60,062 nt of DNA from Trichocoleus desertorum ATA4-8-CV12 (GTDB lineage Bacteria > Cyanobacteriota > Cyanobacteriia > FACHB-46), in NCBI GenBank assembly GCA_019358975.1, contig JAHHIL010000030.1, forward strand, positions 1 to 60,062, written 5' to 3'. Every line of letters starts with the position of its first letter. Position 1 is the first letter of the stretch. This document shows positions 1 through 60,062 of the stretch, in pieces. Under the pieces are notes generated by a model. It did no database searches, was not told where the DNA came from, and worked only from the letters and a program-made list of their open reading frames with translations. The position numbers and the translations under genes were made by a program.

Positions 1-21
1 CATCCTTCATCCTTTAACGCC

Positions 22-624
22 ATGTCTTCTCCCCTCTGGCCCTATGTGACTCCTGGCATTCCTGACGATCTGTTCGAGCGACTGCCAGGGATTCCGATGA
101 GCCAACGGGAGGTGCGGTTGTTGCTGGTGTCGCATCTGCGTCTCAAAGCCGATTCGGTATTATGGGATGTTGGGGCGGGCACAGGTACGATTCCGGTAGA
201 GGCAGGGCTGCTCTGTCCCCAAGGGCATATTGTGGCGATCGAGCGAGATGAAGATGTTGTCAGTTTGATTCGACGAAACTGCGATCGCTTCGGGGTCAAC
301 AATGTGGAAATTATCGAAGGGAGTGCGCCTGAGTGCCTCAAAACTATCCAACGTCAGCCCAATCGCGTTTGCCTTGAAGGAGGCCGCTCGGTCAAAGCGA
401 TCCTCAAAGCTGTGTGGTCTCATCTGGCGTTGCAGGGGCGGATTGTGGTGACGGCTTCCAGTTTGGAAGGGTTGTATGCAGCTTCTGAAAGCTTTTCGGA
501 ATTGCAGGTTCGCAATATCGAAGTGGTGCAATCGGCAATGAACCGCTTAGAAAAGCGAGGGATGAATCAAACCTTTGCCTCAGTTGACCCAATTTTTGTC
601 CTTAGCGGTGAGAAGCTAGAGTGA
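22..624 (+). CDS. cbiT: Precorrin-6Y/cobalt-precorrin C15-methyltransferase, decarboxylating (CbiT)
   Basis: SAM-dependent methyltransferase of corrin-ring (cobalamin) synthesis; CbiT methylates C15 and decarboxylates the acetate side chain. The 200-aa protein starts with the family-typical segment ending GIPMSQREVR, followed by the SAM-binding motif DVGAGTGTIPVE (residues about 49-60) and an acidic residue after VAIE that should hold the ribose. Length fits a stand-alone CbiT rather than a CbiE-CbiT fusion. The frame is open back to the window edge, so a start further upstream cannot be excluded, but the ATG at 22 gives the usual N-terminus. The next gene, cdsA, follows after 187 bp on the same strand and probably has its own promoter. 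Confidence 0.88.
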   Translation: MSSPLWPYVTPGIPDDLFERLPGIPMSQREVRLLLVSHLRLKADSVLWDVGAGTGTIPVEAGLLCPQGHIVAIERDEDVVSLIRRNCDRFGVNNVEIIEGSAPECLKTIQRQPNRVCLEGGRSVKAILKAVWSHLALQGRIVVTASSLEGLYAASESFSELQVRNIEVVQSAMNRLEKRGMNQTFASVDPIFVLSGEKLE

Positions 625-667
625 GCTTGAACTTTCGCCGAATTGCTTAAAGTGTGCCAAAGTAATT

Positions 668-686
668 CTTAACCTTCAGCTAACCT
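668..686 (+). promoter_or_regulatory. Candidate two-repeat Pho box upstream of cdsA
   Basis: CTTAACCT (668-675) and GCTAACCT (679-686) are two 8-mers with an 11-bp period, the spacing of cyanobacterial PhoB boxes (PyTTAAPyPy(T/A) repeats separated by 3 bp). The first matches the consensus fully, the second in 6 of 8 positions; no third repeat is visible. The site lies about 125 bp before cdsA. Regulation of cdsA by phosphate is inference. Confidence 0.3.
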
Positions 687-811
687 TATGATTCGGCTCA
701 AGCCTAGACTGAGGCCAGATTGGAGTGTATCCATCAATTCCTCAGTGCCCTGACAAAAGTTCCATACTGGAGGAATTGAGGGGTGAACAATTCATGTAAG
801 ACATCGATCCT

Positions 812-1684
812 ATGCCTTGGTCTCGGATTTTTAGTGGAATTATTGCGATCGCCCTGGCCCTAGCCCTGACTGTAGTAGGGGGCTGGTACTTCACCCTGGC
901 TTTCGGTGTGATCATTTATCTAGGTCAACTAGAATACTTTCAGCTAGTTCGCGCCAAAGGGATTGCTCCTGCGGCTAAGACAACCCTGGTAGTCAGCCAA
1001 GCCTTGTTGGTGCTCTCCACAATGGCTCCCGATTTAGCAGAAGCTGTGTTTCCAGTGGCGGGTACGTTTATTTGTTTCTATCTGCTGTTTCAGCCTAAAT
1101 TTGCCACGATCGCCGATATTTCCGCCTCGATTATGGGCTTGTTCTATGGCGGTTATTTACCGAGTTACTGGGTAAGGTTGCGATCGCTAGGCACCGTCGA
1201 GCACAGCAACCTGCCACTCTGGGGCTACTGGCCCGATAACTGGACTAGTTTGCAAGCACTACCCCAAGGCTTAGTGGTCACTCTCCTGGCATTTTGCTGC
1301 ATCTGGGCCGCTGACATTGGCGCTTACACCTTCGGGAAATTCTTTGGCCGCACTCGCCTCTCAGACATCAGTCCCAAGAAAACTGTAGAAGGTGCCGCTT
1401 TTGGGGTGTTTGGTAGCATTGCTGTCGCTATGACTGGCTCCTGGTGGCTAGATTGGTCCGGGTGGCCCCTAACAGGTTTCGCCTTAGGCTTGCTGATCGG
1501 GATTGCCAGCTTGTTAGGCGACCTCACCGAATCAATGATGAAGCGAGATGCTGGCGTCAAAGATTCCGGGCAGCTAATTCCTGGACATGGCGGTATTCTC
1601 GATCGCGCTGACAGTTATGTGTTTACCGCACCACTGGTCTACTATTTTGTGACTTTGTTGTTGCCGCTTTTGCCCCAGACTTGA
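812..1684 (+). CDS. cdsA: Phosphatidate cytidylyltransferase (CDP-diglyceride synthase)
   Basis: Makes CDP-diacylglycerol from phosphatidic acid and CTP at the cytoplasmic membrane, the branch point to phosphatidylglycerol, the only phospholipid of most cyanobacteria. The 290-aa protein is mostly hydrophobic with about seven to eight membrane segments. The CdsA signature sits at the C-terminus: SMMKRDAGVKDSG followed by LIPGHGGILDRADS, containing the catalytic Asp residues. The ATG at 812 gives an N-terminus that enters the membrane at once. A strong hairpin follows the stop directly. The gene converges with the DUF2993 gene, so that hairpin probably ends both transcripts. Confidence 0.95.
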   Translation: MPWSRIFSGIIAIALALALTVVGGWYFTLAFGVIIYLGQLEYFQLVRAKGIAPAAKTTLVVSQALLVLSTMAPDLAEAVFPVAGTFICFYLLFQPKFATIADISASIMGLFYGGYLPSYWVRLRSLGTVEHSNLPLWGYWPDNWTSLQALPQGLVVTLLAFCCIWAADIGAYTFGKFFGRTRLSDISPKKTVEGAAFGVFGSIAVAMTGSWWLDWSGWPLTGFALGLLIGIASLLGDLTESMMKRDAGVKDSGQLIPGHGGILDRADSYVFTAPLVYYFVTLLLPLLPQT

Positions 1685-1716
1685 AAAAAGAATAATGCTT
1701 TGCATTATTCTTTTTT
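1684..1716. terminator. Bidirectional intrinsic terminator between cdsA and the DUF2993 gene
   Basis: Perfect 15-bp inverted repeat (1684-1698 and 1702-1716) with a TTT loop. The outer stem is A6/T6, so RNA from either strand forms a hairpin ending in a U-tract. It fills the gap between two convergent genes. Confidence 0.85.
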
Positions 1717-1721
1717 GCTTG

Positions 1722-2585
1722 CTATGCTGGCGTCACCATAATGCGACCGCGACAAATTAGGGTGCTGTTTTCTAGGGATAACTCTTCGAGATCAACTTCT
1801 GACCCTAGATCCACTTCAAAGCCGTCTAGATCGCCTAAAGGTAAACCTCGCTTGGCTTGTAGATGAGTGAGCCATTGGGGGCGATCGAGCTGTAAGGTAT
1901 GGCCGTTTTTTAGCTGCAACCCAGTGCGAATCACGATCGGAGTCACGGCTCCGCTGACGGCTATTAGACTGGCACTCAAGGTCAGTTGGCCCGCAGCGAT
2001 AATAATTTGGGAGTTTTGCAAGTTGATGGCTTGGTGACCAGGGAGCGGTGCATCTAAAACGGCTTGGATTTCTGATTTCAGCAGAGTTGCTAGGAATTCG
2101 GCTAAAGCGGTTGCAAGTAAGGGGGCTGACAGCGAAGCATTCAGATCAGCTTCTTCTAGCACTAAGCTGCCTGTAACGGGGATCGGTTCTAGCAAATTCA
2201 GTGGTTTACCCCGCAGAACTTGGCCCAGGTTAATCCGAATATTTTCTCCCACCAGTTGCAAGTGGCTGAGATGCAGCCCTTGGTAGATCGCTTTGTGTGC
2301 CGTGATCCCCACTCTTTGAATCTGTCCCGTTAGGATGCGGCGATCGCCCCCTTCAATTTTGACTTGCAATTCTTCAACTTGCTCCACCTGCGATCGCAAC
2401 CATAGCCGTACTGCGGGCGACAACACCTTACTGATCAGTTGGCTTTGTTTTGCTGCGGTCATGTCGGCTTCTGTGCTTTCAGGGAATGGTGGCTGGGCGG
2501 GATCAGGAGATGGAGAAGCAACCTTAGGAGAACTGGAACTAGAATCCATTGCTTTAGAACTGGGGAAAGGGACAGAAAACACCAC
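1722..2585 (-). CDS. DUF2993 (LmeA-like) phospholipid-binding-type protein
   Basis: A 287-aa cyanobacterial DUF2993 protein. The family has a BPI/TULIP-like lipid-binding fold in actinobacterial LmeA, but its role in cyanobacteria is unknown. The first 45 residues are Ser/Pro-rich and low complexity. The conserved part starts near SQLISKVLSPAVRLWLRSQV and continues with QIQRVGITAHKAIYQGLHLS and the C-terminal DLDGFEVDLGSEVDLEEL. The longest frame begins with GTG at 2585; an ATG at 2549 (275 aa) is an equally good start, and neither has a clear ribosome-binding site. Its position opposite cdsA may reflect a lipid or envelope role, which is inference. Confidence 0.75.
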   Translation of the reverse strand: MVFSVPFPSSKAMDSSSSSPKVASPSPDPAQPPFPESTEADMTAAKQSQLISKVLSPAVRLWLRSQVEQVEELQVKIEGGDRRILTGQIQRVGITAHKAIYQGLHLSHLQLVGENIRINLGQVLRGKPLNLLEPIPVTGSLVLEEADLNASLSAPLLATALAEFLATLLKSEIQAVLDAPLPGHQAINLQNSQIIIAAGQLTLSASLIAVSGAVTPIVIRTGLQLKNGHTLQLDRPQWLTHLQAKRGLPLGDLDGFEVDLGSEVDLEELSLENSTLICRGRIMVTPA

Positions 2586-3354
2586 TAAGCCGTTGTAACG
2601 GTCTGCTCAGACTACAACCTAAGGCTAAAAAGCTGTTCGATAGAACGAGGTGGGGAGCTGCGATCAATGACGTTGGCAGCAGACCAAAAGGTTGCAAAGT
2701 CACTCTTGCATCGTGCAATCTCTACTGCCCAAAAGCTTACAGGAAGGTGGCGAAATTCCCACTATAAGCCTGGGAGCTAAATTGTCATGGTTTCTTAATT
2801 TTTGCTGAGCCTGCTACGGTTGCGATCGCTAAAGGCGATGGATACTTGATCCCCAGCTGTTTATTTATGTCATGAATTCATGACATATGATCCCCGATCG
2901 CCTTGTAAATGCGTAGAAATGCTCAAAATCACCGTTTTTACCCCTTGACCCTAACAAAGCTTTTTTGCAACATATGAGTAACCCAACGATCCCGGCGATC
3001 CCAAATTAATTCTGATTTGCTGATTACTCTCTCAAGCCCACAAGGATTGCAGAAGTAAAACGGGGATCAGTTTATAGATACTTCCTCGCGATCGCGGATC
3101 AATAGCTGGGTGGCTCAGGAATTCGCACAAGGTATTGAGAGGCTTTTAACTCATAATCTGCTTTCGAGCGTAGTCTTTTAAGCCGTTGGCTAGAGCACTA
3201 CCTCACTCGGTTAGTCAGAGTTTGAAATCAAGGGGGACTACAGGTCGAAAGGCAACGATTGTGCAGATTCCACGAGCAGGCATGCATCACTCGTTCATGC
3301 GTCAGTTTATTTAGTGATCTACTTGCCGTCGAAACTATTTGGAGACCATAACCC
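2586..3354. other. 769-bp intergenic region
   Basis: No convincing coding frame. It separates the divergent DUF2993 and DUF4912 genes and should hold both promoters. It contains several HIP1-type sequences and one 20-bp perfect palindrome (separate entry). No standard terminator or RNA family was recognised. Confidence 0.6.
2867..2886. repeat. 20-bp perfect palindrome, candidate operator
   Basis: ATGTCATGAATTCATGACAT is a perfect dyad with no spacer, about 470 bp before the DUF4912 start and 280 bp before the DUF2993 start. The size and symmetry suit a dimeric regulator; the regulator is unknown. Confidence 0.4.
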
Positions 3355-4614
3355 ATGGCTAAGGAACGTCCACCTTTAGAAGAGATGACCCTGCGGCAGC
3401 TGCGTAAAGTGGCTAGCGAATGCAACATTTCTCGCTACAGTCGCATGCGCAAAGATCAACTGCTAGCAGCGATTCAAGAAGTACAACGTACCAAGTTTTC
3501 TCTCAGTCCATCTCGCACGTTGGAGGCACAAGAAGAAGTGGAAGCAGCAAAGTTTGACGTAGGTCAAGAGGACCGTACAGGAGGTTCACTGGCTGCCGTT
3601 GACGAAGGATTGGCAGATCTCCCTGAAGGGTATGGAGAGAGCCGCGTTGTGCTGATGCCTCGCGATCCCCAATGGGCTTACACCTACTGGGATATCCCCA
3701 ATGAGCATAAGGAAGACTTGCGCCGTCAAGGTGGTCAACAGCTAGCTCTGCGTCTCTATGATGTGACAGACATCAGCTTGGAATACCAAAGCCCTCACAG
3801 CATTCAAGAGTATCCTAGCGATGAGTTGGCGCGGGAGTGGTATTTGCCGATTCCCGTGAGCGATCGCGACTATGTAGTAGACATTGGTTATCGCTGTGCG
3901 GATGGTCGCTGGTTGGTGCTAGCTCGTTCTGCCCCAGTACGGGTGCCCCCAGTTTATCCCTCCGACTGGATTGAAGATCAATTCATCACCCTAGCTTGGG
4001 AAGAAGATCTGCGCGATAAGACCTTCCTAGAGCTGATTCCCCCTGCTAAGCGGGCTGCTGCGGCTACAACTGGTTACGGTGCAGGTGCCCCTATCGATGC
4101 TGCTGGCAACCCCATCTACGATGCTATCTTCGGCATGGCGCAAACGACAGAGGCTCAGCGGGTCGCGGGTTCGCTCTACGGCTCGATGCAGCAAGTGCCT
4201 GTACATGAGCAAGCAGTTAGCTCTTATGTCTTCCCGTCTGGTGTGGGTATGTGGGCGCTTCCTACGGCTTCTGGCCTGAATATGTCTGGTGTGGGCATGT
4301 CTGGAGCTGGTTTTGCTTCCGCCCCTCCAATTCGGCCTCGCCAGTTCTGGTTGGTGGCGGATGCAGAACTCATCGTCTACGGTGCCACTGAACCCGATGC
4401 CACAGTAACGATCGGCGGTCGCCCCATCAAGCTCAACCCCGATGGCACGTTCCGCTTCCAGATGTCGTTCCAAGATGGCTTGATCGACTACCCCATCATG
4501 GCGGTAGCGTCAGATGGCGAACAAACGCGATCGGTTCACATGAAGCTCACTCGCGAAACCCCATCTCGCAATACCAACACCAAGGAAGAAGCCGTTCCCG
4601 AATGGCTGTCTTAA
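3355..4614 (+). CDS. DUF4912 protein with Rho-N/SAP-like N-terminus
   Basis: A 419-aa conserved cyanobacterial protein of unknown function. Residues 1-45 (MTLRQLRKVASECNISRYSR and a following MRKDQLLAAIQ) look like a Rho N-terminal/SAP-type helix-extended-loop-helix that could bind nucleic acid. The DUF4912 core begins near LPEGYGESRVVLMPRDPQWA (about 91-110), typical for the family, and runs to about residue 225. After a low-complexity Gly/Met/Ala-rich linker the C-terminal part (about 325-400) looks like a small beta domain (ELIVYGATEPDATVTIGGRP). Start is ATG with GGAGA 11-15 nt upstream. The gene stands alone and ends in a terminator. Confidence 0.8.
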   Translation: MAKERPPLEEMTLRQLRKVASECNISRYSRMRKDQLLAAIQEVQRTKFSLSPSRTLEAQEEVEAAKFDVGQEDRTGGSLAAVDEGLADLPEGYGESRVVLMPRDPQWAYTYWDIPNEHKEDLRRQGGQQLALRLYDVTDISLEYQSPHSIQEYPSDELAREWYLPIPVSDRDYVVDIGYRCADGRWLVLARSAPVRVPPVYPSDWIEDQFITLAWEEDLRDKTFLELIPPAKRAAAATTGYGAGAPIDAAGNPIYDAIFGMAQTTEAQRVAGSLYGSMQQVPVHEQAVSSYVFPSGVGMWALPTASGLNMSGVGMSGAGFASAPPIRPRQFWLVADAELIVYGATEPDATVTIGGRPIKLNPDGTFRFQMSFQDGLIDYPIMAVASDGEQTRSVHMKLTRETPSRNTNTKEEAVPEWLS

Positions 4615-4641
4615 TTCCCTAAAGTTGCACAACTAGAAAAC

Positions 4642-4675
4642 AAAACCCCTGGTCACGCGATCGGGGGTTTTCTCT
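4642..4675 (+). terminator. Intrinsic terminator after the DUF4912 gene
   Basis: AAAACCCC (4642-4649) pairs with GGGGTTTT (4664-4671), with a 14-nt loop and a T-rich tail (TTTTCTCTTT). It lies 28 nt after the stop codon. Confidence 0.7.
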
Positions 4676-4888
4676 TTAGCGCTACAGTTTAATCTCTAGG
4701 TATTTCCATAGATTAGCAATTTTCACTCACTCAATCATTCACTGAAGAATCTTAGGCTAATCCACAAATATTAAAGCACTAAAAAATATCGAATCTTTGA
4801 ACCTAAACAATTAAAACGAAGATAATACGTGGAAATCACTAAAAGCGTTGGTAAGCAGACAATTTTGTTCTATAAATAGTGAGTTTTT

Positions 4889-5473
4889 ATGAATAATCTG
4901 ATAACTCGTTTCCAAACTCTTATAGATTTTCGCAGAAAAATTGGACAGCCTGTTGAGCAATATTTCTTACCTGGTTTAAGCCGTCAGTATCTTCAGGAAA
5001 AGATTTCGCAATATCCATTCTATTTTCCAGAAGAGTTTATGGAGTTATACACGTGGCGTAACGGAACTAAAGATGAAGACTTTTTAATGTTCAGAGATAT
5101 GGCTTGGTTAAGCCTTGAGAACTCGATTGCTCAGTATGAGTTAATGATGGAAGTGTTTTGGAGTGAAGGCGATAACGAAGAAATTGGATTGGAGCCTGAA
5201 AAGATGTTCCCATTCGCTGCATTCACTGGTTTTAACTTGTACTTGAGCTATCCAGGACAGAGGATGTGCCCAAACATAGAGCTTCCCATCATTTGTACAG
5301 GAAAAGGTGCTCTCGACCCTTACTATGACTCATTCACATCTATGTTAGATACGGTTGAGGAGTGGTTCAAAGTTGGTAAACACAATGAGCACTCATGCGA
5401 CGTTGAAGAGAGTCTTGAGCGCGAAATTTGGCGCAAACATAACCCAGAGGTTTTTAGAATTATAGGTTTTTAG
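4889..5473 (+). CDS. SMI1/KNR4 (SUKH)-family-like protein
   Basis: A 194-aa protein. The segment YFPEEFMELYTWRNGT (about 46-61) is the hallmark of the SMI1/KNR4 fold, followed by the acidic region and the LSYPGQRM-type strand seen in these proteins. In bacteria the family is often an immunity protein for polymorphic toxins, but many are solitary and of unknown role. No toxin is visible next to it. Local DNA is AT-rich and lacks HIP1 octamers, unlike its neighbours, which suggests acquisition. The ATG at 4889 follows an AT-rich leader with only a weak ribosome-binding site (GTGAG). Confidence 0.6.
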   Translation: MNNLITRFQTLIDFRRKIGQPVEQYFLPGLSRQYLQEKISQYPFYFPEEFMELYTWRNGTKDEDFLMFRDMAWLSLENSIAQYELMMEVFWSEGDNEEIGLEPEKMFPFAAFTGFNLYLSYPGQRMCPNIELPIICTGKGALDPYYDSFTSMLDTVEEWFKVGKHNEHSCDVEESLEREIWRKHNPEVFRIIGF

Positions 5474-5483
5474 ATGCAAATAC

Positions 5484-5573
5484 GATCGCTCGCTATGGAA
5501 TTGTAGAAGGCGATCGCAGGAGTTTTTGATAGATTGTCCCAGGTGCGATCGCTGAGTTGTAGAGGGCGATGGC
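5484..5573. repeat. HIP1-containing dispersed repeat, copy A
   Basis: Two head-to-tail units of the form GCGATCGCT-N-AGTTGTAGAG-N-GCGAT joined by a T-rich spacer (AGTTTTTGATAGATTGTCCC). The same arrangement recurs at 6097-6178. The units are AT-rich between two GATCGC ends, resembling small cyanobacterial interspersed repeats. Confidence 0.6.
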
Positions 5574-5656
5574 CTGAATAGTTGTGTTGTGGCGCGCAGC
5601 TTGAGGGAAGCGAAGAGTTACCAAAATACTTGTAAAATGATTGCCAAAAGGAAAAT

Positions 5657-5938
5657 ATGCAATACGTCCTCATTATTCACGAAGTTGAAGATTACGCCGC
5701 ATGGAAAACAGTTTTCGATAATGCAGCACAAATCCGGAAAGAAGCTGGAGAACTTAGTTATCAATTACTCAGGTTTGAAAACAACGAAAACAACATTGTG
5801 CATTTTTCACACTGGAATTCACTGCAAAATGCAAAGAACTTCTTCGAGTCCGAGCGATTGGTAGAAATCCGCAAGCAAGCTGGGGTCAAAGCGCCCACAT
5901 TTGTCTATTTAGACGAGATTGAAAATGGCATTTTATGA
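5657..5938 (+). CDS. Small ABM-like (dimeric alpha/beta barrel) protein
   Basis: A 93-aa protein starting MQYVLIIHEVEDYAAWKTVF. The start, the aromatic W near residue 21 and the later HFSHWNSLQNAKNFFES pattern match antibiotic-biosynthesis-monooxygenase/EthD-like ferredoxin folds, which form homodimers and often act on small organic molecules. No catalytic residue can be assigned, so a substrate cannot be named. GGAAAAT upstream is a plausible ribosome-binding site (AAAGGAAAATATG). The gene is bracketed by two copies of the HIP1-containing repeat. Confidence 0.55.
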   Translation: MQYVLIIHEVEDYAAWKTVFDNAAQIRKEAGELSYQLLRFENNENNIVHFSHWNSLQNAKNFFESERLVEIRKQAGVKAPTFVYLDEIENGIL

Positions 5939-6096
5939 TGACATATAAAATGGAGTGTTTGCTTCATCATTTTCAGCATATGTTTAGCATCGCGCTTTGC
6001 TTCTCGCATTCAACACGGGATACTTAATAACCTCGGCACAAAAAAGCGCTGCAAGTCTTCGGTGGGGACTTAACCGGAAATCAATTGATGAGATGA

Positions 6097-6178
6097 GATC
6101 GCTGGATTGTAGAGAGTGAGAGCAGTAGTTTTTTATGATTTGCCAGCGTGCGATCGCTAAGTTGTAGAGAGCGATCAC
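6097..6178. repeat. HIP1-containing dispersed repeat, copy B
   Basis: Same layout as the copy at 5484-5573: GATCGCTGGATTGTAGAGAG, a T-rich spacer (AGTTTTTTATGATTTGCCAG), then GCGATCGCTAAGTTGTAGAG-AGCGATC. It ends 22 bp beyond the stop codon of the DUF5615 gene, in the 3' intergenic region. Confidence 0.6.
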
Positions 6179-6200
6179 TGCTCCTGGGAGTAGAGCTGCT

Positions 6201-6533
6201 TTAGTACAACTCTAAAGAGTGTAAATCAGGGTTGTCTAAAAGCTCTTGGATGGCTTCTGTTCCAGAACGAATTAGACCTTCGACTTCAATAGTTGGTGCA
6301 TTGCCACAGCGTAGCCATACCACCTTAGGTGGTGCGCCATATAAACGGCTTCTTTCCGCGAAATCTGCATCCTGAGTGACAATACAAAAATCATTTGCTT
6401 TGGCAAATTCCCATACTTCAGTATCAGTCTTTTCTGCTAAATCATGAAATTGAACATGACTGGAATCAGGAAAAATACTGGCTAACCGAGCGACTAACTT
6501 ACGACTTAAATTTTGGTCAAACAGTAGCTTCAA
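6201..6533 (-). CDS. DUF5615 PIN-like toxin component
   Basis: A 110-aa protein of the DUF5615 family, a PIN-related fold usually paired with DUF433. The N-terminal MKLLFDQNLSRKLVARL carries the first conserved Asp (D6). The central IVTQDADFAER has the second acidic cluster (QDADF), and KVVWLRCGN is the family's last core strand. PIN-type proteins are RNases, so this is the presumed toxin. The start is TTG at 6533, overlapping the upstream DUF433 stop by 4 nt (TTGA), which implies translational coupling. Confidence 0.8.
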   Translation of the reverse strand: MKLLFDQNLSRKLVARLASIFPDSSHVQFHDLAEKTDTEVWEFAKANDFCIVTQDADFAERSRLYGAPPKVVWLRCGNAPTIEVEGLIRSGTEAIQELLDNPDLHSLELY

Positions 6534-6778
6534 GCAGCACCTACAGAAGCCACTAAACGATGCTCACGATCAGCCGCAAATTCTAGACAGGCTCGAATAT
6601 CTGCTTCTGTGAGTTCAGGAAAGTCCTCTAGAATCTCAGCATGAGACATTCCAGCCGCTAACCATCCCAGAACATCGTACACAGTAATTCTCATACGTCG
6701 AATACAGGGCTTGCCACCTCGCTTATCTGGCTCGATCGTAATGATATCGCGATAGCTCATGGTGGTTGTGAACCCCAT
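6530..6778 (-). CDS. DUF433 antitoxin
   Basis: An 82-aa DUF433 protein, the presumed DNA-binding antitoxin of the pair. The family pattern is clear: ITIEPDKRGGKPCIRRMRIT, then YDVLGWLAAGMSHAEILEDF (winged-helix-like recognition region) and LTEADIRACLEFAADRE. Start at 6778 is ATG with GGAG 11 nt upstream; a second ATG at 6760 (MSYRD) is possible. It is first in a two-gene operon and, by analogy with other toxin-antitoxin operons, probably represses it. Confidence 0.82.
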   Translation of the reverse strand: MGFTTTMSYRDIITIEPDKRGGKPCIRRMRITVYDVLGWLAAGMSHAEILEDFPELTEADIRACLEFAADREHRLVASVGAA

Positions 6779-6889
6779 AGTAAAAGTGGCTCCTTAAGTC
6801 TAGAGCAGCTTCACTTAGCGCTGCAATGACGCTAGTTGAGGTTAGCTGTTGATTTTTTGAAGAGAATTATAATTAAGGGCGATCGCTAG

Positions 6890-7546
6890 GTGATTGATAG
6901 CGATACATTCAGAATGCTCACACTTTATTCATGCAACATGCGATCGCAACTTTTAGATCATGCTTTACAGCCCACCTTAGACTACACACAGGCAACTTCA
7001 CCATTGGGCATGACTCCAGCGACTTATCGGCGTGGTGGTAAAGGCGCACAAATCCGCTTCAGTATTGTTCCTTGCTCGCTAGGCTTCTTGTTAGTAGCGG
7101 CGACTCCAACAGGTCTTTGTTCCGTTACATTAGGCGATGCAACAGTAACGCTCGAAGCCGCCTTGCGTCAGGAGTTTCCAGCAGGTGAGATGCAACTCGA
7201 TGATTCACACCTGCAAACTTGGACTGAATCGCTTTTGGGATTCTTGGCAGGGCAGGAGCCTCAGTTAGACTTACCCTTGGATGTACCAGGGACGGCGTTT
7301 CAGTGGCGCGTTTGGCAAATCTTGCGCTCTATCGAATATGGTGACACCCGCTCCTACTCACAGGTGGCTGCAATGATGGGACAGCCGCAAGCGGTACGGG
7401 CAGTAGCGCGGGCTTGTGCGACTAACCCAGTCGCTTTGGTGGTGCCTTGCCATCGAGTGCTGCGGAGTGATGGTTCGTTGGGTGGGTTTCGTTGGGGCTT
7501 GGCACGTAAACGAGATTTGCTGGCCCAAGAACGTAAACCTCTATAG
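6890..7546 (+). CDS. Methylated-DNA-protein-cysteine methyltransferase, Ada C-terminal type
   Basis: Suicide enzyme that removes alkyl groups from O6-alkylguanine. The acceptor motif VVPCHRVLRSDGSLGG and the helix AVRAVARACATNPVA are intact. The segment LGMTPATYRRGGKGAQIRFS before the core aligns with the end of the AraC-type helix-turn-helix of E. coli Ada, so this protein looks like the C-terminal part of an Ada protein without the Zn domain and most of the DNA-binding domain. Starts at 6890 (GTG), 6914 (ATG) and 6938 (ATG) are possible, and homology begins only after these. It may be a truncated ada, or a family that evolved to this length. Confidence 0.88.
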   Translation: MIDSDTFRMLTLYSCNMRSQLLDHALQPTLDYTQATSPLGMTPATYRRGGKGAQIRFSIVPCSLGFLLVAATPTGLCSVTLGDATVTLEAALRQEFPAGEMQLDDSHLQTWTESLLGFLAGQEPQLDLPLDVPGTAFQWRVWQILRSIEYGDTRSYSQVAAMMGQPQAVRAVARACATNPVALVVPCHRVLRSDGSLGGFRWGLARKRDLLAQERKPL

Positions 7547-7665
7547 CATCCCATTACCATCCTCAATCCCAAGCTGCGTCACGAGAGCCTGTGACCGACG
7601 GGATTTTCTCAGGCTCACTATAATAGGGGCGATCGCACTCAAGGCTACGAATAGCCAATACAGCT

Positions 7666-8532
7666 TTGAAAAGCCAATATCTTCAGACCTGGCAATCACT
7701 CGTGCTAGGGGTGATCGCTTCCGTTTTAGTCTTAGTGGGTTTCAATTCTTTTATTGTGATCAATCCTGGTGAAGCAGGGGTACTCAGCATCTTGGGTAAG
7801 GCCAGAGATGGCGTCCTCGCAGAAGGGTTGCACTTTAAGCCGCCGCTCGTTTCTCAGGTGGCAATCTACGATTTGACCGTGCAGAAATTTGAAGTGCCAG
7901 CCCAAAGCTCCACGCGCGATCTGCAAGACTTGTCGGCACGCTTTGCCATCAACTTCCGCATTGATCCGGCTGAAGTAGTCGAGATTCGGCGGAAGCAAGG
8001 CACCTTAGCCAACATTGTCTCCAAAATCATTGCCCCCCAAACGCAAGAATCTTTCAAAATTGCAGCAGCGAGAAGAACCGTCGAAGAAGCTATTACCAAA
8101 CGCAACGACCTCAAAGAAGACTTTGATGCAGCGCTGAGCCAGCGTTTGGAAAAGTATGGCATCGTGGTTATCGATACGAGCGTGGTAGATCTCACTTTCT
8201 CGCCAGAGTTTGCTAGAGCCGTAGAAGAAAAGCAAATCGCAGAACAACGGGCACAGAGAGCTGTGTATGTGGCGCAAGAAGCAGAACAGGAAGCCCAAGC
8301 AGACATCAACCGAGCACGAGGCCGAGCCGAAGCTCAACGACTGCTAGCCGAAACCCTGAAAGCGGAAGGAGGTCAACTCGTCCTGCAAAAAGAAGCGATC
8401 GAGGCTTGGCGACAGGGTGGGTCTCAAATGCCTGAAGTATTAGTCATGGGAGATCAAGGCAATAGTGTCCCCTTCTTGTTCAATTTGGGGAATCTAAAGC
8501 AAGCACCCAAACTTAGAGCAGAAGGAACTTAG
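7666..8532 (+). CDS. Prohibitin-family SPFH/Band 7 membrane protein
   Basis: A 288-aa membrane-anchored SPFH protein like the single-copy cyanobacterial prohibitin. One N-terminal transmembrane segment (about residues 11-32, SLVLGVIASVLVLVGF) is followed by the Band 7 domain starting IVINPGEAGVLSILGKARDG. The C-terminal part is a long helix rich in Glu/Gln/Ala (EEKQIAEQRAQRAVYVAQEA and on) that drives oligomerisation into rings. Prohibitins scaffold membrane proteases; the target here is unknown. The start is TTG at 7666, with no strong ribosome-binding site. The 3' end overlaps the convergent kinase gene by 4 bp. Confidence 0.88.
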   Translation: MKSQYLQTWQSLVLGVIASVLVLVGFNSFIVINPGEAGVLSILGKARDGVLAEGLHFKPPLVSQVAIYDLTVQKFEVPAQSSTRDLQDLSARFAINFRIDPAEVVEIRRKQGTLANIVSKIIAPQTQESFKIAAARRTVEEAITKRNDLKEDFDAALSQRLEKYGIVVIDTSVVDLTFSPEFARAVEEKQIAEQRAQRAVYVAQEAEQEAQADINRARGRAEAQRLLAETLKAEGGQLVLQKEAIEAWRQGGSQMPEVLVMGDQGNSVPFLFNLGNLKQAPKLRAEGT

Positions 8533-11108
8533 CCAAAAATTGCTTGTAACGTGTCCGTCAGTTCCTCGCGGGTGTAGGGCTGATTGAGAACTGCTTTAAT
8601 ATTGCCGCCCAGCTCAGCACTCACTGGATCGGTGAGGGACTGGTTAGTCGTGACAACAACCCCAACTTGCGGGTTGATTTTGTGCAACGCCTGAATCACT
8701 GTGGGTGCATCAAGTTCTGGAACTGCCATATCCAAAATCACCAGGCAAATCTCTGACCAGTGATGAGCGTAAAGCGCGATCGCCTCAATGCCATCACTGG
8801 CGGTCAAAACTTGATAGCCACAGCCTTCTAACGTTGTTTGAGCCAGCTCACGGGCAGGCTGGTTGCCATCGATCACCAGAATTAAGCTGCCCTCAGCCGT
8901 CGATCCGGGCTGGTGGCTGCTAGGAATAGAACGGGGAATTGCAGGTAGATACACCTTGAGTTGGGTGCCCTTACCTACGACACTAAACACATCAACGTCT
9001 CCCTCGTGACCTTTGATAATGCCTACAGCCCGTGACAACCCTAAGCCTGTCCCTTGCCCAAAAGCTTTGGTGGTAAAGAAAGGTTCAAAAATGCGGTTGA
9101 GATTTTCGGCGGGGACACCAAAACCTGTGTCAGAAACGGTGATCAGGATATAGGAACCCATTTCAGCGATCGCATGAGCCCGCAGATTACTCGCATCAAT
9201 CCAAAGATTTTCGGCAGAAATCCGCAGAATACCGCCGTTGGGCATGGCATCGCGCGCATTGTCACAGAGATGCATCAGGGCTTGATGCAGTTGGTTCGCA
9301 TCTCCCGATATCGTCCACAAGTCTGGAGCGCTGAGCGAAGTGCGAACGAGGATGTTCTGAGGAAATCGCTGTTTCAGGGTTTGCTCAACGCCCAAGATGA
9401 GTTGATTGACATCTATGGTTTGCTTTTCGCCTTCAATGCCTCGGACAAAATCTAGTACCTGTTTCAGCAGACTAGCACTGCGTTGCGCGTTTCTTTCTAG
9501 CATCCCTAACAGTTGCTGGCTTTGCTCGTCTTGGAGCTTTTGGGAGAGCAAAGGAATCGCCATCAGGATGGGTGAGAGTGCGTTGTTGAGGTCATGCGCC
9601 AATCCACTTGCTACGGTGCTAATGCCTTCTAGTCGCTGAGTTCGTAAGCGCTGATTCTCGGCTTGTTTTCTTTGGGTGATGTCGGTGTTGACGATCAAGA
9701 TCGATTTAGGGACATTGCTTTGTCGAATTAAAGACCAGCGGCTCTCTACCGTTACTTGTCTGCCGTCTTTCGTGCGTTGTTGAAGTTCGCCTTGCCACTC
9801 ACCCTGTTCGTTTACAGATCTTTGAGCGGCTTGCAGAGTTGGACACAGCTCGTCAAACAGCAATTCATCTAGGTAGCGCCCGATCGCTTCATGAGCGGCC
9901 CACCCAAACAAGCGAGCTGCACCGCTATTCCAAAATAGGATGCGGTTTTCTAAATCCAAAACCAGAATGGCATCTTGAGAATGGTTAAAGAGCAGGGCTT
10001 GCTCGCGGATTTGCTCCTCTGTTTGCTCTCGCTCGGTGATGTCTGCTTGTAAGCCCACAAAATATAGTAGCTCCCCGCTCTTGGAGCAAACTGGAGAAAT
10101 CCTCAGTTGATTCCAAAAGGACTGACCATCTTTGCGGTAGTTCAGGATCGTGGTCTGAATTTCTCGCCGTTGAGCGATCGCCTCCCGAATCTGGGTCACA
10201 GCCTTAGGATCAGTGGCAGCACCTTGCAAAAACCGACAGTTACGCGCCAAAACCTCTGCGACTGAGTAACCTGTGATTCGAGAAAAGGCAGGGTTGGCGT
10301 AAATAATCGGATTGTTATCCTGGTTCGGATCGCTCAACAAGATGCCATCGGAGGCGGAGTTGATTGCTTGGGCAAAGTTGAGGTTAGCGATCGCCGCAGC
10401 TTCTCCACCCTCATTTGTGATTTGGATCTCCGGTGTGCGAGGCCATCCTAGCGACTCTTGCTGCGATCGTTGCCAATAAGTATTAAAGAAGTTAACTAGT
10501 CGAGGCTCGTGCTCTACTAAATCACTGAAATTGTTTTGAAACCGCTGATCCGCTTCATAAGATACTTCAGGATGTGCTTTCATCCATTCATGCGAGGTTT
10601 TGACATAAGCAATGAAGGTGACGAGATAGTGGTAGTTCTCATCACCCAAAAGCTGGCGCAATTCCTGTCGGCAGACTTCAGCTTGGTCTGTCTGTAGGGC
10701 AATAAAGATAGCACAGCACAGCAAACTCTCATCTAGAGCTGCGTTTAGCTGGGATAGTATTCGGACAACATCTGCTTCAGCACTCAGCCGATCTAGATGG
10801 ATATTAATCTCTTGAGAATTTGGTGGAGCGAGTTCTAGAAAAGCCAGAATCTCTTGCGCTTGCATACCCAATTGATAAAGCGAGCAACTGTGGCAAATAA
10901 GGCAATAAGGAACCGGGCAGAAGCGGGAAAGATAACCTGAAAGTTTTTCTTTAAATAAAGGCGGTAAAGGATTTTCGATGTAGGCTGCAATAGTTTGCTG
11001 CCAAAGGTTCTCTAGAATTGCTGGAGTGGCTAATGCAGGCGAGAAAAAAGGTGGAAAAAATCCAAATTTCTCCTCGATTTCTGTGGAAATTTCTGTACTA
11101 GTACGCAT
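8529..11108 (-). CDS. Hybrid histidine kinase: AhpD-like, LOV, PAS, HisKA/HATPase, degenerate receiver
   Basis: An 859-aa soluble sensor kinase. Residues 10-85 resemble an AhpD/carboxymuconolactone-decarboxylase fold with a Cys cluster (C69-L-I-C72-H-S-C75), possibly a redox sensor. Residues 243-360 are a LOV domain with photoactive C291 in RNCRFLQG, FMN-contact N323 and N333, and Q354, so blue-light sensing is likely. A second PAS spans 365-482. The H-box SGLAHDLNNALSPI gives H505; the HATPase has N617, the G-box DTGFGVP and GQGTGLGLS. The C-terminal receiver (742-859) keeps D793 but has G748 in place of the second acidic residue and Q843 where the conserved Lys should be. No transmembrane segment is present. 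No output partner is adjacent. Confidence 0.88.
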   Translation of the reverse strand: MRTSTEISTEIEEKFGFFPPFFSPALATPAILENLWQQTIAAYIENPLPPLFKEKLSGYLSRFCPVPYCLICHSCSLYQLGMQAQEILAFLELAPPNSQEINIHLDRLSAEADVVRILSQLNAALDESLLCCAIFIALQTDQAEVCRQELRQLLGDENYHYLVTFIAYVKTSHEWMKAHPEVSYEADQRFQNNFSDLVEHEPRLVNFFNTYWQRSQQESLGWPRTPEIQITNEGGEAAAIANLNFAQAINSASDGILLSDPNQDNNPIIYANPAFSRITGYSVAEVLARNCRFLQGAATDPKAVTQIREAIAQRREIQTTILNYRKDGQSFWNQLRISPVCSKSGELLYFVGLQADITEREQTEEQIREQALLFNHSQDAILVLDLENRILFWNSGAARLFGWAAHEAIGRYLDELLFDELCPTLQAAQRSVNEQGEWQGELQQRTKDGRQVTVESRWSLIRQSNVPKSILIVNTDITQRKQAENQRLRTQRLEGISTVASGLAHDLNNALSPILMAIPLLSQKLQDEQSQQLLGMLERNAQRSASLLKQVLDFVRGIEGEKQTIDVNQLILGVEQTLKQRFPQNILVRTSLSAPDLWTISGDANQLHQALMHLCDNARDAMPNGGILRISAENLWIDASNLRAHAIAEMGSYILITVSDTGFGVPAENLNRIFEPFFTTKAFGQGTGLGLSRAVGIIKGHEGDVDVFSVVGKGTQLKVYLPAIPRSIPSSHQPGSTAEGSLILVIDGNQPARELAQTTLEGCGYQVLTASDGIEAIALYAHHWSEICLVILDMAVPELDAPTVIQALHKINPQVGVVVTTNQSLTDPVSAELGGNIKAVLNQPYTREELTDTLQAIFG

Positions 11109-11272
11109 GAATTAGATGGTATCTAATAAAACAGGTATTAAAAGTAACCAAACGAATATTTTAGATAGATTTAACTATTTAGCCTACGATTCAGGCCAGT
11201 CCTGACCAGAATAACGAATCCCTCAACGATTTGTATCAACAAATGGTACGGAGAAAAGGAGTTTTTGTTTAC

Positions 11273-13273
11273 CTAACGGCCTAACTTTTGCCGCATTTTC
11301 TGCCGCACTTGGATCGCGTCTGGATAATCTGGCTTAATTTGAATTGCTTTGTCGATGGATGTTACAGCTTCATCGAATTGCTGTAGGCTCCACAGGGCAA
11401 CACCGCGATTATTCCAAGCTTCGGCCAAGTCAGGTTTTAAGGCAGTCGCTTTGTCATAGGCAGCTACCGCTTCAGCGGGACGATCGAGGAGCAGTAGCGA
11501 TGATCCTTTGTTACTCCAAACTTCCGCAAAATTAGGCTTTAGGGCGATCGCTTGGTCATACAGGGCGATCGCTTCCGAGTGGCGCTTGAGTTGGTCTAGC
11601 GCATAGCCTTTACTCCACAACGCTTCTGGATATTTAGGGTTACTCGCCAAGGCTTGATCGCAAGCAGTAATCGCTTCTCCAGGACGCTGCAATTGATTCA
11701 AGTTGTAGCAGCGGCCCCATTGAGCCGTGGCATTGGCGGGTGATTGGGCGATCGCTTGGTCATACAGAGCTAAAGCTTTCTCTGGCTGATTAGCGGTACG
11801 TAAACCATCGGCTTGAGCCAAGAGCGGCGCAATGGGAGGCTGGGCAGGGGTGGAGCTGGGGCTAGGGTTGGGGTTAGGGACAGCGGGGGTGGGTATAGGC
11901 GCAGTCGCTGAAGCAGGAGAGGCGCTTGGGGCAGGAGCAGGAGTGGCAGCAGGAGAGGAGGTCGTAGGTTGGGCAGTTGTAGCTGGAGTAGAAGCGGTAG
12001 TGGTTGGAGTAGAAGTGGTTGGAGTAGAAGTGGTTTGAGGCGCAGGTTTAGGCGTGAATAAAGCTTTGGCAAGCAGGAAGGTCGCTGCGATCGCCACTAA
12101 AGCGGCCACAATTACCGCTGGCTTTACGCCTTGAAGTCGGGTGGCACTGGGTAAAACAGCCGTGGGGATAGAACTTCTGACTGGGGGAGAGGGTTGCGTT
12201 TCTGGCAAGGTAGCAGGTGAAACCCCTACAGCCAAAGTGGGAGCTGTGACGGTGTTAGCAGGAGGGGTTGGTTCTGGAAGGGCAACTGTATCTACATCTG
12301 TTGTGTCTCCTGGGGTGTCTTCTGTATCGGGAGCGATGGGGTTAGGGCAGGGGGCAGAGACAGCGATCGCGGCTAATAATTCAGCGGGTAAAGCTTGTAA
12401 CGCGGCCAAGGCATCCCCAGCGGTGGTGTAGCGGGCGCGGAAGTCGTAACGCACCATGCGATCGAGGAAATCTGCTAATTCAGGCGTCGCCTGAGCAGCA
12501 CGTTGGTTGCCTTGCGACCTGCCTAGGGCATCGCGCCATTGAATTTCTCCCGTTTTAACGTCCTCGTTGAGGTGTCGGGGGTGAACGCCTGTGAGCGCTT
12601 GAATGCCGATCATCCCGACGGCATAAAGATCACTGCTGAAGCGAGGATTGCCACCCAATTGCTCATTGGGCATGTAACCCTGAGTGCCAATCGAAATAGT
12701 TAAATTCGTATGCCCAGACTTCGCAGTGACGATCTGAGTACTCACCTGTTTTACGGCACCAAAATCGATCAGCACAATTCTGCCGTCTAGGCGGCGACGC
12801 ATCAGGTTAGGCGGCTTGATGTCGCGGTGAATCACATGCTGATCATGGACAAAGGCCAGAGCTTGCAAAATATCTTGCAACAGTGCCACCACTCGCGCTT
12901 CTGGCCAAGGCTGCCCGGTGACTAGTTCCTCTGAGAGAGCAGCCCCATCCACAAATTCTTGCACCAAGTAAAACTCTTGGTCTTCCTCGAAGTGGGCCAT
13001 GAGGCGAGGAATCTGGTCATGGCTACCGAGTTGATACAGTACTTTCGCTTCAGTATCAAATAAGCGTCTGGCAGTTTGCAGGCTACTAGCATCCGTGACT
13101 TGAGGTTTTAGCTGCTTCACCACACAGTGAGGATGGTCAGGTAAATGCATATCCTCTGCTAGAAATGTCTGACCAAACCCACCTGCGCCCAACTTGCTCA
13201 GGACTTTATAACGTCCCCCTACAGGTTTGTCAGGGTTGGGTGATTGCAGTAACCGTAAAAGATTTAAGCCCAT
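11273..13273 (-). CDS. Membrane Ser/Thr protein kinase with C-terminal TPR repeats
   Basis: A 666-aa Hanks-type kinase. The glycine loop is G29-AGGFG, the ATP lysine K53, the catalytic loop HRDIKPPN (D151, N156) and the metal Asp D170 in DFG; all are intact. The activation-loop end reads YMPNEQ, with Asn where bacterial kinases usually have Pro. After a Pro/Thr linker comes one transmembrane helix (about 385-405), a very low-complexity Thr/Pro/Ala stretch (408-485) and about five TPRs (485-650) placed on the far side of the membrane. It is divergent from the FHA/MscS genes, which suggests it may phosphorylate something that the FHA protein reads; that link is inference. Confidence 0.92.
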   Translation of the reverse strand: MGLNLLRLLQSPNPDKPVGGRYKVLSKLGAGGFGQTFLAEDMHLPDHPHCVVKQLKPQVTDASSLQTARRLFDTEAKVLYQLGSHDQIPRLMAHFEEDQEFYLVQEFVDGAALSEELVTGQPWPEARVVALLQDILQALAFVHDQHVIHRDIKPPNLMRRRLDGRIVLIDFGAVKQVSTQIVTAKSGHTNLTISIGTQGYMPNEQLGGNPRFSSDLYAVGMIGIQALTGVHPRHLNEDVKTGEIQWRDALGRSQGNQRAAQATPELADFLDRMVRYDFRARYTTAGDALAALQALPAELLAAIAVSAPCPNPIAPDTEDTPGDTTDVDTVALPEPTPPANTVTAPTLAVGVSPATLPETQPSPPVRSSIPTAVLPSATRLQGVKPAVIVAALVAIAATFLLAKALFTPKPAPQTTSTPTTSTPTTTASTPATTAQPTTSSPAATPAPAPSASPASATAPIPTPAVPNPNPSPSSTPAQPPIAPLLAQADGLRTANQPEKALALYDQAIAQSPANATAQWGRCYNLNQLQRPGEAITACDQALASNPKYPEALWSKGYALDQLKRHSEAIALYDQAIALKPNFAEVWSNKGSSLLLLDRPAEAVAAYDKATALKPDLAEAWNNRGVALWSLQQFDEAVTSIDKAIQIKPDYPDAIQVRQKMRQKLGR

Positions 13274-13480
13274 GCTGTGCCCTGTACCTCAGAGTCGTTG
13301 CTACTAACCTGCCGCCATGTAAATTGAAAGTTTTCTACAAAAAAAGTTTCAATTCAGTCAAATGTACTTATGTGATTTTGCCCACGATCGCGGCTCATTG
13401 CTGCTCAGGTGAAATGGGCATTTCAAGCTTGATGGTTTATGATACCGACGGTAATAAAGTAGTATTCCACCCTTTAGCTT

Positions 13481-13517
13481 GGTTGATTTGGGTAGGCTTT
13501 GCTCGAGCAAATCAACC
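13481..13517 (+). repeat. Inverted repeat in the FHA-gene upstream region
   Basis: GGTTGATTTG (13481-13490) pairs perfectly with CAAATCAACC (13508-13517), with a 17-nt loop that holds the start of GCTCGAGC. It lies 52 bp before the FHA start codon. No T-tract follows, so an operator or leader hairpin is more likely than a terminator. Confidence 0.4.
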
Positions 13518-13569
13518 CCACAAATCTAATGGGGTGATGTAGTCAGAAATAGCGGCTAGAAGACGTGCC

Positions 13570-14133
13570 ATGTCTAGTGATGAGTCTGTGTATGTACAAC
13601 TAGTTTGGGAAGACACAGCAACCGGAGAGGTGCAGCAACCCTTACTCAAAGCTCCGATCGCCATTGGCCGAGAAAGTGACCAAATGCCAGAGACACTAGG
13701 AGAAAAATCAGTCTCGCGCTTAGAGCTAGCCCATAAAGAAGTTTCGCGCTTCCACACCCTGATCACAGTCGCGAACTCTCAGCTTTATATCACCGATCGC
13801 AGCGCCAACGGTACTTTTCTCAATGGTCGGGCCATTCGTCCCGGAAGTCATCCGTTTTCTAGCAAAGATACCATTCGTATTGGGCCTTACAAAATTATTG
13901 CCACGGTCATGGGAGAAGGCGATCCCAATGCCACAGCCTTAAACCGAGAACGCACTCATTTTGACCAACAGCCGAGCGCTTTGCACAAAAACACAGTGGT
14001 AATTTGGCTAATTGGTGGCATTGTGCTGTTGTTGATGGGGGTGGGTGCTTGGGGCTTGGTCGGCACTTTGCTGGAGCGATCGCGGCCCCAGATTCCAGAC
14101 ACTCCGACTCCAACTTCTGCTCCTAACTCTTGA
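13570..14133 (+). CDS. FHA-domain protein with C-terminal membrane anchor
   Basis: A 187-aa protein. The FHA domain covers about residues 8-115: IAIGRESDQ, then VSRFHTLITV (with the phosphothreonine-contacting S-R-x-H) and DRSANGTFLNGRAI (the N-G-T loop), so the peptide-binding site is intact. It should bind phosphothreonine peptides made by a Ser/Thr kinase. One transmembrane helix follows (about 142-166, VVIWLIGGIVLLLMGVGAWG), then a short Pro-rich tail. The stop codon overlaps the GAGG ribosome-binding site of the MscS gene, so the two are probably translated as a unit. A Ser/Thr kinase gene is divergent next to it. Confidence 0.9.
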   Translation: MSSDESVYVQLVWEDTATGEVQQPLLKAPIAIGRESDQMPETLGEKSVSRLELAHKEVSRFHTLITVANSQLYITDRSANGTFLNGRAIRPGSHPFSSKDTIRIGPYKIIATVMGEGDPNATALNRERTHFDQQPSALHKNTVVIWLIGGIVLLLMGVGAWGLVGTLLERSRPQIPDTPTPTSAPNS

Positions 14134-14143
14134 GGATTCTGCG

Positions 14144-16204
14144 ATGACGGCTTCTAAACCAGCGTTCTGCCGCCTGCGATCGCATCCCTCAAGCTTGCGA
14201 GTTCAACGGCGTTGGGGTTGGTTCTGGTTAGGGTTGCTCACTTGGCTCACTCTTTGGCTCACATTCACACCCAGCCCAGGATTAGCCCAAACTAGCCCTA
14301 ATAACCGGGCCGCTCAAGCTCCCGTGGTGCTGGATGGTCGAGTACTGTTTCAGGTCGGCAATTTTGGTAATTTTACGGCTACAGAACGGGCCGCGATCGT
14401 CAATGCAGCCCTAGAGCAAGAGGTACGCTCTTCAGAACCAACTGCCATTGAGGTAGCTGAGGAAAATCAACAAACAATTATTCGCAGTCAGTCCAGCGAT
14501 CGCGCCTTGCTCACCGTCACCGAGCGAGATGTGCTCCAAGGCACTAATCCAGCGAGTCAGGGTCGCTTTTGGAGTCGTTTGATTCAGTCAGCATTGCGGC
14601 AAGGACAACTGGAGCGCAGCCTTGCTTATTTTCAGCAGGCGTTGGTGTTTAGTTCGGTAGTGTTGTTAGGGGCGATCGCCACTCATCTGCTTTTGTGGCT
14701 AGTGGAGCGCTTACTGACTCGCCAAATCTCTCGCTACTTAGGGCATCCCGCTTCCCTGCTACACCTTTGGGAGCAACCGAGTCGGCTTCTACTGCATTTA
14801 GGACTACTCGGTTTGCAAGCTGGTTTATGGGCTGCCGTCAGTTGGTACGTCACCGATTTATTTCCGCAGGCTCGGAGTTGGCGGTATCAGCTATTCCACT
14901 TCGTGACAGTGCCCGTTGTCAGCCTAGGGGAGAGCAACTATTCGGCACTACAACTGCTGTTGCTGTTGGCATTTACCACTGGTTTATGGTTTGCAGTCAG
15001 TGGCCTAACTCGCTTATTCCGCTTCTATGTCTTGGCCAGAACGGGAGCCGAGCCGCGAGTTCAAGAATTGGTGGCTGTCTTAACTCAGTACGTCCTGACC
15101 TTTTTAGGCTTGATTGTGCTGCTGCAAATTTGGGGTTTAGATGTCCGTTCTTTGGCAATTCTGGCCAGCGTCCTCGGTGTGGGGATTGGTTTCGGCGTCC
15201 AGAACATTACCAACAACTTCATCAGCGGTTTGATCATCACGTTAGAGCGACCGATCCAAGTTGGCGATCTGATTAAAGTCAATGAGCTGCTAGGAACAGT
15301 GAAGCGGATTGGTGCCCGCAGCACCGAGATTAGCACCTTCGACCAAGTGACGATCATTGTGCCCAACTCTCGCTTCCTAGAAAGTGAGGTGATCAATTGG
15401 AGCCACGGTGATCCAGTTTCCCGGTTGAAGCTAGCAGTTGGGGTGGCTTACGGTTCAGACATCGATCAGGTACAGACAGCCCTGTTGGAAGCAGCCAAAA
15501 GCCATCCTGAAGTGTTGGTGAAACCGCAACCTGAAGTTTGGTTTCAAAGCTTTGGAGATAACTCTCTTAACTTTGAGTTACTGGTTTGGACTGGGGAACC
15601 CAAGAAACAGTTTCGAGTGAAAAGCGACATTTACTATCGGATTGAAGCTTCTCTGCGCCGCTACGGCATTGAAGTGCCATTTCCCCAACGCGACCTTCAT
15701 GTGCGATCGCCGGAACTCAATCAGTGGTTAGCATCCTTGCACCCACCGACTCCCCCATCTTGGAAGCTGCAACGCCCCGCCTCGAATGGAAATAAATCTA
15801 GCGATCGCCCGATTTCTGCTTTCCCAGGAACGGATGGATTTGCTGAAGCGACTGGGAGCACACTCACGCTTGCCGACTCCACCACTCGCCCAGAGACAGA
15901 TACCTTTCTGGATGCCTTGATCACAACCATGCGAGGGCCAGCAGGACTTAAAATTCAAGACCGTCGCTATCGGATGAATCTTTACCCCGCCTGCTTTACA
16001 GGAGCCGAAGCGGTGGAGTGGTTGGTACAAACCCAAAACTGTACCCGTGAGTCAGCGATTCAGTTGGGGCAAAGCTTGATTGAGCAAGGCGTGATTCACC
16101 ATGTCTTAGAGGATCGTCCGTTTGAAGATGGCTATGTTTTCTATCGCTTTTATGCCGATGAAGACGAAGAGAATGCCGACGAAACAGAAATCAGCGATCG
16201 TTGA
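14144..16204 (+). CDS. Small-conductance mechanosensitive channel (MscS) with C-terminal DEP domain
   Basis: A 686-aa MscS-type channel. The start chosen is ATG 14144, because GAGG (14132-14135) sits 8 nt before it and it yields a clean signal peptide (residues 1-48, ending GLAQ); a longer frame back to 14045 would run through the FHA gene. An exported domain (50-160) is followed by several membrane helices. The pore-lining helix and beta domain are at about 336-410 (ILASVLGVGIGFGVQNITNN, then ERPIQVGD). The cytoplasmic alpha/beta part ends near 515. After a linker, residues 588-672 form a DEP domain (LKIQDRRYRMNLYPACFTG, then EAVEWLV), which is unusual on MscS. DEP domains mediate membrane or partner targeting. 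Confidence 0.9.
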   Translation: MTASKPAFCRLRSHPSSLRVQRRWGWFWLGLLTWLTLWLTFTPSPGLAQTSPNNRAAQAPVVLDGRVLFQVGNFGNFTATERAAIVNAALEQEVRSSEPTAIEVAEENQQTIIRSQSSDRALLTVTERDVLQGTNPASQGRFWSRLIQSALRQGQLERSLAYFQQALVFSSVVLLGAIATHLLLWLVERLLTRQISRYLGHPASLLHLWEQPSRLLLHLGLLGLQAGLWAAVSWYVTDLFPQARSWRYQLFHFVTVPVVSLGESNYSALQLLLLLAFTTGLWFAVSGLTRLFRFYVLARTGAEPRVQELVAVLTQYVLTFLGLIVLLQIWGLDVRSLAILASVLGVGIGFGVQNITNNFISGLIITLERPIQVGDLIKVNELLGTVKRIGARSTEISTFDQVTIIVPNSRFLESEVINWSHGDPVSRLKLAVGVAYGSDIDQVQTALLEAAKSHPEVLVKPQPEVWFQSFGDNSLNFELLVWTGEPKKQFRVKSDIYYRIEASLRRYGIEVPFPQRDLHVRSPELNQWLASLHPPTPPSWKLQRPASNGNKSSDRPISAFPGTDGFAEATGSTLTLADSTTRPETDTFLDALITTMRGPAGLKIQDRRYRMNLYPACFTGAEAVEWLVQTQNCTRESAIQLGQSLIEQGVIHHVLEDRPFEDGYVFYRFYADEDEENADETEISDR

Positions 16205-16228
16205 GTCGTTTATCTACCGAGAACCAGG

Positions 16229-17152
16229 ATGTCTAAGCCTTTAGTTTTGCTGGATCACGATGGAGGTGTTGATGATTATCTATCAACACTGCTACTGATG
16301 ACGATGGGGCACTTACACCCGCTAGGGGTCGTGGTGACACCAGCCGATTGCTATATTCAACCTGCCGTCAGTGCTACGCGCAAAATTATTGATCTGGTGG
16401 GTCGTGAGGAAGTTCCGGTAGCAGCCAGCACTGTTCGAGGGATTAACCCCTTTCCGCGTCTCTATCGGCGAGACTCGTGGATTGTGGATCACCTCCCCAT
16501 TTTGAATGAACCAGAAATGATTCAGACGCCTTTGCTGCCAGAGTCAGGGCAGGAGTTTATGGTGCGATCGCTGCGGGAAGCTGCCGAACCGGTGACGCTT
16601 TTGGTGACAGGGCCATTAACCACAGTGGCGATCGCCCTCGATACTGCTCCAGACATCGAAGTCAAGATAAAAGAAATCGTCTGGATGGGTGGCGCGGTGA
16701 ATGTGCCAGGAAATGTGGAGAAATCGCTCGAAGCGGGTCAAGATGGCTCAGCCGAATGGAACGCCTATTGGGACCCCTTCGCTGTCGATCGCGTTTGGCA
16801 AAGTAATATCCCGATCGTGCTGTGTTCGCTGGATATCACCAATCAAGTCCCTGTCACCTCAGAATTTGCCCACCGTCTCGCCAAGCAGCGCAAATATCGC
16901 CTCTCCGACTTTGCGGGTCAATGCTACGCCTTAGTGATTCCGCAGGATTACTATTTTTGGGATGTCCTCGCCACGGCCTATCTGGCCCATCCCGAATTCT
17001 ATGAGCTACAGGAAATCGAGACTGCGGTCGTCACCACCGGGCTCAGCCAAGGCCGCACTAAGCTTTTGCCCGGAGGCCGCAAAATCCGCATGATGACTCA
17101 AGTCGATCGCGATCGCTTCTACGCTTACATTCTCCAGCAGTGGTCTCGCTAG
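16229..17152 (+). CDS. Nucleoside hydrolase (IUNH family)
   Basis: A 307-aa enzyme predicted to cleave the N-glycosidic bond of ribonucleosides in salvage. The Ca-binding N-terminus reads LLDHDGGVDDYLS (D9, D11, D15, D16), a variant of the usual DTDPGxDD with His and Gly replacing Thr and Pro. The later motifs VTGPLTTVAIAL and EIVWMGGAVNVPGN match the family, as does the DPFAVDRV segment that carries a further Ca ligand. Substrate preference cannot be read from this. It follows the MscS gene by 24 bp and may be co-transcribed, without evident functional link. Confidence 0.85.
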   Translation: MSKPLVLLDHDGGVDDYLSTLLLMTMGHLHPLGVVVTPADCYIQPAVSATRKIIDLVGREEVPVAASTVRGINPFPRLYRRDSWIVDHLPILNEPEMIQTPLLPESGQEFMVRSLREAAEPVTLLVTGPLTTVAIALDTAPDIEVKIKEIVWMGGAVNVPGNVEKSLEAGQDGSAEWNAYWDPFAVDRVWQSNIPIVLCSLDITNQVPVTSEFAHRLAKQRKYRLSDFAGQCYALVIPQDYYFWDVLATAYLAHPEFYELQEIETAVVTTGLSQGRTKLLPGGRKIRMMTQVDRDRFYAYILQQWSR

Positions 17153-17207
17153 CCAAGTAGCGCCAGGTTAGTGTTGAAACAGCGTGAGCTGAGGTCCAAG
17201 CAGCGAT

Positions 17208-17852
17208 ATGACCGTCACAATTCCTATCCGAGCCATTGAACTGACTCCCGGTAGCCTGATTAGTGTTCAAAATGTGTCGTGGCAAGACTTTGAAACCTTG
17301 CTAACAGAATTGCCTGAAAAGCGCAGCACTCGGATTGCTTACTACCAAGGCACGCTCGAAATCATGTCTCCTTTAGCCAGTCACGAACGCCCGCATCGGA
17401 TCATTGGCTACATTGTCACCGCGATTCTGGATGCCCAAGAGCGTGACTGGGATGATTTTGGTTCGACCACGCTCAAGCGTCCGCAGATCGCAGGGGTGGA
17501 ACCAGATACTTGTTTTTATATCCAAAACGCTGCTCAAGTGAGAGGCTGTACGGATATGGATATCTCCACTTATCCGCCCCCAGATCTGGCGATCGAATCT
17601 GATGTCACTTCTAAAACCACGCTAGATGCTTACACAGCGCTGCGCGTCCCGGAGGTCTGGATCTATCGCAGCCAACAACTCAAGATGTATGTGCTGCAAG
17701 AAAACGGCTACATCGAAACCTCAATCAGCCCCACATTTCCCGATCTGGCGATCGCGGAGCTAATTCCCGAATGGGTACAAAAAGCGATCGCTGAAGGCAC
17801 TAGTAAAATGCTGCGAGAACTCCGAACCCAGTTCACTAATTTCACTAATTAG
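17208..17852 (+). CDS. Uma2-family (DUF820) putative endonuclease
   Basis: A 214-aa protein of the Uma2/DUF820 family, extremely expanded in cyanobacteria. The family has a PD-(D/E)XK nuclease-like fold; substrate and role are unknown. Visible core elements are TRIAYYQGTLEIMSPLASHE, GVEPDTCFYI, then PPDLAIESDVTSKT (acidic residues) and YTALRVPEVWIYR. Start is ATG at 17208. A second, diverged Uma2 gene is at 42155-42718. Confidence 0.85.
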   Translation: MTVTIPIRAIELTPGSLISVQNVSWQDFETLLTELPEKRSTRIAYYQGTLEIMSPLASHERPHRIIGYIVTAILDAQERDWDDFGSTTLKRPQIAGVEPDTCFYIQNAAQVRGCTDMDISTYPPPDLAIESDVTSKTTLDAYTALRVPEVWIYRSQQLKMYVLQENGYIETSISPTFPDLAIAELIPEWVQKAIAEGTSKMLRELRTQFTNFTN

Positions 17853-18024
17853 TCTAAAGATGATCAGAGGGGCGATCGCACTGTTCTATTTGAAGCGACC
17901 GTTAACCAGTACTTATGCTTTTGGCAAACTCAACTTTAAGGGGTCAGCAGTAAATTTCAAGTTAAAGTGATCCCATAATTTATACCTCATTCCTTCGGTC
18001 ATTCAAGTTTATGAATCTATCAGG

Positions 18025-18501
18025 ATGGTTAGCTTGAAAAAAATAAACATAGATTTACATCTTCTTAAGGCCGTTCTTGCAGAGAGTGATTTAATAGAAG
18101 TGTCAACTTACATTGATACCGAAACAGGGGAAATAGTTTCAGAAAAAGATATGTTTTTGGAAGAAGTACAGAACCGAGAGCAATTTCTTAAAGTTCCGTC
18201 TAGTAGAATATGGTCAATTAATAAAGAAGTTACCAAAAAATGGGTCGAAAACATATTAGAAGTTGTCGCAGAAAATTATGATTCCAATTTTCTGCTAAAA
18301 GCTAAAACCAAGCTTGAGCAAGCAGCTGGGAAAAATAATTCTTTAGAATTAGTATGTGCAGCCTTAAGCGAATTACAGGGAGAAGGGCTTGATGACAATT
18401 ACTTTTCTGATTGGCTGAATTTTGTTAAAAGAGAGGAAGTAAATAATATCAAAACCTGGTTGGCATCTGAGAGAATTACTTTAGATTGCCAGCAACAATA
18501 A
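18025..18501 (+). CDS. Uncharacterised protein, UPF0158-like
   Basis: A 158-aa protein. The N-terminal YIDTETGEIVSEKDM resembles the short strand pair of UPF0158 proteins (D-x-x-T-G-E-hydrophobic). The rest is helical and charged, with a DDNYFSDWLNFVKREE segment near the end. No catalytic motif is evident. The region has much lower GC than its surroundings and no HIP1, pointing to horizontal transfer. It precedes a PD-(D/E)XK-like gene on the same strand by 125 bp. The ATG at 18025 is used; no strong ribosome-binding site is seen. Family assignment is tentative. Confidence 0.45.
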   Translation: MVSLKKINIDLHLLKAVLAESDLIEVSTYIDTETGEIVSEKDMFLEEVQNREQFLKVPSSRIWSINKEVTKKWVENILEVVAENYDSNFLLKAKTKLEQAAGKNNSLELVCAALSELQGEGLDDNYFSDWLNFVKREEVNNIKTWLASERITLDCQQQ

Positions 18502-18626
18502 AATTTACCATCCAGTTCGGAATTCAATAAGATTGAATTGACAAGTTTTAAAGACTCACTAAAAACTGTATGCTGTCTTAGAGGGAATTTTCCGACAGTT
18601 AAAGATAATACTTAAAGCTAGTGACT

Positions 18627-19358
18627 ATGCAACAGAGAAATTGGATTTATGAGCTGGAAGAATATCTAGAGGAGAGGTATAGTATTCTTCCGGTACATGA
18701 GTCTATAGCGGGCAGTAACCCTGCTTTGCGTATTGATCCTGCTCTAGACAGCGATGAAGCAAAATACTTTATCTTAGGGCTAGAAGCAGAACTCTTTAGT
18801 ATTGATGATGAAGGCTATGCTCAAAGTTCTCTTCTACTGAAATTGAGTGGAAGTAAAGGACAACAAAAGGGATTTCAGCTGTTCTGGCACTTTACTAATA
18901 AGGGTCGTAAGACACGTGCTTTATTTCGAGAGGGTATTAGTCAACTTGCATCTGCATCATCATTAATCTTGAAATATGGTTGGGATATATCTCAAGTACA
19001 GATCGAGGCGAGAAGAGAAGATTTTGGAGCGTTAGCCCGTGGGGTCGATTTAGTCATTAAATCTGCTGCTGGCAAGATTCTGATCTGTGGAGAGGTAAAA
19101 AAGGACAGCCGTGAATTTGAGAAACTGATTGAAGACTTTCGCTATTGCTGCCAGCAGGGCCAACATAATAAAAGTGACTGTAAATGCAGGTCAAATCATC
19201 CCAAATATGAGCTTTGTGCTTTTATAAAACCTGCATATTTTTGGGCAGTTTCGCCAGGCAGAGAGTTATGTTACAGATTATCTTATCTAGACAGAAAAAT
19301 ACTTCTAGCAGAAGTTGCTTCGTTACCTCATCGTAGTGAGATAGACGTACTCTTTTAA
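18627..19358 (+). CDS. Uncharacterised protein with PD-(D/E)XK-like nuclease motif
   Basis: A 243-aa protein without a family I recognise. Residues about 145-165 read GVDLVIKSAAGKILICGEVK: an Asp, about 12 residues, then E-x-K on a hydrophobic strand, the classic PD-(D/E)XK active-site layout. A CCQQGQHNKSDCKCRSNH stretch follows with four Cys and two His, possibly a metal-binding insert. The N-terminal part has LGLEAELFSIDDEGYAQS. ATG 18627 is preferred over GTG 18621. AT-rich DNA without HIP1 and the neighbouring UPF0158-like gene suggest an acquired pair. Defence or DNA repair would fit but is not shown. Confidence 0.5.
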   Translation: MQQRNWIYELEEYLEERYSILPVHESIAGSNPALRIDPALDSDEAKYFILGLEAELFSIDDEGYAQSSLLLKLSGSKGQQKGFQLFWHFTNKGRKTRALFREGISQLASASSLILKYGWDISQVQIEARREDFGALARGVDLVIKSAAGKILICGEVKKDSREFEKLIEDFRYCCQQGQHNKSDCKCRSNHPKYELCAFIKPAYFWAVSPGRELCYRLSYLDRKILLAEVASLPHRSEIDVLF

Positions 19359-19609
19359 TTCATCTTCGTGGCCTATATGACCTTTAGCGTTGTTTAAAGG
19401 CTGTTTCTATCCAACAATGTCTTTGTTTGCAATTTTCAGTAAAGCGATCGCAAAGCATCTATTCACCTTCATTTAGATTAGGAATAAGGAGTGGTAAAGC
19501 TATGAAGCAATATCAAGATGAATCAGCAAACTGTAGAAGTTGAGCATGAACTCTACATTATGAAAAAGGATTAGGGCTAATTTAGCTCATTTAATCATTG
19601 TGAAGTGCC

Positions 19610-20485
19610 TCAGATCTTGCCTCGCAACGCCTCTAATTCTTCCCGCAGAGACGATGGAGCATAACCTAGCGAGAAGGCTAGCGAGCTATCTAGCGAAACA
19701 TCTGGGGGGCGAGGAGCGGCCATTTGGACATCTTGTTGGCGGCAAGCTTGGAGTCCTGTCTCTGGTAAACCCAGCACTTCAACCAGTAAGCGACCAAACT
19801 CATACCGAGAGATGCGTTCTTTCCCACCCAAATGGATGCAACCTTGCACCTTTTCTAGTGCTAGTAATAGTCCTTTCGCGGCTGTGGTGCCACTGGCAGG
19901 CGTGCGAAACTCATCCGTGAATAAGCGCAGTTCTTGTTCCGATCGCAGCATTTGAATGAAGGGTTGGATAAAGCTGCTTGCCGTAGGGCTGGCTTCCCCA
20001 AACATCAGGGGCATGCGGCAAATAGCGGTTTGGGGATAGCGCGATCGCATGCCTACTTCTGCTAAGACTTTTTGCTCACCGTAGAGATTCACTGGATTGA
20101 CTGGATCAGTTTCGCGGTAGGGCGAATTAAGACCATCGAAGACTAGATCAGTTGAAGTAAACACACAAGGAATGGCGCGATCGCTACAAAGCCCCGCAAT
20201 ATTGCTAGAAGCCGTCACATTGATGGCGTGAGAGGTTTCGGGATGGGTTTGGCAATAGTTGGGGCTAGATTGCGCCGCCAAGTGTATAACTGCATCCGGT
20301 TGGACTGTTTCAAATAAGTGCTTGAGGGTGACAAAATTGCTGATATCGACTTTGAGACTCGTGACTCCAGCCATTGCGATCGCTTGGGAACAGTAAGTGC
20401 CATAGACATCCCATTGGCGCTGAGCAATTTGGCACAGGTGCCACCCTAAAAAACCACTGGCTCCGGTGATTAACAGTTTTTTCAA
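19610..20485 (-). CDS. RmlD-like NAD(P)-dependent sugar-nucleotide reductase (extended SDR)
   Basis: A 291-aa extended short-chain dehydrogenase. The Rossmann motif is LLITGASGFLGWHL at the N-terminus; the middle has DAVIHLAAQSSPNYCQTHPE, the catalytic FTSTDLVFDG and the YGEQK pair (Tyr, Lys). Overall it resembles dTDP-4-dehydrorhamnose reductase, which completes dTDP-rhamnose synthesis, but no rmlABC genes are nearby and the substrate may differ. The start is TTG at 20485, only 3 nt after the stop of a 45-aa ORF; GAG inside that ORF's end serves as the ribosome-binding site, so the two are probably coupled. Confidence 0.8.
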   Translation of the reverse strand: MKKLLITGASGFLGWHLCQIAQRQWDVYGTYCSQAIAMAGVTSLKVDISNFVTLKHLFETVQPDAVIHLAAQSSPNYCQTHPETSHAINVTASSNIAGLCSDRAIPCVFTSTDLVFDGLNSPYRETDPVNPVNLYGEQKVLAEVGMRSRYPQTAICRMPLMFGEASPTASSFIQPFIQMLRSEQELRLFTDEFRTPASGTTAAKGLLLALEKVQGCIHLGGKERISRYEFGRLLVEVLGLPETGLQACRQQDVQMAAPRPPDVSLDSSLAFSLGYAPSSLREELEALRGKI

Positions 20486-20488
20486 GCT

Positions 20489-20626
20489 TTATTTCTCAAT
20501 AATCTCGTAAGTTTTACCACTTATTACTACACTAATTTTCTTCGTTTCTTTGGGTGGCTTGTAAGTCGCAATTTGTAAAGCAATCACAGTAGCTGCCGCG
20601 ATTAGCGCACCTAATAAAGGGTCCAT
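20489..20626 (-). CDS. 45-aa single-span membrane protein upstream of the RmlD-like gene
   Basis: A short frame starting ATG 20626 after GGGAAGG. It encodes MDPLLGALIAAATVIALQIA (a transmembrane segment) followed by a charged tail (TYKPPKETKKISVVISGKTY and EIIEK). The stop is 3 nt before the TTG start of the reductase. A hydrophobic N-terminus, positively charged flank, good ribosome-binding site and tight spacing all support it being real. I do not recognise a family. It may anchor or regulate the reductase, or be the leader of a coupled unit. Confidence 0.5.
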   Translation of the reverse strand: MDPLLGALIAAATVIALQIATYKPPKETKKISVVISGKTYEIIEK

Positions 20627-20779
20627 AACCTTCCCTGATGTTTGATTTGAGCTGTTTTATATTCTGGCTTGGAAAAGTAGGTTATGCCAAACATTGCTGG
20701 TGTTTCTTGATACAACTTTCTGCTATGTGTTTTTTGCATGAGTTGGTATCAGAAGTGTTAATAATCCGACGGTAGTAAC

Positions 20780-21322
20780 GTGACAAGATCGGAAGATTCT
20801 AGTACTCTAAATTGCCAACCTCATTGGCTACCTCTCATGCGTCTCGATTCAGATGCCAAAACTGCTCGGCTCAAGCGAATTCGTAGCCTCAGTCACCTGC
20901 TCGACAACTCGATTACGATTCCAGGGACTCGCTACCGTTTTGGGCTAGACCCAATTTTAGGGCTTTTACCCGGTGGCGGAGACTTCGCTAGCTTTTTATT
21001 CTCGGCCTACATTATTTGGGAAGGTGCCCAACTGGGAGTATCTCAAGAAACTTTAACCCGTATGCTGTCCAATGTGTTATTCGATACAGTAGCGGGCACT
21101 GTACCTGTGTTTGGCGATCTCTTAGATGTCACTTGGAAAGCGAATACCAAAAACGTAGCTTTACTAGAAGACCATCTCAGAGTTGCTCCTGCTAATGCCC
21201 GCTCAGTAAACCGTTGGATTGTGGTTGGAGCATTGCTAGCACTACTGATTGTGTTTATTGGTGTGGTGACATTGAGCTTTTTAGTTTTTAGTTGGCTGTT
21301 TCGCCAGTTCACAGGCAGTTGA
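20780..21322 (+). CDS. DUF4112 membrane protein
   Basis: A 180-aa DUF4112 protein of unknown function. The core begins LSHLLDNSITIPGTRYRFGL and contains DPILGLLPGGGDFASFLFSA and FDTVAGTVPVFGDLLDVTWK, the diagnostic segments. There are two or three membrane segments, the last near residues 148-172. The longest frame starts with GTG at 20780; ATG 20837 (MRLDSDAKTARL) fits the family start better but cannot be proved. It stands alone on the plus strand. Confidence 0.85.
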   Translation: MTRSEDSSTLNCQPHWLPLMRLDSDAKTARLKRIRSLSHLLDNSITIPGTRYRFGLDPILGLLPGGGDFASFLFSAYIIWEGAQLGVSQETLTRMLSNVLFDTVAGTVPVFGDLLDVTWKANTKNVALLEDHLRVAPANARSVNRWIVVGALLALLIVFIGVVTLSFLVFSWLFRQFTGS

Positions 21323-21475
21323 GGACGATTGAGGACGATTGAGGGGTGCGGTGATGGATTGGGTAATCAAGACTGGGCGATCGCAAACTTACTTAATTTT
21401 TTGGTCAGTTTTCCTCATGGCAACCCCTTGTAGGCATGTCATAATGATCCGGCTGTTTTCTGCACATGGTTTCTC

Positions 21476-22543
21476 ATGGTTCAAGCCACTGAATTTCCCA
21501 CCGACTTCGCCAATGCTGCTCTAGAAGGTGGACTAGAACTCAACTTCGAACTGCCTGATCCAGAAGATGAGCAGATTCCAGATCTAGAATTTCAGCAACG
21601 GGTAGAAGCCGCTTGGCAAGTCTGCGATCGCTTTGACCTCCAGACCGACATTTGGCGAGGACGCATTTTGCGCACCGTCCGCGATCGCGAAAAACGCGGT
21701 GGTGAAGGACGCGGCACCGGATTCCTTAAGTGGCTGCAAGACCGAGAAATCAGCAAAAGCCAAGCCTACTCCCTCATTGAGGTAGCTGATAGCGCCGACA
21801 CTCTACTAGAAGGCGGCTACCTTGACACCGACTCTGTTGAGCGCTTTAGCAAACGCGCCTTTGTCGAAACCGCTCAATCTGCCCCAGAAGTCCAGCAAAT
21901 GGTCAGTGACGCTGCGCGAAGAGGCGATCGCATTACCCGGCGCGAAGTGCGACAGCTCTCCGACGAATGGACCGCCATGACCTCCGATTTGCTACCAGAA
22001 GTGATCAAAGAAAAAGCCGCCGCCAACTCCATCCCCTCTCGGTATCTAGCGCCATTCGTGCGGGAAATGGAAAAACTGCCAGAATCGCACCAGGCAGAAC
22101 TTCGCGAGACCGTAGCCGAAAGCCCAGACGTAGACACCCTCAAGCAAGTCACCTCAGAAGCTAAGTATTTAGCCAAGTATCTAGAAGCCGCCACCAACGT
22201 CCAAGCCCTCAATAACGAGTCCCTAGACCTAGAAGGAGCCTTAGAAGAAGCCCTCCGCATTGGCTCCCTCAGCGCTACCGCAGATCTAGTCAACCAAGCC
22301 GCTCAACTCGAACAAACCATCGCCAAGCTTTACACCACCTGGAAGCGAGTCACAGGCTTAGTCGATCGCCTCTACGTAGACAGCGGAGCCAGCACCCCCC
22401 AGCTGCGATCGCTCCTCAGTTGCCTCAACCACCTCTCCGGGGAAGTCATCGAAACCCAAATTGGTAGCCTAGAATCCTCCCGAACCATTCGACTAAGCAT
22501 CCAGACAGACTTGAGTGAGGAGGAAGGGATGGAGGAAGGATGA
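21476..22543 (+). CDS. Conserved-looking protein of unknown function, 355 aa
   Basis: I do not recognise the family. The protein is soluble, helical and acidic. Residues 60-110 (TDIWRGRILRTVRDREK, then GTGFLKWLQDREISKSQAYS) look like a helix-turn-helix of the sort found in DUF3102/ParB-type plasmid or phage proteins. Further on there are two long helical stretches (SIPSRYLAPFVREMEKLPES and EQTIAKLYTTWKRVTGLVDR). The stop codon lies inside the first unit of a GGATGAG tandem array. ATG 21476 is used. A DNA-binding or replication-linked role is possible but unsupported. Confidence 0.55.
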   Translation: MVQATEFPTDFANAALEGGLELNFELPDPEDEQIPDLEFQQRVEAAWQVCDRFDLQTDIWRGRILRTVRDREKRGGEGRGTGFLKWLQDREISKSQAYSLIEVADSADTLLEGGYLDTDSVERFSKRAFVETAQSAPEVQQMVSDAARRGDRITRREVRQLSDEWTAMTSDLLPEVIKEKAAANSIPSRYLAPFVREMEKLPESHQAELRETVAESPDVDTLKQVTSEAKYLAKYLEAATNVQALNNESLDLEGALEEALRIGSLSATADLVNQAAQLEQTIAKLYTTWKRVTGLVDRLYVDSGASTPQLRSLLSCLNHLSGEVIETQIGSLESSRTIRLSIQTDLSEEEGMEEG

Positions 22544-22565
22544 GGGATGAGGGATGAGGGATGAA
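22538..22565 (+). repeat. Tandem 7-bp repeat GGATGAG x4
   Basis: GGATGAG x3 plus GGATGAA, directly over the stop codon of the 355-aa gene (TGA at 22541-22543). The array continues into a purine-rich stretch with degenerate AGGAGxCA-type units to about 22620. Array length probably varies among strains. Confidence 0.7.
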
Positions 22566-22712
22566 AGGGGAGCTAGGAGCCAGAAACCAGGAGTCAAAAG
22601 CTAAGAGCCAAAAGCCAACCCCTAACCACCTACACAAACCAAGACCCGAAACACCGACACTTAAACTCGTTTGGAGGGGGTCTGGGGGACGCAACCGTCC
22701 CTCAGCAGGGGT

Positions 22713-22732
22713 TTGGGGGCGAGTGCCCCCAA
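22713..22732. repeat. GC-rich hairpin between the 355-aa gene and the transporter-suffix gene
   Basis: TTGGGGGC (22713-22720) and GCCCCCAA (22725-22732) form a perfect 8-bp stem with a GAGT loop. A second G/C-rich pair (GGGGGACG and CGTCCCTC) lies just upstream. It sits between convergent genes, but no T-tract follows. It is of the GGGGG/CCCCC repeat type common between cyanobacterial genes. Confidence 0.5.
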
Positions 22733-22740
22733 GGATCGGA

Positions 22741-23007
22741 TTACCTCAAATTGCGCCCCAACCGATTAATCCCCCGCTTCAGCGATCGCCACAAAGCCCG
22801 AAAATTAAAAAACTGCTTATAACGTTGAGCCGCCTCCTTCCCCACAATCAGCAGCCCCAACCAAAACAAAATTTCCGCCAAAACCAACAACACAGGAACC
22901 AGTAGCACTTTTTGGGCCTGGGTGATTGGTAGCCAAGGCAAGACAAAAGCGATCGCCGCCCAAGGCAAAAACGACACCCCAACTAAAACCAAGCCCAACT
23001 TCTGCAT
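22741..23007 (-). CDS. Small two/three-span membrane protein, transporter-suffix-domain type
   Basis: An 88-aa protein, mostly membrane: LGLVLVGVSFLPWAAIAFVL, then PWLPITQAQKVLLVPVLLVL and EILFWLGLLIVGKEAA. This matches the small 'transporter suffix domain' proteins, which occur alone or fused to transporters. The C-terminus is strongly basic (FFNFRALWRSLKRGINRLGR), so it should face the cytoplasm. It lies downstream of an orphan ABC permease on the same strand, but 84 bp apart. Function unknown. Confidence 0.6.
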   Translation of the reverse strand: MQKLGLVLVGVSFLPWAAIAFVLPWLPITQAQKVLLVPVLLVLAEILFWLGLLIVGKEAAQRYKQFFNFRALWRSLKRGINRLGRNLR

Positions 23008-23091
23008 GCCCTAACTCCTGCGCCCCAGTCTTTCAGTATAAAAGCCGCTTTATGCACTGTTGGGTTTCCAGCCTGTAGGAGAAACTACTAT

Positions 23092-23967
23092 CTAGTTTTT
23101 AATTCCCGTAGTCGCAATACCTTGAATAAACTGCCGCTGGCCCACCAAAAACAGCAACACCACGGGAACAGTTGCGATTACCACTGCTGCCATCATCAAA
23201 GGCCAATTGTTCGTAAATTGCTCCTGAAAACTGGCCAAAGATAACTGGACAGTCTGCAACTCTGGACGAGTCGTAAACACGAGTGGCTTAAACAAATCAT
23301 TCCACTCGCCAATAAAAGTAAACAGAAACAGTGTCACCAAACCAGGACGAGCCAACGGCAGCATAACTTGCCATAAAATCTGCCAACGAGTCGCTCCATC
23401 CAGCGTCGCAGCTTCTTCCAACTCCACAGGAATCGTCTGAAAATATTGCCTTAGTAGAAAAATACCAAATCCATTAGCCGCAGTGGGCAAAATCAAAGCC
23501 CCATAAGTATTAATTAAATGACCCCACTTCAAAATTAGAAAAACGGGAATCACCAATAATTGAAACGGAATCACAAGTGTAGCCAAGACAATGAGCAACA
23601 CTGCTCGCCTACCCCAAAACTGGAAACGAGAGAGAGCATAACCCGCCAATGCTGAAGTAATCGTTTGCAGCCCCGTCACAGCGATCGCGACCAGCGCTGA
23701 ATTTGCAAAAGCCAACAAAAAGTGGCCTCGCCGCCAAGCTTCCCGGTAATGCTCCCAAGACCATCCTGAAGGCGAGCTAAGAGCGCCTACCGTCTGAGTG
23801 GGTGACAAAGACGTGAAGAAAACAACTGCTAGGGGCAGCAGAACGATCGCAGCTCCAGCGATGAGCAGTAGCCCATTCAACCAGCTTAAAACCTGGCTCC
23901 AACTCAAGATAGGCTGTTCTACAGGTTGGGAGTGAGTATGGAATTTTGGGGGCGAATCCTGATTCAC
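23092..23967 (-). CDS. Carbohydrate-type ABC transporter permease (MalG-like)
   Basis: A 291-aa inner-membrane permease with six predicted spans. The EAA loop that contacts the ATPase is intact (LEEAATLDGATRWQILWQVM, then LPLARPGL). The C-terminal segment VVLLFLVGQRQFIQGIATTG is typical of the MalG/UgpE family, so sugar or glycerophosphodiester uptake is likely. No solute-binding protein, partner permease or ATPase gene is next to it in this window, so it must assemble with distant subunits, as is common for cyanobacterial sugar permeases. Confidence 0.88.
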   Translation of the reverse strand: MNQDSPPKFHTHSQPVEQPILSWSQVLSWLNGLLLIAGAAIVLLPLAVVFFTSLSPTQTVGALSSPSGWSWEHYREAWRRGHFLLAFANSALVAIAVTGLQTITSALAGYALSRFQFWGRRAVLLIVLATLVIPFQLLVIPVFLILKWGHLINTYGALILPTAANGFGIFLLRQYFQTIPVELEEAATLDGATRWQILWQVMLPLARPGLVTLFLFTFIGEWNDLFKPLVFTTRPELQTVQLSLASFQEQFTNNWPLMMAAVVIATVPVVLLFLVGQRQFIQGIATTGIKN

Positions 23968-24292
23968 GACTATTTCAGCCTCCTACCGCTCCTGAGTCAT
24001 ACTGTCCACATCTATTATGGTAAATATGACCATTGGGTGAGTTTTCCCCTCATTGTCGGTGTTAAGGTCATAAGAGTTATAGAAGCGTGAGTTTTGAGTG
24101 GCTTTGTAGCGACTGGCTCACGGATCAGCGCGCGATATTCCTATATCTTGTTTAGTCAATCCGCCGTTAAAAAAGGTAAAGTAACTTTAGGTTGTAAATC
24201 AATAATTTACATTTAGCCGTCGCCATCTTTGTCCATAGTTCCATTCAATTGAACTATTACCGACTGATTCATGATGAGGAGACAAGAGATCC
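23968..24292. other. 325-bp divergent intergenic region before ado
   Basis: Holds the promoters of the divergent permease and ado genes. A small inverted repeat, GTAAAT (24194-24199) and ATTTAC (24205-24210) with a 5-nt spacer, lies about 83 bp before the ado start. GAGGAGAC at about 24278 is a good ribosome-binding site. No small gene was seen. Confidence 0.5.
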
Positions 24293-24988
24293 ATGCCGCA
24301 GCTTGAGGCCAGTCTAGAAATTGACTTCCATAGCGCAGCCTACAAAGATGCTTACAGTCGGATCAACGCGATCGTGATTGAAGGCGAACAAGAGGCTCAC
24401 GAAAATTATCTGAAGCTGGCTGAAATGCTGCCGGACAACCGCGATCAATTGGTGAGTCTAGCCAAAATGGAAAACCGCCACAAGAAAGGCTTTGAAGCCT
24501 GTGGCCGTAATCTTCAAGTCACGCCAGATATGGAATTTGCCCGCCAGTTCTTCTCGGACTTGCACGGTAACTTTCAAGTCGCAGCGGCAAACAACCAGGT
24601 TGTGACTTGCTTGCTGATTCAATCCCTCATTATTGAGTGCTTTGCGATCGCTGCCTACAACATCTATATTCCTGTTGCTGACGACTTTGCGCGCAAAATC
24701 ACTGAGGGCGTCGTGAAAGACGAGTACAGCCATCTTAATTATGGGGAAGAATGGCTCAAAGCCAACTTTGAAACAGCAAAAGATGAACTAGAAACAGCCA
24801 ATCGACAGAACTTACCACTGGTTTGGCGTATGTTGAACCAAGTTGCAGAAGACGCTCAGGTTTTGGGCATGGAAAAAGAAGCTTTAGTAGAAGACTTCAT
24901 GATCCAGTACGGTGAAGCCTTGAGCAATATCGGGTTTACCACTCGCGATATCATGCGCATGTCTGCTTACGGCCTGAGTGCTGCCTAA
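24293..24988 (+). CDS. ado: Aldehyde-deformylating oxygenase
   Basis: Converts C16/C18 fatty aldehydes to C15/C17 alkanes plus formate, using O2 and reduced ferredoxin. The 231-aa ferritin-like protein keeps all six diiron ligands at the standard positions: E32, E60, H63, E115, E144 and H147. The substrate-channel region ([20 protein letters not shown]) is also typical. Start ATG 24293 follows a good GAGGAGAC ribosome-binding site. The acyl-ACP reductase that supplies the aldehyde is next on the same strand after 245 bp, separated by a large hairpin, and accA follows. Confidence 0.97.
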
Positions 24989-25098
24989 GCCCGAAACTCT
25001 GAGGCCCCTTCCGAGTCTTGACATAATCCTGCTTCTGCAAACTTCTCTTTTTGCTCACGAGATCAGTTGTTTTCCACTGAGCGATCGCTATCTAGTCC

Positions 25099-25150
25099 CT
25101 ACACAAATTTGCTGATCAGAACCTACTAGTTGATCGGCAAATTTATGTAG
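25099..25150 (+). repeat. 52-nt near-perfect hairpin between ado and aar
   Basis: CTACACAAATTTGCTGATCA (25099-25118) pairs with TGATCGGCAAATTTATGTAG (25131-25150): a 20-bp stem with one G-U wobble and one A-C mismatch, and a 12-nt loop. No U-tract follows. It could be a processing site, attenuator or a small inverted-repeat element. Confidence 0.6.
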
Positions 25151-25233
25151 TATCTTGAAGTGCTTTTAGCAATCACCCATTTCAATCACCACTAACCTAA
25201 AGCTAGCCTGAATCTTAGGCTCCCTAACCGTCC

Positions 25234-26265
25234 ATGTTTGGTCTTATCGGTCACCTCACCAGTTTAGAACACGCCCAATCTGTTGCTAAAGAACTAGGCT
25301 ACCCAGAATATGCTGACCAAGGGTTAGATTTTTGGTGCAGCGCTCCCCCGCAGATTGTTGATACCATCACGGTCACCAGCCTAACGGGCCAAAAGATTGA
25401 AGGCAGATACGTTGAATCTTGCTTTTTGCCAGAAATGCTGGCGACACGGCGGATCAAAGCAGCGACTCGCAAAGTGATTAATGCGATGGCTCATGCTCAA
25501 AAGCACGGCCTCAACATCACTGCCTTGGGTGGCTTCTCTTCAATCATCTTTGAAAACTTTAATCTGAACCAAATCCAGCAAATTCGTAACATCAAGCTGG
25601 AATTTGAACGCTTTACCACAGGTAACACTCACACAGCCTACATCATCTGTCGCCAAGTAGAGCAGGCAGCCAAGCAATTAGGGATTGACCTCTCGAAAGC
25701 GACTGTTGCCGTTTGTGGAGCTACCGGGGATATTGGCAGTGCGGTTTGTCGCTGGCTAGATGCCCGGACAGATGTGGCCGAGCTTTTGCTAATTGCTCGC
25801 AATCAAGAGCGCTTACTCGATTTGCAAGCAGAGCTAGGTCGCGGCAAAGTTATGGAGCTAGAAGAAGCCCTACCTTTAGCCGACATTGTAGTCTGGGTAG
25901 CAAGCATGCCCAAAGGCGTAGAAATTGATCCGTCTCGTCTGAAGCAGCCTTGTCTGTTGATTGATGGGGGCTATCCTAAAAACTTAGGAACTAAGATTCA
26001 GCATCCTGGTGTCCATGTTCTCAATGGCGGCATCGTAGAACATTCCCTCGACATCGATTGGCGAATTATGCAAATCGTCAGCATGGATGTACCTGCACGC
26101 CAACTATTTGCCTGTTTTGCCGAATCTATGCTCCTAGAGTTCGAAAAATGGCACACCAATTTTTCCTGGGGACGCAACCAAATTACAGTTGACAAAATGG
26201 AGCAAATTGGCCAAGCCTCAGTGAAACATGGGTTCCAACCTTTATTGCTAGAGAGAATTGGCTGA
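25234..26265 (+). CDS. aar: Long-chain acyl-[acyl-carrier-protein] reductase
   Basis: Reduces fatty acyl-ACP to the aldehyde used by Ado, with NADPH. The 343-aa protein has the N-terminal [20 protein letters not shown] typical of the family, the nucleotide motif [20 protein letters not shown], and the acylated cysteine C294 in [12 protein letters not shown] at the known position. It is separated from ado by 245 bp containing a long hairpin and from accA by 244 bp, so each may have its own promoter as reported in other cyanobacteria. Confidence 0.97.
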
Positions 26266-26509
26266 TTGAGCGATCAGAAGAATCGACTTGCTAGCCTTTT
26301 TGTGGTCGATTAATCGTACGAAAACTTAATCCTCATGCGGGTTCCTAAAAGGATGAACGAGTCATTTTGGGAGCCGAGGTTGTTGCTGAGTTTAGGAAGT
26401 TATAGGTAACTTCAACAATGGTGCACGAAGGTGTAGCCTGGTTTAAGGTGCAGGTGGAAAGCCTTAAGATCTTTTTGTAACTGTTACTTCGGAGTAGTGT
26501 GGCGCTGGC

Positions 26510-27490
26510 ATGGCAACGACTGAACGCAAACCGCTTCTTTTGGATTTTGAAAAGCCACTGGCAGAGTTAGAGGCACGAATTCATCAAATTCGTGAACTTG
26601 CGGAAGAAAACGACGTCGATGTGTCTGATCAGATCCGTCAGCTTGAGGCGCGAGCTTTGCAACTTCGCCAGGAAATCTTCAGTGGTTTGTCTCCTGCCCA
26701 ACGACTCCAAGTAGCACGACATCCTCGCCGACCGAGTACGCTGGACTACATCCAAGCGATTAGTGATGAGTGGATGGAGTTGCACGGCGATCGCGGTGGC
26801 ACAGATGATCCTGCTCTAGTGGGGGGTGTGGCTCGGTTTGCGGGTCGGCCTGTGGTAATTTTGGGGCATCAGAAAGGGCGAGACACTAAGGACAACGTGG
26901 CTCGTAACTTTGGGCAGGCGGCTCCTGGGGGGTATCGCAAAGCCATGCGATTGATGGAGCATGCCGATCGCTTTGGGATGCCAATTTTGACTTTTATTAA
27001 TACGCCTGGGGCTTGGGCTGGGTTGGATGCCGAGCGGTTTGGTCAAGGGGAAGCGATCGCCTACAACCTCCGGGAAATGTTTCGCTTGGATGTGCCAATT
27101 ATTTGTACAGTGATTGGTGAAGGCGGCTCTGGTGGAGCCTTAGGAATTGGCGTCGGCGATCGCCTACTAATGTTTGAGCACTCAGTTTATTACGTGGCTA
27201 GTCCTGAGGCTTGTGCCTCTATTCTTTGGCGAGATGCCAGCAAAGCTCCCCAAGCAGCAGAGGCCCTAAAGATCACCGCTTGGGATTTGAAAGGGCTTGG
27301 CATTTTGGACCAACTTCTACCAGAACCGATTGGGGGTGCTCACTCGAACCCTTTGGAAGCAGCGGCAACGTTAAAAACTGCACTCTTGCAGCATTTGGAA
27401 GACTTGAGCCAAATGACTAACCAACAGCGGCGAGAATTACGTTATCAAAAGTTTCGTAATATTGGCGTTTTCTTGGAGGCTTCCGCCTAG
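26510..27490 (+). CDS. accA: Acetyl-CoA carboxylase carboxyltransferase subunit alpha
   Basis: The alpha half of the carboxyltransferase that makes malonyl-CoA, the first step of fatty-acid synthesis. The 326-aa protein has the N-terminal coiled helix [20 protein letters not shown] and family motifs [34 protein letters not shown] and [20 protein letters not shown] (oxyanion region). The N- and C-terminal lengths match bacterial AccA. Its position behind ado and aar, conserved in many cyanobacteria, puts supply of acyl-ACP and its conversion to hydrocarbons in one locus. Confidence 0.97.
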
Positions 27491-27905
27491 CTGAGGGAGC
27501 AGCTTACAGTTCGCTGAGCCAGACTTAGGCTAGATTCGTATGTCGCTGAGCGTTAGGCATTGATTGCCTCAGGTCATGATTTTTGGCTTAGGCGTTGTTT
27601 TAGTTTTGGCTGTCTTATCTGTGCGCCAAGGCTTTGATCCAGCAGCGATGGGTGCGCGGTCACAATTCTGAGTGATATAATTCGCAAGGTAACATTTTTT
27701 TACATTTTGCTCGGTGGCTTGAGACTCCAACCCCGACTGTGATTCTCCACAGATGCCTCAAGGTAAAACCCGAATTCAAAGACGAGAGGGAAATTCTCAA
27801 AATTACATGGGAGTGACATTGTTTCAAAAAGGGAGTACCCTCGATTGGTCTTAGATCGTGGTTGTGTGGAATGCTTGACTTGACGCAAGAGAATCAGGAT
27901 ATTGC
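27491..27905. other. 415-bp intergenic region after accA
   Basis: No confident gene. It contains a 31-codon frame with a hydrophobic N-terminus (separate low-confidence entry) and ends in the promoter and leader of the SDR gene. No classical terminator for accA was found. Confidence 0.4.
27576..27671 (+). CDS. Possible 31-aa membrane micro-protein
   Basis: ATG 27576 opens a frame encoding MIFGLGVVLVLAVLSVRQGF then DPAAMGARSQF. The N-terminal 16 residues form a membrane segment. AGG precedes the ATG by only 2 nt, so initiation is doubtful; a TTG at 27564 is an alternative. It does not match a known photosystem or cytochrome b6f small subunit that I recall. Chance cannot be excluded. Confidence 0.22.
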   Translation: MIFGLGVVLVLAVLSVRQGFDPAAMGARSQF

Positions 27906-28631
27906 ATGACTTCTCTCATAGAACGGCACGCCCTTATTACAGGAGCGAGCAGTGGAATTGGCAAAGCAACTGCCTTGGCGTTTGCTAAAGCTGGAATTCA
28001 TCTGGCCTTAGTCAGTCGCTCTGAATCCAAGTTAGAAGCTGTCGCGGATGAAGCCAGACAGACAGGGGTGAAGGTGAAAACCTATCCTCTAGATCTGTCG
28101 GTTGTGGGTCAAGTCAAAGACCGCATCAGCGCGATCGCGGCAGATTTTGGCCCGATTAATATCCTAGTCAACAATGCTGGCATGGGTTATACCGGAAGCT
28201 TGATGGAGATGCCGTTAGATGACTGGCAGCGTGTCTTAGACCTCAACTTGACTAGCGTTTTGCAGTGCATTCAAGGCATTTTGCCAGGGATGCGCGATCG
28301 CCAGCAAGGAACCGTCATTAATGTCGTCTCGATTGCGGGGCAACAAGCTTTTCCGAATTGGGGAGCCTATTGTGTCAGTAAATTTGGTCTCATGGCGCTC
28401 TCCAAAACCTTGGCAGCAGAAGAGCGAGCCAATGGCATTCGGGTCTCTGCTATTTGTCCAGGCTCAGTTAACACACCCATTTGGGACACTGACACAGTCC
28501 AATCCGACTTCGACCGTTCGGCCATGTTAACCCCAGATATCGTGGCTCAAGTGATTCTACAGACAGTGCTTTTACCAGAGCAAGCTGTGGTTGAAGAATT
28601 GACTTTGATGCCGAATGCTGGAGTTTTTTAA
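27906..28631 (+). CDS. Short-chain dehydrogenase/reductase
   Basis: A 241-aa classical SDR. The cofactor motif is [20 protein letters not shown], then [11 protein letters not shown]. Catalytic residues appear as [20 protein letters not shown] (Ser, Tyr, Lys). The C-terminal [18 protein letters not shown] is standard. The basic residue after the second strand ([10 protein letters not shown]) suggests NADP. Substrate unknown; it may be a 3-oxoacyl reductase-like enzyme. It is followed after 55 bp by folE on the same strand and probably shares its transcript. Confidence 0.88.
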
Positions 28632-28686
28632 GTTTGTTCCATTCCTGACTACGCAACCCCTATTTGCAGCTACAACATCCTTGACT

Positions 28687-29394
28687 ATGACTACTGCTTC
28701 TTCCAACAGTGCTAACGGCTCTAACGTACCTGCTGTGTCTGATTCCAAAACTCCTGAAGTTCGGCCCGATCGCAACACACTTCATGGTCAAGAGGCCATA
28801 GTAATTCCTCCCGCAGACAACGAACTCAAGGATGAGATGGCAGATGCTGTCCGGACTCTCTTGATAGGGGTTGGGGAAGATCCGGAGCGTGAGGGGTTGT
28901 TGAAAACTCCCAAGCGAGTGGCAGATGCCATGCGGTTTCTCACCAGTGGCTATACCCAGTCCTTAGAGGAGTTGGTGAATGGCGCGATCTTCAATGAAGG
29001 CCACAATGAAATGGTGTTGGTGCGAGACATTGATGTCTTTAGCCTCTGTGAACACCACATGCTTCCCTTTATGGGCAAAGCCCACGTTGCCTACATTCCG
29101 AATCAAAGAGTAGTCGGTCTGAGCAAATTGGCTCGGATTGTGGAGATGTATGGTCGTCGCCTGCAAGTGCAAGAGCGCTTGACTCGTCAGATAGCGGAGG
29201 CAGTGCAGGAAATTCTAGATCCCAAAGGTGTGGCAGTTGTCATAGAAGCAACTCACATGTGCATGGTGATGCGAGGTGTGCAGAAGCCAGGTGCTTGGAC
29301 GGTCACTAGTGCAATGGTGGGTGTGTTCCAGGAAGATCAAAAAACTCGCGAAGAATTTCTCAATTTGATCCACCATCGTCCTAGTTTCTTCTAA
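28687..29394 (+). CDS. folE: GTP cyclohydrolase I
   Basis: Converts GTP to 7,8-dihydroneopterin triphosphate, the first step of folate and of cyanobacterial (glucosyl)biopterin synthesis. The 235-aa protein has the Zn ligands in [10 protein letters not shown] (Cys and His) and [10 protein letters not shown] (second Cys), and the [20 protein letters not shown] segment. The N-terminal 30 residues are a Ser/Asn-rich extension. ATG 28687 is chosen; a longer frame from 28615 would overlap the SDR gene and adds an unconserved hydrophobic stretch. Confidence 0.95.
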
Positions 29395-29399
29395 ATTGG

Positions 29400-29420
29400 C
29401 CCTCTCCCAAGAGGAGAGGG
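29400..29420. terminator. Hairpin between convergent folE and trpF
   Basis: CCCTCTCC (29400-29407) pairs with GGAGAGGG (29413-29420). A second, weaker C/G-rich arm pair (CCCTCTTCC / GGGGGAGAG) follows at 29443-29462. No long T-tract. The same kind of double hairpin lies after the class II aldolase gene at 47051-47109. Confidence 0.5.
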
Positions 29421-29493
29421 AACTAGATAAGTAGAAAATTTGCCCTCTTCCTTGGGGGAGAGAAGTAAATAACTAGATAACTTGGGGGTGAGT

Positions 29494-30159
29494 TTACCTT
29501 GCCCCTATTTTTTGTGCTTCTTGAAGCTGGTGAAATAGGTGGGCAACTTGGGTTAAATCCTTGTCACCGGGCGATCGCTCGACCCCGCTAGAGAGATCAA
29601 TGCCGTCCGGTTGCAACTGAGCTAGAGCCTGGGCGATATTGTTTGGCGTTAAGCCGCCCGCTAGAAACCAGGAACATGCAGGCGCAAATTGCTGCAAGCT
29701 CTGCCAATCTAGAGTGACACCTGTGCCACCCAACATTCCAGGGTGATAGGCATCGAGCAACAGGGTATGAACTGGGCTGTAATAAGCAGCAGATTCCTGA
29801 AGGGCTTCTGTGCTTTTGATCCGGAGCGCTTTAATGACTTCAATATGGGGCAGTGCGTCTCGAACTTGGGCACAAAACTCTGGAGATTCTGCGCCGTGTA
29901 GTTGCACCCCATTCAGACCGCCGATCGCGACGACTTTGCTAATCTGAGCCACCGTGGCATTGGCAAACACGCCAATCCGATCCACTAAGCGGCCTGTCTG
30001 GGGATGGTAGGGTAACTGCTCCACTACCTGACTAATTTGCTCAGCCGCAACATAGCGAGGGGAAGTATCCACACAGATAAATCCCAGAGCCGTGGCTCCG
30101 AGTTCTGCGATCGCTCGTCCTTGTTCTGGTTTGGTAATGCCGCAAATTTTAACTCGCAT
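29494..30159 (-). CDS. trpF: Phosphoribosylanthranilate isomerase
   Basis: Third step of tryptophan synthesis, an Amadori rearrangement in a TIM barrel. The 221-aa protein begins [20 protein letters not shown] with the catalytic Cys of KICG(I/L)T, and has the phosphate-binding end [14 protein letters not shown] and [14 protein letters not shown] with the catalytic Asp earlier in [15 protein letters not shown]. Length is normal. It stands alone, as trp genes usually do in cyanobacteria. Confidence 0.96.
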
Positions 30160-30320
30160 GCTGACTCATGAAACTGCTAAGTAGGGCGTTGGTTAGATAT
30201 TTAACTGAGTCTCAGTATTAATGAATGGAGTTGCGATCGCAAACTGTTGCAGATTTGTAGCAAAAATCCCACTAACTGTTAACTCTTAAGACAAATTCCA
30301 GTTATTTCCAAGCATCTTTT

Positions 30321-30326
30321 TATAAT
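30321..30326 (+). promoter_or_regulatory. -10 element of psaK
   Basis: TATAAT at 30321-30326, 42 bp before the psaK start. The expected -35 position has no TTGACA match, so activation by a bound factor is likely. Confidence 0.45.
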
Positions 30327-30368
30327 CCTTCTTGTTTGTATAAGTTTATCAATGCAGGAGACGAGATC

Positions 30369-30644
30369 TTGCTTTATTCGACCTTGCTAGCGCTACAAGT
30401 TGCCTCTGCTAGAGCCGTTGATTGGAATCCTACCATCGGGCTAATTATGACAGCTTGCTGCCTGTTTGCAGTTGCGATCGGTCGCTTTGCCATCAGAAAG
30501 AAGGGTGTAGGTCCCAAACTCCCCGTCGAAGCCCCTGCGCTCTTTAGCAATTTTGGCGTTCCTGAATTACTCGCTACAATGAGTTTTGGTCACATCCTGG
30601 GGGCAGGTGTCATCCTAGGACTTACCAATGCAGGTGTCCTCTAG
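30369..30644 (+). CDS. psaK: Photosystem I subunit PsaK (subunit X)
   Basis: Small thylakoid protein with two membrane helices at the edge of photosystem I. The family motifs are VDWNPTIGLIMTACCLFAVA and ELLATMSFGHILGAGVILGL. The start is TTG at 30369: AGGAG (30356-30360) lies exactly 8 nt before it and the product is then 91 aa, close to other PsaK proteins; the longer frame from 30336 would pass over the ribosome-binding site and add an unrelated N-terminus. A strong terminator follows. Confidence 0.92.
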   Translation: MLYSTLLALQVASARAVDWNPTIGLIMTACCLFAVAIGRFAIRKKGVGPKLPVEAPALFSNFGVPELLATMSFGHILGAGVILGLTNAGVL

Positions 30645-30996
30645 GCCATACCCCTAGCTCAGACAAACCTATTTGAGATTTTTCAATCTAGCTGAGTAGT
30701 AGTGCTACTGGTCCCCGTTGGTTGGAGGCAGTCGCACTACTACTTTTTTATTGCATTTTTTTATTGCTCAATTATTGCTCAATGCCTGGAGTCTCTCGGA
30801 GCTGATGTTTCAGGAAAGCATTGTCTATGCTAGTAGGGAGAGGGCTTTAGCTAGATGGATGGCTATAGTCATGGAATCAAGCTATAGCTAGCATGCATCA
30901 ACTGAGCTTGATTGAGCTGCATCTTGATCAAAGCAGCAAGAACATGTGGGGCTGCATTACCAGCCACATTGAGCAACTTCGATTTAGGAAAATCCT
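30645..30996. other. 352-bp intergenic region psaK to the M50 protease gene
   Basis: Contains the psaK terminator and, behind it, a short direct repeat (ATTGCTCAATT, ATTGCTCAATG near 30760-30785). The remaining sequence up to 30996 has no confident gene. Promoter of the protease gene must lie here. Confidence 0.45.
30695..30750 (+). terminator. Intrinsic terminator of psaK
   Basis: AGTAGTAGTGC (30695-30705) pairs perfectly with GCACTACTACT (30734-30744), followed by a T-tract (TTTTTTA). The 28-nt loop contains further pairing. Confidence 0.85.
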
Positions 30997-32226
30997 ATGC
31001 AGGCAGGCTGGCGAATCGGATCTGTATTTGGTATTCCCCTTTTTATCGACCCTAACTGGTTGTATGTTCTCGCTTTCTTTTCCATTCTCAACAGCGAGGG
31101 CTACCTTAAACAACAGCTTTGGAGTCCAGTTTTTGCGTGGGTCGCAGGTTTGGCCCTGGCTCTATTATTGTTTGCCTCGGTGCTGCTGCACGAATTGGGG
31201 CACAGCTTAGTCGCGCAGTCTCAAGGCATCAAGGTCAATTCTATTACGCTGTTTTTGTTTGGTGGGGTTGCCTCGATTGACCAAGAATCGAAAACCCCAG
31301 GTAAGGCTTTTCAGGTGGCGATCGCTGGGCCTATGGTCAGCCTTAGCTTATACCTGTTGTTAAGAGCGATCGCCTATGCGTTACCTGAGCAGACTGTACT
31401 CGCAGTAGTCATCACAGACCTGTCCTTAATTAACTTGGTTTTAGCACTATTTAATTTAATTCCTGGCTTGCCTTTAGATGGCGGGCAGATCTTTAAGGCG
31501 GCAGTGTGGAAGGCTACGGGCAACCGCTTTCAAGGGGTGCGTTGGGCGGTGCGATCGGGCCAAATCTTAGGTTGGTTCGCGATTACTTTAGGGCTTGTGT
31601 TTGTCCTGCTCAACCCTGGTTATTTTGTCAGTGGGCTGTGGGTGGCGTTTTTGGGTTGGTTTATCTTACGCAACGCCAGCGCCTACGATCGCATGACCGA
31701 CTTACAGGAAGCCCTGATGCAGATCAAAGCGGCAGATGCGATGACGCGAGACTTCCGGGTAGTGGATGCCAATCTCAGCTTGCGTCAGTTTGCCGATGAC
31801 TATCTGCTAGAAGTGGCTCGGCCCCCTGCCTATTTTGCTGCGTCTGAGGGTCGTTACCGAGGGATGGTAGCGGCTGATGACTTACGTCAAGTCGAGCGTA
31901 GCCAATGGGAAACTCAAGCCCTACAAGCAGTGCTGCATCCATTGGCTGCAATTCCAGCGGTGCAGGAACCTACTCCATTGATTCAAGTAATTAATCAAAT
32001 GGAAACTCAACAGCTCAACCGCATCACAGTCTTGTCTCCAGCGGGAGCCGTGGCAGGTGTAATCGATCGCGGTGATATTGTCCGGGCCGTGGGCGATAAG
32101 CTAAATATTCAAGTGTCTGAAGCGGCAATTAAACGGATTAAGGAAGAAGGCAGCTATCCTCCTGGTCTACCATTGCCCGCGATCGCCAGAACCACCGCAG
32201 AATCCTTAGTGTCAGAAGCTAATTAG
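30997..32226 (+). CDS. Site-2 protease-like M50 metallopeptidase with CBS domains
   Basis: A 409-aa polytopic protease that would cleave within membranes. The Zn motif HELGH is at residues 65-69 in a membrane helix, and the third ligand is D161 in GLPLDGGQIF, so the active site is complete. Membrane part ends near 235; the rest (about 245-380) looks like a CBS pair (MTRDFRVVDANLSLRQFADD, then RITVLSPAGAVAGVIDRGDI), which usually senses adenosyl compounds. It is a cytoplasmic regulator of the protease by analogy. The 3' end overlaps the convergent lipoate-ligase-like gene by 8 bp. Confidence 0.92.
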   Translation: MQAGWRIGSVFGIPLFIDPNWLYVLAFFSILNSEGYLKQQLWSPVFAWVAGLALALLLFASVLLHELGHSLVAQSQGIKVNSITLFLFGGVASIDQESKTPGKAFQVAIAGPMVSLSLYLLLRAIAYALPEQTVLAVVITDLSLINLVLALFNLIPGLPLDGGQIFKAAVWKATGNRFQGVRWAVRSGQILGWFAITLGLVFVLLNPGYFVSGLWVAFLGWFILRNASAYDRMTDLQEALMQIKAADAMTRDFRVVDANLSLRQFADDYLLEVARPPAYFAASEGRYRGMVAADDLRQVERSQWETQALQAVLHPLAAIPAVQEPTPLIQVINQMETQQLNRITVLSPAGAVAGVIDRGDIVRAVGDKLNIQVSEAAIKRIKEEGSYPPGLPLPAIARTTAESLVSEAN

Positions 32227-33040
32227 CACTGGTAGCATTGCAGCTAGAGGATTTTTGCCTCAAGGTAGATTGAGCTAGCACTGCCTCCCATTCTGCGGCT
32301 GAGAGCGGCTGCGTCACCAATTGCACACCAAAGCAGTCTTGTAAGGCTGTCACCAAAGCGTCGATTACGGCTTGAACCAGGGATTTCCCTTGTAAAGCTA
32401 GGGGCAACTCTGGTAAATGGATAGAGTCTGATCCAAACACTTGGCTAAACAGAGCCACATCGGGTTCTAAACGCATAGAACCATGTTGCAAAATCGCTTG
32501 CCCACGACGCAACTGAGCACTACCAATCAGTTTTCCTCCCTGTGGCAGGACTAAATCTGCGCCAGTGGCCGTACCAAAACAGTTGGGATTGTGAATGTAG
32601 CCCCGACCCGCTGTACCGTAGTGCAACTCAATGCCGAGCGATCGCCAACCCTGAATCAAAAACTCACAAATGGTGCGGTAAGCTTGCGTGCGGTTACCTG
32701 GAAAACCAGAAGCAATCACGGCATAAGTTAAGTCGCCTTGGTGCAGCACTGCGCGTCCCCCCGTGGGTCGTGGCACCAACTCTAACGGTGTGCCTTGCCA
32801 AGTAATTTCCTGCCAAAATGAGGGCCACTGCCGCTGATGGTAGCCCAGAGAAATGGCTGCGGGAGCCCAGGTATAAAACCGTAGAGTGGGGGGATGTAAC
32901 CCCAGACAATGCTGCTGAAACAGCCAAGCATCCAAGGCCATTTGTACTTGTCCGGGTGCTTGGAAGGGAGGAATGAAGCGCCAAACCGGGGCTAGCTCAG
33001 GCGGCAGCAAACTCTGCTTGGAGGGCGTCGTCGTTGTCAT
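32219..33040 (-). CDS. Lipoate/biotin-protein ligase-like enzyme (LplA/LipB/BPL fold)
   Basis: A 273-aa member of the LplA/BPL catalytic superfamily. The motif RPTGGRAVLHQGDLTYAVIA and the lysine segment GGKLIGSAQLRR (lysine forms the acyl-adenylate contact) are typical of cyanobacterial lipoate-protein ligase A-like enzymes or octanoyl transferases. No small C-terminal domain is evident. I used ATG 33040; TTG 33055 is also possible. The N-terminus overlaps the end of the upstream YbjN gene by 44 bp, so these two are probably one operon. Confidence 0.82.
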   Translation of the reverse strand: MTTTTPSKQSLLPPELAPVWRFIPPFQAPGQVQMALDAWLFQQHCLGLHPPTLRFYTWAPAAISLGYHQRQWPSFWQEITWQGTPLELVPRPTGGRAVLHQGDLTYAVIASGFPGNRTQAYRTICEFLIQGWRSLGIELHYGTAGRGYIHNPNCFGTATGADLVLPQGGKLIGSAQLRRGQAILQHGSMRLEPDVALFSQVFGSDSIHLPELPLALQGKSLVQAVIDALVTALQDCFGVQLVTQPLSAAEWEAVLAQSTLRQKSSSCNATSAN

Positions 33041-33497
33041 CTGCAATAGAGGCAACTACGGTAATGGCACGAGAAATTTCGCCAGGTGAAAGCTCAGCAA
33101 CTGTGCGAGTGGCGACAACCACAACCTGCTCATCCACCAAAGCGAAACGAGCTTCGAAGGTGTCACTCCAGTTCATAGCCAATAATTTGCGTAGAAGTTG
33201 GGCTTCATTTTGCACAGGCAGCTTCAAGATCTGAGCCCAAGTGGTAAATGTATCGTCGTCCGTGTTGCCCGTGAGTTGAACAAAGACTTCAACGCTACCA
33301 TACTTAAATTTCCACAGATGGCCATTCTCAGTATGGTTGACCATCGCGCTTTGGTCTTGGTCCAAGCTAGAAATCACCGTTTCAATCACATCAGCATGAT
33401 TGCTCTGAATGGTTTTCTCTAGCAGGTCGTTCACAAGTTCATTGCTGGACAGATTCTGAGTTGAGACAGTTTCCGGATCGGGTTGATAGTTAGTCAT
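32997..33497 (-). CDS. YbjN-domain protein
   Basis: A 166-aa YbjN-family protein (fold of type III secretion chaperones). Segments EVFVQLTGNTDDDTFTTWAQ and RFALVDEQVVVVATRTVAEL are characteristic, with SPGEISRAITVVASIADDND near the end. YbjN proteins are stress-linked regulators in enterobacteria; cyanobacterial roles are unknown. ATG 33497 with AGGA 6 nt before it. It precedes the lipoate-ligase-like gene, overlapping it. Confidence 0.85.
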   Translation of the reverse strand: MTNYQPDPETVSTQNLSSNELVNDLLEKTIQSNHADVIETVISSLDQDQSAMVNHTENGHLWKFKYGSVEVFVQLTGNTDDDTFTTWAQILKLPVQNEAQLLRKLLAMNWSDTFEARFALVDEQVVVVATRTVAELSPGEISRAITVVASIADDNDDALQAEFAAA

Positions 33498-33747
33498 AAA
33501 AGTTCCTGCTCAGTATCCTGCTCAGTAGAGTAAATCGGTGTGACGCAAGTACCAATCTACCTCACGCCTCGTCGGTTGTCGTTACACTCACTCTATCTTG
33601 CAAGAAATTTCTCAATCATAAAAGAGTTGGCAGCGGTAGGGATAGGTTTTGTACCTGTCCATCCAATAGGTCAGGGCACCCACGAGGGGTATCCCTACCA
33701 CTATCATCCTCAGCCTGAACAATGCCATTGATGCAATAGATGGATAG

Positions 33748-34656
33748 CTAGGCAGTGGCTTTGGAGCTTTCCGGCTTGCTGCTAGTCGATTTGCTGATGC
33801 CGCTAATAAACATGGGGACAAACTTTTCCAAGAAGGCTTGGGGGTCGCGCTTCCAGGCTCGCTGCACCACGTCAATTCGAGTTTGTTGTAAGTCGGGTGC
33901 GAGTAGAGTTTGCGGCAGCCGTTCCATCAAGTACTGAGGGCGTTGCCACAGGGGCATGGTATCGGCGATCGCTACGAGTTTCTCGACCCGGCGAATCTCA
34001 GCCCCCAGCGTAATGTCCATGCCTGACTCAAAGGCAGCTTGCTCTACAGCGGCATACTTACGCTTGGCTAGGTCTACCTTCTGGGCATGTTCTGGACTCT
34101 TGCGAGCCAGTTCTGCCAGCCAACGGTTGCCCCAGCGTACATGTCCCGCTTCTTCGGGCAAAATCCGCTCAATTGTTTCCCGAACTTTGATATTTTCCTC
34201 GGTTTGGGGCGCTTTTTTCAAAGCATGAATATGAGCTGAAAAATACTCGCAACCCCGCTTCTCAGTGACATTAATGGCTGCTAGGACTGAAATCAAGAAT
34301 TCATCGCGATCGTGTCCTAGATTCACAGCCTCGCTATCGAGTAAGCGCTCAAACTCTTGAATATAAGAAGAACCCGGTGGCAAACCAACATTTGCACCCA
34401 AATCCACTAACAGATCCGTTAGCCACATGGCATGCCGAGCTTCATCAGAAATATGCCGGGAAAGATCGCGGATTAGCTCCGGAGGTTGCCCATCCAACTG
34501 TTCAATTAAATCGGTTAAGTCTTTGCAACTGCGCTGCTCACTATAGCGGTAGCGGTTGAGGGTGACTAAATGTAGCTCGCGATCGCGGACTACTTGGCTC
34601 AAAATCTCGCGGGCGCCCAGTGTGTTGAGCAGCTTGCGAGGATAAGCAACAGTCAT
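33748..34656 (-). CDS. Ferritin-like diiron protein of unknown function
   Basis: A 302-aa protein with all ligands of a four-helix diiron centre: E40 (YRYSEQRS), E72xxH75 (SDEARHAMW), E132 (NVTEKRG) and E169xxH172 (PEEAGHVRWG). This resembles the oxygen-activating ferritin-like or MiaE-type families, but I cannot name the substrate. The C-terminal 110 residues are an extra helical tail ending in a Ser/Lys-rich stretch. Start ATG 34656. It lies between YbjN and glnA on the same strand, with the glnA terminator before it, so it has its own promoter. No metal-redox partner is nearby. Confidence 0.72.
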   Translation of the reverse strand: MTVAYPRKLLNTLGAREILSQVVRDRELHLVTLNRYRYSEQRSCKDLTDLIEQLDGQPPELIRDLSRHISDEARHAMWLTDLLVDLGANVGLPPGSSYIQEFERLLDSEAVNLGHDRDEFLISVLAAINVTEKRGCEYFSAHIHALKKAPQTEENIKVRETIERILPEEAGHVRWGNRWLAELARKSPEHAQKVDLAKRKYAAVEQAAFESGMDITLGAEIRRVEKLVAIADTMPLWQRPQYLMERLPQTLLAPDLQQTRIDVVQRAWKRDPQAFLEKFVPMFISGISKSTSSKPESSKATA

Positions 34657-34746
34657 ATTTTTTATGTGGTTTTGTAAAGTAACTTTCTCATCCTAACGCA
34701 GTCGTTCCTGGCTCAACCCAGGAGATTTATGCACTATTCGAGTCGT

Positions 34747-34771
34747 AAAAAAGCCACCCCGTAAGGTGGCT
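34747..34771 (-). terminator. Intrinsic terminator of glnA
   Basis: On the minus strand AGCCACC (34771-34765) and GGTGGCT (34758-34752) form a 7-bp stem with a 6-nt loop, followed by six T. It lies 48 nt after the glnA stop. Confidence 0.88.
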
Positions 34772-34819
34772 CGCGAATTCCCCTGAGCGGTAGCTAAAAT
34801 TAATTAGATATTCAGGAGA

Positions 34820-36238
34820 TTAGACATCGTAGTAGAGCGCAAACTCGTAGGGGTGAGGACGTAACCGCATGGGGTTCACCTCGTTGTCGAGCTTGTACTC
34901 AATCCATGTGTTGATGAAGTCTTCGGTAAAGACGCCACCCGCAGTCAGGAACTCGTGGTCTTCTTCCAGAGCCTTCAGCGCATCCAGCAAAGAACCGGGA
35001 GTAGAAGGAATTTTCGACAGCTCTTCAGGGCTGAGGTCATAGATATCCACATCCAAGGGCTCGCCTGGATCAATTTGATTTTTGATGCCATCGATACCCG
35101 CACAGAGCATCGCTGCAAACGCTAGGTAGGGGTTGGCAGTCGCATCAGGACAACGGAACTCTAAACGCTTGGCTTTGGGGTTACTGCCAGTCAGCGGAAT
35201 CCGGATGGAAGCAGAGCGGTTGCCTTGAGAGTAAGCCAAGTTTACAGGAGCTTCAAATCCAGGCACCAAGCGCTTGTAGGAGTTGGTAGTGGGGTTGGTG
35301 AGCGCCAGTAGAGCAGGAGCGTGCTTGAGGATGCCGCCGATGTAGTGGAGAGCCATTTGGCTCAGGTTGGCGTAGCCATCACCCCAGAACAGCGGTTGTC
35401 CGTCTTTCCAAATGGATTGGTGGGTGTGCATACCAGAACCGTTGTCGTTAAACAAAGGCTTGGGCATGAAAGTAACGGTTTTGCCGTGACGCTTAGCGAC
35501 GTTCTTGATCACATACTTGTAAGTCATCAAGTGGTCTGCCGCACGAACCAAAGTGTCAAAGCGGAAGCCGAGTTCGCACTGACCGCCCGTGGCAACTTCA
35601 TGGTGATGCTTCTCAATGGGAACGCCGCACTCAGCCATTACCAATAGCATCTCGGTCCGGATGTCTTGCAGCGTGTCGGTGGGAGCAACAGGGAAGTAAC
35701 CTTCTTTGTAGCGAGGCTTATAGCCTAAGTTGCCACCTTCTTCTTTGCGGCCAGAGTTCCAGCGACCTTCTACAGAATCAACGTGGTAGTAGCCTTCGTT
35801 TTCGGTTTGGTCGAACCGCACGTCGTCGAAGATGAAGAATTCTGCTTCAGGGCCTAAGAATGCCGTATCACCTAGGCCAGTGGAGGCGAGGTAATCCACT
35901 GCTTTTTGAGCAATGGTGCGAGGGCAGCGGCTGTAAGGCTCACCAGTTCTGGGCTCTTGGATGCTGCAAATAATGCTGAGAGTCGGTTCAGCCATGAAGG
36001 GATCGAACCAAGCAGTGTTGGGATCGAGCACCATTGTCATGTCTGATTCATTGATCGCTTTCCAACCCCGGATGCTGGAACCGTCGAAAGGAACACCTTC
36101 GGTGAAGCTGCTCTCGTCGATTTGGTCGTGGAAGACTGTGAGGTGTTGCCAGGTTCCTGGCATATCAATGAATTTGAGATCAATCATCTTGATCTGCTTT
36201 TCTTTGATCAGATTCAAGATGTCTTGTGCAGTCGGCAT
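34820..36238 (-). CDS. glnA: Glutamine synthetase, type I
   Basis: Ammonia assimilation: glutamate plus ammonia plus ATP to glutamine, a dodecamer. The 472-aa protein has the N-terminal [18 protein letters not shown], the Glu/His metal-site region [19 protein letters not shown], the ATP-site [20 protein letters not shown] and [20 protein letters not shown], and normal length. In cyanobacteria it is inhibited by small IF7/IF17 proteins, none of which is seen here. ATG 36238 has a perfect AAGGAG 6 nt before it. An NtcA-type promoter lies about 300 nt upstream. Confidence 0.97.
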
Positions 36239-36542
36239 GAATTACTCCTTAATGTCTGGGCAAATCTAGGAAGGGAAGGTCTGCGATCGCGAGAGGTCAG
36301 CCAGGTGAATAGAGGGAGACAACCTGATTTAGAACTGCACTGCCTCAACTGAGTCGCCAGGGGTTAGCTGCGACATGAGCAGTCAGCAAATCCCAAAGTT
36401 ACTGGCAGTTGGTAGGTGATCAGTTACAACGGTTACTTGATGATTCCTGCGACTCGCTATTTCTAGAGGCGCTTAGCAGCTAGGCAATTTTTGCGGCGTC
36501 TTTTAGCACACACTCATCGGCAGGGTTGGTTACACCTGAATC

Positions 36543-36584
36543 ATCCTAAAAATAGGGTTGGGGATATTTTGTATCCTTTGTTAC
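36543..36584 (-). promoter_or_regulatory. NtcA-activated promoter of glnA
   Basis: On the minus strand the sequence contains GTA-N8-TAC (36584-36571; GTAACAAAGGATAC), exactly 22 nt, then TAGGAT (36548-36543), which fits the NtcA class-II consensus GTA-N8-TAC-N22-TAN3T. Transcription would start near 36536, leaving a leader of about 300 nt before glnA. The long leader shows no recognised glutamine riboswitch. Confidence 0.85.
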
Positions 36585-36757
36585 TAAACCCTATTGAAGC
36601 TTACCAAAATACGGACGAAATTAATCTTGGAGCTACCCTCCTTCAGCCTTTCCCTGAAAAATGAAAAATTGTAGCGGAATTGACAGTTTTTCATTTTTAG
36701 GCTGAGTTGGTCCCTAAAATAGTATCAGAAGCTACCGTTCTATACTTTAGGCCAACT

Positions 36758-37096
36758 ATGATTTTTGAAACTGAGTCTGAGCACCAAGAAGCCCTAAAAT
36801 TTCGGCCAGGTCAGAAGGTGGAGTTAAAACATCAACCAGGTCTGGTCGATATTATTGTTGGCTACGACCCGATGATGGTGCCGCCTATTGTATTGGCAAG
36901 TGACCCGATGCCACGCTACCCAGAAGAGTTACAGCTTCTGCCAACTCCTGCCCTGAATCGCACCTGGTTAAACTTCCCAAGACAAACTCAGTATCCTGCT
37001 TGTTCGTTGGGCGACCGCGAAGCCTCACAAAAAATGAACCGTAGAACGAAGCAGCAAGCTTTTAGTCAGCGATCGCAAGCCAAAGTTTTTTCTTGA
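36758..37096 (+). CDS. Uncharacterised 112-aa cyanobacterial protein
   Basis: Starts MIFETESEHQEALKFRPGQK and continues VELKHQPGLVDIIVGYDPMM; the first 65 residues look like a small beta-rich domain, the rest is basic and low in order. I cannot assign a function. ATG 36758 is preferred: TATACT at 36741-36746 would start the transcript only a few bases before it, so the TTG 36707 start of the longer frame would be untranscribed. It is divergent from glnA, sharing the intergenic region with the NtcA site. Confidence 0.5.
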   Translation: MIFETESEHQEALKFRPGQKVELKHQPGLVDIIVGYDPMMVPPIVLASDPMPRYPEELQLLPTPALNRTWLNFPRQTQYPACSLGDREASQKMNRRTKQQAFSQRSQAKVFS

Positions 37097-37466
37097 TTTT
37101 CCTTTAAATAATTAATAGCTGAGATTTCTACTATTTTTAAATGTTGAGAATTGCAGAAATTGCAGCACATAAAACTTAACAGAATAGAAGCGACTAGCCC
37201 GGAATTCAGCGTCAATTAGGCTGATCTTGGCGTGGTAAACTTAACCCTAAATCCTAACGCACCAGCCCAACTCACGGTTAAAGGTAAGCTCAGCGCTAGG
37301 AGTGCAGAATCATTCTGTACAGTAAGTTGTAGCCATTGCATGCGCCATCTCTGACCTCAACAGTGCCGCCCAGTTTTTGGCAGCTAGAACAACTCACTTC
37401 TAATGACAAGTTGACGCAGGTCAAGCATAGCAAACACCTATAGGAACCACTTAGGAGAGTCATTTC
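37097..37466. other. 370-bp intergenic region before apcF
   Basis: No gene seen. A TAGGAGAGTC ribosome-binding stretch precedes apcF at 37450-37460. The rest is AT-rich upstream and presumably carries the apcF promoter; no NtcA box was found here. Confidence 0.4.
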
Positions 37467-37976
37467 ATGCGGGACGCAGTGACAAGCCTGATTAGAAACT
37501 ATGACATTACGGGCCGATATCTCGATAGAGATGCCCTTGACTCACTGAAGTCCTACTTTGGCAGTGGGACCGCAAGAGTTCAAGCAGCCGCAGTCATCAA
37601 TGCGAACGCTGCTACCATCGTCAAGCAGGCAGGGTCACGTCTGTTTGACGAACTCCCAGAACTCATTCGTCCTGGTGGCAATGCCTATACCACCCGTCGT
37701 TATGCAGCTTGTCTGCGCGATATGGACTACTACCTACGCTATGCCAGCTATGCTCTGGTAGCAGGAGACATGGATGTACTAGATGAGCGAGTGTTGGAAG
37801 GTCTGCGAGAAACTTACAACTCTCTAGGCGTTCCCATTGGCCCTACGGTGCGCGGCATCCAACTGATGAAAGACATTGTCAAAGAGCAAGCTGTAGCGGC
37901 TGGTGTGGCTGATACAGCCTTTGTAGATCAACCTTTTGATTACATGACTCGCGAACTCAGCGAACAAGACGTTTAA
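37467..37976 (+). CDS. apcF: Allophycocyanin beta-18 subunit (ApcF)
   Basis: Core component of the phycobilisome terminal emitter, partner of ApcE. The 169-aa protein starts MRDAVTSLIRNYDITGRYLD and is a full phycobilin domain: chromophore cysteine C82 in AACLRDMDYYLRYA, and N72 in the GGNAYTTRRYA segment (site of Asn methylation in beta subunits). Length and C-terminal EQAVAAGVADTAFVDQPFDY fit ApcF rather than ApcB. It stands alone here, as is usual for apcF, with AGGAG before the ATG. Confidence 0.93.
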   Translation: MRDAVTSLIRNYDITGRYLDRDALDSLKSYFGSGTARVQAAAVINANAATIVKQAGSRLFDELPELIRPGGNAYTTRRYAACLRDMDYYLRYASYALVAGDMDVLDERVLEGLRETYNSLGVPIGPTVRGIQLMKDIVKEQAVAAGVADTAFVDQPFDYMTRELSEQDV

Positions 37977-38126
37977 TCGCTCAGTCCACCCTGCTTTGGG
38001 ACATCTTTAGGTTCAAGTTTGATTTAGATAGGGGTAGGTTTGGTAGCAAAATTTGCGTAACTGCAAAAATTGTTGCTGAGCTTACCCCTTCAGCTTGATA
38101 CCTAGCTAAACTACAAGAGCATACTG

Positions 38127-38717
38127 CTAGAGATTTTGAGCGTCTAACTCCGCTTCCGGTTCTAGAACCCAAACCACTTCGCCTTTAGCGGTGCTGGTGA
38201 TGGCAGTTTGGTCACCTCTGCGAGCGAGTCTAGCTGCCACTTCCAACGCCTGCGCTCGATCTTTGACAACTTTGAAAAAGCTGTAATACTGGCCTTCAAC
38301 GGCGATCGCTGATAAGCGATGGTCTAGATCAGGAACTCGGATATGACAAGGGCGATATTGGCTCCGAGATTCTAAGATTTTTGCTACCCCTACGCTTTTA
38401 GGCTGGGTAGTTGCTGAAGCAGGCTGAGCTGGCAAATCCAGGTAAGCATCTCGCTCTAGCACCCAAATCGCATCACCTCTAACGGTGGCAGTAATAATCG
38501 TTTCTTCACCCTTGTTAGCCAGTCGATTGGCAATTTCTAGGGCTTGCTGCCGCTCTTTGACTAGCTTCATCAGACTGTAGTACTTTCCATCCACACGAAT
38601 CGCCACAATGCGATCGTCTAGATCAGGCACGCGGATATGGCAAGGCTGATACTGAGTTCGAGACTGTAAAATGCGAGGAGGATTCACGGTCGTCTGCGAA
38701 GAACCTTCGGATGGCAT
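38127..38717 (-). CDS. Uncharacterised protein with two tandem homologous domains
   Basis: A 196-aa protein made of two copies of a roughly 75-aa unit. Copy 1 starts ILQSRTQYQPCHIRVPDLDD, copy 2 ILESRSQYRPCHIRVPDLDH; each continues with a (Y)YS-K/V-V-K/R-x-R-A-L-E helix and an IT-T/S-G-V-WVLE strand. The conserved CHIRVPDLD pattern, repeated, could be a metal or ligand site. I know no function. The unit recurs only in this pair here. ATG 38717 is used; downstream of it a Pro/Ser linker joins the copies. Confidence 0.6.
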   Translation of the reverse strand: MPSEGSSQTTVNPPRILQSRTQYQPCHIRVPDLDDRIVAIRVDGKYYSLMKLVKERQQALEIANRLANKGEETIITATVRGDAIWVLERDAYLDLPAQPASATTQPKSVGVAKILESRSQYRPCHIRVPDLDHRLSAIAVEGQYYSFFKVVKDRAQALEVAARLARRGDQTAITSTAKGEVVWVLEPEAELDAQNL

Positions 38718-38791
38718 AGTGGAAGATGATAGAGCCCCAAAGGCTTTATTTTATAGATGTTTCCTCATTCTAATTTTTTTAGTGCAGTTCC

Positions 38792-39616
38792 TTGGCCAAG
38801 CAACGACTCGATACCCTACTCGTAGACCTAGAACTCTGTGACTCTCGCCAACAGGCCCAGCGTCTAATTCGAGCCGGAGAAGTCATGGTGAACCAGCAGG
38901 TCATCGATAAACCGGGTACCGAGATTGATCCAGCGGCCCAGATTACGGTAAAACAGCGATCGCCCTACGTCTCTAGAGGTGGCGAGAAACTAGCCAGAGC
39001 CTTAGAAGCTTTTCCCATCGAAATTACTGGACGCATTTGCTTAGACGGGGGCATTTCCACGGGGGGCTTTACTGATTGTCTGTTGCAGTCAGGAGCCCAG
39101 AAAGTTTACGGCGTAGATGTGGGCTATGGGCAAGTTGCTTGGACTCTCCGCCAAGACCCCCGTGTCGTTTTACGAGAGCGTACCAACCTGCGGCACTTAA
39201 AACCAGAAGAGCTTTACGAACAAGGAAAGCCCGATGCGGATCTGGGAGTCGCCGACGTTTCCTTTATTTCTCTCACAAAAGTCTTACCCGCCCTGTGGCA
39301 ATTGCTCAAAGAACCACGGGAAGTCATTTTGCTCGTAAAACCACAATTTGAAGTCGGGCGATCGCGCGTCGGCAAGAACGGCGTAGTCCGCGACCCCAAA
39401 GACCAAGCAGAAGCGATCGCCCAAGTCATCCAAGCCGCTCAAGCCCTTGGTTGGCACTACCAAGACCTAACCTGGTCTCCCCTGCAAGGCCCCGCCGGAA
39501 ACATTGAATACCTGCTTTGGCTAAGCATGAATAGCAACACCTCCACACCGGATTTAGCTGCGATCGTTCAGATTACGCAATCGGCGCAGAAAGCACTGGC
39601 TGGAAGGGAGGGATGA
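38792..39616 (+). CDS. tlyA: TlyA-family rRNA methyltransferase (hemolysin-like)
   Basis: A 274-aa protein: S4 RNA-binding domain at residues 1-60 (RLDTLLVDLELCDSRQQAQR) then a FtsJ-type Rossmann methyltransferase with SAM motif ICLDGGISTGGFTDCLLQSG and VKPQFEVGRSRVGKNGVVRD. TlyA methylates 16S and 23S rRNA 2'-O-cytidine in bacteria. Start is TTG 38792, close to the divergent 196-aa gene. One change is notable: the SAM-motif reads DGGIST where many homologs read DVGAST. Confidence 0.9.
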   Translation: MAKQRLDTLLVDLELCDSRQQAQRLIRAGEVMVNQQVIDKPGTEIDPAAQITVKQRSPYVSRGGEKLARALEAFPIEITGRICLDGGISTGGFTDCLLQSGAQKVYGVDVGYGQVAWTLRQDPRVVLRERTNLRHLKPEELYEQGKPDADLGVADVSFISLTKVLPALWQLLKEPREVILLVKPQFEVGRSRVGKNGVVRDPKDQAEAIAQVIQAAQALGWHYQDLTWSPLQGPAGNIEYLLWLSMNSNTSTPDLAAIVQITQSAQKALAGREG

Positions 39617-39683
39617 AGGAGAAATGAACTTCCCTAGATACACGTGTGAGAGAACACACTTTACAGGTTCACGGAAACGTTGA

Positions 39684-40844
39684 TTAAGAAGCAGTGGCGA
39701 GATTGCCTCGTTGCAAAATCACCATGCCTGAACCGACGACAGGGGTACGGGCAATTAGTTTGCCTTCGGTATCAGTAATTTCTAGCTTGGTAAAGTCTAG
39801 GGTTTTGGCCTTGGCTAGCACTTCACTGGCTAACTGGTCTTGCTGATTGATTGGCAGATTGTACCAGCGATCGCTCAGCGCCACCGTGAGGCGATTGCCG
39901 ACTAAGTTAGTTTTGACCGACTGCACCAAATCCGCAGTGTACTGATTGGTGACTTCAGACACTTTGGCTTGAATTGAAGCCAGGATTTGTTCTTGAGGAG
40001 ATAAGACAGGGGCGGGAGGCTCGCTCGGTTCGGGTGCCGTCACCGCGATTGGCTCTGGCGGTTCAGGAGCAACGAGATCTAAAGGTATTTCTGGGGCTTC
40101 AGCGATCGCAGGTACTTCTGGTTCCACCAAAATGGGTGCAGGGACAGGAGCGGTTTCCTCAGGTGGGGCGATCGCCACGGGAATTTCGGCTTCCGGAGCA
40201 CTGAGTTCTGGTGGAGCGGTGAGTTCTGCTGGCGGCACCCGCTGGGAAAGTGGCACTCTGGCGACTTCCGGTGCCTTGGGCTTGCTAGGAGAGAGGATTG
40301 AATTCGTCGTTAGAACCAGAAACACAACTGTCGCGATCGCCAAGTTTGTCAGGGCGCGATCAGACAGTTTTTCGTTTAGAGAAGCGGGCAGGCGGTGGCG
40401 AATTTGGGGCAGGGTTTTTGTCCACCAAGCTTGCAACCGTGTAAGTTGAGGCTGGATTTTTTCTAGGGCTGTCGTCGCCCAGGTTTGGAGCTTGGTTAAA
40501 AAAGGACGCGATCGCTCTAGGAGTTCCGAAGCATTGAATTGAGCCGCTGACTTGGTTCCGGTTCTAGAGGAAGTTTCCTGAGTTGTAGCCGCGCCTGATG
40601 TAGATTTCTCTGGAGCGTCGGTCTCCAGTTTTTCGGCTGCCGTTTCTAAACCTCGAATTGTGAAGCGCAACGCTTTGGCACTTTGCGTTTTCAATGCAGG
40701 TTTGACCTGCTCCCATTTTTGCTGCAAGGTCTGGGTGATCTGTTGCAAACTAGTCCCACCCGTTCCACTTGCGCTGGTGGGGGTCGATCGGTTGGGAGTC
40801 GGGGGGACAGGTGATGATGGTTGGTTTGGCTGCTCCTCTGACAT
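39684..40844 (-). CDS. Pro/Ala-rich single-span membrane protein of unknown function
   Basis: A 386-aa protein. Residues 1-175 are low complexity with coiled helical parts (LQQITQTLQQKWEQVKPALK). One transmembrane helix (about 169-183, NLAIATVVFLVLTTN) is followed by a long Pro/Glu/Ala linker (185-290), a spacer long enough to cross the periplasm, and a small C-terminal domain starting LSPQEQILASIQAKVSEVTN with VALSDRWYNLPINQQDQLAS. That last region looks like a conserved cyanobacterial domain. Function unknown. Confidence 0.55.
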   Translation of the reverse strand: MSEEQPNQPSSPVPPTPNRSTPTSASGTGGTSLQQITQTLQQKWEQVKPALKTQSAKALRFTIRGLETAAEKLETDAPEKSTSGAATTQETSSRTGTKSAAQFNASELLERSRPFLTKLQTWATTALEKIQPQLTRLQAWWTKTLPQIRHRLPASLNEKLSDRALTNLAIATVVFLVLTTNSILSPSKPKAPEVARVPLSQRVPPAELTAPPELSAPEAEIPVAIAPPEETAPVPAPILVEPEVPAIAEAPEIPLDLVAPEPPEPIAVTAPEPSEPPAPVLSPQEQILASIQAKVSEVTNQYTADLVQSVKTNLVGNRLTVALSDRWYNLPINQQDQLASEVLAKAKTLDFTKLEITDTEGKLIARTPVVGSGMVILQRGNLATAS

Positions 40845-40977
40845 GACATCTCCCTCTAAGGCTACGCAAACCGCAGGAAACGCGGTAAATTCTTACGGGT
40901 GTTACCACAAAGCCTATCATTTTCTCCCCAACAACCGATATTCTCCTAACGCTGTCGCTCTATCCCTCCACACAACT

Positions 40978-42150
40978 ATGAGCCTGAATCGCCGTCAATT
41001 TCTGGTTTTGAGCGGTTTAACAGGTGGTTTTGGTCTTGCTGTGCTGATGCAACGAACCTTTGCCGAATCAGTCGTAAAGCAGCCTGCTAGCCAACCGTCT
41101 CTGGGGCAAGTTCCCACCAAACAAACCGCTCAGCTCCAAAGTGCCAACCCACAAGTGGGAAAAGCGATCGCGCCTAAAGGCATGTTTGCCCCTGCTAGAG
41201 GCGATGTGCGGATTGCGGTGATTAGCGACCTGAATAGCCAGTATGGCTCCACCACCTACGAAGCCGAGGTAGACAAAGCGATCGCGCGGATTCCTGCTTG
41301 GCAACCCGATTTGGTGCTTTGCGGCGGTGACATGGTAGCAGGGCAATCTCAAGCGCTGTCGGATGCTGAGGTGAAAGCAATGTGGGCTGCCTTCGATCGC
41401 CATATTGGGGCACCGCTCCGCCAAGCTAAACTGCCTTATGGCTTCACAGTTGGCAACCACGATGCTTCTGCTGCTTTGTCTGCCAATGGCACATTTAGTT
41501 TCCAGCGCGATCGCAATCTAGCAGCGGCTCATTGGAATAACCCCAAGCACAATCCGAGTTTGCAATTTGTCGATCGTGCTAAATTCCCCTTCTACTACAC
41601 GTTTCAGCAAAACGGCATCTTTTATTTAGTCTGGGATGCTTCTAGTGCCACGATTCGAGCAGATCAGTTGGCTTGGGTTGAGAAAAGCTTAGCTAGTCCT
41701 GCGGCCCAAAATGCCAAGCTGCGAATTGCCATCGGTCACTTACCGCTCTATGCCGTTGCTGTGAGGCGCGATCGCCTGGGTGAAATTCTTGACCAACCCG
41801 ATAAGTTGCGATCGCTGTTAGAAAAATATCGTGTCCATACCTACATCAGCGGTCATCATCACGCTTATTTTCCTGGGTATCGCGGCAAGCTAGAACTGCT
41901 GCATGCAGGCGCGATCGGTGCTGGCCCCAGACGCTTGCTTAACAGCGATCGCTCTCCACAAAAAACGCTGACGATTGTAGATGTCAAGTTAGGTTCTGCT
42001 TCGACGACCTACACCACCTACGACATGACTACCTTGCAACTGGTGAGACAGCAAGATCTACCCAGACTGATCGTGGGGCCAAATGGTTGGGTACTGCGTC
42101 GAGATGTAAAGGAAGCCGATTTGACTGCTGAGGAGCGATCGCAGATTTAG
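40978..42150 (+). CDS. Tat-exported calcineurin-like metallophosphoesterase
   Basis: A 390-aa exported phosphoesterase. ATG 40978 opens with MSLNRRQFLVLSGL, a twin-arginine signal peptide; the longer frame from 40660 overlaps the opposite gene and destroys this. Metal-site motifs are AVISDLNSQYG (Asp then an Asn where His is usual), LCGGDMVAG, TVGNHDA, IGHLPLY and YISGHHHAY, so all five blocks are visible and one is a variant. Substrate unknown; phosphate or nucleotide hydrolysis outside the membrane is likely. It ends 4 bp from the convergent Uma2 gene. Confidence 0.88.
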   Translation: MSLNRRQFLVLSGLTGGFGLAVLMQRTFAESVVKQPASQPSLGQVPTKQTAQLQSANPQVGKAIAPKGMFAPARGDVRIAVISDLNSQYGSTTYEAEVDKAIARIPAWQPDLVLCGGDMVAGQSQALSDAEVKAMWAAFDRHIGAPLRQAKLPYGFTVGNHDASAALSANGTFSFQRDRNLAAAHWNNPKHNPSLQFVDRAKFPFYYTFQQNGIFYLVWDASSATIRADQLAWVEKSLASPAAQNAKLRIAIGHLPLYAVAVRRDRLGEILDQPDKLRSLLEKYRVHTYISGHHHAYFPGYRGKLELLHAGAIGAGPRRLLNSDRSPQKTLTIVDVKLGSASTTYTTYDMTTLQLVRQQDLPRLIVGPNGWVLRRDVKEADLTAEERSQI

Positions 42151-42154
42151 GACG

Positions 42155-42718
42155 TTATTCGAGCAGCCAACCAAACAAATCACCAACTGTTAGCTGTAGC
42201 TCATTGGCAAAGGATGGTACAGGTAGCCGTTGAGCGGACTCGTCCAGTAAGTCTGGTGATTGTTGGGGATAGTACGCGAACACAGCCCGCTCCCTCGGAT
42301 CAATCAGCCATCCCATCTGGGTTCCATGCTTCAAGCAATGCAAAATTTTAGCCGTCACCTTCGTTTGACTTTGCTCTGGCGATAAGATTTCAATGATCCA
42401 ATCCGGAGCCAAGGCAAAGATATTTGCCACACTCCCATCTGGATTACGAGGAATTCTTTCCCAGCGAAAGACTGCGACATCTGGGACAATTGAGCGTCCA
42501 GAAAAGGTACAGCGTAATTCTGGATAAGCACGAGCAATTTTTTGAGGTTTGGTGACGGCATTAATCGCAGTTACTAACTCTCCCTGAATCGTGCTGTGCT
42601 CTCCTTGAGGCATGGGTTTTTGAATACTGTAGCCGTCAATGTACTCGCTAGCAGGCTCAGTCTCTGGTAGTGCCAGAAACTCTTCTAAGATGATGGGTTT
42701 CAGGTGTGCTTGTACCAT
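42155..42718 (-). CDS. Uma2-family (DUF820) putative endonuclease
   Basis: A 187-aa Uma2 protein. Core segments are EPASEYIDGYSIQKPMPQGE, IVPDVAVFRWERIP and APDWIIEILSPEQSQTKVTA, containing the PD-(D/E)XK-type acidic residues and lysine. Differs substantially from the paralogue at 17208-17852. ATG 42718 is used. No partner gene is suggested. Confidence 0.85.
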   Translation of the reverse strand: MVQAHLKPIILEEFLALPETEPASEYIDGYSIQKPMPQGEHSTIQGELVTAINAVTKPQKIARAYPELRCTFSGRSIVPDVAVFRWERIPRNPDGSVANIFALAPDWIIEILSPEQSQTKVTAKILHCLKHGTQMGWLIDPRERAVFAYYPQQSPDLLDESAQRLPVPSFANELQLTVGDLFGWLLE

Positions 42719-42764
42719 TTTCGGTCATCTCCAAGACCACCAGACAGCTTCTATTTTAGAGAAG

Positions 42765-43595
42765 TTAATAGGAAGTCACTAAAACTTCTGTAATCTTGCC
42801 TCGTTTGCTTGCCTTAGAGTTAATTGAGCGGGCAGCAGCGATCGCATAAATATTGAAGCCTTGATATAGTTCTCGAATAAATTCACAATCTGAATTGGAA
42901 AGCATCACTTTTACGCCTCGATTTGCAAGTTCTACAAATACATCTCTCAGTTTGACTTGATGCTCTTGATCAAAAGCATAGCGACTATAAGCAGTGAAAT
43001 TGCTGGTAGGGCTTAAGGGGTAGTAAGGCGGATCGAAATAGACAAAATCTTCGTGCGTAGCATGTTGCAAAATTGCTTCAAAAGGTTTGATTTCAATGAT
43101 GGTCGATCGCAATGCCATAGAAACCGCTCGCAATAAGTCTGCATTGCAAATTCCAGGATTTTTATAACGCCCCATTGGTACATTAAAATCTCCTTTGGAA
43201 TTCTCTCGATATAGGCCATTAAAGCAAGTTTTATTTAAATAAATTAGACGAGCCGCCCGTGCTAATTTATTTATAGGTTTTTTGGCTCTTACTTGATAGT
43301 AATAATCGTAGGAATGATTTTTCTGGTGTTCCTGCAAGCGTTGAATTAAAGGTTCAATCTGGTCTCGCACACAGCAATAAACATTGACTAATTCTGGATT
43401 AATATCCGTCAGAATTCCTTGTGCGGGTAAGAGGTGAAAGAAAACTGCGCCACCCCCTAAGAAAGGTTCGTAGTAGGTTTTAAATCTTTCTTGCGGAAAG
43501 AACGGTTGATACTGAGAAATCAGTTGGCTTTTTCCGCCTGCCCACTTTAAGAAGGGACGCGGAGCGATAGAGGGAGCGGTTTGAGGTGACATCAA
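42765..43595 (-). CDS. dam: DNA adenine methyltransferase, Dam/DpnII class (presumed GATC)
   Basis: A 276-aa D12-class N6-adenine methylase. Motif FLKWAGGKSQLISQYQPFFP (SAM binding; PFLGGGAVFF later) and the catalytic DPPYYP at 188-193 are intact. No restriction endonuclease gene is next to it, so it is an orphan. Cyanobacterial homologs methylate GATC, which is contained in every HIP1 octamer of this genome. Target prediction by family only. Local DNA is slightly AT-richer than neighbours. Confidence 0.88.
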   Translation of the reverse strand: MMSPQTAPSIAPRPFLKWAGGKSQLISQYQPFFPQERFKTYYEPFLGGGAVFFHLLPAQGILTDINPELVNVYCCVRDQIEPLIQRLQEHQKNHSYDYYYQVRAKKPINKLARAARLIYLNKTCFNGLYRENSKGDFNVPMGRYKNPGICNADLLRAVSMALRSTIIEIKPFEAILQHATHEDFVYFDPPYYPLSPTSNFTAYSRYAFDQEHQVKLRDVFVELANRGVKVMLSNSDCEFIRELYQGFNIYAIAAARSINSKASKRGKITEVLVTSY

Positions 43596-43783
43596 AGAAA
43601 GCGGTGCAGCAGCAGACTCAATATTATGATGTCAAACCAACCTAACTGAAAGCCCAAGAGTTGTAGAGAAATCTTGCAGCTTGGTACTGACTCCCTGGAG
43701 AAGCTGCTTCTGGCATTAAAATAAAAGTTCGGACTCAGCACCTGGCAACCTTTAAGTTTGAAACCCGCTACTAGATCAAAGCC

Positions 43784-43987
43784 ATGAGAGACTTTTTGGT
43801 TAACGTATCTCGCTACCCCACCTACTTCATCAGCATTGGTTTAGGGGTTTTCCTCAATGCTGTCAGACCCTTAATTCCGCTCTTTAAGAATCCCGCCACC
43901 GCGATCGCCTTGACGGGTATCTTCGTCGCAGGCTTGGTCTTTCTCAGTCTGACGCTCCGGGCCATGCTAGGACTAAGCCCTGCATAA
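43784..43987 (+). CDS. DUF751 (Ycf33-like) small membrane protein
   Basis: A 67-aa, two-span protein: MRDFLVNVSRYPTYFISIGL, then GVFLNAVRPLIPLFKNPATA and IALTGIFVAGLVFLSLTLRA. This matches DUF751, found only in oxygenic phototrophs (Ycf33 in plastids), with a role in photosynthesis suspected, not shown. It precedes rbfA by 150 bp. Confidence 0.78.
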   Translation: MRDFLVNVSRYPTYFISIGLGVFLNAVRPLIPLFKNPATAIALTGIFVAGLVFLSLTLRAMLGLSPA

Positions 43988-44137
43988 GCATTTCATTTCT
44001 CTGGAGAGAGGTTGACTGCTCAATCCCTGCCTAAATTAGAAGTCTGTACCGAGTTCAGCCCTGATACAAGGCTCCTGTTTCGGGTACGGACACAGTAAAA
44101 TTGATGTCTCGCTTTCGAGTTAAAGAGCAGGTTTGTT

Positions 44138-44584
44138 ATGGCTACTAGTCGTCGCGTCTCTCGCGTTTCAGAATTAATCAAACGAGAAGTCAGCCAAATG
44201 CTCCTCTCTGGCATCAAAGATGACCGAGTGGGTACGGGCATGGTTAGCGTCACCGATGTTGATGTGTCGGGCGACTTGCAGCATGCCAAGGTTTTCGTCA
44301 GCATTTATGGTAGCGACGAAGCGAGAGCAGAGACAATGGCGGGGCTAAAGTCAGCGACAGGCTTTGTGCGTAGTGAACTAGGGCAGCGAGTTCGGCTCCG
44401 GCGTACGCCAGAAGTGATTTTTGTTGAAGATCGCTCGATTGAACGCGGGACGAGAGTTCTTTCTCTGATCAACCAACTGAGCCAAGACCGCAAACCCGAC
44501 GATGCAGCCGCAGAAATTGACCAGGACGCTGACGATTGGGAAAAAGATCTGGTTGGAGCGGAAGACGAAGATGATGAGGAATAA
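44138..44584 (+). CDS. rbfA: 30S ribosome-binding factor A
   Basis: Maturation factor of 16S rRNA with a KH-like fold. The 148-aa protein has the typical [20 protein letters not shown], then [20 protein letters not shown], and [20 protein letters not shown]. The acidic tail ([20 protein letters not shown]) is longer than in E. coli. The next gene starts 5 nt after the stop, so the two form an operon. Confidence 0.95.
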
Positions 44585-44589
44585 CACCT

Positions 44590-46242
44590 TTGGTCGGATC
44601 TAGCGCAACTCCTCCCCTACCCAACTGGGAAAGCTTATCTCTGGCTGAGCAAGTAGCTCAGATGGTGGTTGTCAGAGCTTCGGGCTACCTGTTCGACCAC
44701 CAAATTCAATATCCAATTTGGGAGCCTCCTGCTGCCACACTGCAACATTGGTTGCAAGATCTGGGTGTGGGAGGCGTGATTTTGTTGGGCGGAAGTGCTG
44801 CCGAGATTGCGCTGCGATCGCAACAACTGCAAGACTGGGCGCAGATTCCTCTCTTGATTGCCGCTGATATTGAGGAAGGCGTAGGCCAGCGCTTTCCAGG
44901 TGCCACCTGGTTTCCCCCACCAATGGCGTTAAATGCGATCGCCCAAAGTAATTTAGCCAAAGCACTGCGTTACGCTGAGGCGATGGGCGCTTATACGGCT
45001 CAGGAAGCCCTAGCGATCGGCCTTAATTGGGTATTGGCTCCGATTGTGGATGTTAACAACAACCCCAATAACCCCGTGATTAATGTGCGGGCTTTTGGGG
45101 AAATACCAGAGACGGTATCCAAGCTAGCAACGGCATTCATTCAAGGGGCACAACGGCATCCGGTTCTCACTGCGGCTAAACATTTCCCAGGCCACGGTGA
45201 CACCGCAACAGATTCTCACCTGGATTTGCCTGTCCTAGCTCATTCTCCCGATCGCTTAGCTGCACTGGAATTGCCACCATTTAAGAGCGCGATCGCGGCA
45301 GGTGTCGATACGGTAATGAGTGCTCACCTACAAATCCCTGCTTGGGATGCTCAATATCCTGCGACGCTTTCTCACCGGATTCTGACTCAAGAACTGCGAC
45401 AAAACTTGGGCTTTGAGGGGCTGATTGTCACCGATGCTTTGGTCATGGGCGCGATCGCCAACCGTTATGGTGTGAACGAAGCGCCAATTTTGGCAGTGGA
45501 AGCAGGCGCAGACATTTTGTTGATGCCACTCGACCCCGCAGGTGCGATCAAAGCAGTGTGTGAAGCGGTAGAAACAGGTCGGATTACGCCAGAGCGCATT
45601 CAAGCCTCAGTAGAGCGGATCTGGCGGGCTAAGTTCAAAGTTTGTTCTCCCATGCCTGAGAGTGCTGACATTACCTACGCTTGGGAAAATTTACCGCCAC
45701 CCCCAATTCAACTAGAGCAACTCTCACCACCAGAGGCGATCGCCACTGTCAACAGCATTCTCCAAGACTCTATGCAGATGCACCTGCCTACAGAGTCGCG
45801 TCTCAGCCAGAAGCAGGAGAACCAGCCTTTACGCAACGTCGTGATTGTGGATGATGCCTTAACTTGCGATTTCTTAGGGCGCTATACCCCCGCGATCGCC
45901 CTACCCCAAACCAAAGGCTATCAACTCCAGTTAATCGACAGTCATACACCAAGTATCCCTTTTGAGCCTCAGGCTACAGCCAACCAACCAACTCTGCTGC
46001 AACTCTTTATTCGGGGGAACCCGTTTCGCGGTAGCGCTGGACTCACCCAGACGGCTCAGGATTGGTTTCAATTTTTGCTCAAAACAGATCAACTCCAAGC
46101 ATTGGTGATCTACGGCAGTCCTTATGCAGTGGAGAAGTTTATTCCCCAACTCCCTGCTGATGTGCCTTATGTCTTTACTTACGGTCAAATACCTGCCGCC
46201 CAAGCGATCGCTCTAGACGCTTTATTCAACCCTCAAACCTGA
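44590..46242 (+). CDS. Glycoside hydrolase family 3 (beta-N-acetylhexosaminidase-like)
   Basis: A 550-aa GH3 enzyme. The signature KHFPGHGDTATDSHLDLPVL matches NagZ-type beta-N-acetylglucosaminidases, where the His-Asp pair in this loop is the acid/base; the nucleophile Asp is in LIVTDALVMGAI. NagZ removes GlcNAc from muropeptides in peptidoglycan recycling. The N-terminal barrel is complete; residues about 360-550 form an extra C-terminal domain not found in the short NagZ form. No signal peptide is visible, so it is cytoplasmic by this start (TTG, 5 nt after rbfA). Confidence 0.85.
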   Translation: MVGSSATPPLPNWESLSLAEQVAQMVVVRASGYLFDHQIQYPIWEPPAATLQHWLQDLGVGGVILLGGSAAEIALRSQQLQDWAQIPLLIAADIEEGVGQRFPGATWFPPPMALNAIAQSNLAKALRYAEAMGAYTAQEALAIGLNWVLAPIVDVNNNPNNPVINVRAFGEIPETVSKLATAFIQGAQRHPVLTAAKHFPGHGDTATDSHLDLPVLAHSPDRLAALELPPFKSAIAAGVDTVMSAHLQIPAWDAQYPATLSHRILTQELRQNLGFEGLIVTDALVMGAIANRYGVNEAPILAVEAGADILLMPLDPAGAIKAVCEAVETGRITPERIQASVERIWRAKFKVCSPMPESADITYAWENLPPPPIQLEQLSPPEAIATVNSILQDSMQMHLPTESRLSQKQENQPLRNVVIVDDALTCDFLGRYTPAIALPQTKGYQLQLIDSHTPSIPFEPQATANQPTLLQLFIRGNPFRGSAGLTQTAQDWFQFLLKTDQLQALVIYGSPYAVEKFIPQLPADVPYVFTYGQIPAAQAIALDALFNPQT

Positions 46243-46253
46243 GGTCTAACCCC

Positions 46254-47030
46254 ATGTTGACGACTGCGATCGCTACTCCCAACCTTCCGCAGCTCCCCGC
46301 CTTCACCTCCGTTACCGAAGAACGTCTACACCGCAAACAACGCTTAGCCGCAGCACTCCGGTTGTTTGCTCAGTACGGTTTTGATGAAGGCATTGCAGGC
46401 CATATTACTGTCCGTGACCCCGAGCATCTGGATCACTTCTGGGTCAACCCATTTGGCCTGTACTTTGGTCACATTCGGGTCAGCGATCTCATTTTGGTGA
46501 ACGATGCAGGTGAAGTGGTGGAGGGCGATCGCCCCGTGAACCGTGCTGCCTTTGCGATCCACTCCCAAATCCATGCCGCTCGTCCGGATGGGGTGGCAGC
46601 AGCTCACTCCCACTCTACCTACGGCAAAACTTGGTCCTGTTTAGGTCGCTTGCTCGATCCGCTGACGCAAGATGCCTGCTCTTTCTACCAAGACCACGCT
46701 TTGTTTGATGACTACACCGGAGTCGTGCTCGACCCAGTCGAAGGTCGTCGCATTGCTCAAGCGTTAGGTGAGAAAAAAGCCCTGATTCTCCGCAACCACG
46801 GCTTACTCACAGTCGGTCACACCGTCGATGAAGCGGCCTGGTGGTTCATCACGATGGATCGCTCTTGCCAAGTGCAATTGATGGCAGAAGCTGCAGGAAA
46901 ACCGATCGCGATCGATTCTGAAAATGCCGCGATCGCCCAACGCCAAGTTGGTAGCCACAACATCGGCTGGTTCAGCTTCCAACCGCTCTACGACAAAATT
47001 GTGCGGCAACAACCAGATTTGTTGGACTAA
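46254..47030 (+). CDS. Class II aldolase/adducin family protein
   Basis: A 258-aa class II aldolase-type protein. The Zn site is in VAAAHSHSTYGKTWSCLG (His-x-His) and RNHGLLTVGHTVDEAAWWFI (third His); DEGIAGHITVRDPE lies in the phosphate-binding region. Candidate acid residues follow SFYQDHALFDDYTGV. Fuculose-phosphate or ribulose-phosphate-type activity or decarboxylation cannot be distinguished. It starts 11 nt after the GH3 gene and probably belongs to the rbfA operon. Confidence 0.85.
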   Translation: MLTTAIATPNLPQLPAFTSVTEERLHRKQRLAAALRLFAQYGFDEGIAGHITVRDPEHLDHFWVNPFGLYFGHIRVSDLILVNDAGEVVEGDRPVNRAAFAIHSQIHAARPDGVAAAHSHSTYGKTWSCLGRLLDPLTQDACSFYQDHALFDDYTGVVLDPVEGRRIAQALGEKKALILRNHGLLTVGHTVDEAAWWFITMDRSCQVQLMAEAAGKPIAIDSENAAIAQRQVGSHNIGWFSFQPLYDKIVRQQPDLLD

Positions 47031-47050
47031 ATAAATAACCTTTCCCCAAA

Positions 47051-47109
47051 CCCTCTCCGACGCGGAGAGGGGCTATGAATCTAGCTCCCCTTCCCTACTA
47101 GGGAAGGGG
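47051..47109. repeat. Double hairpin between class II aldolase gene and hemB
   Basis: Two perfect stems: CCCTCTCCG (47051-47059)/CGGAGAGGG (47063-47071) and CCCCTTCCCT (47087-47096)/AGGGAAGGGG (47100-47109). It sits between convergent genes and may act as terminator for both, although no T-tract follows. Related to the element at 29400-29462. Confidence 0.55.
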
Positions 47110-47121
47110 CTGGGGGTTAGG

Positions 47122-48105
47122 TTAAGCACCCAACCAACGAGCAATATCCTTGGCGTGGTAAGTGAGGATCAAATCAGCACCCGCACGCTTAAAGCTGGTC
47201 ATGGTTTCCATCACGACTTTCTCTTCATCAATCCAGCCGTTGAGGGCTGCGGCTTTCACCATCGAGTATTCGCCAGAGACGTTATAGGCTGCGACAGGTA
47301 GGTTGGTCGCTTCCTTCACCCGCCAGATGATGTCCATGTAGGACAGCGCAGGCTTCACCATCAGCATGTCCGCACCTTCGGCGATGTCTAGCTCAATTTC
47401 TTTGATGGCTTCACGGGCATTGCCAGGGTCCATTTGGTACGTACGGCGATCGCCAAACTGAGGCGCAGAATCTGCCGCATCCCGGAAAGGGCCATAGTAG
47501 GCAGAAGCATACTTAGCCGCATAGGAAAGAATCGGCAGATCTGGGAAACCCGCTTCATCCAAACCTTGCCGAATCGCTTGCACAAAACCATCCATCATCC
47601 CCGAAGGCGCAATAATGTCAACGCCCGCTTTAGCTTGGGAAACTGCGGTTTTCTTCAGCAACTCTAGGGTGGGGTCATTCAGTACCCGACCGCTCAAATC
47701 TCCGACTTGTAGATAGCCACAGTGACCATGAGAGGTGTACTCGCACAGGCAGGTGTCAGCAATCACAATTAGATCAGGAACTGCTTCTTTCACTGCCGTT
47801 GCCGCTTTCTGGACAATGCCGCAGTCATGCCAAGCGCCTGTTGCGTCGATATCTTTGTCAGCAGGAATGCCAAACAGAATAATTGCAGGGATGCCTAGGT
47901 CATAGACTTCTTTGGCTTCCTCAACAATTTTGTCGATCGAGAGTTGGTAAACGCCTGGCATGGAACGAACTTCCTGAGCGATCGCCTCTCCCGGAACGGC
48001 AAACAGCGGGTAGATCAAATCGCTGGTGGTGACAATAGTTTCACGTACCATCCGACGAAGCTGAGGATTGGCACGCAGGCGGCGAGGGCGATGGGTCGGA
48101 AACAT
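47122..48105 (-). CDS. hemB: Porphobilinogen synthase (5-aminolevulinate dehydratase)
   Basis: Condenses two aminolevulinates into porphobilinogen, a common step for heme, chlorophyll, bilins and cobalamin. The 327-aa protein has the Zn-site type [14 protein letters not shown] with three Cys, the Schiff-base lysines in [20 protein letters not shown] and [14 protein letters not shown], and the [12 protein letters not shown] segment. ATG 48105 gives the usual N-terminus ([20 protein letters not shown]); a longer frame to 48195 would add an unconserved leader. Confidence 0.96.
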
Positions 48106-48272
48106 AGCGTCTACTAAAGGTAAAAAATTTAGAAAACCTACCTGGCTTAGCAACCTCGTAACGAAAGGTTGACTAACTCTCAAACTTCTCAACAATTTAT
48201 TTAGTGTAAGGCTTGTTGCTTAGCCACTTACAACTCAGTAACTTTCTGTAAAACTCCAGATATTTCCTGAAC

Positions 48273-48304
48273 AAAAAATAAGGACACAGCCTGCTGCGTC
48301 CTTA
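48273..48304 (-). terminator. Intrinsic terminator of rplU-rpmA
   Basis: On the minus strand TAAGGACGCAG pairs with CTGTGTCCTTA (one mismatch), with a small loop and six T behind it. It follows the rpmA stop by 34 nt. Confidence 0.88.
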
Positions 48305-48337
48305 CAGTTGATTTCAATGAATTGCGATCGCTTTAGC

Positions 48338-48622
48338 TTAAGCAGTCACTGCAACAGCAGCTTCAGCAGCAGCGGGATAAACGCTGACTTTCTTGCCGCT
48401 CTTGCCTCTTCTTTCAAAGGTAACGACACCATCAACCAATGCGAAGAGAGTGTCATCGCTACCACGAGCGACGTTGTTACCGGGGTGGAACTTGGTGCCC
48501 CGTTGACGCACCAAAATGTTGCCAGCGCGAACTGCCTGACCACCAAAGCGCTTAACGCCTAGGCGCTGAGCATTCGAATCGCGACCGTTACGAGTACTAC
48601 CTGTACCTTTCTTATGAGCCAT
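48338..48622 (-). CDS. rpmA: 50S ribosomal protein L27
   Basis: A 94-aa L27 with the N-terminal [20 protein letters not shown] that reaches the peptidyl-transferase centre and the [20 protein letters not shown] core. The C-terminus ends in an Ala/Val tail. It is the second gene of the L21-L27 operon and a terminator follows. Confidence 0.97.
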
Positions 48623-48679
48623 TTTTCCCTCAGAGATCTCTACAAGTTTTTCAGGTTGACAATGCTGCCTGACTTGATC

Positions 48680-49024
48680 TTAGCCTTCGCTTGCACCCAA
48701 CTCGGTGCCATTCACATTGATGGAGTTGATCATCAAGCGGGTTAATTCTTGACGGTGGCCCTGCTTCTTACGGGTTTTCTTCTTAGGCTGCATCTTATAC
48801 ACGATGATCTTGCGGCCCCGCAGTTGGCGCAGGATGGTACCCTGAACCGCTGCCCCTGCGACTAAAGGCTGACCCACAGAGATTTCACCATCGTTCTGCA
48901 CAAACAGAACTTTGTCGATGGTGACAGCGGCATCGACATCACCTGCAATCCGCTCGACATCATAAAAGCGACCCGGTTCTACCCGCAGTTGCTTTCCACC
49001 CGTTTCAATAATTGCGTAAGCCAT
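48680..49024 (-). CDS. rplU: 50S ribosomal protein L21
   Basis: A 114-aa L21: [20 protein letters not shown] at the start and [20 protein letters not shown] in the basic segment. First gene of the L21-L27 operon, 57 nt before rpmA. ATG 49024 has AGGAG upstream (plus-strand CTCCT at 49032-49036). Confidence 0.97.
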
Positions 49025-49160
49025 GAAATTCTCCTAACAGTTGCCGTACAGGTAGCTGGTTAATGCTCTTTATGAAATGCTTTGCACAATCAGCATGCCA
49101 GCTTTTTGTGGTGCCTTCACCTGATCCGAGCAGGAATAGACAGACAATTTGCCATTATGC

Positions 49161-50348
49161 CTAATTTGCCGCCTTAATGTCAAGGTGCGATCGCGGTTGT
49201 CGCCGTTGTTGTACCCACAAACCCAGCCCCAAACCTACCAGCAAAATGCTAACGAAATAACCCAAGACAAGGAGGCGCGATCGCAATGGTGGCTCTATGC
49301 CTTCCACTTCAATTTCTTGGGCAACTTTGAAGGCTGAAAACTGACGAGCTGCATCCGGTTTTGGCGCGACTTCGATTTCGATTTGGTGGGGTGCGCCATC
49401 AAAAAACTGTTGCTGCCAAGCAAGCTTACCTTGGCGATCGGGGCTGGCTTGATGAGCAAATGCCACCCAACCTGCTTCTAAAGATTTGGCTTGGATGTTG
49501 AAGACAATATCTTGGACAGGTTGACCTGTTGTAGCGTCGATCGCCTGGACTGCGAGTTCCGCAGGTTCGCCCACGGTGGCATGGTGATGTCCTAGCAGCT
49601 TGACCTCTAAGCCTTGAGTGTTCAAGCTGCTAGGGATTGCGGCCTGCTCTCCATGAGCATGTTCATGGGAGTGCTCATGAGAGTGAGACAACTCAGCACT
49701 GATGTTGACTACGAGTAGAGCCGCGATCGCAACGACAATGGCTCCACTTAATAGTAAGCGAACGCGCTGCGGCGCAATTTCTCCTGGTTGTAGCTCTTGC
49801 TTGCCGCCAATCACCCAACCACCACCAAAGCCTACTCCCAACAGAATCACGACCAAAATGGCAAAGTTGCGATATTTGATCGAGTTCTCGGCGACGGGCA
49901 GCGTTAAGGTCTGCTGGAACGGGGTAAAAGCATTGGCAACAGTTGGTGTTACTTCAACTTGCAACTGGTACTTACCGCGAATCGGTAGCATCTGCTGGAA
50001 TTGCAGTTGGCCCTGAGGTGCGATCGCAGCCAAGTCTAGGAGCTGAGTGCCCTCAACCATAGGGAAATCGGTGGGCAACCAAGGATTTGCAGGTGGAGTC
50101 AAGAGCTTGACGTGAATGTTGGCATTTTGCAGCGGCTTGCCATTCACATCAAGTGCTTGTAGCGTCAACTGCACTGGTCGTTGGGGCTGCGCGGCTTCGG
50201 CCTCAAACGGCAGCAATTGGCTAGCGGGTGGTTCGGTTGCCAGTTTCACGGATGGCTGGACTGCTTGCGATCGCCCTACCGACCCATAGCCTAAAGCTCC
50301 TAGCAGCCCTAATAAGCTGAGGAGCGAAACAAGTTTAATTTTTGTCAT
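49161..50348 (-). CDS. Histidine-rich multi-span membrane protein in a B12-riboswitch operon (putative cobalt-related)
   Basis: A 395-aa protein of no family I know. It starts with a signal-anchor (5-21), then an Ig/YtkA-like beta domain (about 55-155, with LTLQALDVNGKPLQNANIHV), two membrane helices (160-181 and 197-217), a His-rich loop (SHSHEHSHEHAHGE, six His at 222-232), a second such domain (about 245-350, with a HHH at 254-256) and a last helix (358-380) with a short cytoplasmic tail. The loop beside helix 2 could bind Co or Ni. It follows the CbtB-like gene by 57 bp, where CbtA, the usual five-span partner, would be expected. Role in cobalt uptake is inferred from the riboswitch and neighbour. 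Confidence 0.55.
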   Translation of the reverse strand: MTKIKLVSLLSLLGLLGALGYGSVGRSQAVQPSVKLATEPPASQLLPFEAEAAQPQRPVQLTLQALDVNGKPLQNANIHVKLLTPPANPWLPTDFPMVEGTQLLDLAAIAPQGQLQFQQMLPIRGKYQLQVEVTPTVANAFTPFQQTLTLPVAENSIKYRNFAILVVILLGVGFGGGWVIGGKQELQPGEIAPQRVRLLLSGAIVVAIAALLVVNISAELSHSHEHSHEHAHGEQAAIPSSLNTQGLEVKLLGHHHATVGEPAELAVQAIDATTGQPVQDIVFNIQAKSLEAGWVAFAHQASPDRQGKLAWQQQFFDGAPHQIEIEVAPKPDAARQFSAFKVAQEIEVEGIEPPLRSRLLVLGYFVSILLVGLGLGLWVQQRRQPRSHLDIKAAN

Positions 50349-50405
50349 TGGTACTTAAAACCTTGAGGGTGCTGAGGATTGAGAATTCTGACGAAGCGCG
50401 AAATT

Positions 50406-50603
50406 CTAGTGGCAGCTAACGCTCAAGGTGTTGTGACGCAGCGAGTGCATGTGGTTATGAGCGGCAGGATAGGTGGAGAAATAAACCGTCCAGAGCGTCA
50501 ACGCACATAAGGAAGTAAATAGGGTGGCTTGCACAGGCACCGAAAGCGTCCAACGGATGGCCTGTTGCTGAAGAGATCCAGAAGTTAGGGATGCAGTTCT
50601 CAT
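50406..50603 (-). CDS. cbtB: CbtB-like cobalt transporter subunit
   Basis: A 65-aa single-span protein. One helix (about 22-44, VPVQATLFTSLCALTLWTVY) is followed by a His-rich C-terminus, PAAHNHMHSLRHNTLSVSCH (H49, H51, H53, H57, H65). This matches the HN-x-x-H-x-x-RH...CH pattern of CbtB, predicted cobalt transporter subunit typically found under B12 riboswitches. ATG 50603 has GAGG 6 nt before it. A cobalamin riboswitch lies directly upstream. Partner CbtA is absent next to it. Confidence 0.72.
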   Translation of the reverse strand: MRTASLTSGSLQQQAIRWTLSVPVQATLFTSLCALTLWTVYFSTYPAAHNHMHSLRHNTLSVSCH

Positions 50604-50635
50604 CGTGTACCTCGCACATTAGAGCTATAGAACTT

Positions 50636-50775
50636 CCCATCGGCGGGCATCCTGGCTCAGAAGTTTTCGCCTAGTTGCTGAAACTCCTTCACAGTTGCGG
50701 GACAGCGTCGGATTTACACCAAACTTTCCCCGTTACCTCTAGTGACTGTTCCTCACTAGAACCGCATGAGTAGGG
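50636..50775 (-). promoter_or_regulatory. Cobalamin (B12) riboswitch
   Basis: The minus strand contains the conserved cobalamin aptamer elements in order: ACGGGGAAAGTTTGGTGTAA with ATCC (50732-50709), GCTGTCCCGCAACTGTGA (50706-50689, the B12-box region), and GAGCCAGGATGCCCGCC (50659-50643). Outer pairing is less certain, so the ends are approximate. It precedes the CbtB-like gene; B12 would switch the operon off. Confidence 0.92.
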
Positions 50776-50828
50776 CAATCATATCACTGTTTATTGACAC
50801 AAAACTGCGATCGCGTCTCTTGGCAGTC

Positions 50829-52577
50829 CTATCGCAGCATCTCCTCCAAAGCATGTTGGTTCCACAGCGATTTGTACAATCCAGGCTGTTTCAGAAGCTG
50901 TTCATGGGTACCCGTCTGGACAATCTGACCATGCTCCATGACAAAAATGCGATCGGCGGTGGCAGCCGCAGCCAGTTGGTGGGAGATAAACAAGACGGTC
51001 TTACGCTGGGTGCCTTCTGACAAATTTTGCAGAATCTGGGTGGCAGTTTGGTTATCGACGCTGGAGAGGGCGTCATCCAAAATTAAGATCGGAGCATCGA
51101 CCAATAAGGCTCGACCCAAAGCGCTACGCTGGCGTTGCCCACCTGATAAGGTAATCCCGCGTTCGCCCACGACCGTTTCGTATTGGTGCGGGAAGTTGAG
51201 AATTTCTTGGTGAATTTGGGCCTGCTTGGCTGCGTACTCCACCTCTGGCTGTTCTGCTAGAGGGTCGCCGTAACGAATATTGTTCTTGACTGTGGTGCTG
51301 AAGAGGAAGCTATCTTGCGGGACATAGGCGATCGCAGACCGCAAATCCTGCAATCGCAATTGGGTAATATCGTAGCCATCGACGAACAACTGCCCTGGCG
51401 CAATATCCAGTAACCGAGGAATGGCGTTGGCTAAAGTAGACTTACCTGACCCGATTGACCCCACAATTGCGACTGTTTCCCCCGGTTCGATCGTAAAGCT
51501 GACATTTTGCAGCGCTGGCATGACGGAGCCAGGATAGGTAAAGCTGAGATCGCGAGCGGTGAGGCGGCCTTTGACTTCTGCTAAGGCTAACGGCACCACA
51601 CCCGGTTCGTTTTTGATCTTCGGTTCCACCGTCAAGATTGACTCGACGCGATCGATACTAACTTCACCTCGTTGATACGCCGTGATCGTAAAGCCGAGCA
51701 GCGCTGTTGGGAAGATCAGGCGTTCGACATACAGGAGCAAGGCGATAAAGTCACCTACACTCAGCGCTCCCGTGGCGATCGCTCTAGCCCCCTGCCACAA
51801 CAACACCAGAATACTGAGGCTGGCAATGCCGATCAGTAAGGGAAATAAAGTATTGCGGGTTCTGGCTAGATTCAGGTTGGCTTTGAGGAGTTGCTGATTC
51901 AGTTCTCGGAAGGCTCGCCGCTCATTTTCTTCTTGAGCGTAGATCTTGATCAAGGCGATGCCGCTCATGTCTTCTTGAATCAGGTCGCTCATTCTAGAGA
52001 GTTCTTCTTGCACCGCGATCTGCTCATTGCGGAGGCGATCGCTAAACAGGCGCACCAGCATCAACATAAACGGATAAGGCACGATCGCCAGTAAGCTCAG
52101 CTTCCAGTTAATCGTCAGCATGACGGGCAACGTTAAGCTGTAGGCAAAGACAGTATTCGCCAAGCTGAGCACTGCAAACCCTACCAACCGCCGAATGTTG
52201 TCTACATCACTCGTAGCGCGGCTGATCAGATCCCCAGCGGTGTTGAGGGAGAAGTAAGACGGCTCTAACGTCAGAAGGTGACTGAAGATCTTCTGTTTTA
52301 GGTCAAATTCCACCTGCCGCCCAGTGCCAAACAGCAAAATCCGCGAAATCATGCGGATCCCCCACATGACGGACGCTAGGGCCAAAATTAGCCCCACATA
52401 GTACAAAACTCGGTCGAAGCTAAAGGTGACTTGGAGATCATCAATCGCATTGCGGATCACCAGCGGAATATAAACCCCGACTACGTTCACAATTAGCAGT
52501 GATAGAACGCCTAAAGCGGTGGTTTTCCAGTGGGGTTGTAAGTAAGCCGCAAGTTTCCGTAGCTGAGAGCGAGCCAT
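50829..52577 (-). CDS. ABC-type exporter half-transporter (ABCB-like, fused permease-ATPase)
   Basis: A 582-aa exporter with six membrane helices (residues about 15-300) and a nucleotide-binding domain: Walker A IVGSIGSGKSTLANAI, signature ITLSGGQRQRSALGRALLVD, Walker B APILILDDALSSVD, H-loop FISHQL. All motifs are intact, so it should work as a homo- or heterodimer. Substrate unknown (lipid, drug or peptide). ATG 52577 is used; TTG 52583 also possible. It ends upstream of the riboswitch and is not part of that operon. Confidence 0.93.
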   Translation of the reverse strand: MARSQLRKLAAYLQPHWKTTALGVLSLLIVNVVGVYIPLVIRNAIDDLQVTFSFDRVLYYVGLILALASVMWGIRMISRILLFGTGRQVEFDLKQKIFSHLLTLEPSYFSLNTAGDLISRATSDVDNIRRLVGFAVLSLANTVFAYSLTLPVMLTINWKLSLLAIVPYPFMLMLVRLFSDRLRNEQIAVQEELSRMSDLIQEDMSGIALIKIYAQEENERRAFRELNQQLLKANLNLARTRNTLFPLLIGIASLSILVLLWQGARAIATGALSVGDFIALLLYVERLIFPTALLGFTITAYQRGEVSIDRVESILTVEPKIKNEPGVVPLALAEVKGRLTARDLSFTYPGSVMPALQNVSFTIEPGETVAIVGSIGSGKSTLANAIPRLLDIAPGQLFVDGYDITQLRLQDLRSAIAYVPQDSFLFSTTVKNNIRYGDPLAEQPEVEYAAKQAQIHQEILNFPHQYETVVGERGITLSGGQRQRSALGRALLVDAPILILDDALSSVDNQTATQILQNLSEGTQRKTVLFISHQLAAAATADRIFVMEHGQIVQTGTHEQLLKQPGLYKSLWNQHALEEMLR

Positions 52578-52666
52578 GAGCAAAAATCCAGCAACCTTTT
52601 GATCGTCATCCCTTTGATCATCGTAAACGAATTACCTGGGTAGCAGGCACCCCTCTAGGAGCCGAT

Positions 52667-53710
52667 CTAGATACCTAAAGGCGCGAGCCAACCCCTTAAG
52701 AAGTAGTACACCGAGAGCAAGTACTCCTCAATTACGCGAGTTGTGATCACGAGAGTATCGGCACTAGGGACAAAATCCGCAAGCCGCAATCTGCGCCTGA
52801 GATTGCCACCCGACTCAAAGGTATAAAAGTTGGTGGGTCGAGGAATGACTCGAATGCCAGCTCTGGCAAAGGTTAGAGCTGCTCGCCGAGTGTTGGTCGC
52901 TGAGGTGACTAAGATGACGCGATCGCCCAGTCGCCGCTCCATTAAAATTCGGCCCACCGCTACGGCACTGGTTCGCACATCTACACCAGTCGGCTCCACT
53001 ACAATATCGTCCCGAGCCACTCCCATATTGATCAGCAAAGTTTCAATATCCCTTGCTTCCACAATTTCCTCAGGCTTGCCTTGTAAATCGCCCCTCGGAC
53101 CTGCACTAACAATCACCAAAGGTCGATTCCCCAGCCGCAGTTGATCTTGATACAGTTGAGCGGCGTAAATAATGCGATCGCCCGTATCAGTCAGTTGAAT
53201 TTGCCGCCGATACGGTAGATTTGCCTGCGTGGTTCCCCACCCCAACACCGCGATCGCGGCGGCTGTTTGCTCTTCTGGCGGTGTCAATGTAGTAGGGCAC
53301 TGGAGATCACAAAGTTCTCGCCGTTGCTGATCGAACTGGATAGCAGATTGCTCAGTTTTTTGAGCTAAAGCGTAAGCCACAAAGGGAGTACTAGAAATCA
53401 ACAGAATGAGTAGGGCCGCGATGACTAAAGTACCACCTGGTTTCTTGAGCCCACCTTTGTCCATCTTGGCAGCAGCACTGGCTAGTAGCAGTAACGACAA
53501 GCCGAGTGGCTTAAAAGGCAGCGATAGCACACTCCAAACGGTAGAGACAATTCGACTGGTCGGCGTTAGGAAGGCCAGGATGATGAACAACACCATCACA
53601 AAGGCACCGAGCCAGGTGTAGTACTCCTTCGGAATCAGCTTCTGGAGGACGTACCAAATAATTATGCCAACTAGCAGCCACAGCAGAACTAACGTTAATA
53701 GTTCAAACAT
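52667..53710 (-). CDS. YdcF-family (DUF218) membrane protein
   Basis: A 347-aa protein. Residues 1-120 hold four membrane helices; the DUF218 domain follows at about 145 (AAAIAVLGWGTTQANLPYRR), with VIVSAGPRGDLQGKPEEIVE, EARDIETLLINMGVARDDIV and VTSATNTRRAALTFARAGIR. The family includes ElyC/SanA, which act in envelope and peptidoglycan homeostasis. Role here is unknown. ATG 53710 is used. Confidence 0.85.
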   Translation of the reverse strand: MFELLTLVLLWLLVGIIIWYVLQKLIPKEYYTWLGAFVMVLFIILAFLTPTSRIVSTVWSVLSLPFKPLGLSLLLLASAAAKMDKGGLKKPGGTLVIAALLILLISSTPFVAYALAQKTEQSAIQFDQQRRELCDLQCPTTLTPPEEQTAAAIAVLGWGTTQANLPYRRQIQLTDTGDRIIYAAQLYQDQLRLGNRPLVIVSAGPRGDLQGKPEEIVEARDIETLLINMGVARDDIVVEPTGVDVRTSAVAVGRILMERRLGDRVILVTSATNTRRAALTFARAGIRVIPRPTNFYTFESGGNLRRRLRLADFVPSADTLVITTRVIEEYLLSVYYFLRGWLAPLGI

Positions 53711-54064
53711 TGCGGCACTTCCTCACATCACCAACTAGGGAGTTTTGCTTTACTGGCGTTACTAATGGCATTGCTAGCCATCTCAGCTCTGATCTGGACC
53801 CATTGGTTTGCATTTGTGAATGTTCAAGCAACTCTCCCATAGTTGGGCTAACGCTAGCACGAAGTGAGTACAACGAGACATCCTGAACGCTTTTTTTAGC
53901 TAATCTGTTTCCCAGTAGTTCCCTCGTAGCTATTGGTGATCCTGCTCTACTGCACTGCTACAAAAAACACCCTGCCGTTTGAGGACAGAGTGATTGAACT
54001 AGAGCATGCTGTCTTTTGTCAGGCTGGTGTCAGCCTGAAAGTGAGGCGATCGCGGCTGAGTGAG
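53711..54064. other. 354-bp intergenic region
   Basis: Contains the 3' side of the sugar transferase gene and the promoter of the YdcF gene. A perfect 8-bp hairpin (TCAGGCTG 54019-54026, CAGCCTGA 54031-54038, loop GTGT) lies 27 bp after the sugar transferase stop but lacks a proper T-tract. No gene was found. Confidence 0.5.
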
Positions 54065-54742
54065 TTAGTAAGCGCCTGTTTTGGCAAAGATCACAAATAC
54101 GGTCTTGAAGATGAGCGTCAGATCGTACCAGGGAGTCCAATGACTCTGATAGCGCAAATCCAAGTCCACAATTGCTTCAAAGTCTTTGACTGAAGAACGA
54201 CCGTTGACTTGCCATTCTCCGGTGATACCGGGCTTCACAGACAAGCGCTGCCAGTGACGCTCATCATAGTGAACCACCTCGTCAGCCGTGGGAGGACGGG
54301 TACCCACCAAACTCATTTCCCCTCTCAACACATTCCAAAACTGCGGGAATTCGTCCAGGCTAGTACGACGCAGAAAACGACCTGTCTGCGTGATTCGGGG
54401 GTCTTCCCGATTTTTGAAGATCAATCCTTTGGCTTCGTTAGGGATTAGCGCTTTGAGGGCATCGGCATTTGCCACCATTGAGCGGAATTTGCGGATCTCA
54501 AACGGTTGGCCATGCAGCCCATAACGTTTTTGCTTATAGAAAATCGGGCCAGGGCTGTCTAGCTTGATTGCGATCGCCACCGGGACGAACACCAAAGCTA
54601 AAATCAATAAGCCAATAATGCTGCCGACAATGTCGAGCAACCGCTTCGCTACAGAGCAGGTGGATGGATGGGGAACCTGAAAGGCAGACTCCGGCACCAT
54701 GAGGGGACTAGCTGTTGATGACAGTAGAGAATGCGTCGTCAT
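54065..54742 (-). CDS. Bacterial sugar transferase (polyprenyl-phosphate sugar-1-P transferase)
   Basis: A 225-aa initiating glycosyltransferase that moves a sugar-1-phosphate from a nucleotide sugar to undecaprenyl phosphate for exopolysaccharide or glycan assembly. Motifs are KRLLDIVGSIIGLLILALVF (membrane hairpin), KLDSPGPIFYKQKRYGLHGQ, FEIRKFRSM, RRTSLDEFPQFWNVLRGEMS, LVGTRPP and GITGEWQVNGRS. It is the short form, without the extra N-terminal domains. ATG 54742 is used, because a TATAAT box lies only 12 bp upstream; the longer frame would start before it. No polysaccharide genes adjoin. Confidence 0.9.
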   Translation of the reverse strand: MTTHSLLSSTASPLMVPESAFQVPHPSTCSVAKRLLDIVGSIIGLLILALVFVPVAIAIKLDSPGPIFYKQKRYGLHGQPFEIRKFRSMVANADALKALIPNEAKGLIFKNREDPRITQTGRFLRRTSLDEFPQFWNVLRGEMSLVGTRPPTADEVVHYDERHWQRLSVKPGITGEWQVNGRSSVKDFEAIVDLDLRYQSHWTPWYDLTLIFKTVFVIFAKTGAY

Positions 54743-54754
54743 GACAAGCCTGTC

Positions 54755-54760
54755 ATTATA
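54755..54760 (-). promoter_or_regulatory. -10 element of the sugar transferase gene
   Basis: TATAAT on the minus strand, followed by GACAGGCTTGTC, an inverted repeat (GACA-N4-TGTC) that overlaps the transcript start. A -35 match is weak (GTGCGT). The leader would be very short. Confidence 0.4.
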
Positions 54761-54787
54761 GGACCGTAGAAGCACGTACGCACACAT

Positions 54788-55378
54788 AATATATAGACGC
54801 GTCTCGATGGATAGTGATAGGTTTCTCCCAAGGCTTATCTAAATCTTCATTACCTTCTGCATAACTCTACTGTTTTATAAAGTTTCAATGAAGGCAGGTC
54901 AAGATTTCAAACTTAGGGCGGCATCTGCCCTCAAGACCGACATTAATGGCTCTATAGCTGCCCCTGAGCTTACCCTTGTTTTCTGTCTGACCTGTCACGG
55001 ACACAGATGAAGCTTCTGTCAACCCAACGTCTGTGGGCCAGTATTTTTGAGCAAAATTTATTTCAGCCAGATACATTGGGCCAGATATATTGGGCTGCTT
55101 AATCGTTTAATTAGATTGTTTAAGCTTGTCGGTTAATCCTGAGAAGATGCTAGAACTGTTGATTATTCAGGTTCTTAGCTGAGTTCAGATCAACTAGCGC
55201 TGATCGTGGGCTGCTCTTTGTAATTGCAAACGCGATTGCAATCGATAGCTCCACGGCCTAGAAAGCTAGCAACTCCAGAGGGCAGAAATGCCTTGACAAT
55301 CAGCGGTTAAGAGTTTACGAGACTTTAGGGTGCAAAATGCTCACTCAAATTGCAATCTGATGATAAGGACTCTGAGGC
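54788..55378. other. 591-bp intergenic region
   Basis: No confident gene. Two features: a 14-bp tandem duplication (CCAGATACATTGGG, CCAGATATATTGGG; 55067-55094, one mismatch) and a 12-bp palindrome (CGATTGCAATCG, 55233-55244). It should hold the promoter of the coiled-coil gene. Confidence 0.5.
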
Positions 55379-55675
55379 GTGGAAGTTAGAGTAAGCCGTT
55401 TAGAATCGATTATTCAGCAAATTGGTGAAGCTGTACTAGCTACCACCGAAACAATCGATCGCTTAGCTGAGCGGGTAGATGTTTTGGCGGTGCAAGTGCA
55501 GCAGCAGTCTCAGCAAGTACAGCAGCAGGGATACCAAATTTTTGCCTTGAGCGATGCTGTGCAGACCTTGGCTGAAACCCAAAACCATTCTATGGAGCGC
55601 TTGAACCACTTGACCGAAGCGTTGGAGCGTTTGGTGACTTCTATTGATGACAGTAGCGAAAATGCCGATTACTAG
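55379..55675 (+). CDS. Small coiled-coil protein
   Basis: A 98-aa protein almost entirely heptad-like, with hydrophobics every three or four residues: RLESIIQQIGEAVLATTETI, then RLAERVDVLAVQVQQQSQQV and a Gln-rich middle. No family can be named. Start is GTG 55379. Its AT content and codon use match the surrounding genes. A structural, dimerising role is likely. Confidence 0.55.
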   Translation: MEVRVSRLESIIQQIGEAVLATTETIDRLAERVDVLAVQVQQQSQQVQQQGYQIFALSDAVQTLAETQNHSMERLNHLTEALERLVTSIDDSSENADY

Positions 55676-55805
55676 GCGGACTCACTTCTAAGCAAACTTA
55701 TAACCCTAAGGCTTTAGGTGCAAGGCGTGACGATAGGTGTAAGGTGTAAACCAACACTGAAAGCTTGGCTAGAGTTAATTTCGCTTCTAGGCTAGAGCCT
55801 AATTA

Positions 55806-55819
55806 ACGTAAATTTACGT
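55806..55819. repeat. 14-bp perfect palindrome before the HetZ-related gene
   Basis: ACGTAAATTTACGT at 55806-55819 is a perfect dyad, 105 bp before the start codon. It suits an operator for a dimeric regulator. Confidence 0.4.
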
Positions 55820-55923
55820 ATCAGTAAGGGATATTTTTACCCATGTGGGTGAGGGCCAAGTGCGGGGGTTGGCGACAAACTCTATAGATAGGGACTAATA
55901 GGGATTAACAGGATCGCAACTCC

Positions 55924-57054
55924 ATGAGACTGGCAGACAAACTGGCAAATGACTGGCGATCGCAACTGGAAACGGAATGCCCAGAGCAATCTGTGGCACA
56001 TCGGGAAAGCATTATCCGTTGGCTGATGGGAGAGGACTTAGCGCGTTTTGACACGTTAGCTCCCGACCAACTAGCGATCGTTCAGCAAGCAATGGATTAT
56101 CGCTATCGGATTTTGCAGCAGCGCTATCTTGGCGTGGGGCCAGAACGGGCTTACCGTAAGCTGATTCAGCGCCTTAGTAGCTTGTTTTTGATTCGCAACA
56201 AAATTAAGACCTGGGTTGCTCTTAGCCGCGATCGCCAACGTTCGGTTGTGGATGTCTTGCAGGAAGTAGTTCAGGAACTGTTGCAGAGCGATGGCTATAT
56301 GCAACAGCAAGTAACCTGGATTTCTCAGTGCACCCCAGAGCCTCGGTTGCGGAATATACTGCTCCTGGCAAGTGTCGAAGAATACTGCCTCAGACCTATT
56401 CGCAATCAACCGCTGCTAGTCTATCGCTTCGTTAACTATTTGCGGCGCTCTCAGCGGGGTGGTATGACTCAAGTGCCCAGCGGCGATTTAGTGCGACTGG
56501 TTTCAGAAGAAATTACCCCCGACGAAGCCGAAAACCCCGTGAGTTTGCTTGATAACCAAGCCGTAGCTCAATACCAAGATGAGCAAGCTTGGGAAGAACA
56601 GCAGATGGCTCGGACTGCCGTGAAGCAATCGTTTGAGCAATACCTAGCCGAGAAAGTAGAACCCGATGCAGCCCGTTGGTTACAGCTTTACCTGCAAGGT
56701 CACTCCCAAGAAGCGATCGCTCGCACCCTCAACCTACCGATTAAGCAAGTTTATCGGCTACGGGAGAAAATCAGCTATCACGCGATTCGGGTTTTCGCCT
56801 TAAAAAATGAACCGGACCTTGTCGCGAATTGGCTCGAAACCTCTCTGCAAGAACACAGCCTTGGTTTAACGCCAGAGCAATGGCAGCACTATGTCGATAA
56901 CCTCACGTCAGAGCAGCGCCAACTGCTAGATCGCCTACGCGAAGGGTGCACCCTGGAAGCGATCGCGGGTGATTTGAACTTAAAGACCAATCAGGTCATG
57001 GGCGAGTGGAGCAAACTCTATCTTGCGGCTCAAGAACTCCGTAGTGTGTCTTAG
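55924..57054 (+). CDS. HetZ-related protein
   Basis: A 376-aa protein of the HetZ-related group found in filamentous cyanobacteria. Characteristic segments are CPEQSVAHRESIIRWLMG, AMDYRYRILQQRYLGVGPER, LLASVEEYCLRPIRNQPLLV and YRFVNYLRRSQRGGMTQVP. Residues about 250-290 (LQGHSQEAIARTLNLPIKQV) look like a sigma-region-4-type helix-turn-helix, so DNA binding is likely. True HetZ controls heterocyst patterning in Nostoc; HetZ-related paralogues are also present in non-heterocyst formers, so differentiation should not be assumed. ATG 55924 follows AGGATCGCAACTCC. A palindrome lies upstream. Confidence 0.8.
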   Translation: MRLADKLANDWRSQLETECPEQSVAHRESIIRWLMGEDLARFDTLAPDQLAIVQQAMDYRYRILQQRYLGVGPERAYRKLIQRLSSLFLIRNKIKTWVALSRDRQRSVVDVLQEVVQELLQSDGYMQQQVTWISQCTPEPRLRNILLLASVEEYCLRPIRNQPLLVYRFVNYLRRSQRGGMTQVPSGDLVRLVSEEITPDEAENPVSLLDNQAVAQYQDEQAWEEQQMARTAVKQSFEQYLAEKVEPDAARWLQLYLQGHSQEAIARTLNLPIKQVYRLREKISYHAIRVFALKNEPDLVANWLETSLQEHSLGLTPEQWQHYVDNLTSEQRQLLDRLREGCTLEAIAGDLNLKTNQVMGEWSKLYLAAQELRSVS

Positions 57055-57225
57055 ACTAACGGCTGTAATAGCTACCTGAAGTGGCTGTTGAAGCTTTGGC
57101 TGAGACACACAGACAAAAAGTTCGCTATAACTCCACATAAAATCTAGTTGAATCTGCTTAGCTTAATCCGGGATTTTCACGACTGGCCCGATTAGGATAG
57201 TAGGTAATCAAGTTAATGAGTTTCT

Positions 57226-58545
57226 ATGGCGTCTCCCTTAGGCGATCGCGGCGGGCGTCAGGACAACAGCCCTGGTAATCATCCCTCTTTATCGTCAGTT
57301 CAAACCGACGGTATGGCTTGGCTGGATTCCGCGCAAATGTTCCAGTTAATTGACAGTCTTCTCCCTTTTGAGGCTTGTCTCTATCACCAAGTGCTGCCTT
57401 TGTCCGTGGAAGGTAGCCGACTGAATTTAGGCATGGTGAATTTGGAGGACACAGCTGCTTTGGACTATGTCCGAAGAATTTTGGCTTATATTAACTGCTC
57501 CTTGGTGCCCCGCTCCATCTCCTCAGAAATCCATCAAAAAATGCTTTCTGCTTATCTCAGTCACGCGGATCAGCAAAAGCAGAAGTCACAGAAAGCTGCT
57601 CCTAGGCTGGCTCAGCCCTCTACGCCTCACTCGACCTCAGAACCCCGCCCCGTCGCTCCGCCAGACCGCAACAATCAACCAACCTTGGTGGTAGATAGCC
57701 CAGACAAGATCGATATTCCGGGGTTGAAGACGGATGAAACTGAGTTCATAACACCAACCGCTGCATCTCCTGGCCCTACCACCCAACCGAGTCCCATCCA
57801 GTCAACCGCTGCTGCGACCAAACCCCCAGCCTTCCCAGAGATTTCTGCCTCCCCAGAGATTTCTGCACCTCCAGATGTGCCACCCACGACAGCCGCTTCT
57901 TCTCTGCCCATCTTGGACGTGCATCCCCATCATTTATCTAGCCCAATTGAGGTACTGACTGCCCTCCCGCCTAAAAATTTATTAGATGAACTGCTAGGGC
58001 GAGTCTTAGTTGGTGGAATTGGTCGGCTTTATTTTGAGCGACAACAACATCAGGGACGGATTCTATGGAGCCAAAATGGGGTGCTACAGTCCGTCTTAGA
58101 AAATTTGCCCGCTGCTGTCTTCCAAGGTGTGATTAACGAACTGAAGCGGCTCACAAACCTGCCCATGATTCCTGTCCAGAAACCCAGGCAAGAGGAAGTC
58201 GAGCGCCTTTATCAACAGTCTCGCCTCCTATTACGGTTTCGAGTCATGCCTGGTACTTATGGGGAAGAAGCAACACTACAAGTTCTCCGTGGTGCAGCCT
58301 TAAAGTTTTATCAGCAGCAGCAACTAGCTAACCTCAGCCGAGATGCTTTGGGTATTGCTCAGCAATTGCAGCGCAAATTAGATGAAATTCGCGATCGCGC
58401 TGAAACAGATCTTGGCTTAAGTGGCACCCCACTAGAAGCTTTGCCAGCTCTGAATCAACTGCTACAAAGCGTCGATCAACAACTCAAAAATCTGAATGCT
58501 TTTCAAGCTGGTAATTCTTTAGACCAGTCAGACGACTCGCAATGA
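57226..58545 (+). CDS. PilB/GspE-like protein lacking the ATPase domain
   Basis: A 439-aa protein. Residues 35-115 (FEACLYHQVLPLSVEGSRLN, then LGMVNLEDTAALDYVRRILA) look like the T2SSE N-terminal (MshEN-like) domain. After a Pro/Thr/Ser linker (about 120-230), residues 238-365 resemble the second N-domain of PilB/GspE (LLDELLGRVLVGGIGRLYFE, then RLLLRFRVMPGTYGEEATLQ). The protein then ends in a coiled-coil, where the ATPase with Walker A, Asp box and Walker B should be. A regulatory partner of PilB is plausible, not shown. ATG 57226, 171 bp after the HetZ-related gene. Confidence 0.6.
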   Translation: MASPLGDRGGRQDNSPGNHPSLSSVQTDGMAWLDSAQMFQLIDSLLPFEACLYHQVLPLSVEGSRLNLGMVNLEDTAALDYVRRILAYINCSLVPRSISSEIHQKMLSAYLSHADQQKQKSQKAAPRLAQPSTPHSTSEPRPVAPPDRNNQPTLVVDSPDKIDIPGLKTDETEFITPTAASPGPTTQPSPIQSTAAATKPPAFPEISASPEISAPPDVPPTTAASSLPILDVHPHHLSSPIEVLTALPPKNLLDELLGRVLVGGIGRLYFERQQHQGRILWSQNGVLQSVLENLPAAVFQGVINELKRLTNLPMIPVQKPRQEEVERLYQQSRLLLRFRVMPGTYGEEATLQVLRGAALKFYQQQQLANLSRDALGIAQQLQRKLDEIRDRAETDLGLSGTPLEALPALNQLLQSVDQQLKNLNAFQAGNSLDQSDDSQ

Positions 58546-58568
58546 CGCTGAACTCTACTGGCACTGAG

Positions 58569-59834
58569 TTAGAAATAGTCCCAGCAGAAGGGTGGGGTAC
58601 ATTGCCAAGCCGCATCCAACTTTTGCAGCAAAGCGCGATCGCCTTCATATTCAATTTCTCTCGTCCAGACCATTTCTGTGGCCCGACGCAAACCACAAAA
58701 TAATTCTGTCAAGTGTTCTACAGAGGTTTTCACAACCGCAGGTACAGGCTGAGTTACGGGATGCATCCGTTCTGCCGTAAAGTTGGCCGTAATCGTTTGA
58801 TCACCTAAGATCGGATCGCTGACCTGGAAGGTCAAGATAAAGGGAGAACCTTGCTTGACAGGACGGAGCCGAAAAGCGGTGGTCAGATCGACCAAGCGCC
58901 ACATAAATCCACCACCAATCTCACCAAAGCGATGGGTAAAGCCATATAAGCGGGGAGCCTGATTAATGTCTAGCACCCGGTGCTGCTCACGAACTAAGTA
59001 AGGAAACGGATCTTCTGGATAGGTGTTCCAAACCACAGTATGCACTTGATCTCGCAGGGCCGAGAGAAAGCCCAAAATGCCTCGATAAGCATCGGCATTC
59101 ACTGCCACCCATTCCTGGATTACTACAGATAGCGTACCGGGAAGAGAATCCGCAGGCACATATTGCAGAATCACGTAGCCGAGCAACTTGCCCGCTTCTT
59201 GATAACAGTAGATTTCTTTTCCTGGCTCTAGCGTGAGGCGGGGTTGCCACTGTAATTCTTGTCGTTGTAACCAACCATTCCGGCGCAATGCTATGCGTTG
59301 ATACACTTCTCGCAGGGCAGATTGGTGTTGTTTGGGTTCGTAAGGCACCATGCCAAACCGCTCTGGGTAAAGCGGCAAATGCTTGGCTGCCACCGTATAT
59401 TGATGCAGCCGTCCGACCCAAGCCCAACCTAACTGCCGATAGAAACCATGTTGGAAGGGGTAAAGCATCGCTAGGGGGATCTGCTGCGATCGCCATTCCT
59501 GCACCCCTTGCTCTAACATAAACCGCGCAATTCGCTGACCCCGTCGTTCTGGAGCCACAGCCACCCCAACCACTCCAGCGGTGGCAAACTCCTGCCCTTC
59601 GAGCGCGACGCTGAGATCTAGCTGAGCATAGGTAGCAACGGCCTGTCCAGTTAAGTCATCCACGGCTAGTATGTGCTGCCGCCCCGGTAGGTTCAACCCT
59701 TGGCCGTACCAATCGCGCTCGATTTCGGCAGGCGATCGCAGGGGAGCAAAGGCTAAACGGTCTAAGTTGACAACTTGAGGCAGGTCGGTTTCTTCGGCTT
59801 GCCGCAGGGTAATTCCGGTCAGGTTTGTGGTCAT
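58569..59834 (-). CDS. Eis-like GNAT N-acetyltransferase
   Basis: A 421-aa protein with an N-terminal GNAT domain (motif A: VVGVAVAPERRGQRIARFML; then MLYPFQHGFYRQLGWAWVG), a second GNAT-like middle, and a C-terminal SCP2-like domain from about 310 (FRLRPVKQGSPFILTFQVSD). This three-domain order is that of Eis, which acetylates aminoglycosides or protein lysines in actinobacteria. The substrate here is unknown. Converges with the PilB-like gene at 23 bp with no clear terminator. ATG 59834 is used. Confidence 0.88.
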   Translation of the reverse strand: MTTNLTGITLRQAEETDLPQVVNLDRLAFAPLRSPAEIERDWYGQGLNLPGRQHILAVDDLTGQAVATYAQLDLSVALEGQEFATAGVVGVAVAPERRGQRIARFMLEQGVQEWRSQQIPLAMLYPFQHGFYRQLGWAWVGRLHQYTVAAKHLPLYPERFGMVPYEPKQHQSALREVYQRIALRRNGWLQRQELQWQPRLTLEPGKEIYCYQEAGKLLGYVILQYVPADSLPGTLSVVIQEWVAVNADAYRGILGFLSALRDQVHTVVWNTYPEDPFPYLVREQHRVLDINQAPRLYGFTHRFGEIGGGFMWRLVDLTTAFRLRPVKQGSPFILTFQVSDPILGDQTITANFTAERMHPVTQPVPAVVKTSVEHLTELFCGLRRATEMVWTREIEYEGDRALLQKLDAAWQCTPPFCWDYF

Positions 59835-60062
59835 GACTCAGCCAGTCTGAAGGCTACACCCCTAGGTTATCTTTCCAGTCAAGAAATTTCCCGATAACGT
59901 AAGCTTTCTCTCAGGAAATTCAACAGCAAACTCTTGCTAGTAGTCAGTCAATTATTAGTTGACGGGTAAAGTCGATGCAGTTTTATCCTGGCATCTGCGG
60001 TCGTAAATCGCCAATCAATCCAGGTCTTCTCTTGATTGCGCTCCTCTTGCCAAGCTTCTACT

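What the first reader, a model, noticed from the sequence alone, without database searches (positions are those of the whole stretch)
49161..50775. B12-riboswitch operon with CbtB-like gene and a novel His-rich membrane protein in place of CbtA
A cobalamin riboswitch (about 50775-50636) leads into a 65-aa CbtB-like gene with the H/H/RH...CH tail, then a 395-aa membrane protein with two beta domains, two central helices beside a six-His loop, and a C-terminal helix. CbtA, the usual five-span partner of CbtB, is not here. Being under B12 control and beside CbtB, the 395-aa protein is a candidate cobalt-binding or cobalt-permease partner, a possibly undescribed cobalt-uptake variant.
Basis: partly seen in the sequence, partly recalled or inferred. 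Interest (0 to 1): 0.82.

Follow-up and report, generated by a model that had tools for sequence, protein, structure and literature searches.

The report
B12-switched cobalt-acquisition gene pair
This cyanobacterium carries a pair of genes, shut off by a vitamin-B12-sensing RNA, that probably helps the cell collect cobalt for making B12; one partner belongs to a membrane-protein family that none of the libraries searched names, and in cyanobacteria it stands where other bacteria keep the CbtA cobalt permease.

Summary
A cobalamin riboswitch (RF00174, 59.4 bits, 50626-50781 minus) leads into a 65-aa CbtB (PF09489, 27.7 bits, cut-off 27) and a 395-aa membrane protein, P395, that matches no Pfam or NCBIfam family. 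The pair is a conserved unit. In 291 cyanobacterial genomes P395 occurs in 45, and all 45 also carry cbtB beside it. CbtA is over its cut-off in none. A B12 riboswitch directly precedes 35 of 46 module loci; nearly all the rest (mostly Nostocales) have lost it. Some operons tie the pair to cobalt and B12: riboswitch-cbiX-cbtB-P395; riboswitch-cbtB-P395-cobW-..-cobG-..-cobH-cobI; cbtB-P395-cbiMN-cbiQ-cbiO. The window's genus lacks CbtA and CbiM; two of three genomes lack HupE; the complete one also lacks NicO. AlphaFold shows a tandem duplication (TM-beta-TM twice) with two periplasmic Ig/YtkA-like domains. The six-His loop is not conserved; the conserved metal-ligand candidates are the CbtB tail (HxxxHxxRHxxxxxxCH), P395 His321 and a TDFPxVEGT motif. 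Best reading: an inner-membrane cobalt-capture complex that substitutes for CbtAB. Whether P395 is the pore or feeds another permease is open. New variant of a known kind.

The parts
50626..50781 (-). Cobalamin riboswitch aptamer (RF00174)
   Evidence: cmscan 59.4 bits, full-length match 1-189
50604..50618 (-). Small hairpin (UGUG-CGAGGUA-CACG) showing the cbtB Shine-Dalgarno sequence in its loop; likely expression platform (L13-like)
   Evidence: loop CGAGGUA conserved before the cbtB start in most riboswitch loci; the stem varies with pairing kept, third pair G-C, C-G or U-A
50406..50603 (-). cbtB, 65 aa, one TM helix
   Evidence: PF09489 over its cut-off; adjacent to P395 in all 45 genomes
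50409..50459 (-). CbtB C-terminal tail HxxxHxxRHxxxxxxCH, the best-conserved metal-ligand candidate
   Evidence: H, H, R, H, C, H identical in 45 of 45 copies read
49161..50348 (-). P395, 395-aa membrane protein of an undescribed cyanobacterial family
   Evidence: family in 45 of 291 genomes, no Pfam/NCBIfam assignment, AlphaFold pLDDT 85.6
49893..50252 (-). P395 beta domain 1 (residues 33-152), with invariant P..P....DFP.VEGT and PIRG.Y motifs
   Evidence: alignment A1; separate model pLDDT 91.4; Foldseek best hit PmoD soluble domain, E 1.2e-4
49662..49883 (-). P395 central helix pair (residues 156-181 and 194-229); nearly invariant N215 and E219
49650..49694 (-). His-rich loop (residues 219-233); disordered and not conserved in the family
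   Evidence: pLDDT below 50 at 222-234; 0-7 His among 40 homologues
49302..49628 (-). P395 beta domain 2 (residues 241-349), FFDGAPH motif with the only invariant His (H321)
   Evidence: homologous to domain 1
49200..49286 (-). P395 C-terminal TM helix (residues 355-383), RR-rich cytoplasmic end
49154..49183 (-). Promoter-like site (TTGACA-18-CATAAT) inside the P395 3' end, ahead of rplU; marks the likely end of the unit
   Evidence: 11 of 12 matches; consensus match only

Best explanation
cbtB and P395 form a two-gene, inner-membrane cobalt-acquisition module that is switched off translationally when B12 is plentiful. Shown: riboswitch, gene order, co-occurrence, domain architecture, absence of CbtA. 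Inferred: B12 binding to the aptamer hides the Shine-Dalgarno hairpin of cbtB; both proteins sit in the cytoplasmic membrane with the CbtB tail and the two P395 beta domains in the periplasm; these capture Co(II) and hand it across the membrane to the B12 pathway (CbiX). Less certain: whether P395 with CbtB oligomers is itself the pore, or whether it is a capture and specificity subunit, analogous to CbiN/NikL, that feeds a separately encoded permease (CbiM, HupE, CorA).
For: Riboswitch directly upstream in 35 of 46 loci, a conserved SD hairpin. P395 and cbtB together in 45 of 45 genomes and on the same 14 plasmids. Operons with cbiX (G060: riboswitch-cbiX-cbtB-P395, with the cbtB stop overlapping the P395 start), with cobW-cobG-cobH-cobI (G191), cobW-DUF1636 (G112), CbiMN-CbiQ-CbiO (G282, G211). 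The other riboswitch of the own genome leads cbiX. Complete relative G025 has no HupE, CbiM, CbtA or NicO yet keeps B12 synthesis (CbiC). CbtB/CbtA knock-down in Methylococcus improved growth at cobalt levels found to be inhibitory (PMC13108547), and coenzyme B12 represses cbtB 43-fold in Pseudomonas denitrificans (PMC8123684). Beta domains resemble periplasmic metal-binding Ig-like/YtkA domains.
Against: No transport or binding data. No conserved metal ligand in the TM helices of P395. The His loop is not conserved. Eleven of 46 loci have no detectable riboswitch, so B12 control is not universal. The module often coexists with riboswitch-controlled HupE or CbiM. On plasmids it sits among copper/heavy-metal genes, and in Nostocaceae without a riboswitch it can sit beside CbiMN-Q-O whose metal (Ni or Co) is not known.
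Confidence: 0.68

Rival explanations
1. P395-CbtB is an accessory capture/specificity subunit, like CbiN or NikL for CbiM/NikM, and the ion crosses through a separate permease (CbiM, HupE, CorA or others). This is one of the two sub-readings of the best explanation.
For: TM-beta-TM units recall the CbiN topology (two TM helices, extracytoplasmic loop lying over the CbiM metal pocket; PMC7689651). CbiMN-CbiQ-CbiO genes directly follow P395 in G282 and G211. No conserved ligand in the TM helices. CorA is present in all four genomes that lack HupE and CbiM.
Against: No single permease travels with the pair; the pair is stand-alone in most loci. In G282 the CbiM already carries a CbiN-like part. 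G025 has no CbiM, HupE, NicO or CbtA, leaving only non-specific CorA or unknown carriers.
Confidence: 0.4
2. P395-CbtB is itself the permease, P395 taking the place of CbtA. This is the other sub-reading of the best explanation.
For: CbtB is kept and CbtA missing in every genome with the module; the G025 genome lacks the other named cobalt importers that were searched; cbtB and P395 overlap in several loci, which suggests translational coupling.
Against: Only about four helices in P395, no conserved His/Cys/Asp within them.
Confidence: 0.28
3. The metal is nickel, or both nickel and cobalt, at least in the Nostocales branch.
For: In Nostocaceae the riboswitch is gone and the pair may sit beside CbiMN-Q-O, while another CbiM in family f32 carries the B12 riboswitch. 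On the Anabaena cylindrica plasmid rppA/rppB lie 0.8 kb downstream of P395; in Synechocystis these are known as the nickel-responsive NrsRS (own knowledge).
Against: B12 riboswitch and B12-gene linkage in the other lineages, including the window's own.
Confidence: 0.2
4. It is a metal efflux or resistance module carried by mobile metal islands.
For: Fourteen plasmids, eight of the fifteen matching records conjugative, carry it, on pCHRO.01 next to a P-type ATPase, a multicopper oxidase and an ArsR/SmtB regulator; such genes recur near chromosomal copies.
Against: Repression by B12 would shut off an exporter when cobalt is ample; other copies lie in B12 operons.
Confidence: 0.07

Closest known systems
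CbtAB (PF09490 + PF09489), predicted cobalt transporter of proteobacteria, actinobacteria and others
   Same: A true CbtB with the His/Cys tail; B12-riboswitch control; links to cob genes
   Different: CbtA is absent; its place is held by P395, which is unrelated by sequence, has two large periplasmic beta domains and about four helices
CbiN / NikN / NikK-NikL subunits of cobalt and nickel ECF transporters
   Same: Membrane-anchored extracytoplasmic domain serving a metal transporter; occasional operon with CbiMN-Q-O
   Different: No sequence match; P395 has two tandem beta domains, pairs with CbtB, and mostly stands apart from any CbiM
YtkA-like domain proteins (PF13115), e.g. CtaK and the C-terminal domain of the copper importer YcnJ; PmoD and CrdA periplasmic copper proteins
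   Same: Weak profile matches in 11 of 40 homologues and fold similarity of the beta domains
   Different: Scores seen are below the Pfam cut-off; partner, regulation and gene context point to cobalt, not copper

Membership tests
CbtAB cobalt transporter | CbtB small subunit with conserved His-rich C-terminal tail | tested here: met
   PF09489 27.7 bits over cut-off; tail invariant in 45 copies
CbtAB cobalt transporter | CbtA permease subunit (PF09490) beside CbtB | tested here: not met
   No match over cut-off in 291 genomes; no CbtA among the families matched by 40 P395 members
CbtAB cobalt transporter | Control by a B12 riboswitch | tested here: met
   RF00174 59.4 bits directly upstream; 35 of 46 loci
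CbtAB cobalt transporter | Co(II) transport | not testable with these tools
   needs uptake assay
Cobalt/nickel ECF accessory subunit (CbiN, NikK/NikL) | Sequence family match (CbiN, NikN, DUF4198) | tested here: not met
   No Pfam/NCBIfam match of P395 to these, nor among the listed matches of its relatives
Cobalt/nickel ECF accessory subunit (CbiN, NikK/NikL) | Encoded with CbiM/NikM-Q-O | tested here: not met
   Not in the window, and the own genome has no CbiM; only in a few Nostocaceae
YtkA-like (PF13115) | Score over Pfam gathering cut-off | tested here: not met
   0 matches for P0001; 11 of 40 relatives at E up to 1, best 2.2e-5; the individual scores seen were below cut-off
YtkA-like / periplasmic metal-binding Ig-like fold | Shared fold of the beta domain | tested here: inconclusive
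   PmoD E 1.2e-4 and CrdA Z 9.3, but macroglobulin domains score as well (Z 10.6)
Cobalamin riboswitch (RF00174) | Score over gathering threshold and full model coverage | tested here: met
   59.4 vs 31.5 bits, positions 1-189

The most novel reading that the evidence does not exclude
CbtB and P395 alone make a complete Co(II) importer of a new type: no CbtA, no energy-coupling ATPase, a tandem-duplicated TM-beta-TM protein with periplasmic Ig-like metal-binding domains passing the ion to a pore formed with CbtB oligomers. In the window's genus it would be the main cobalt entry for B12 synthesis.
Probability: 0.27. Interest if true: 0.8.

Novelty: new variant of a known kind. Interest (0 to 1): 0.6.

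Why it matters
Cobalt entry in some B12-making cyanobacteria is unexplained: the complete relative G025, for one, has none of CbtA, CbiM, HupE or NicO. A conserved, riboswitch-controlled gene pair with a protein annotated everywhere seen here as hypothetical gives a specific, testable candidate, and shows that CbtB can be kept with a partner other than CbtA. It is also mobile, found on conjugative plasmids.

Tried and rejected
P395 as a distant CbtA: rejected by the PF09490 search of genomes and by Pfam scans of 40 members. P395 His loop as the conserved cobalt site: rejected by the alignment. Two apparent cbtB genes without P395 (G046, G155): rejected, weak hits (19-20 bits, below cut-off), the G155 one inside a 1204-aa frame, and no P395. 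Transthyretin and grappling-hook matches in PDB sequence searches: weak and generic. Whole-model Foldseek search: only generic Ig-like matches with low TM-scores. NicO in the own genome as the cobalt importer: the protein matches the RcnA-type nickel/cobalt efflux model (153.7 bits, below its cut-off of 195) and has no riboswitch. MFE folding of the leader is not significant (z -0.5) and was not used. A scan for intrinsic terminators gave nothing useful. My regular-expression count of riboswitches in the 80 genome-contig loci was too strict and is not used as a frequency. Rodionov 2006 was not held.

Full report
1. Observation. The window's minus strand holds, in order, a cobalamin riboswitch (50781-50626, RF00174, 59.4 bits against a gathering score of 31.5), a 65-aa ORF (50603-50406) that passes the PF09489 CbtB cut-off (27.7 vs 27), and a 395-aa ORF, here P395 (50348-49161), with no Pfam hit and only sub-threshold NCBIfam hits. 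The unit lies between an ABC transporter gene (52583-50829) and rplU-rpmA (rplU and rpmA recognised from their sequences). A promoter-like site at 49183-49154, inside the P395 3' end, may serve rplU (consensus match only).

2. The pair is a conserved unit. A search of 291 cyanobacterial genomes found P395 homologues of strong score in 45. The CbtB model rings in 46 of the same 291: 44 are P395 genomes, two (G046, G155) are weak, below-cut-off matches without P395 and are taken as spurious, and the 45th P395 genome (G007) has a readable cbtB just below threshold. In every one cbtB lies directly upstream of P395, usually within about 300 nt and sometimes overlapping it. Fisher's exact test on the strict HMM counts gives p about 1e-48; it ignores phylogeny. 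In the independent plasmid collection the same 14 records carry both genes. The best 80 of 146 relatives found in 84,980 species are all cyanobacteria; the other 66 could not be seen. Plasmid records name P395 'hypothetical protein' or 'unknown protein'.

3. Regulation. Of 46 module loci in 45 genomes, 35 have an RF00174 match just upstream; the remaining 11 have none even with permissive settings. I counted these by comparing the coordinates. Just before the cbtB start, most riboswitch loci share a mini-hairpin whose 7-nt loop CGAGGUA contains the Shine-Dalgarno sequence; its third stem pair is G-C in the window, C-G in most, U-A in others. This supports control of translation through SD sequestration; the kissing partner in the aptamer was not tested.

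4. Gene context. In G060 the order is riboswitch-cbiX-cbtB-P395, the cbtB stop overlapping the P395 start (cbiX is named from its resemblance to sirohydrochlorin chelatases). In G191 it is riboswitch-cbtB-P395-cobW-(unknown)-(DNA methylase)-cobG-(unknown)-cobH-cobI. In G112 P395 is followed by cobW and DUF1636, and in G117 and G098 by a cobW-like gene. In G282 and G211 P395 is followed by CbiMN, CbiQ and CbiO. The own genome has two riboswitches: one at this module, the other ahead of cbiX. On plasmid pCHRO.01 the pair lies in a metal island with a P-type ATPase, multicopper oxidase, ArsR/SmtB regulator and cation transporters, and such genes recur near other copies.

5. Other cobalt importers. 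CbtA is over its cut-off in none of 291 genomes. G000 and G025 have no HupE; G000, G025 and G040 have no CbiM; the single-contig genome G025 has no NicO either, and the NicO protein of G000 matches the RcnA-type efflux model, below its cut-off. All have CbiC, so B12 synthesis is probably kept, and CorA (tested in G000, G025, G060 and G094). In other genomes the pair coexists with riboswitch-linked HupE or CbiM (coordinates), so it is the sole recognised candidate in some and auxiliary in others.

6. Anatomy. AlphaFold on 40 homologues gives mean pLDDT 85.6: N-terminal helix 3-23, beta domain 33-152, helices 156-181 and 194-229, disordered loop 222-234, beta domain 241-349, C-terminal helix 355-383. 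The two halves are homologous (HHalign probability 94.5, E 7.8e-8), so P395 arose by tandem duplication of a TM-beta-TM unit. Positive residues on the 181-194 loop and the C-terminus put both beta domains outside (inference). Invariant residues include D94, E99, E154, K158, R358 and one His, H321, in FFDGAPH. The His-rich loop varies from 0 to 7 His and is Met-rich in some. No His, Cys or Asp is conserved in the helices. The CbtB tail H-x3-H-x2-RH-x6-CH is identical at all ligand positions in 45 copies. YtkA-like profiles ring weakly in 11 of 40 members, and the first beta domain alone is closest by Foldseek to the PmoD copper-protein domain, with CrdA, FetP and macroglobulin domains also near: a common fold, suggestive only.

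7. Function. What is shown: riboswitch, conserved pairing, gene links to cobalt insertion and B12 synthesis, absence of CbtA, architecture. What is inferred: cobalt capture in the periplasm and delivery across the membrane. For CbtB there is outside evidence of a cobalt role: CRISPRi of cbtB improved growth of Methylococcus at cobalt levels shown to be inhibitory (PMC13108547) and coenzyme B12 repressed cbtB 43-fold in P. denitrificans (PMC8123684). Against a pore in P395 alone is the lack of conserved ligands in the membrane; against a mere accessory role is the lack of any fixed permease partner.

8. Novelty. P395 is an unnamed family in the libraries searched and its pairing with CbtB was not found in the papers searched, though many subscription papers are not held. 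I rate it a new variant of CbtB-type cobalt acquisition.

Noticed in passing
L161:2390-2637, L095:2508-2755, L104:2393-2640, L092:1032-1279 and other Nostocales loci: The leader of cbtB still resembles a B12 riboswitch (CGGTTTTAGTGG..CCACTAAAGGTAATGGGAAA .. AGCCGGAATGCCCGCCGATG) but lacks the GCCCGCAACTGT core and gives no Rfam hit; a decayed or altered aptamer.
   Followed up: partly
L109, L116, L122, L128 and other Nostocales chromosomal loci, about 35-65 nt before cbtB: A conserved dyad close to CAATCAA..GGCA..TGCC..TTTGATTG in place of the riboswitch; possible operator or RNA hairpin.
   Followed up: partly
L051 (G083), module upstream region: A short ORF resembling an IS200-type transposase interrupts cbtB between its N-terminal part and its CH tail.
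   Followed up: no
L066 (G157:C6): The P395 copy on a Pseudanabaena plasmid has in-frame stops and looks like a recent pseudogene, while its riboswitch scores very well (66.2 bits).
   Followed up: no
window 52667-53710: 347-aa protein with an N-terminal part like the septal-pore protein FraI (E 1e-43, below cut-off) and a C-terminal DUF218 domain.
   Followed up: no
L174:2310-3761: Own genome carries an RcnA-like NicO protein with a long His-rich loop; absent from the complete relative G025.
   Followed up: partly
L172 and L173 (plasmids pCHRO.01, pANACY.02): The module is carried by conjugative plasmids, next to metal genes on pCHRO.01 and to the rppA/rppB two-component genes on pANACY.02.
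   Followed up: partly
L103:1314-1463: A cobalamin riboswitch on the opposite strand about 1.5 kb upstream of a module copy that itself has none; its target was not identified.
   Followed up: no
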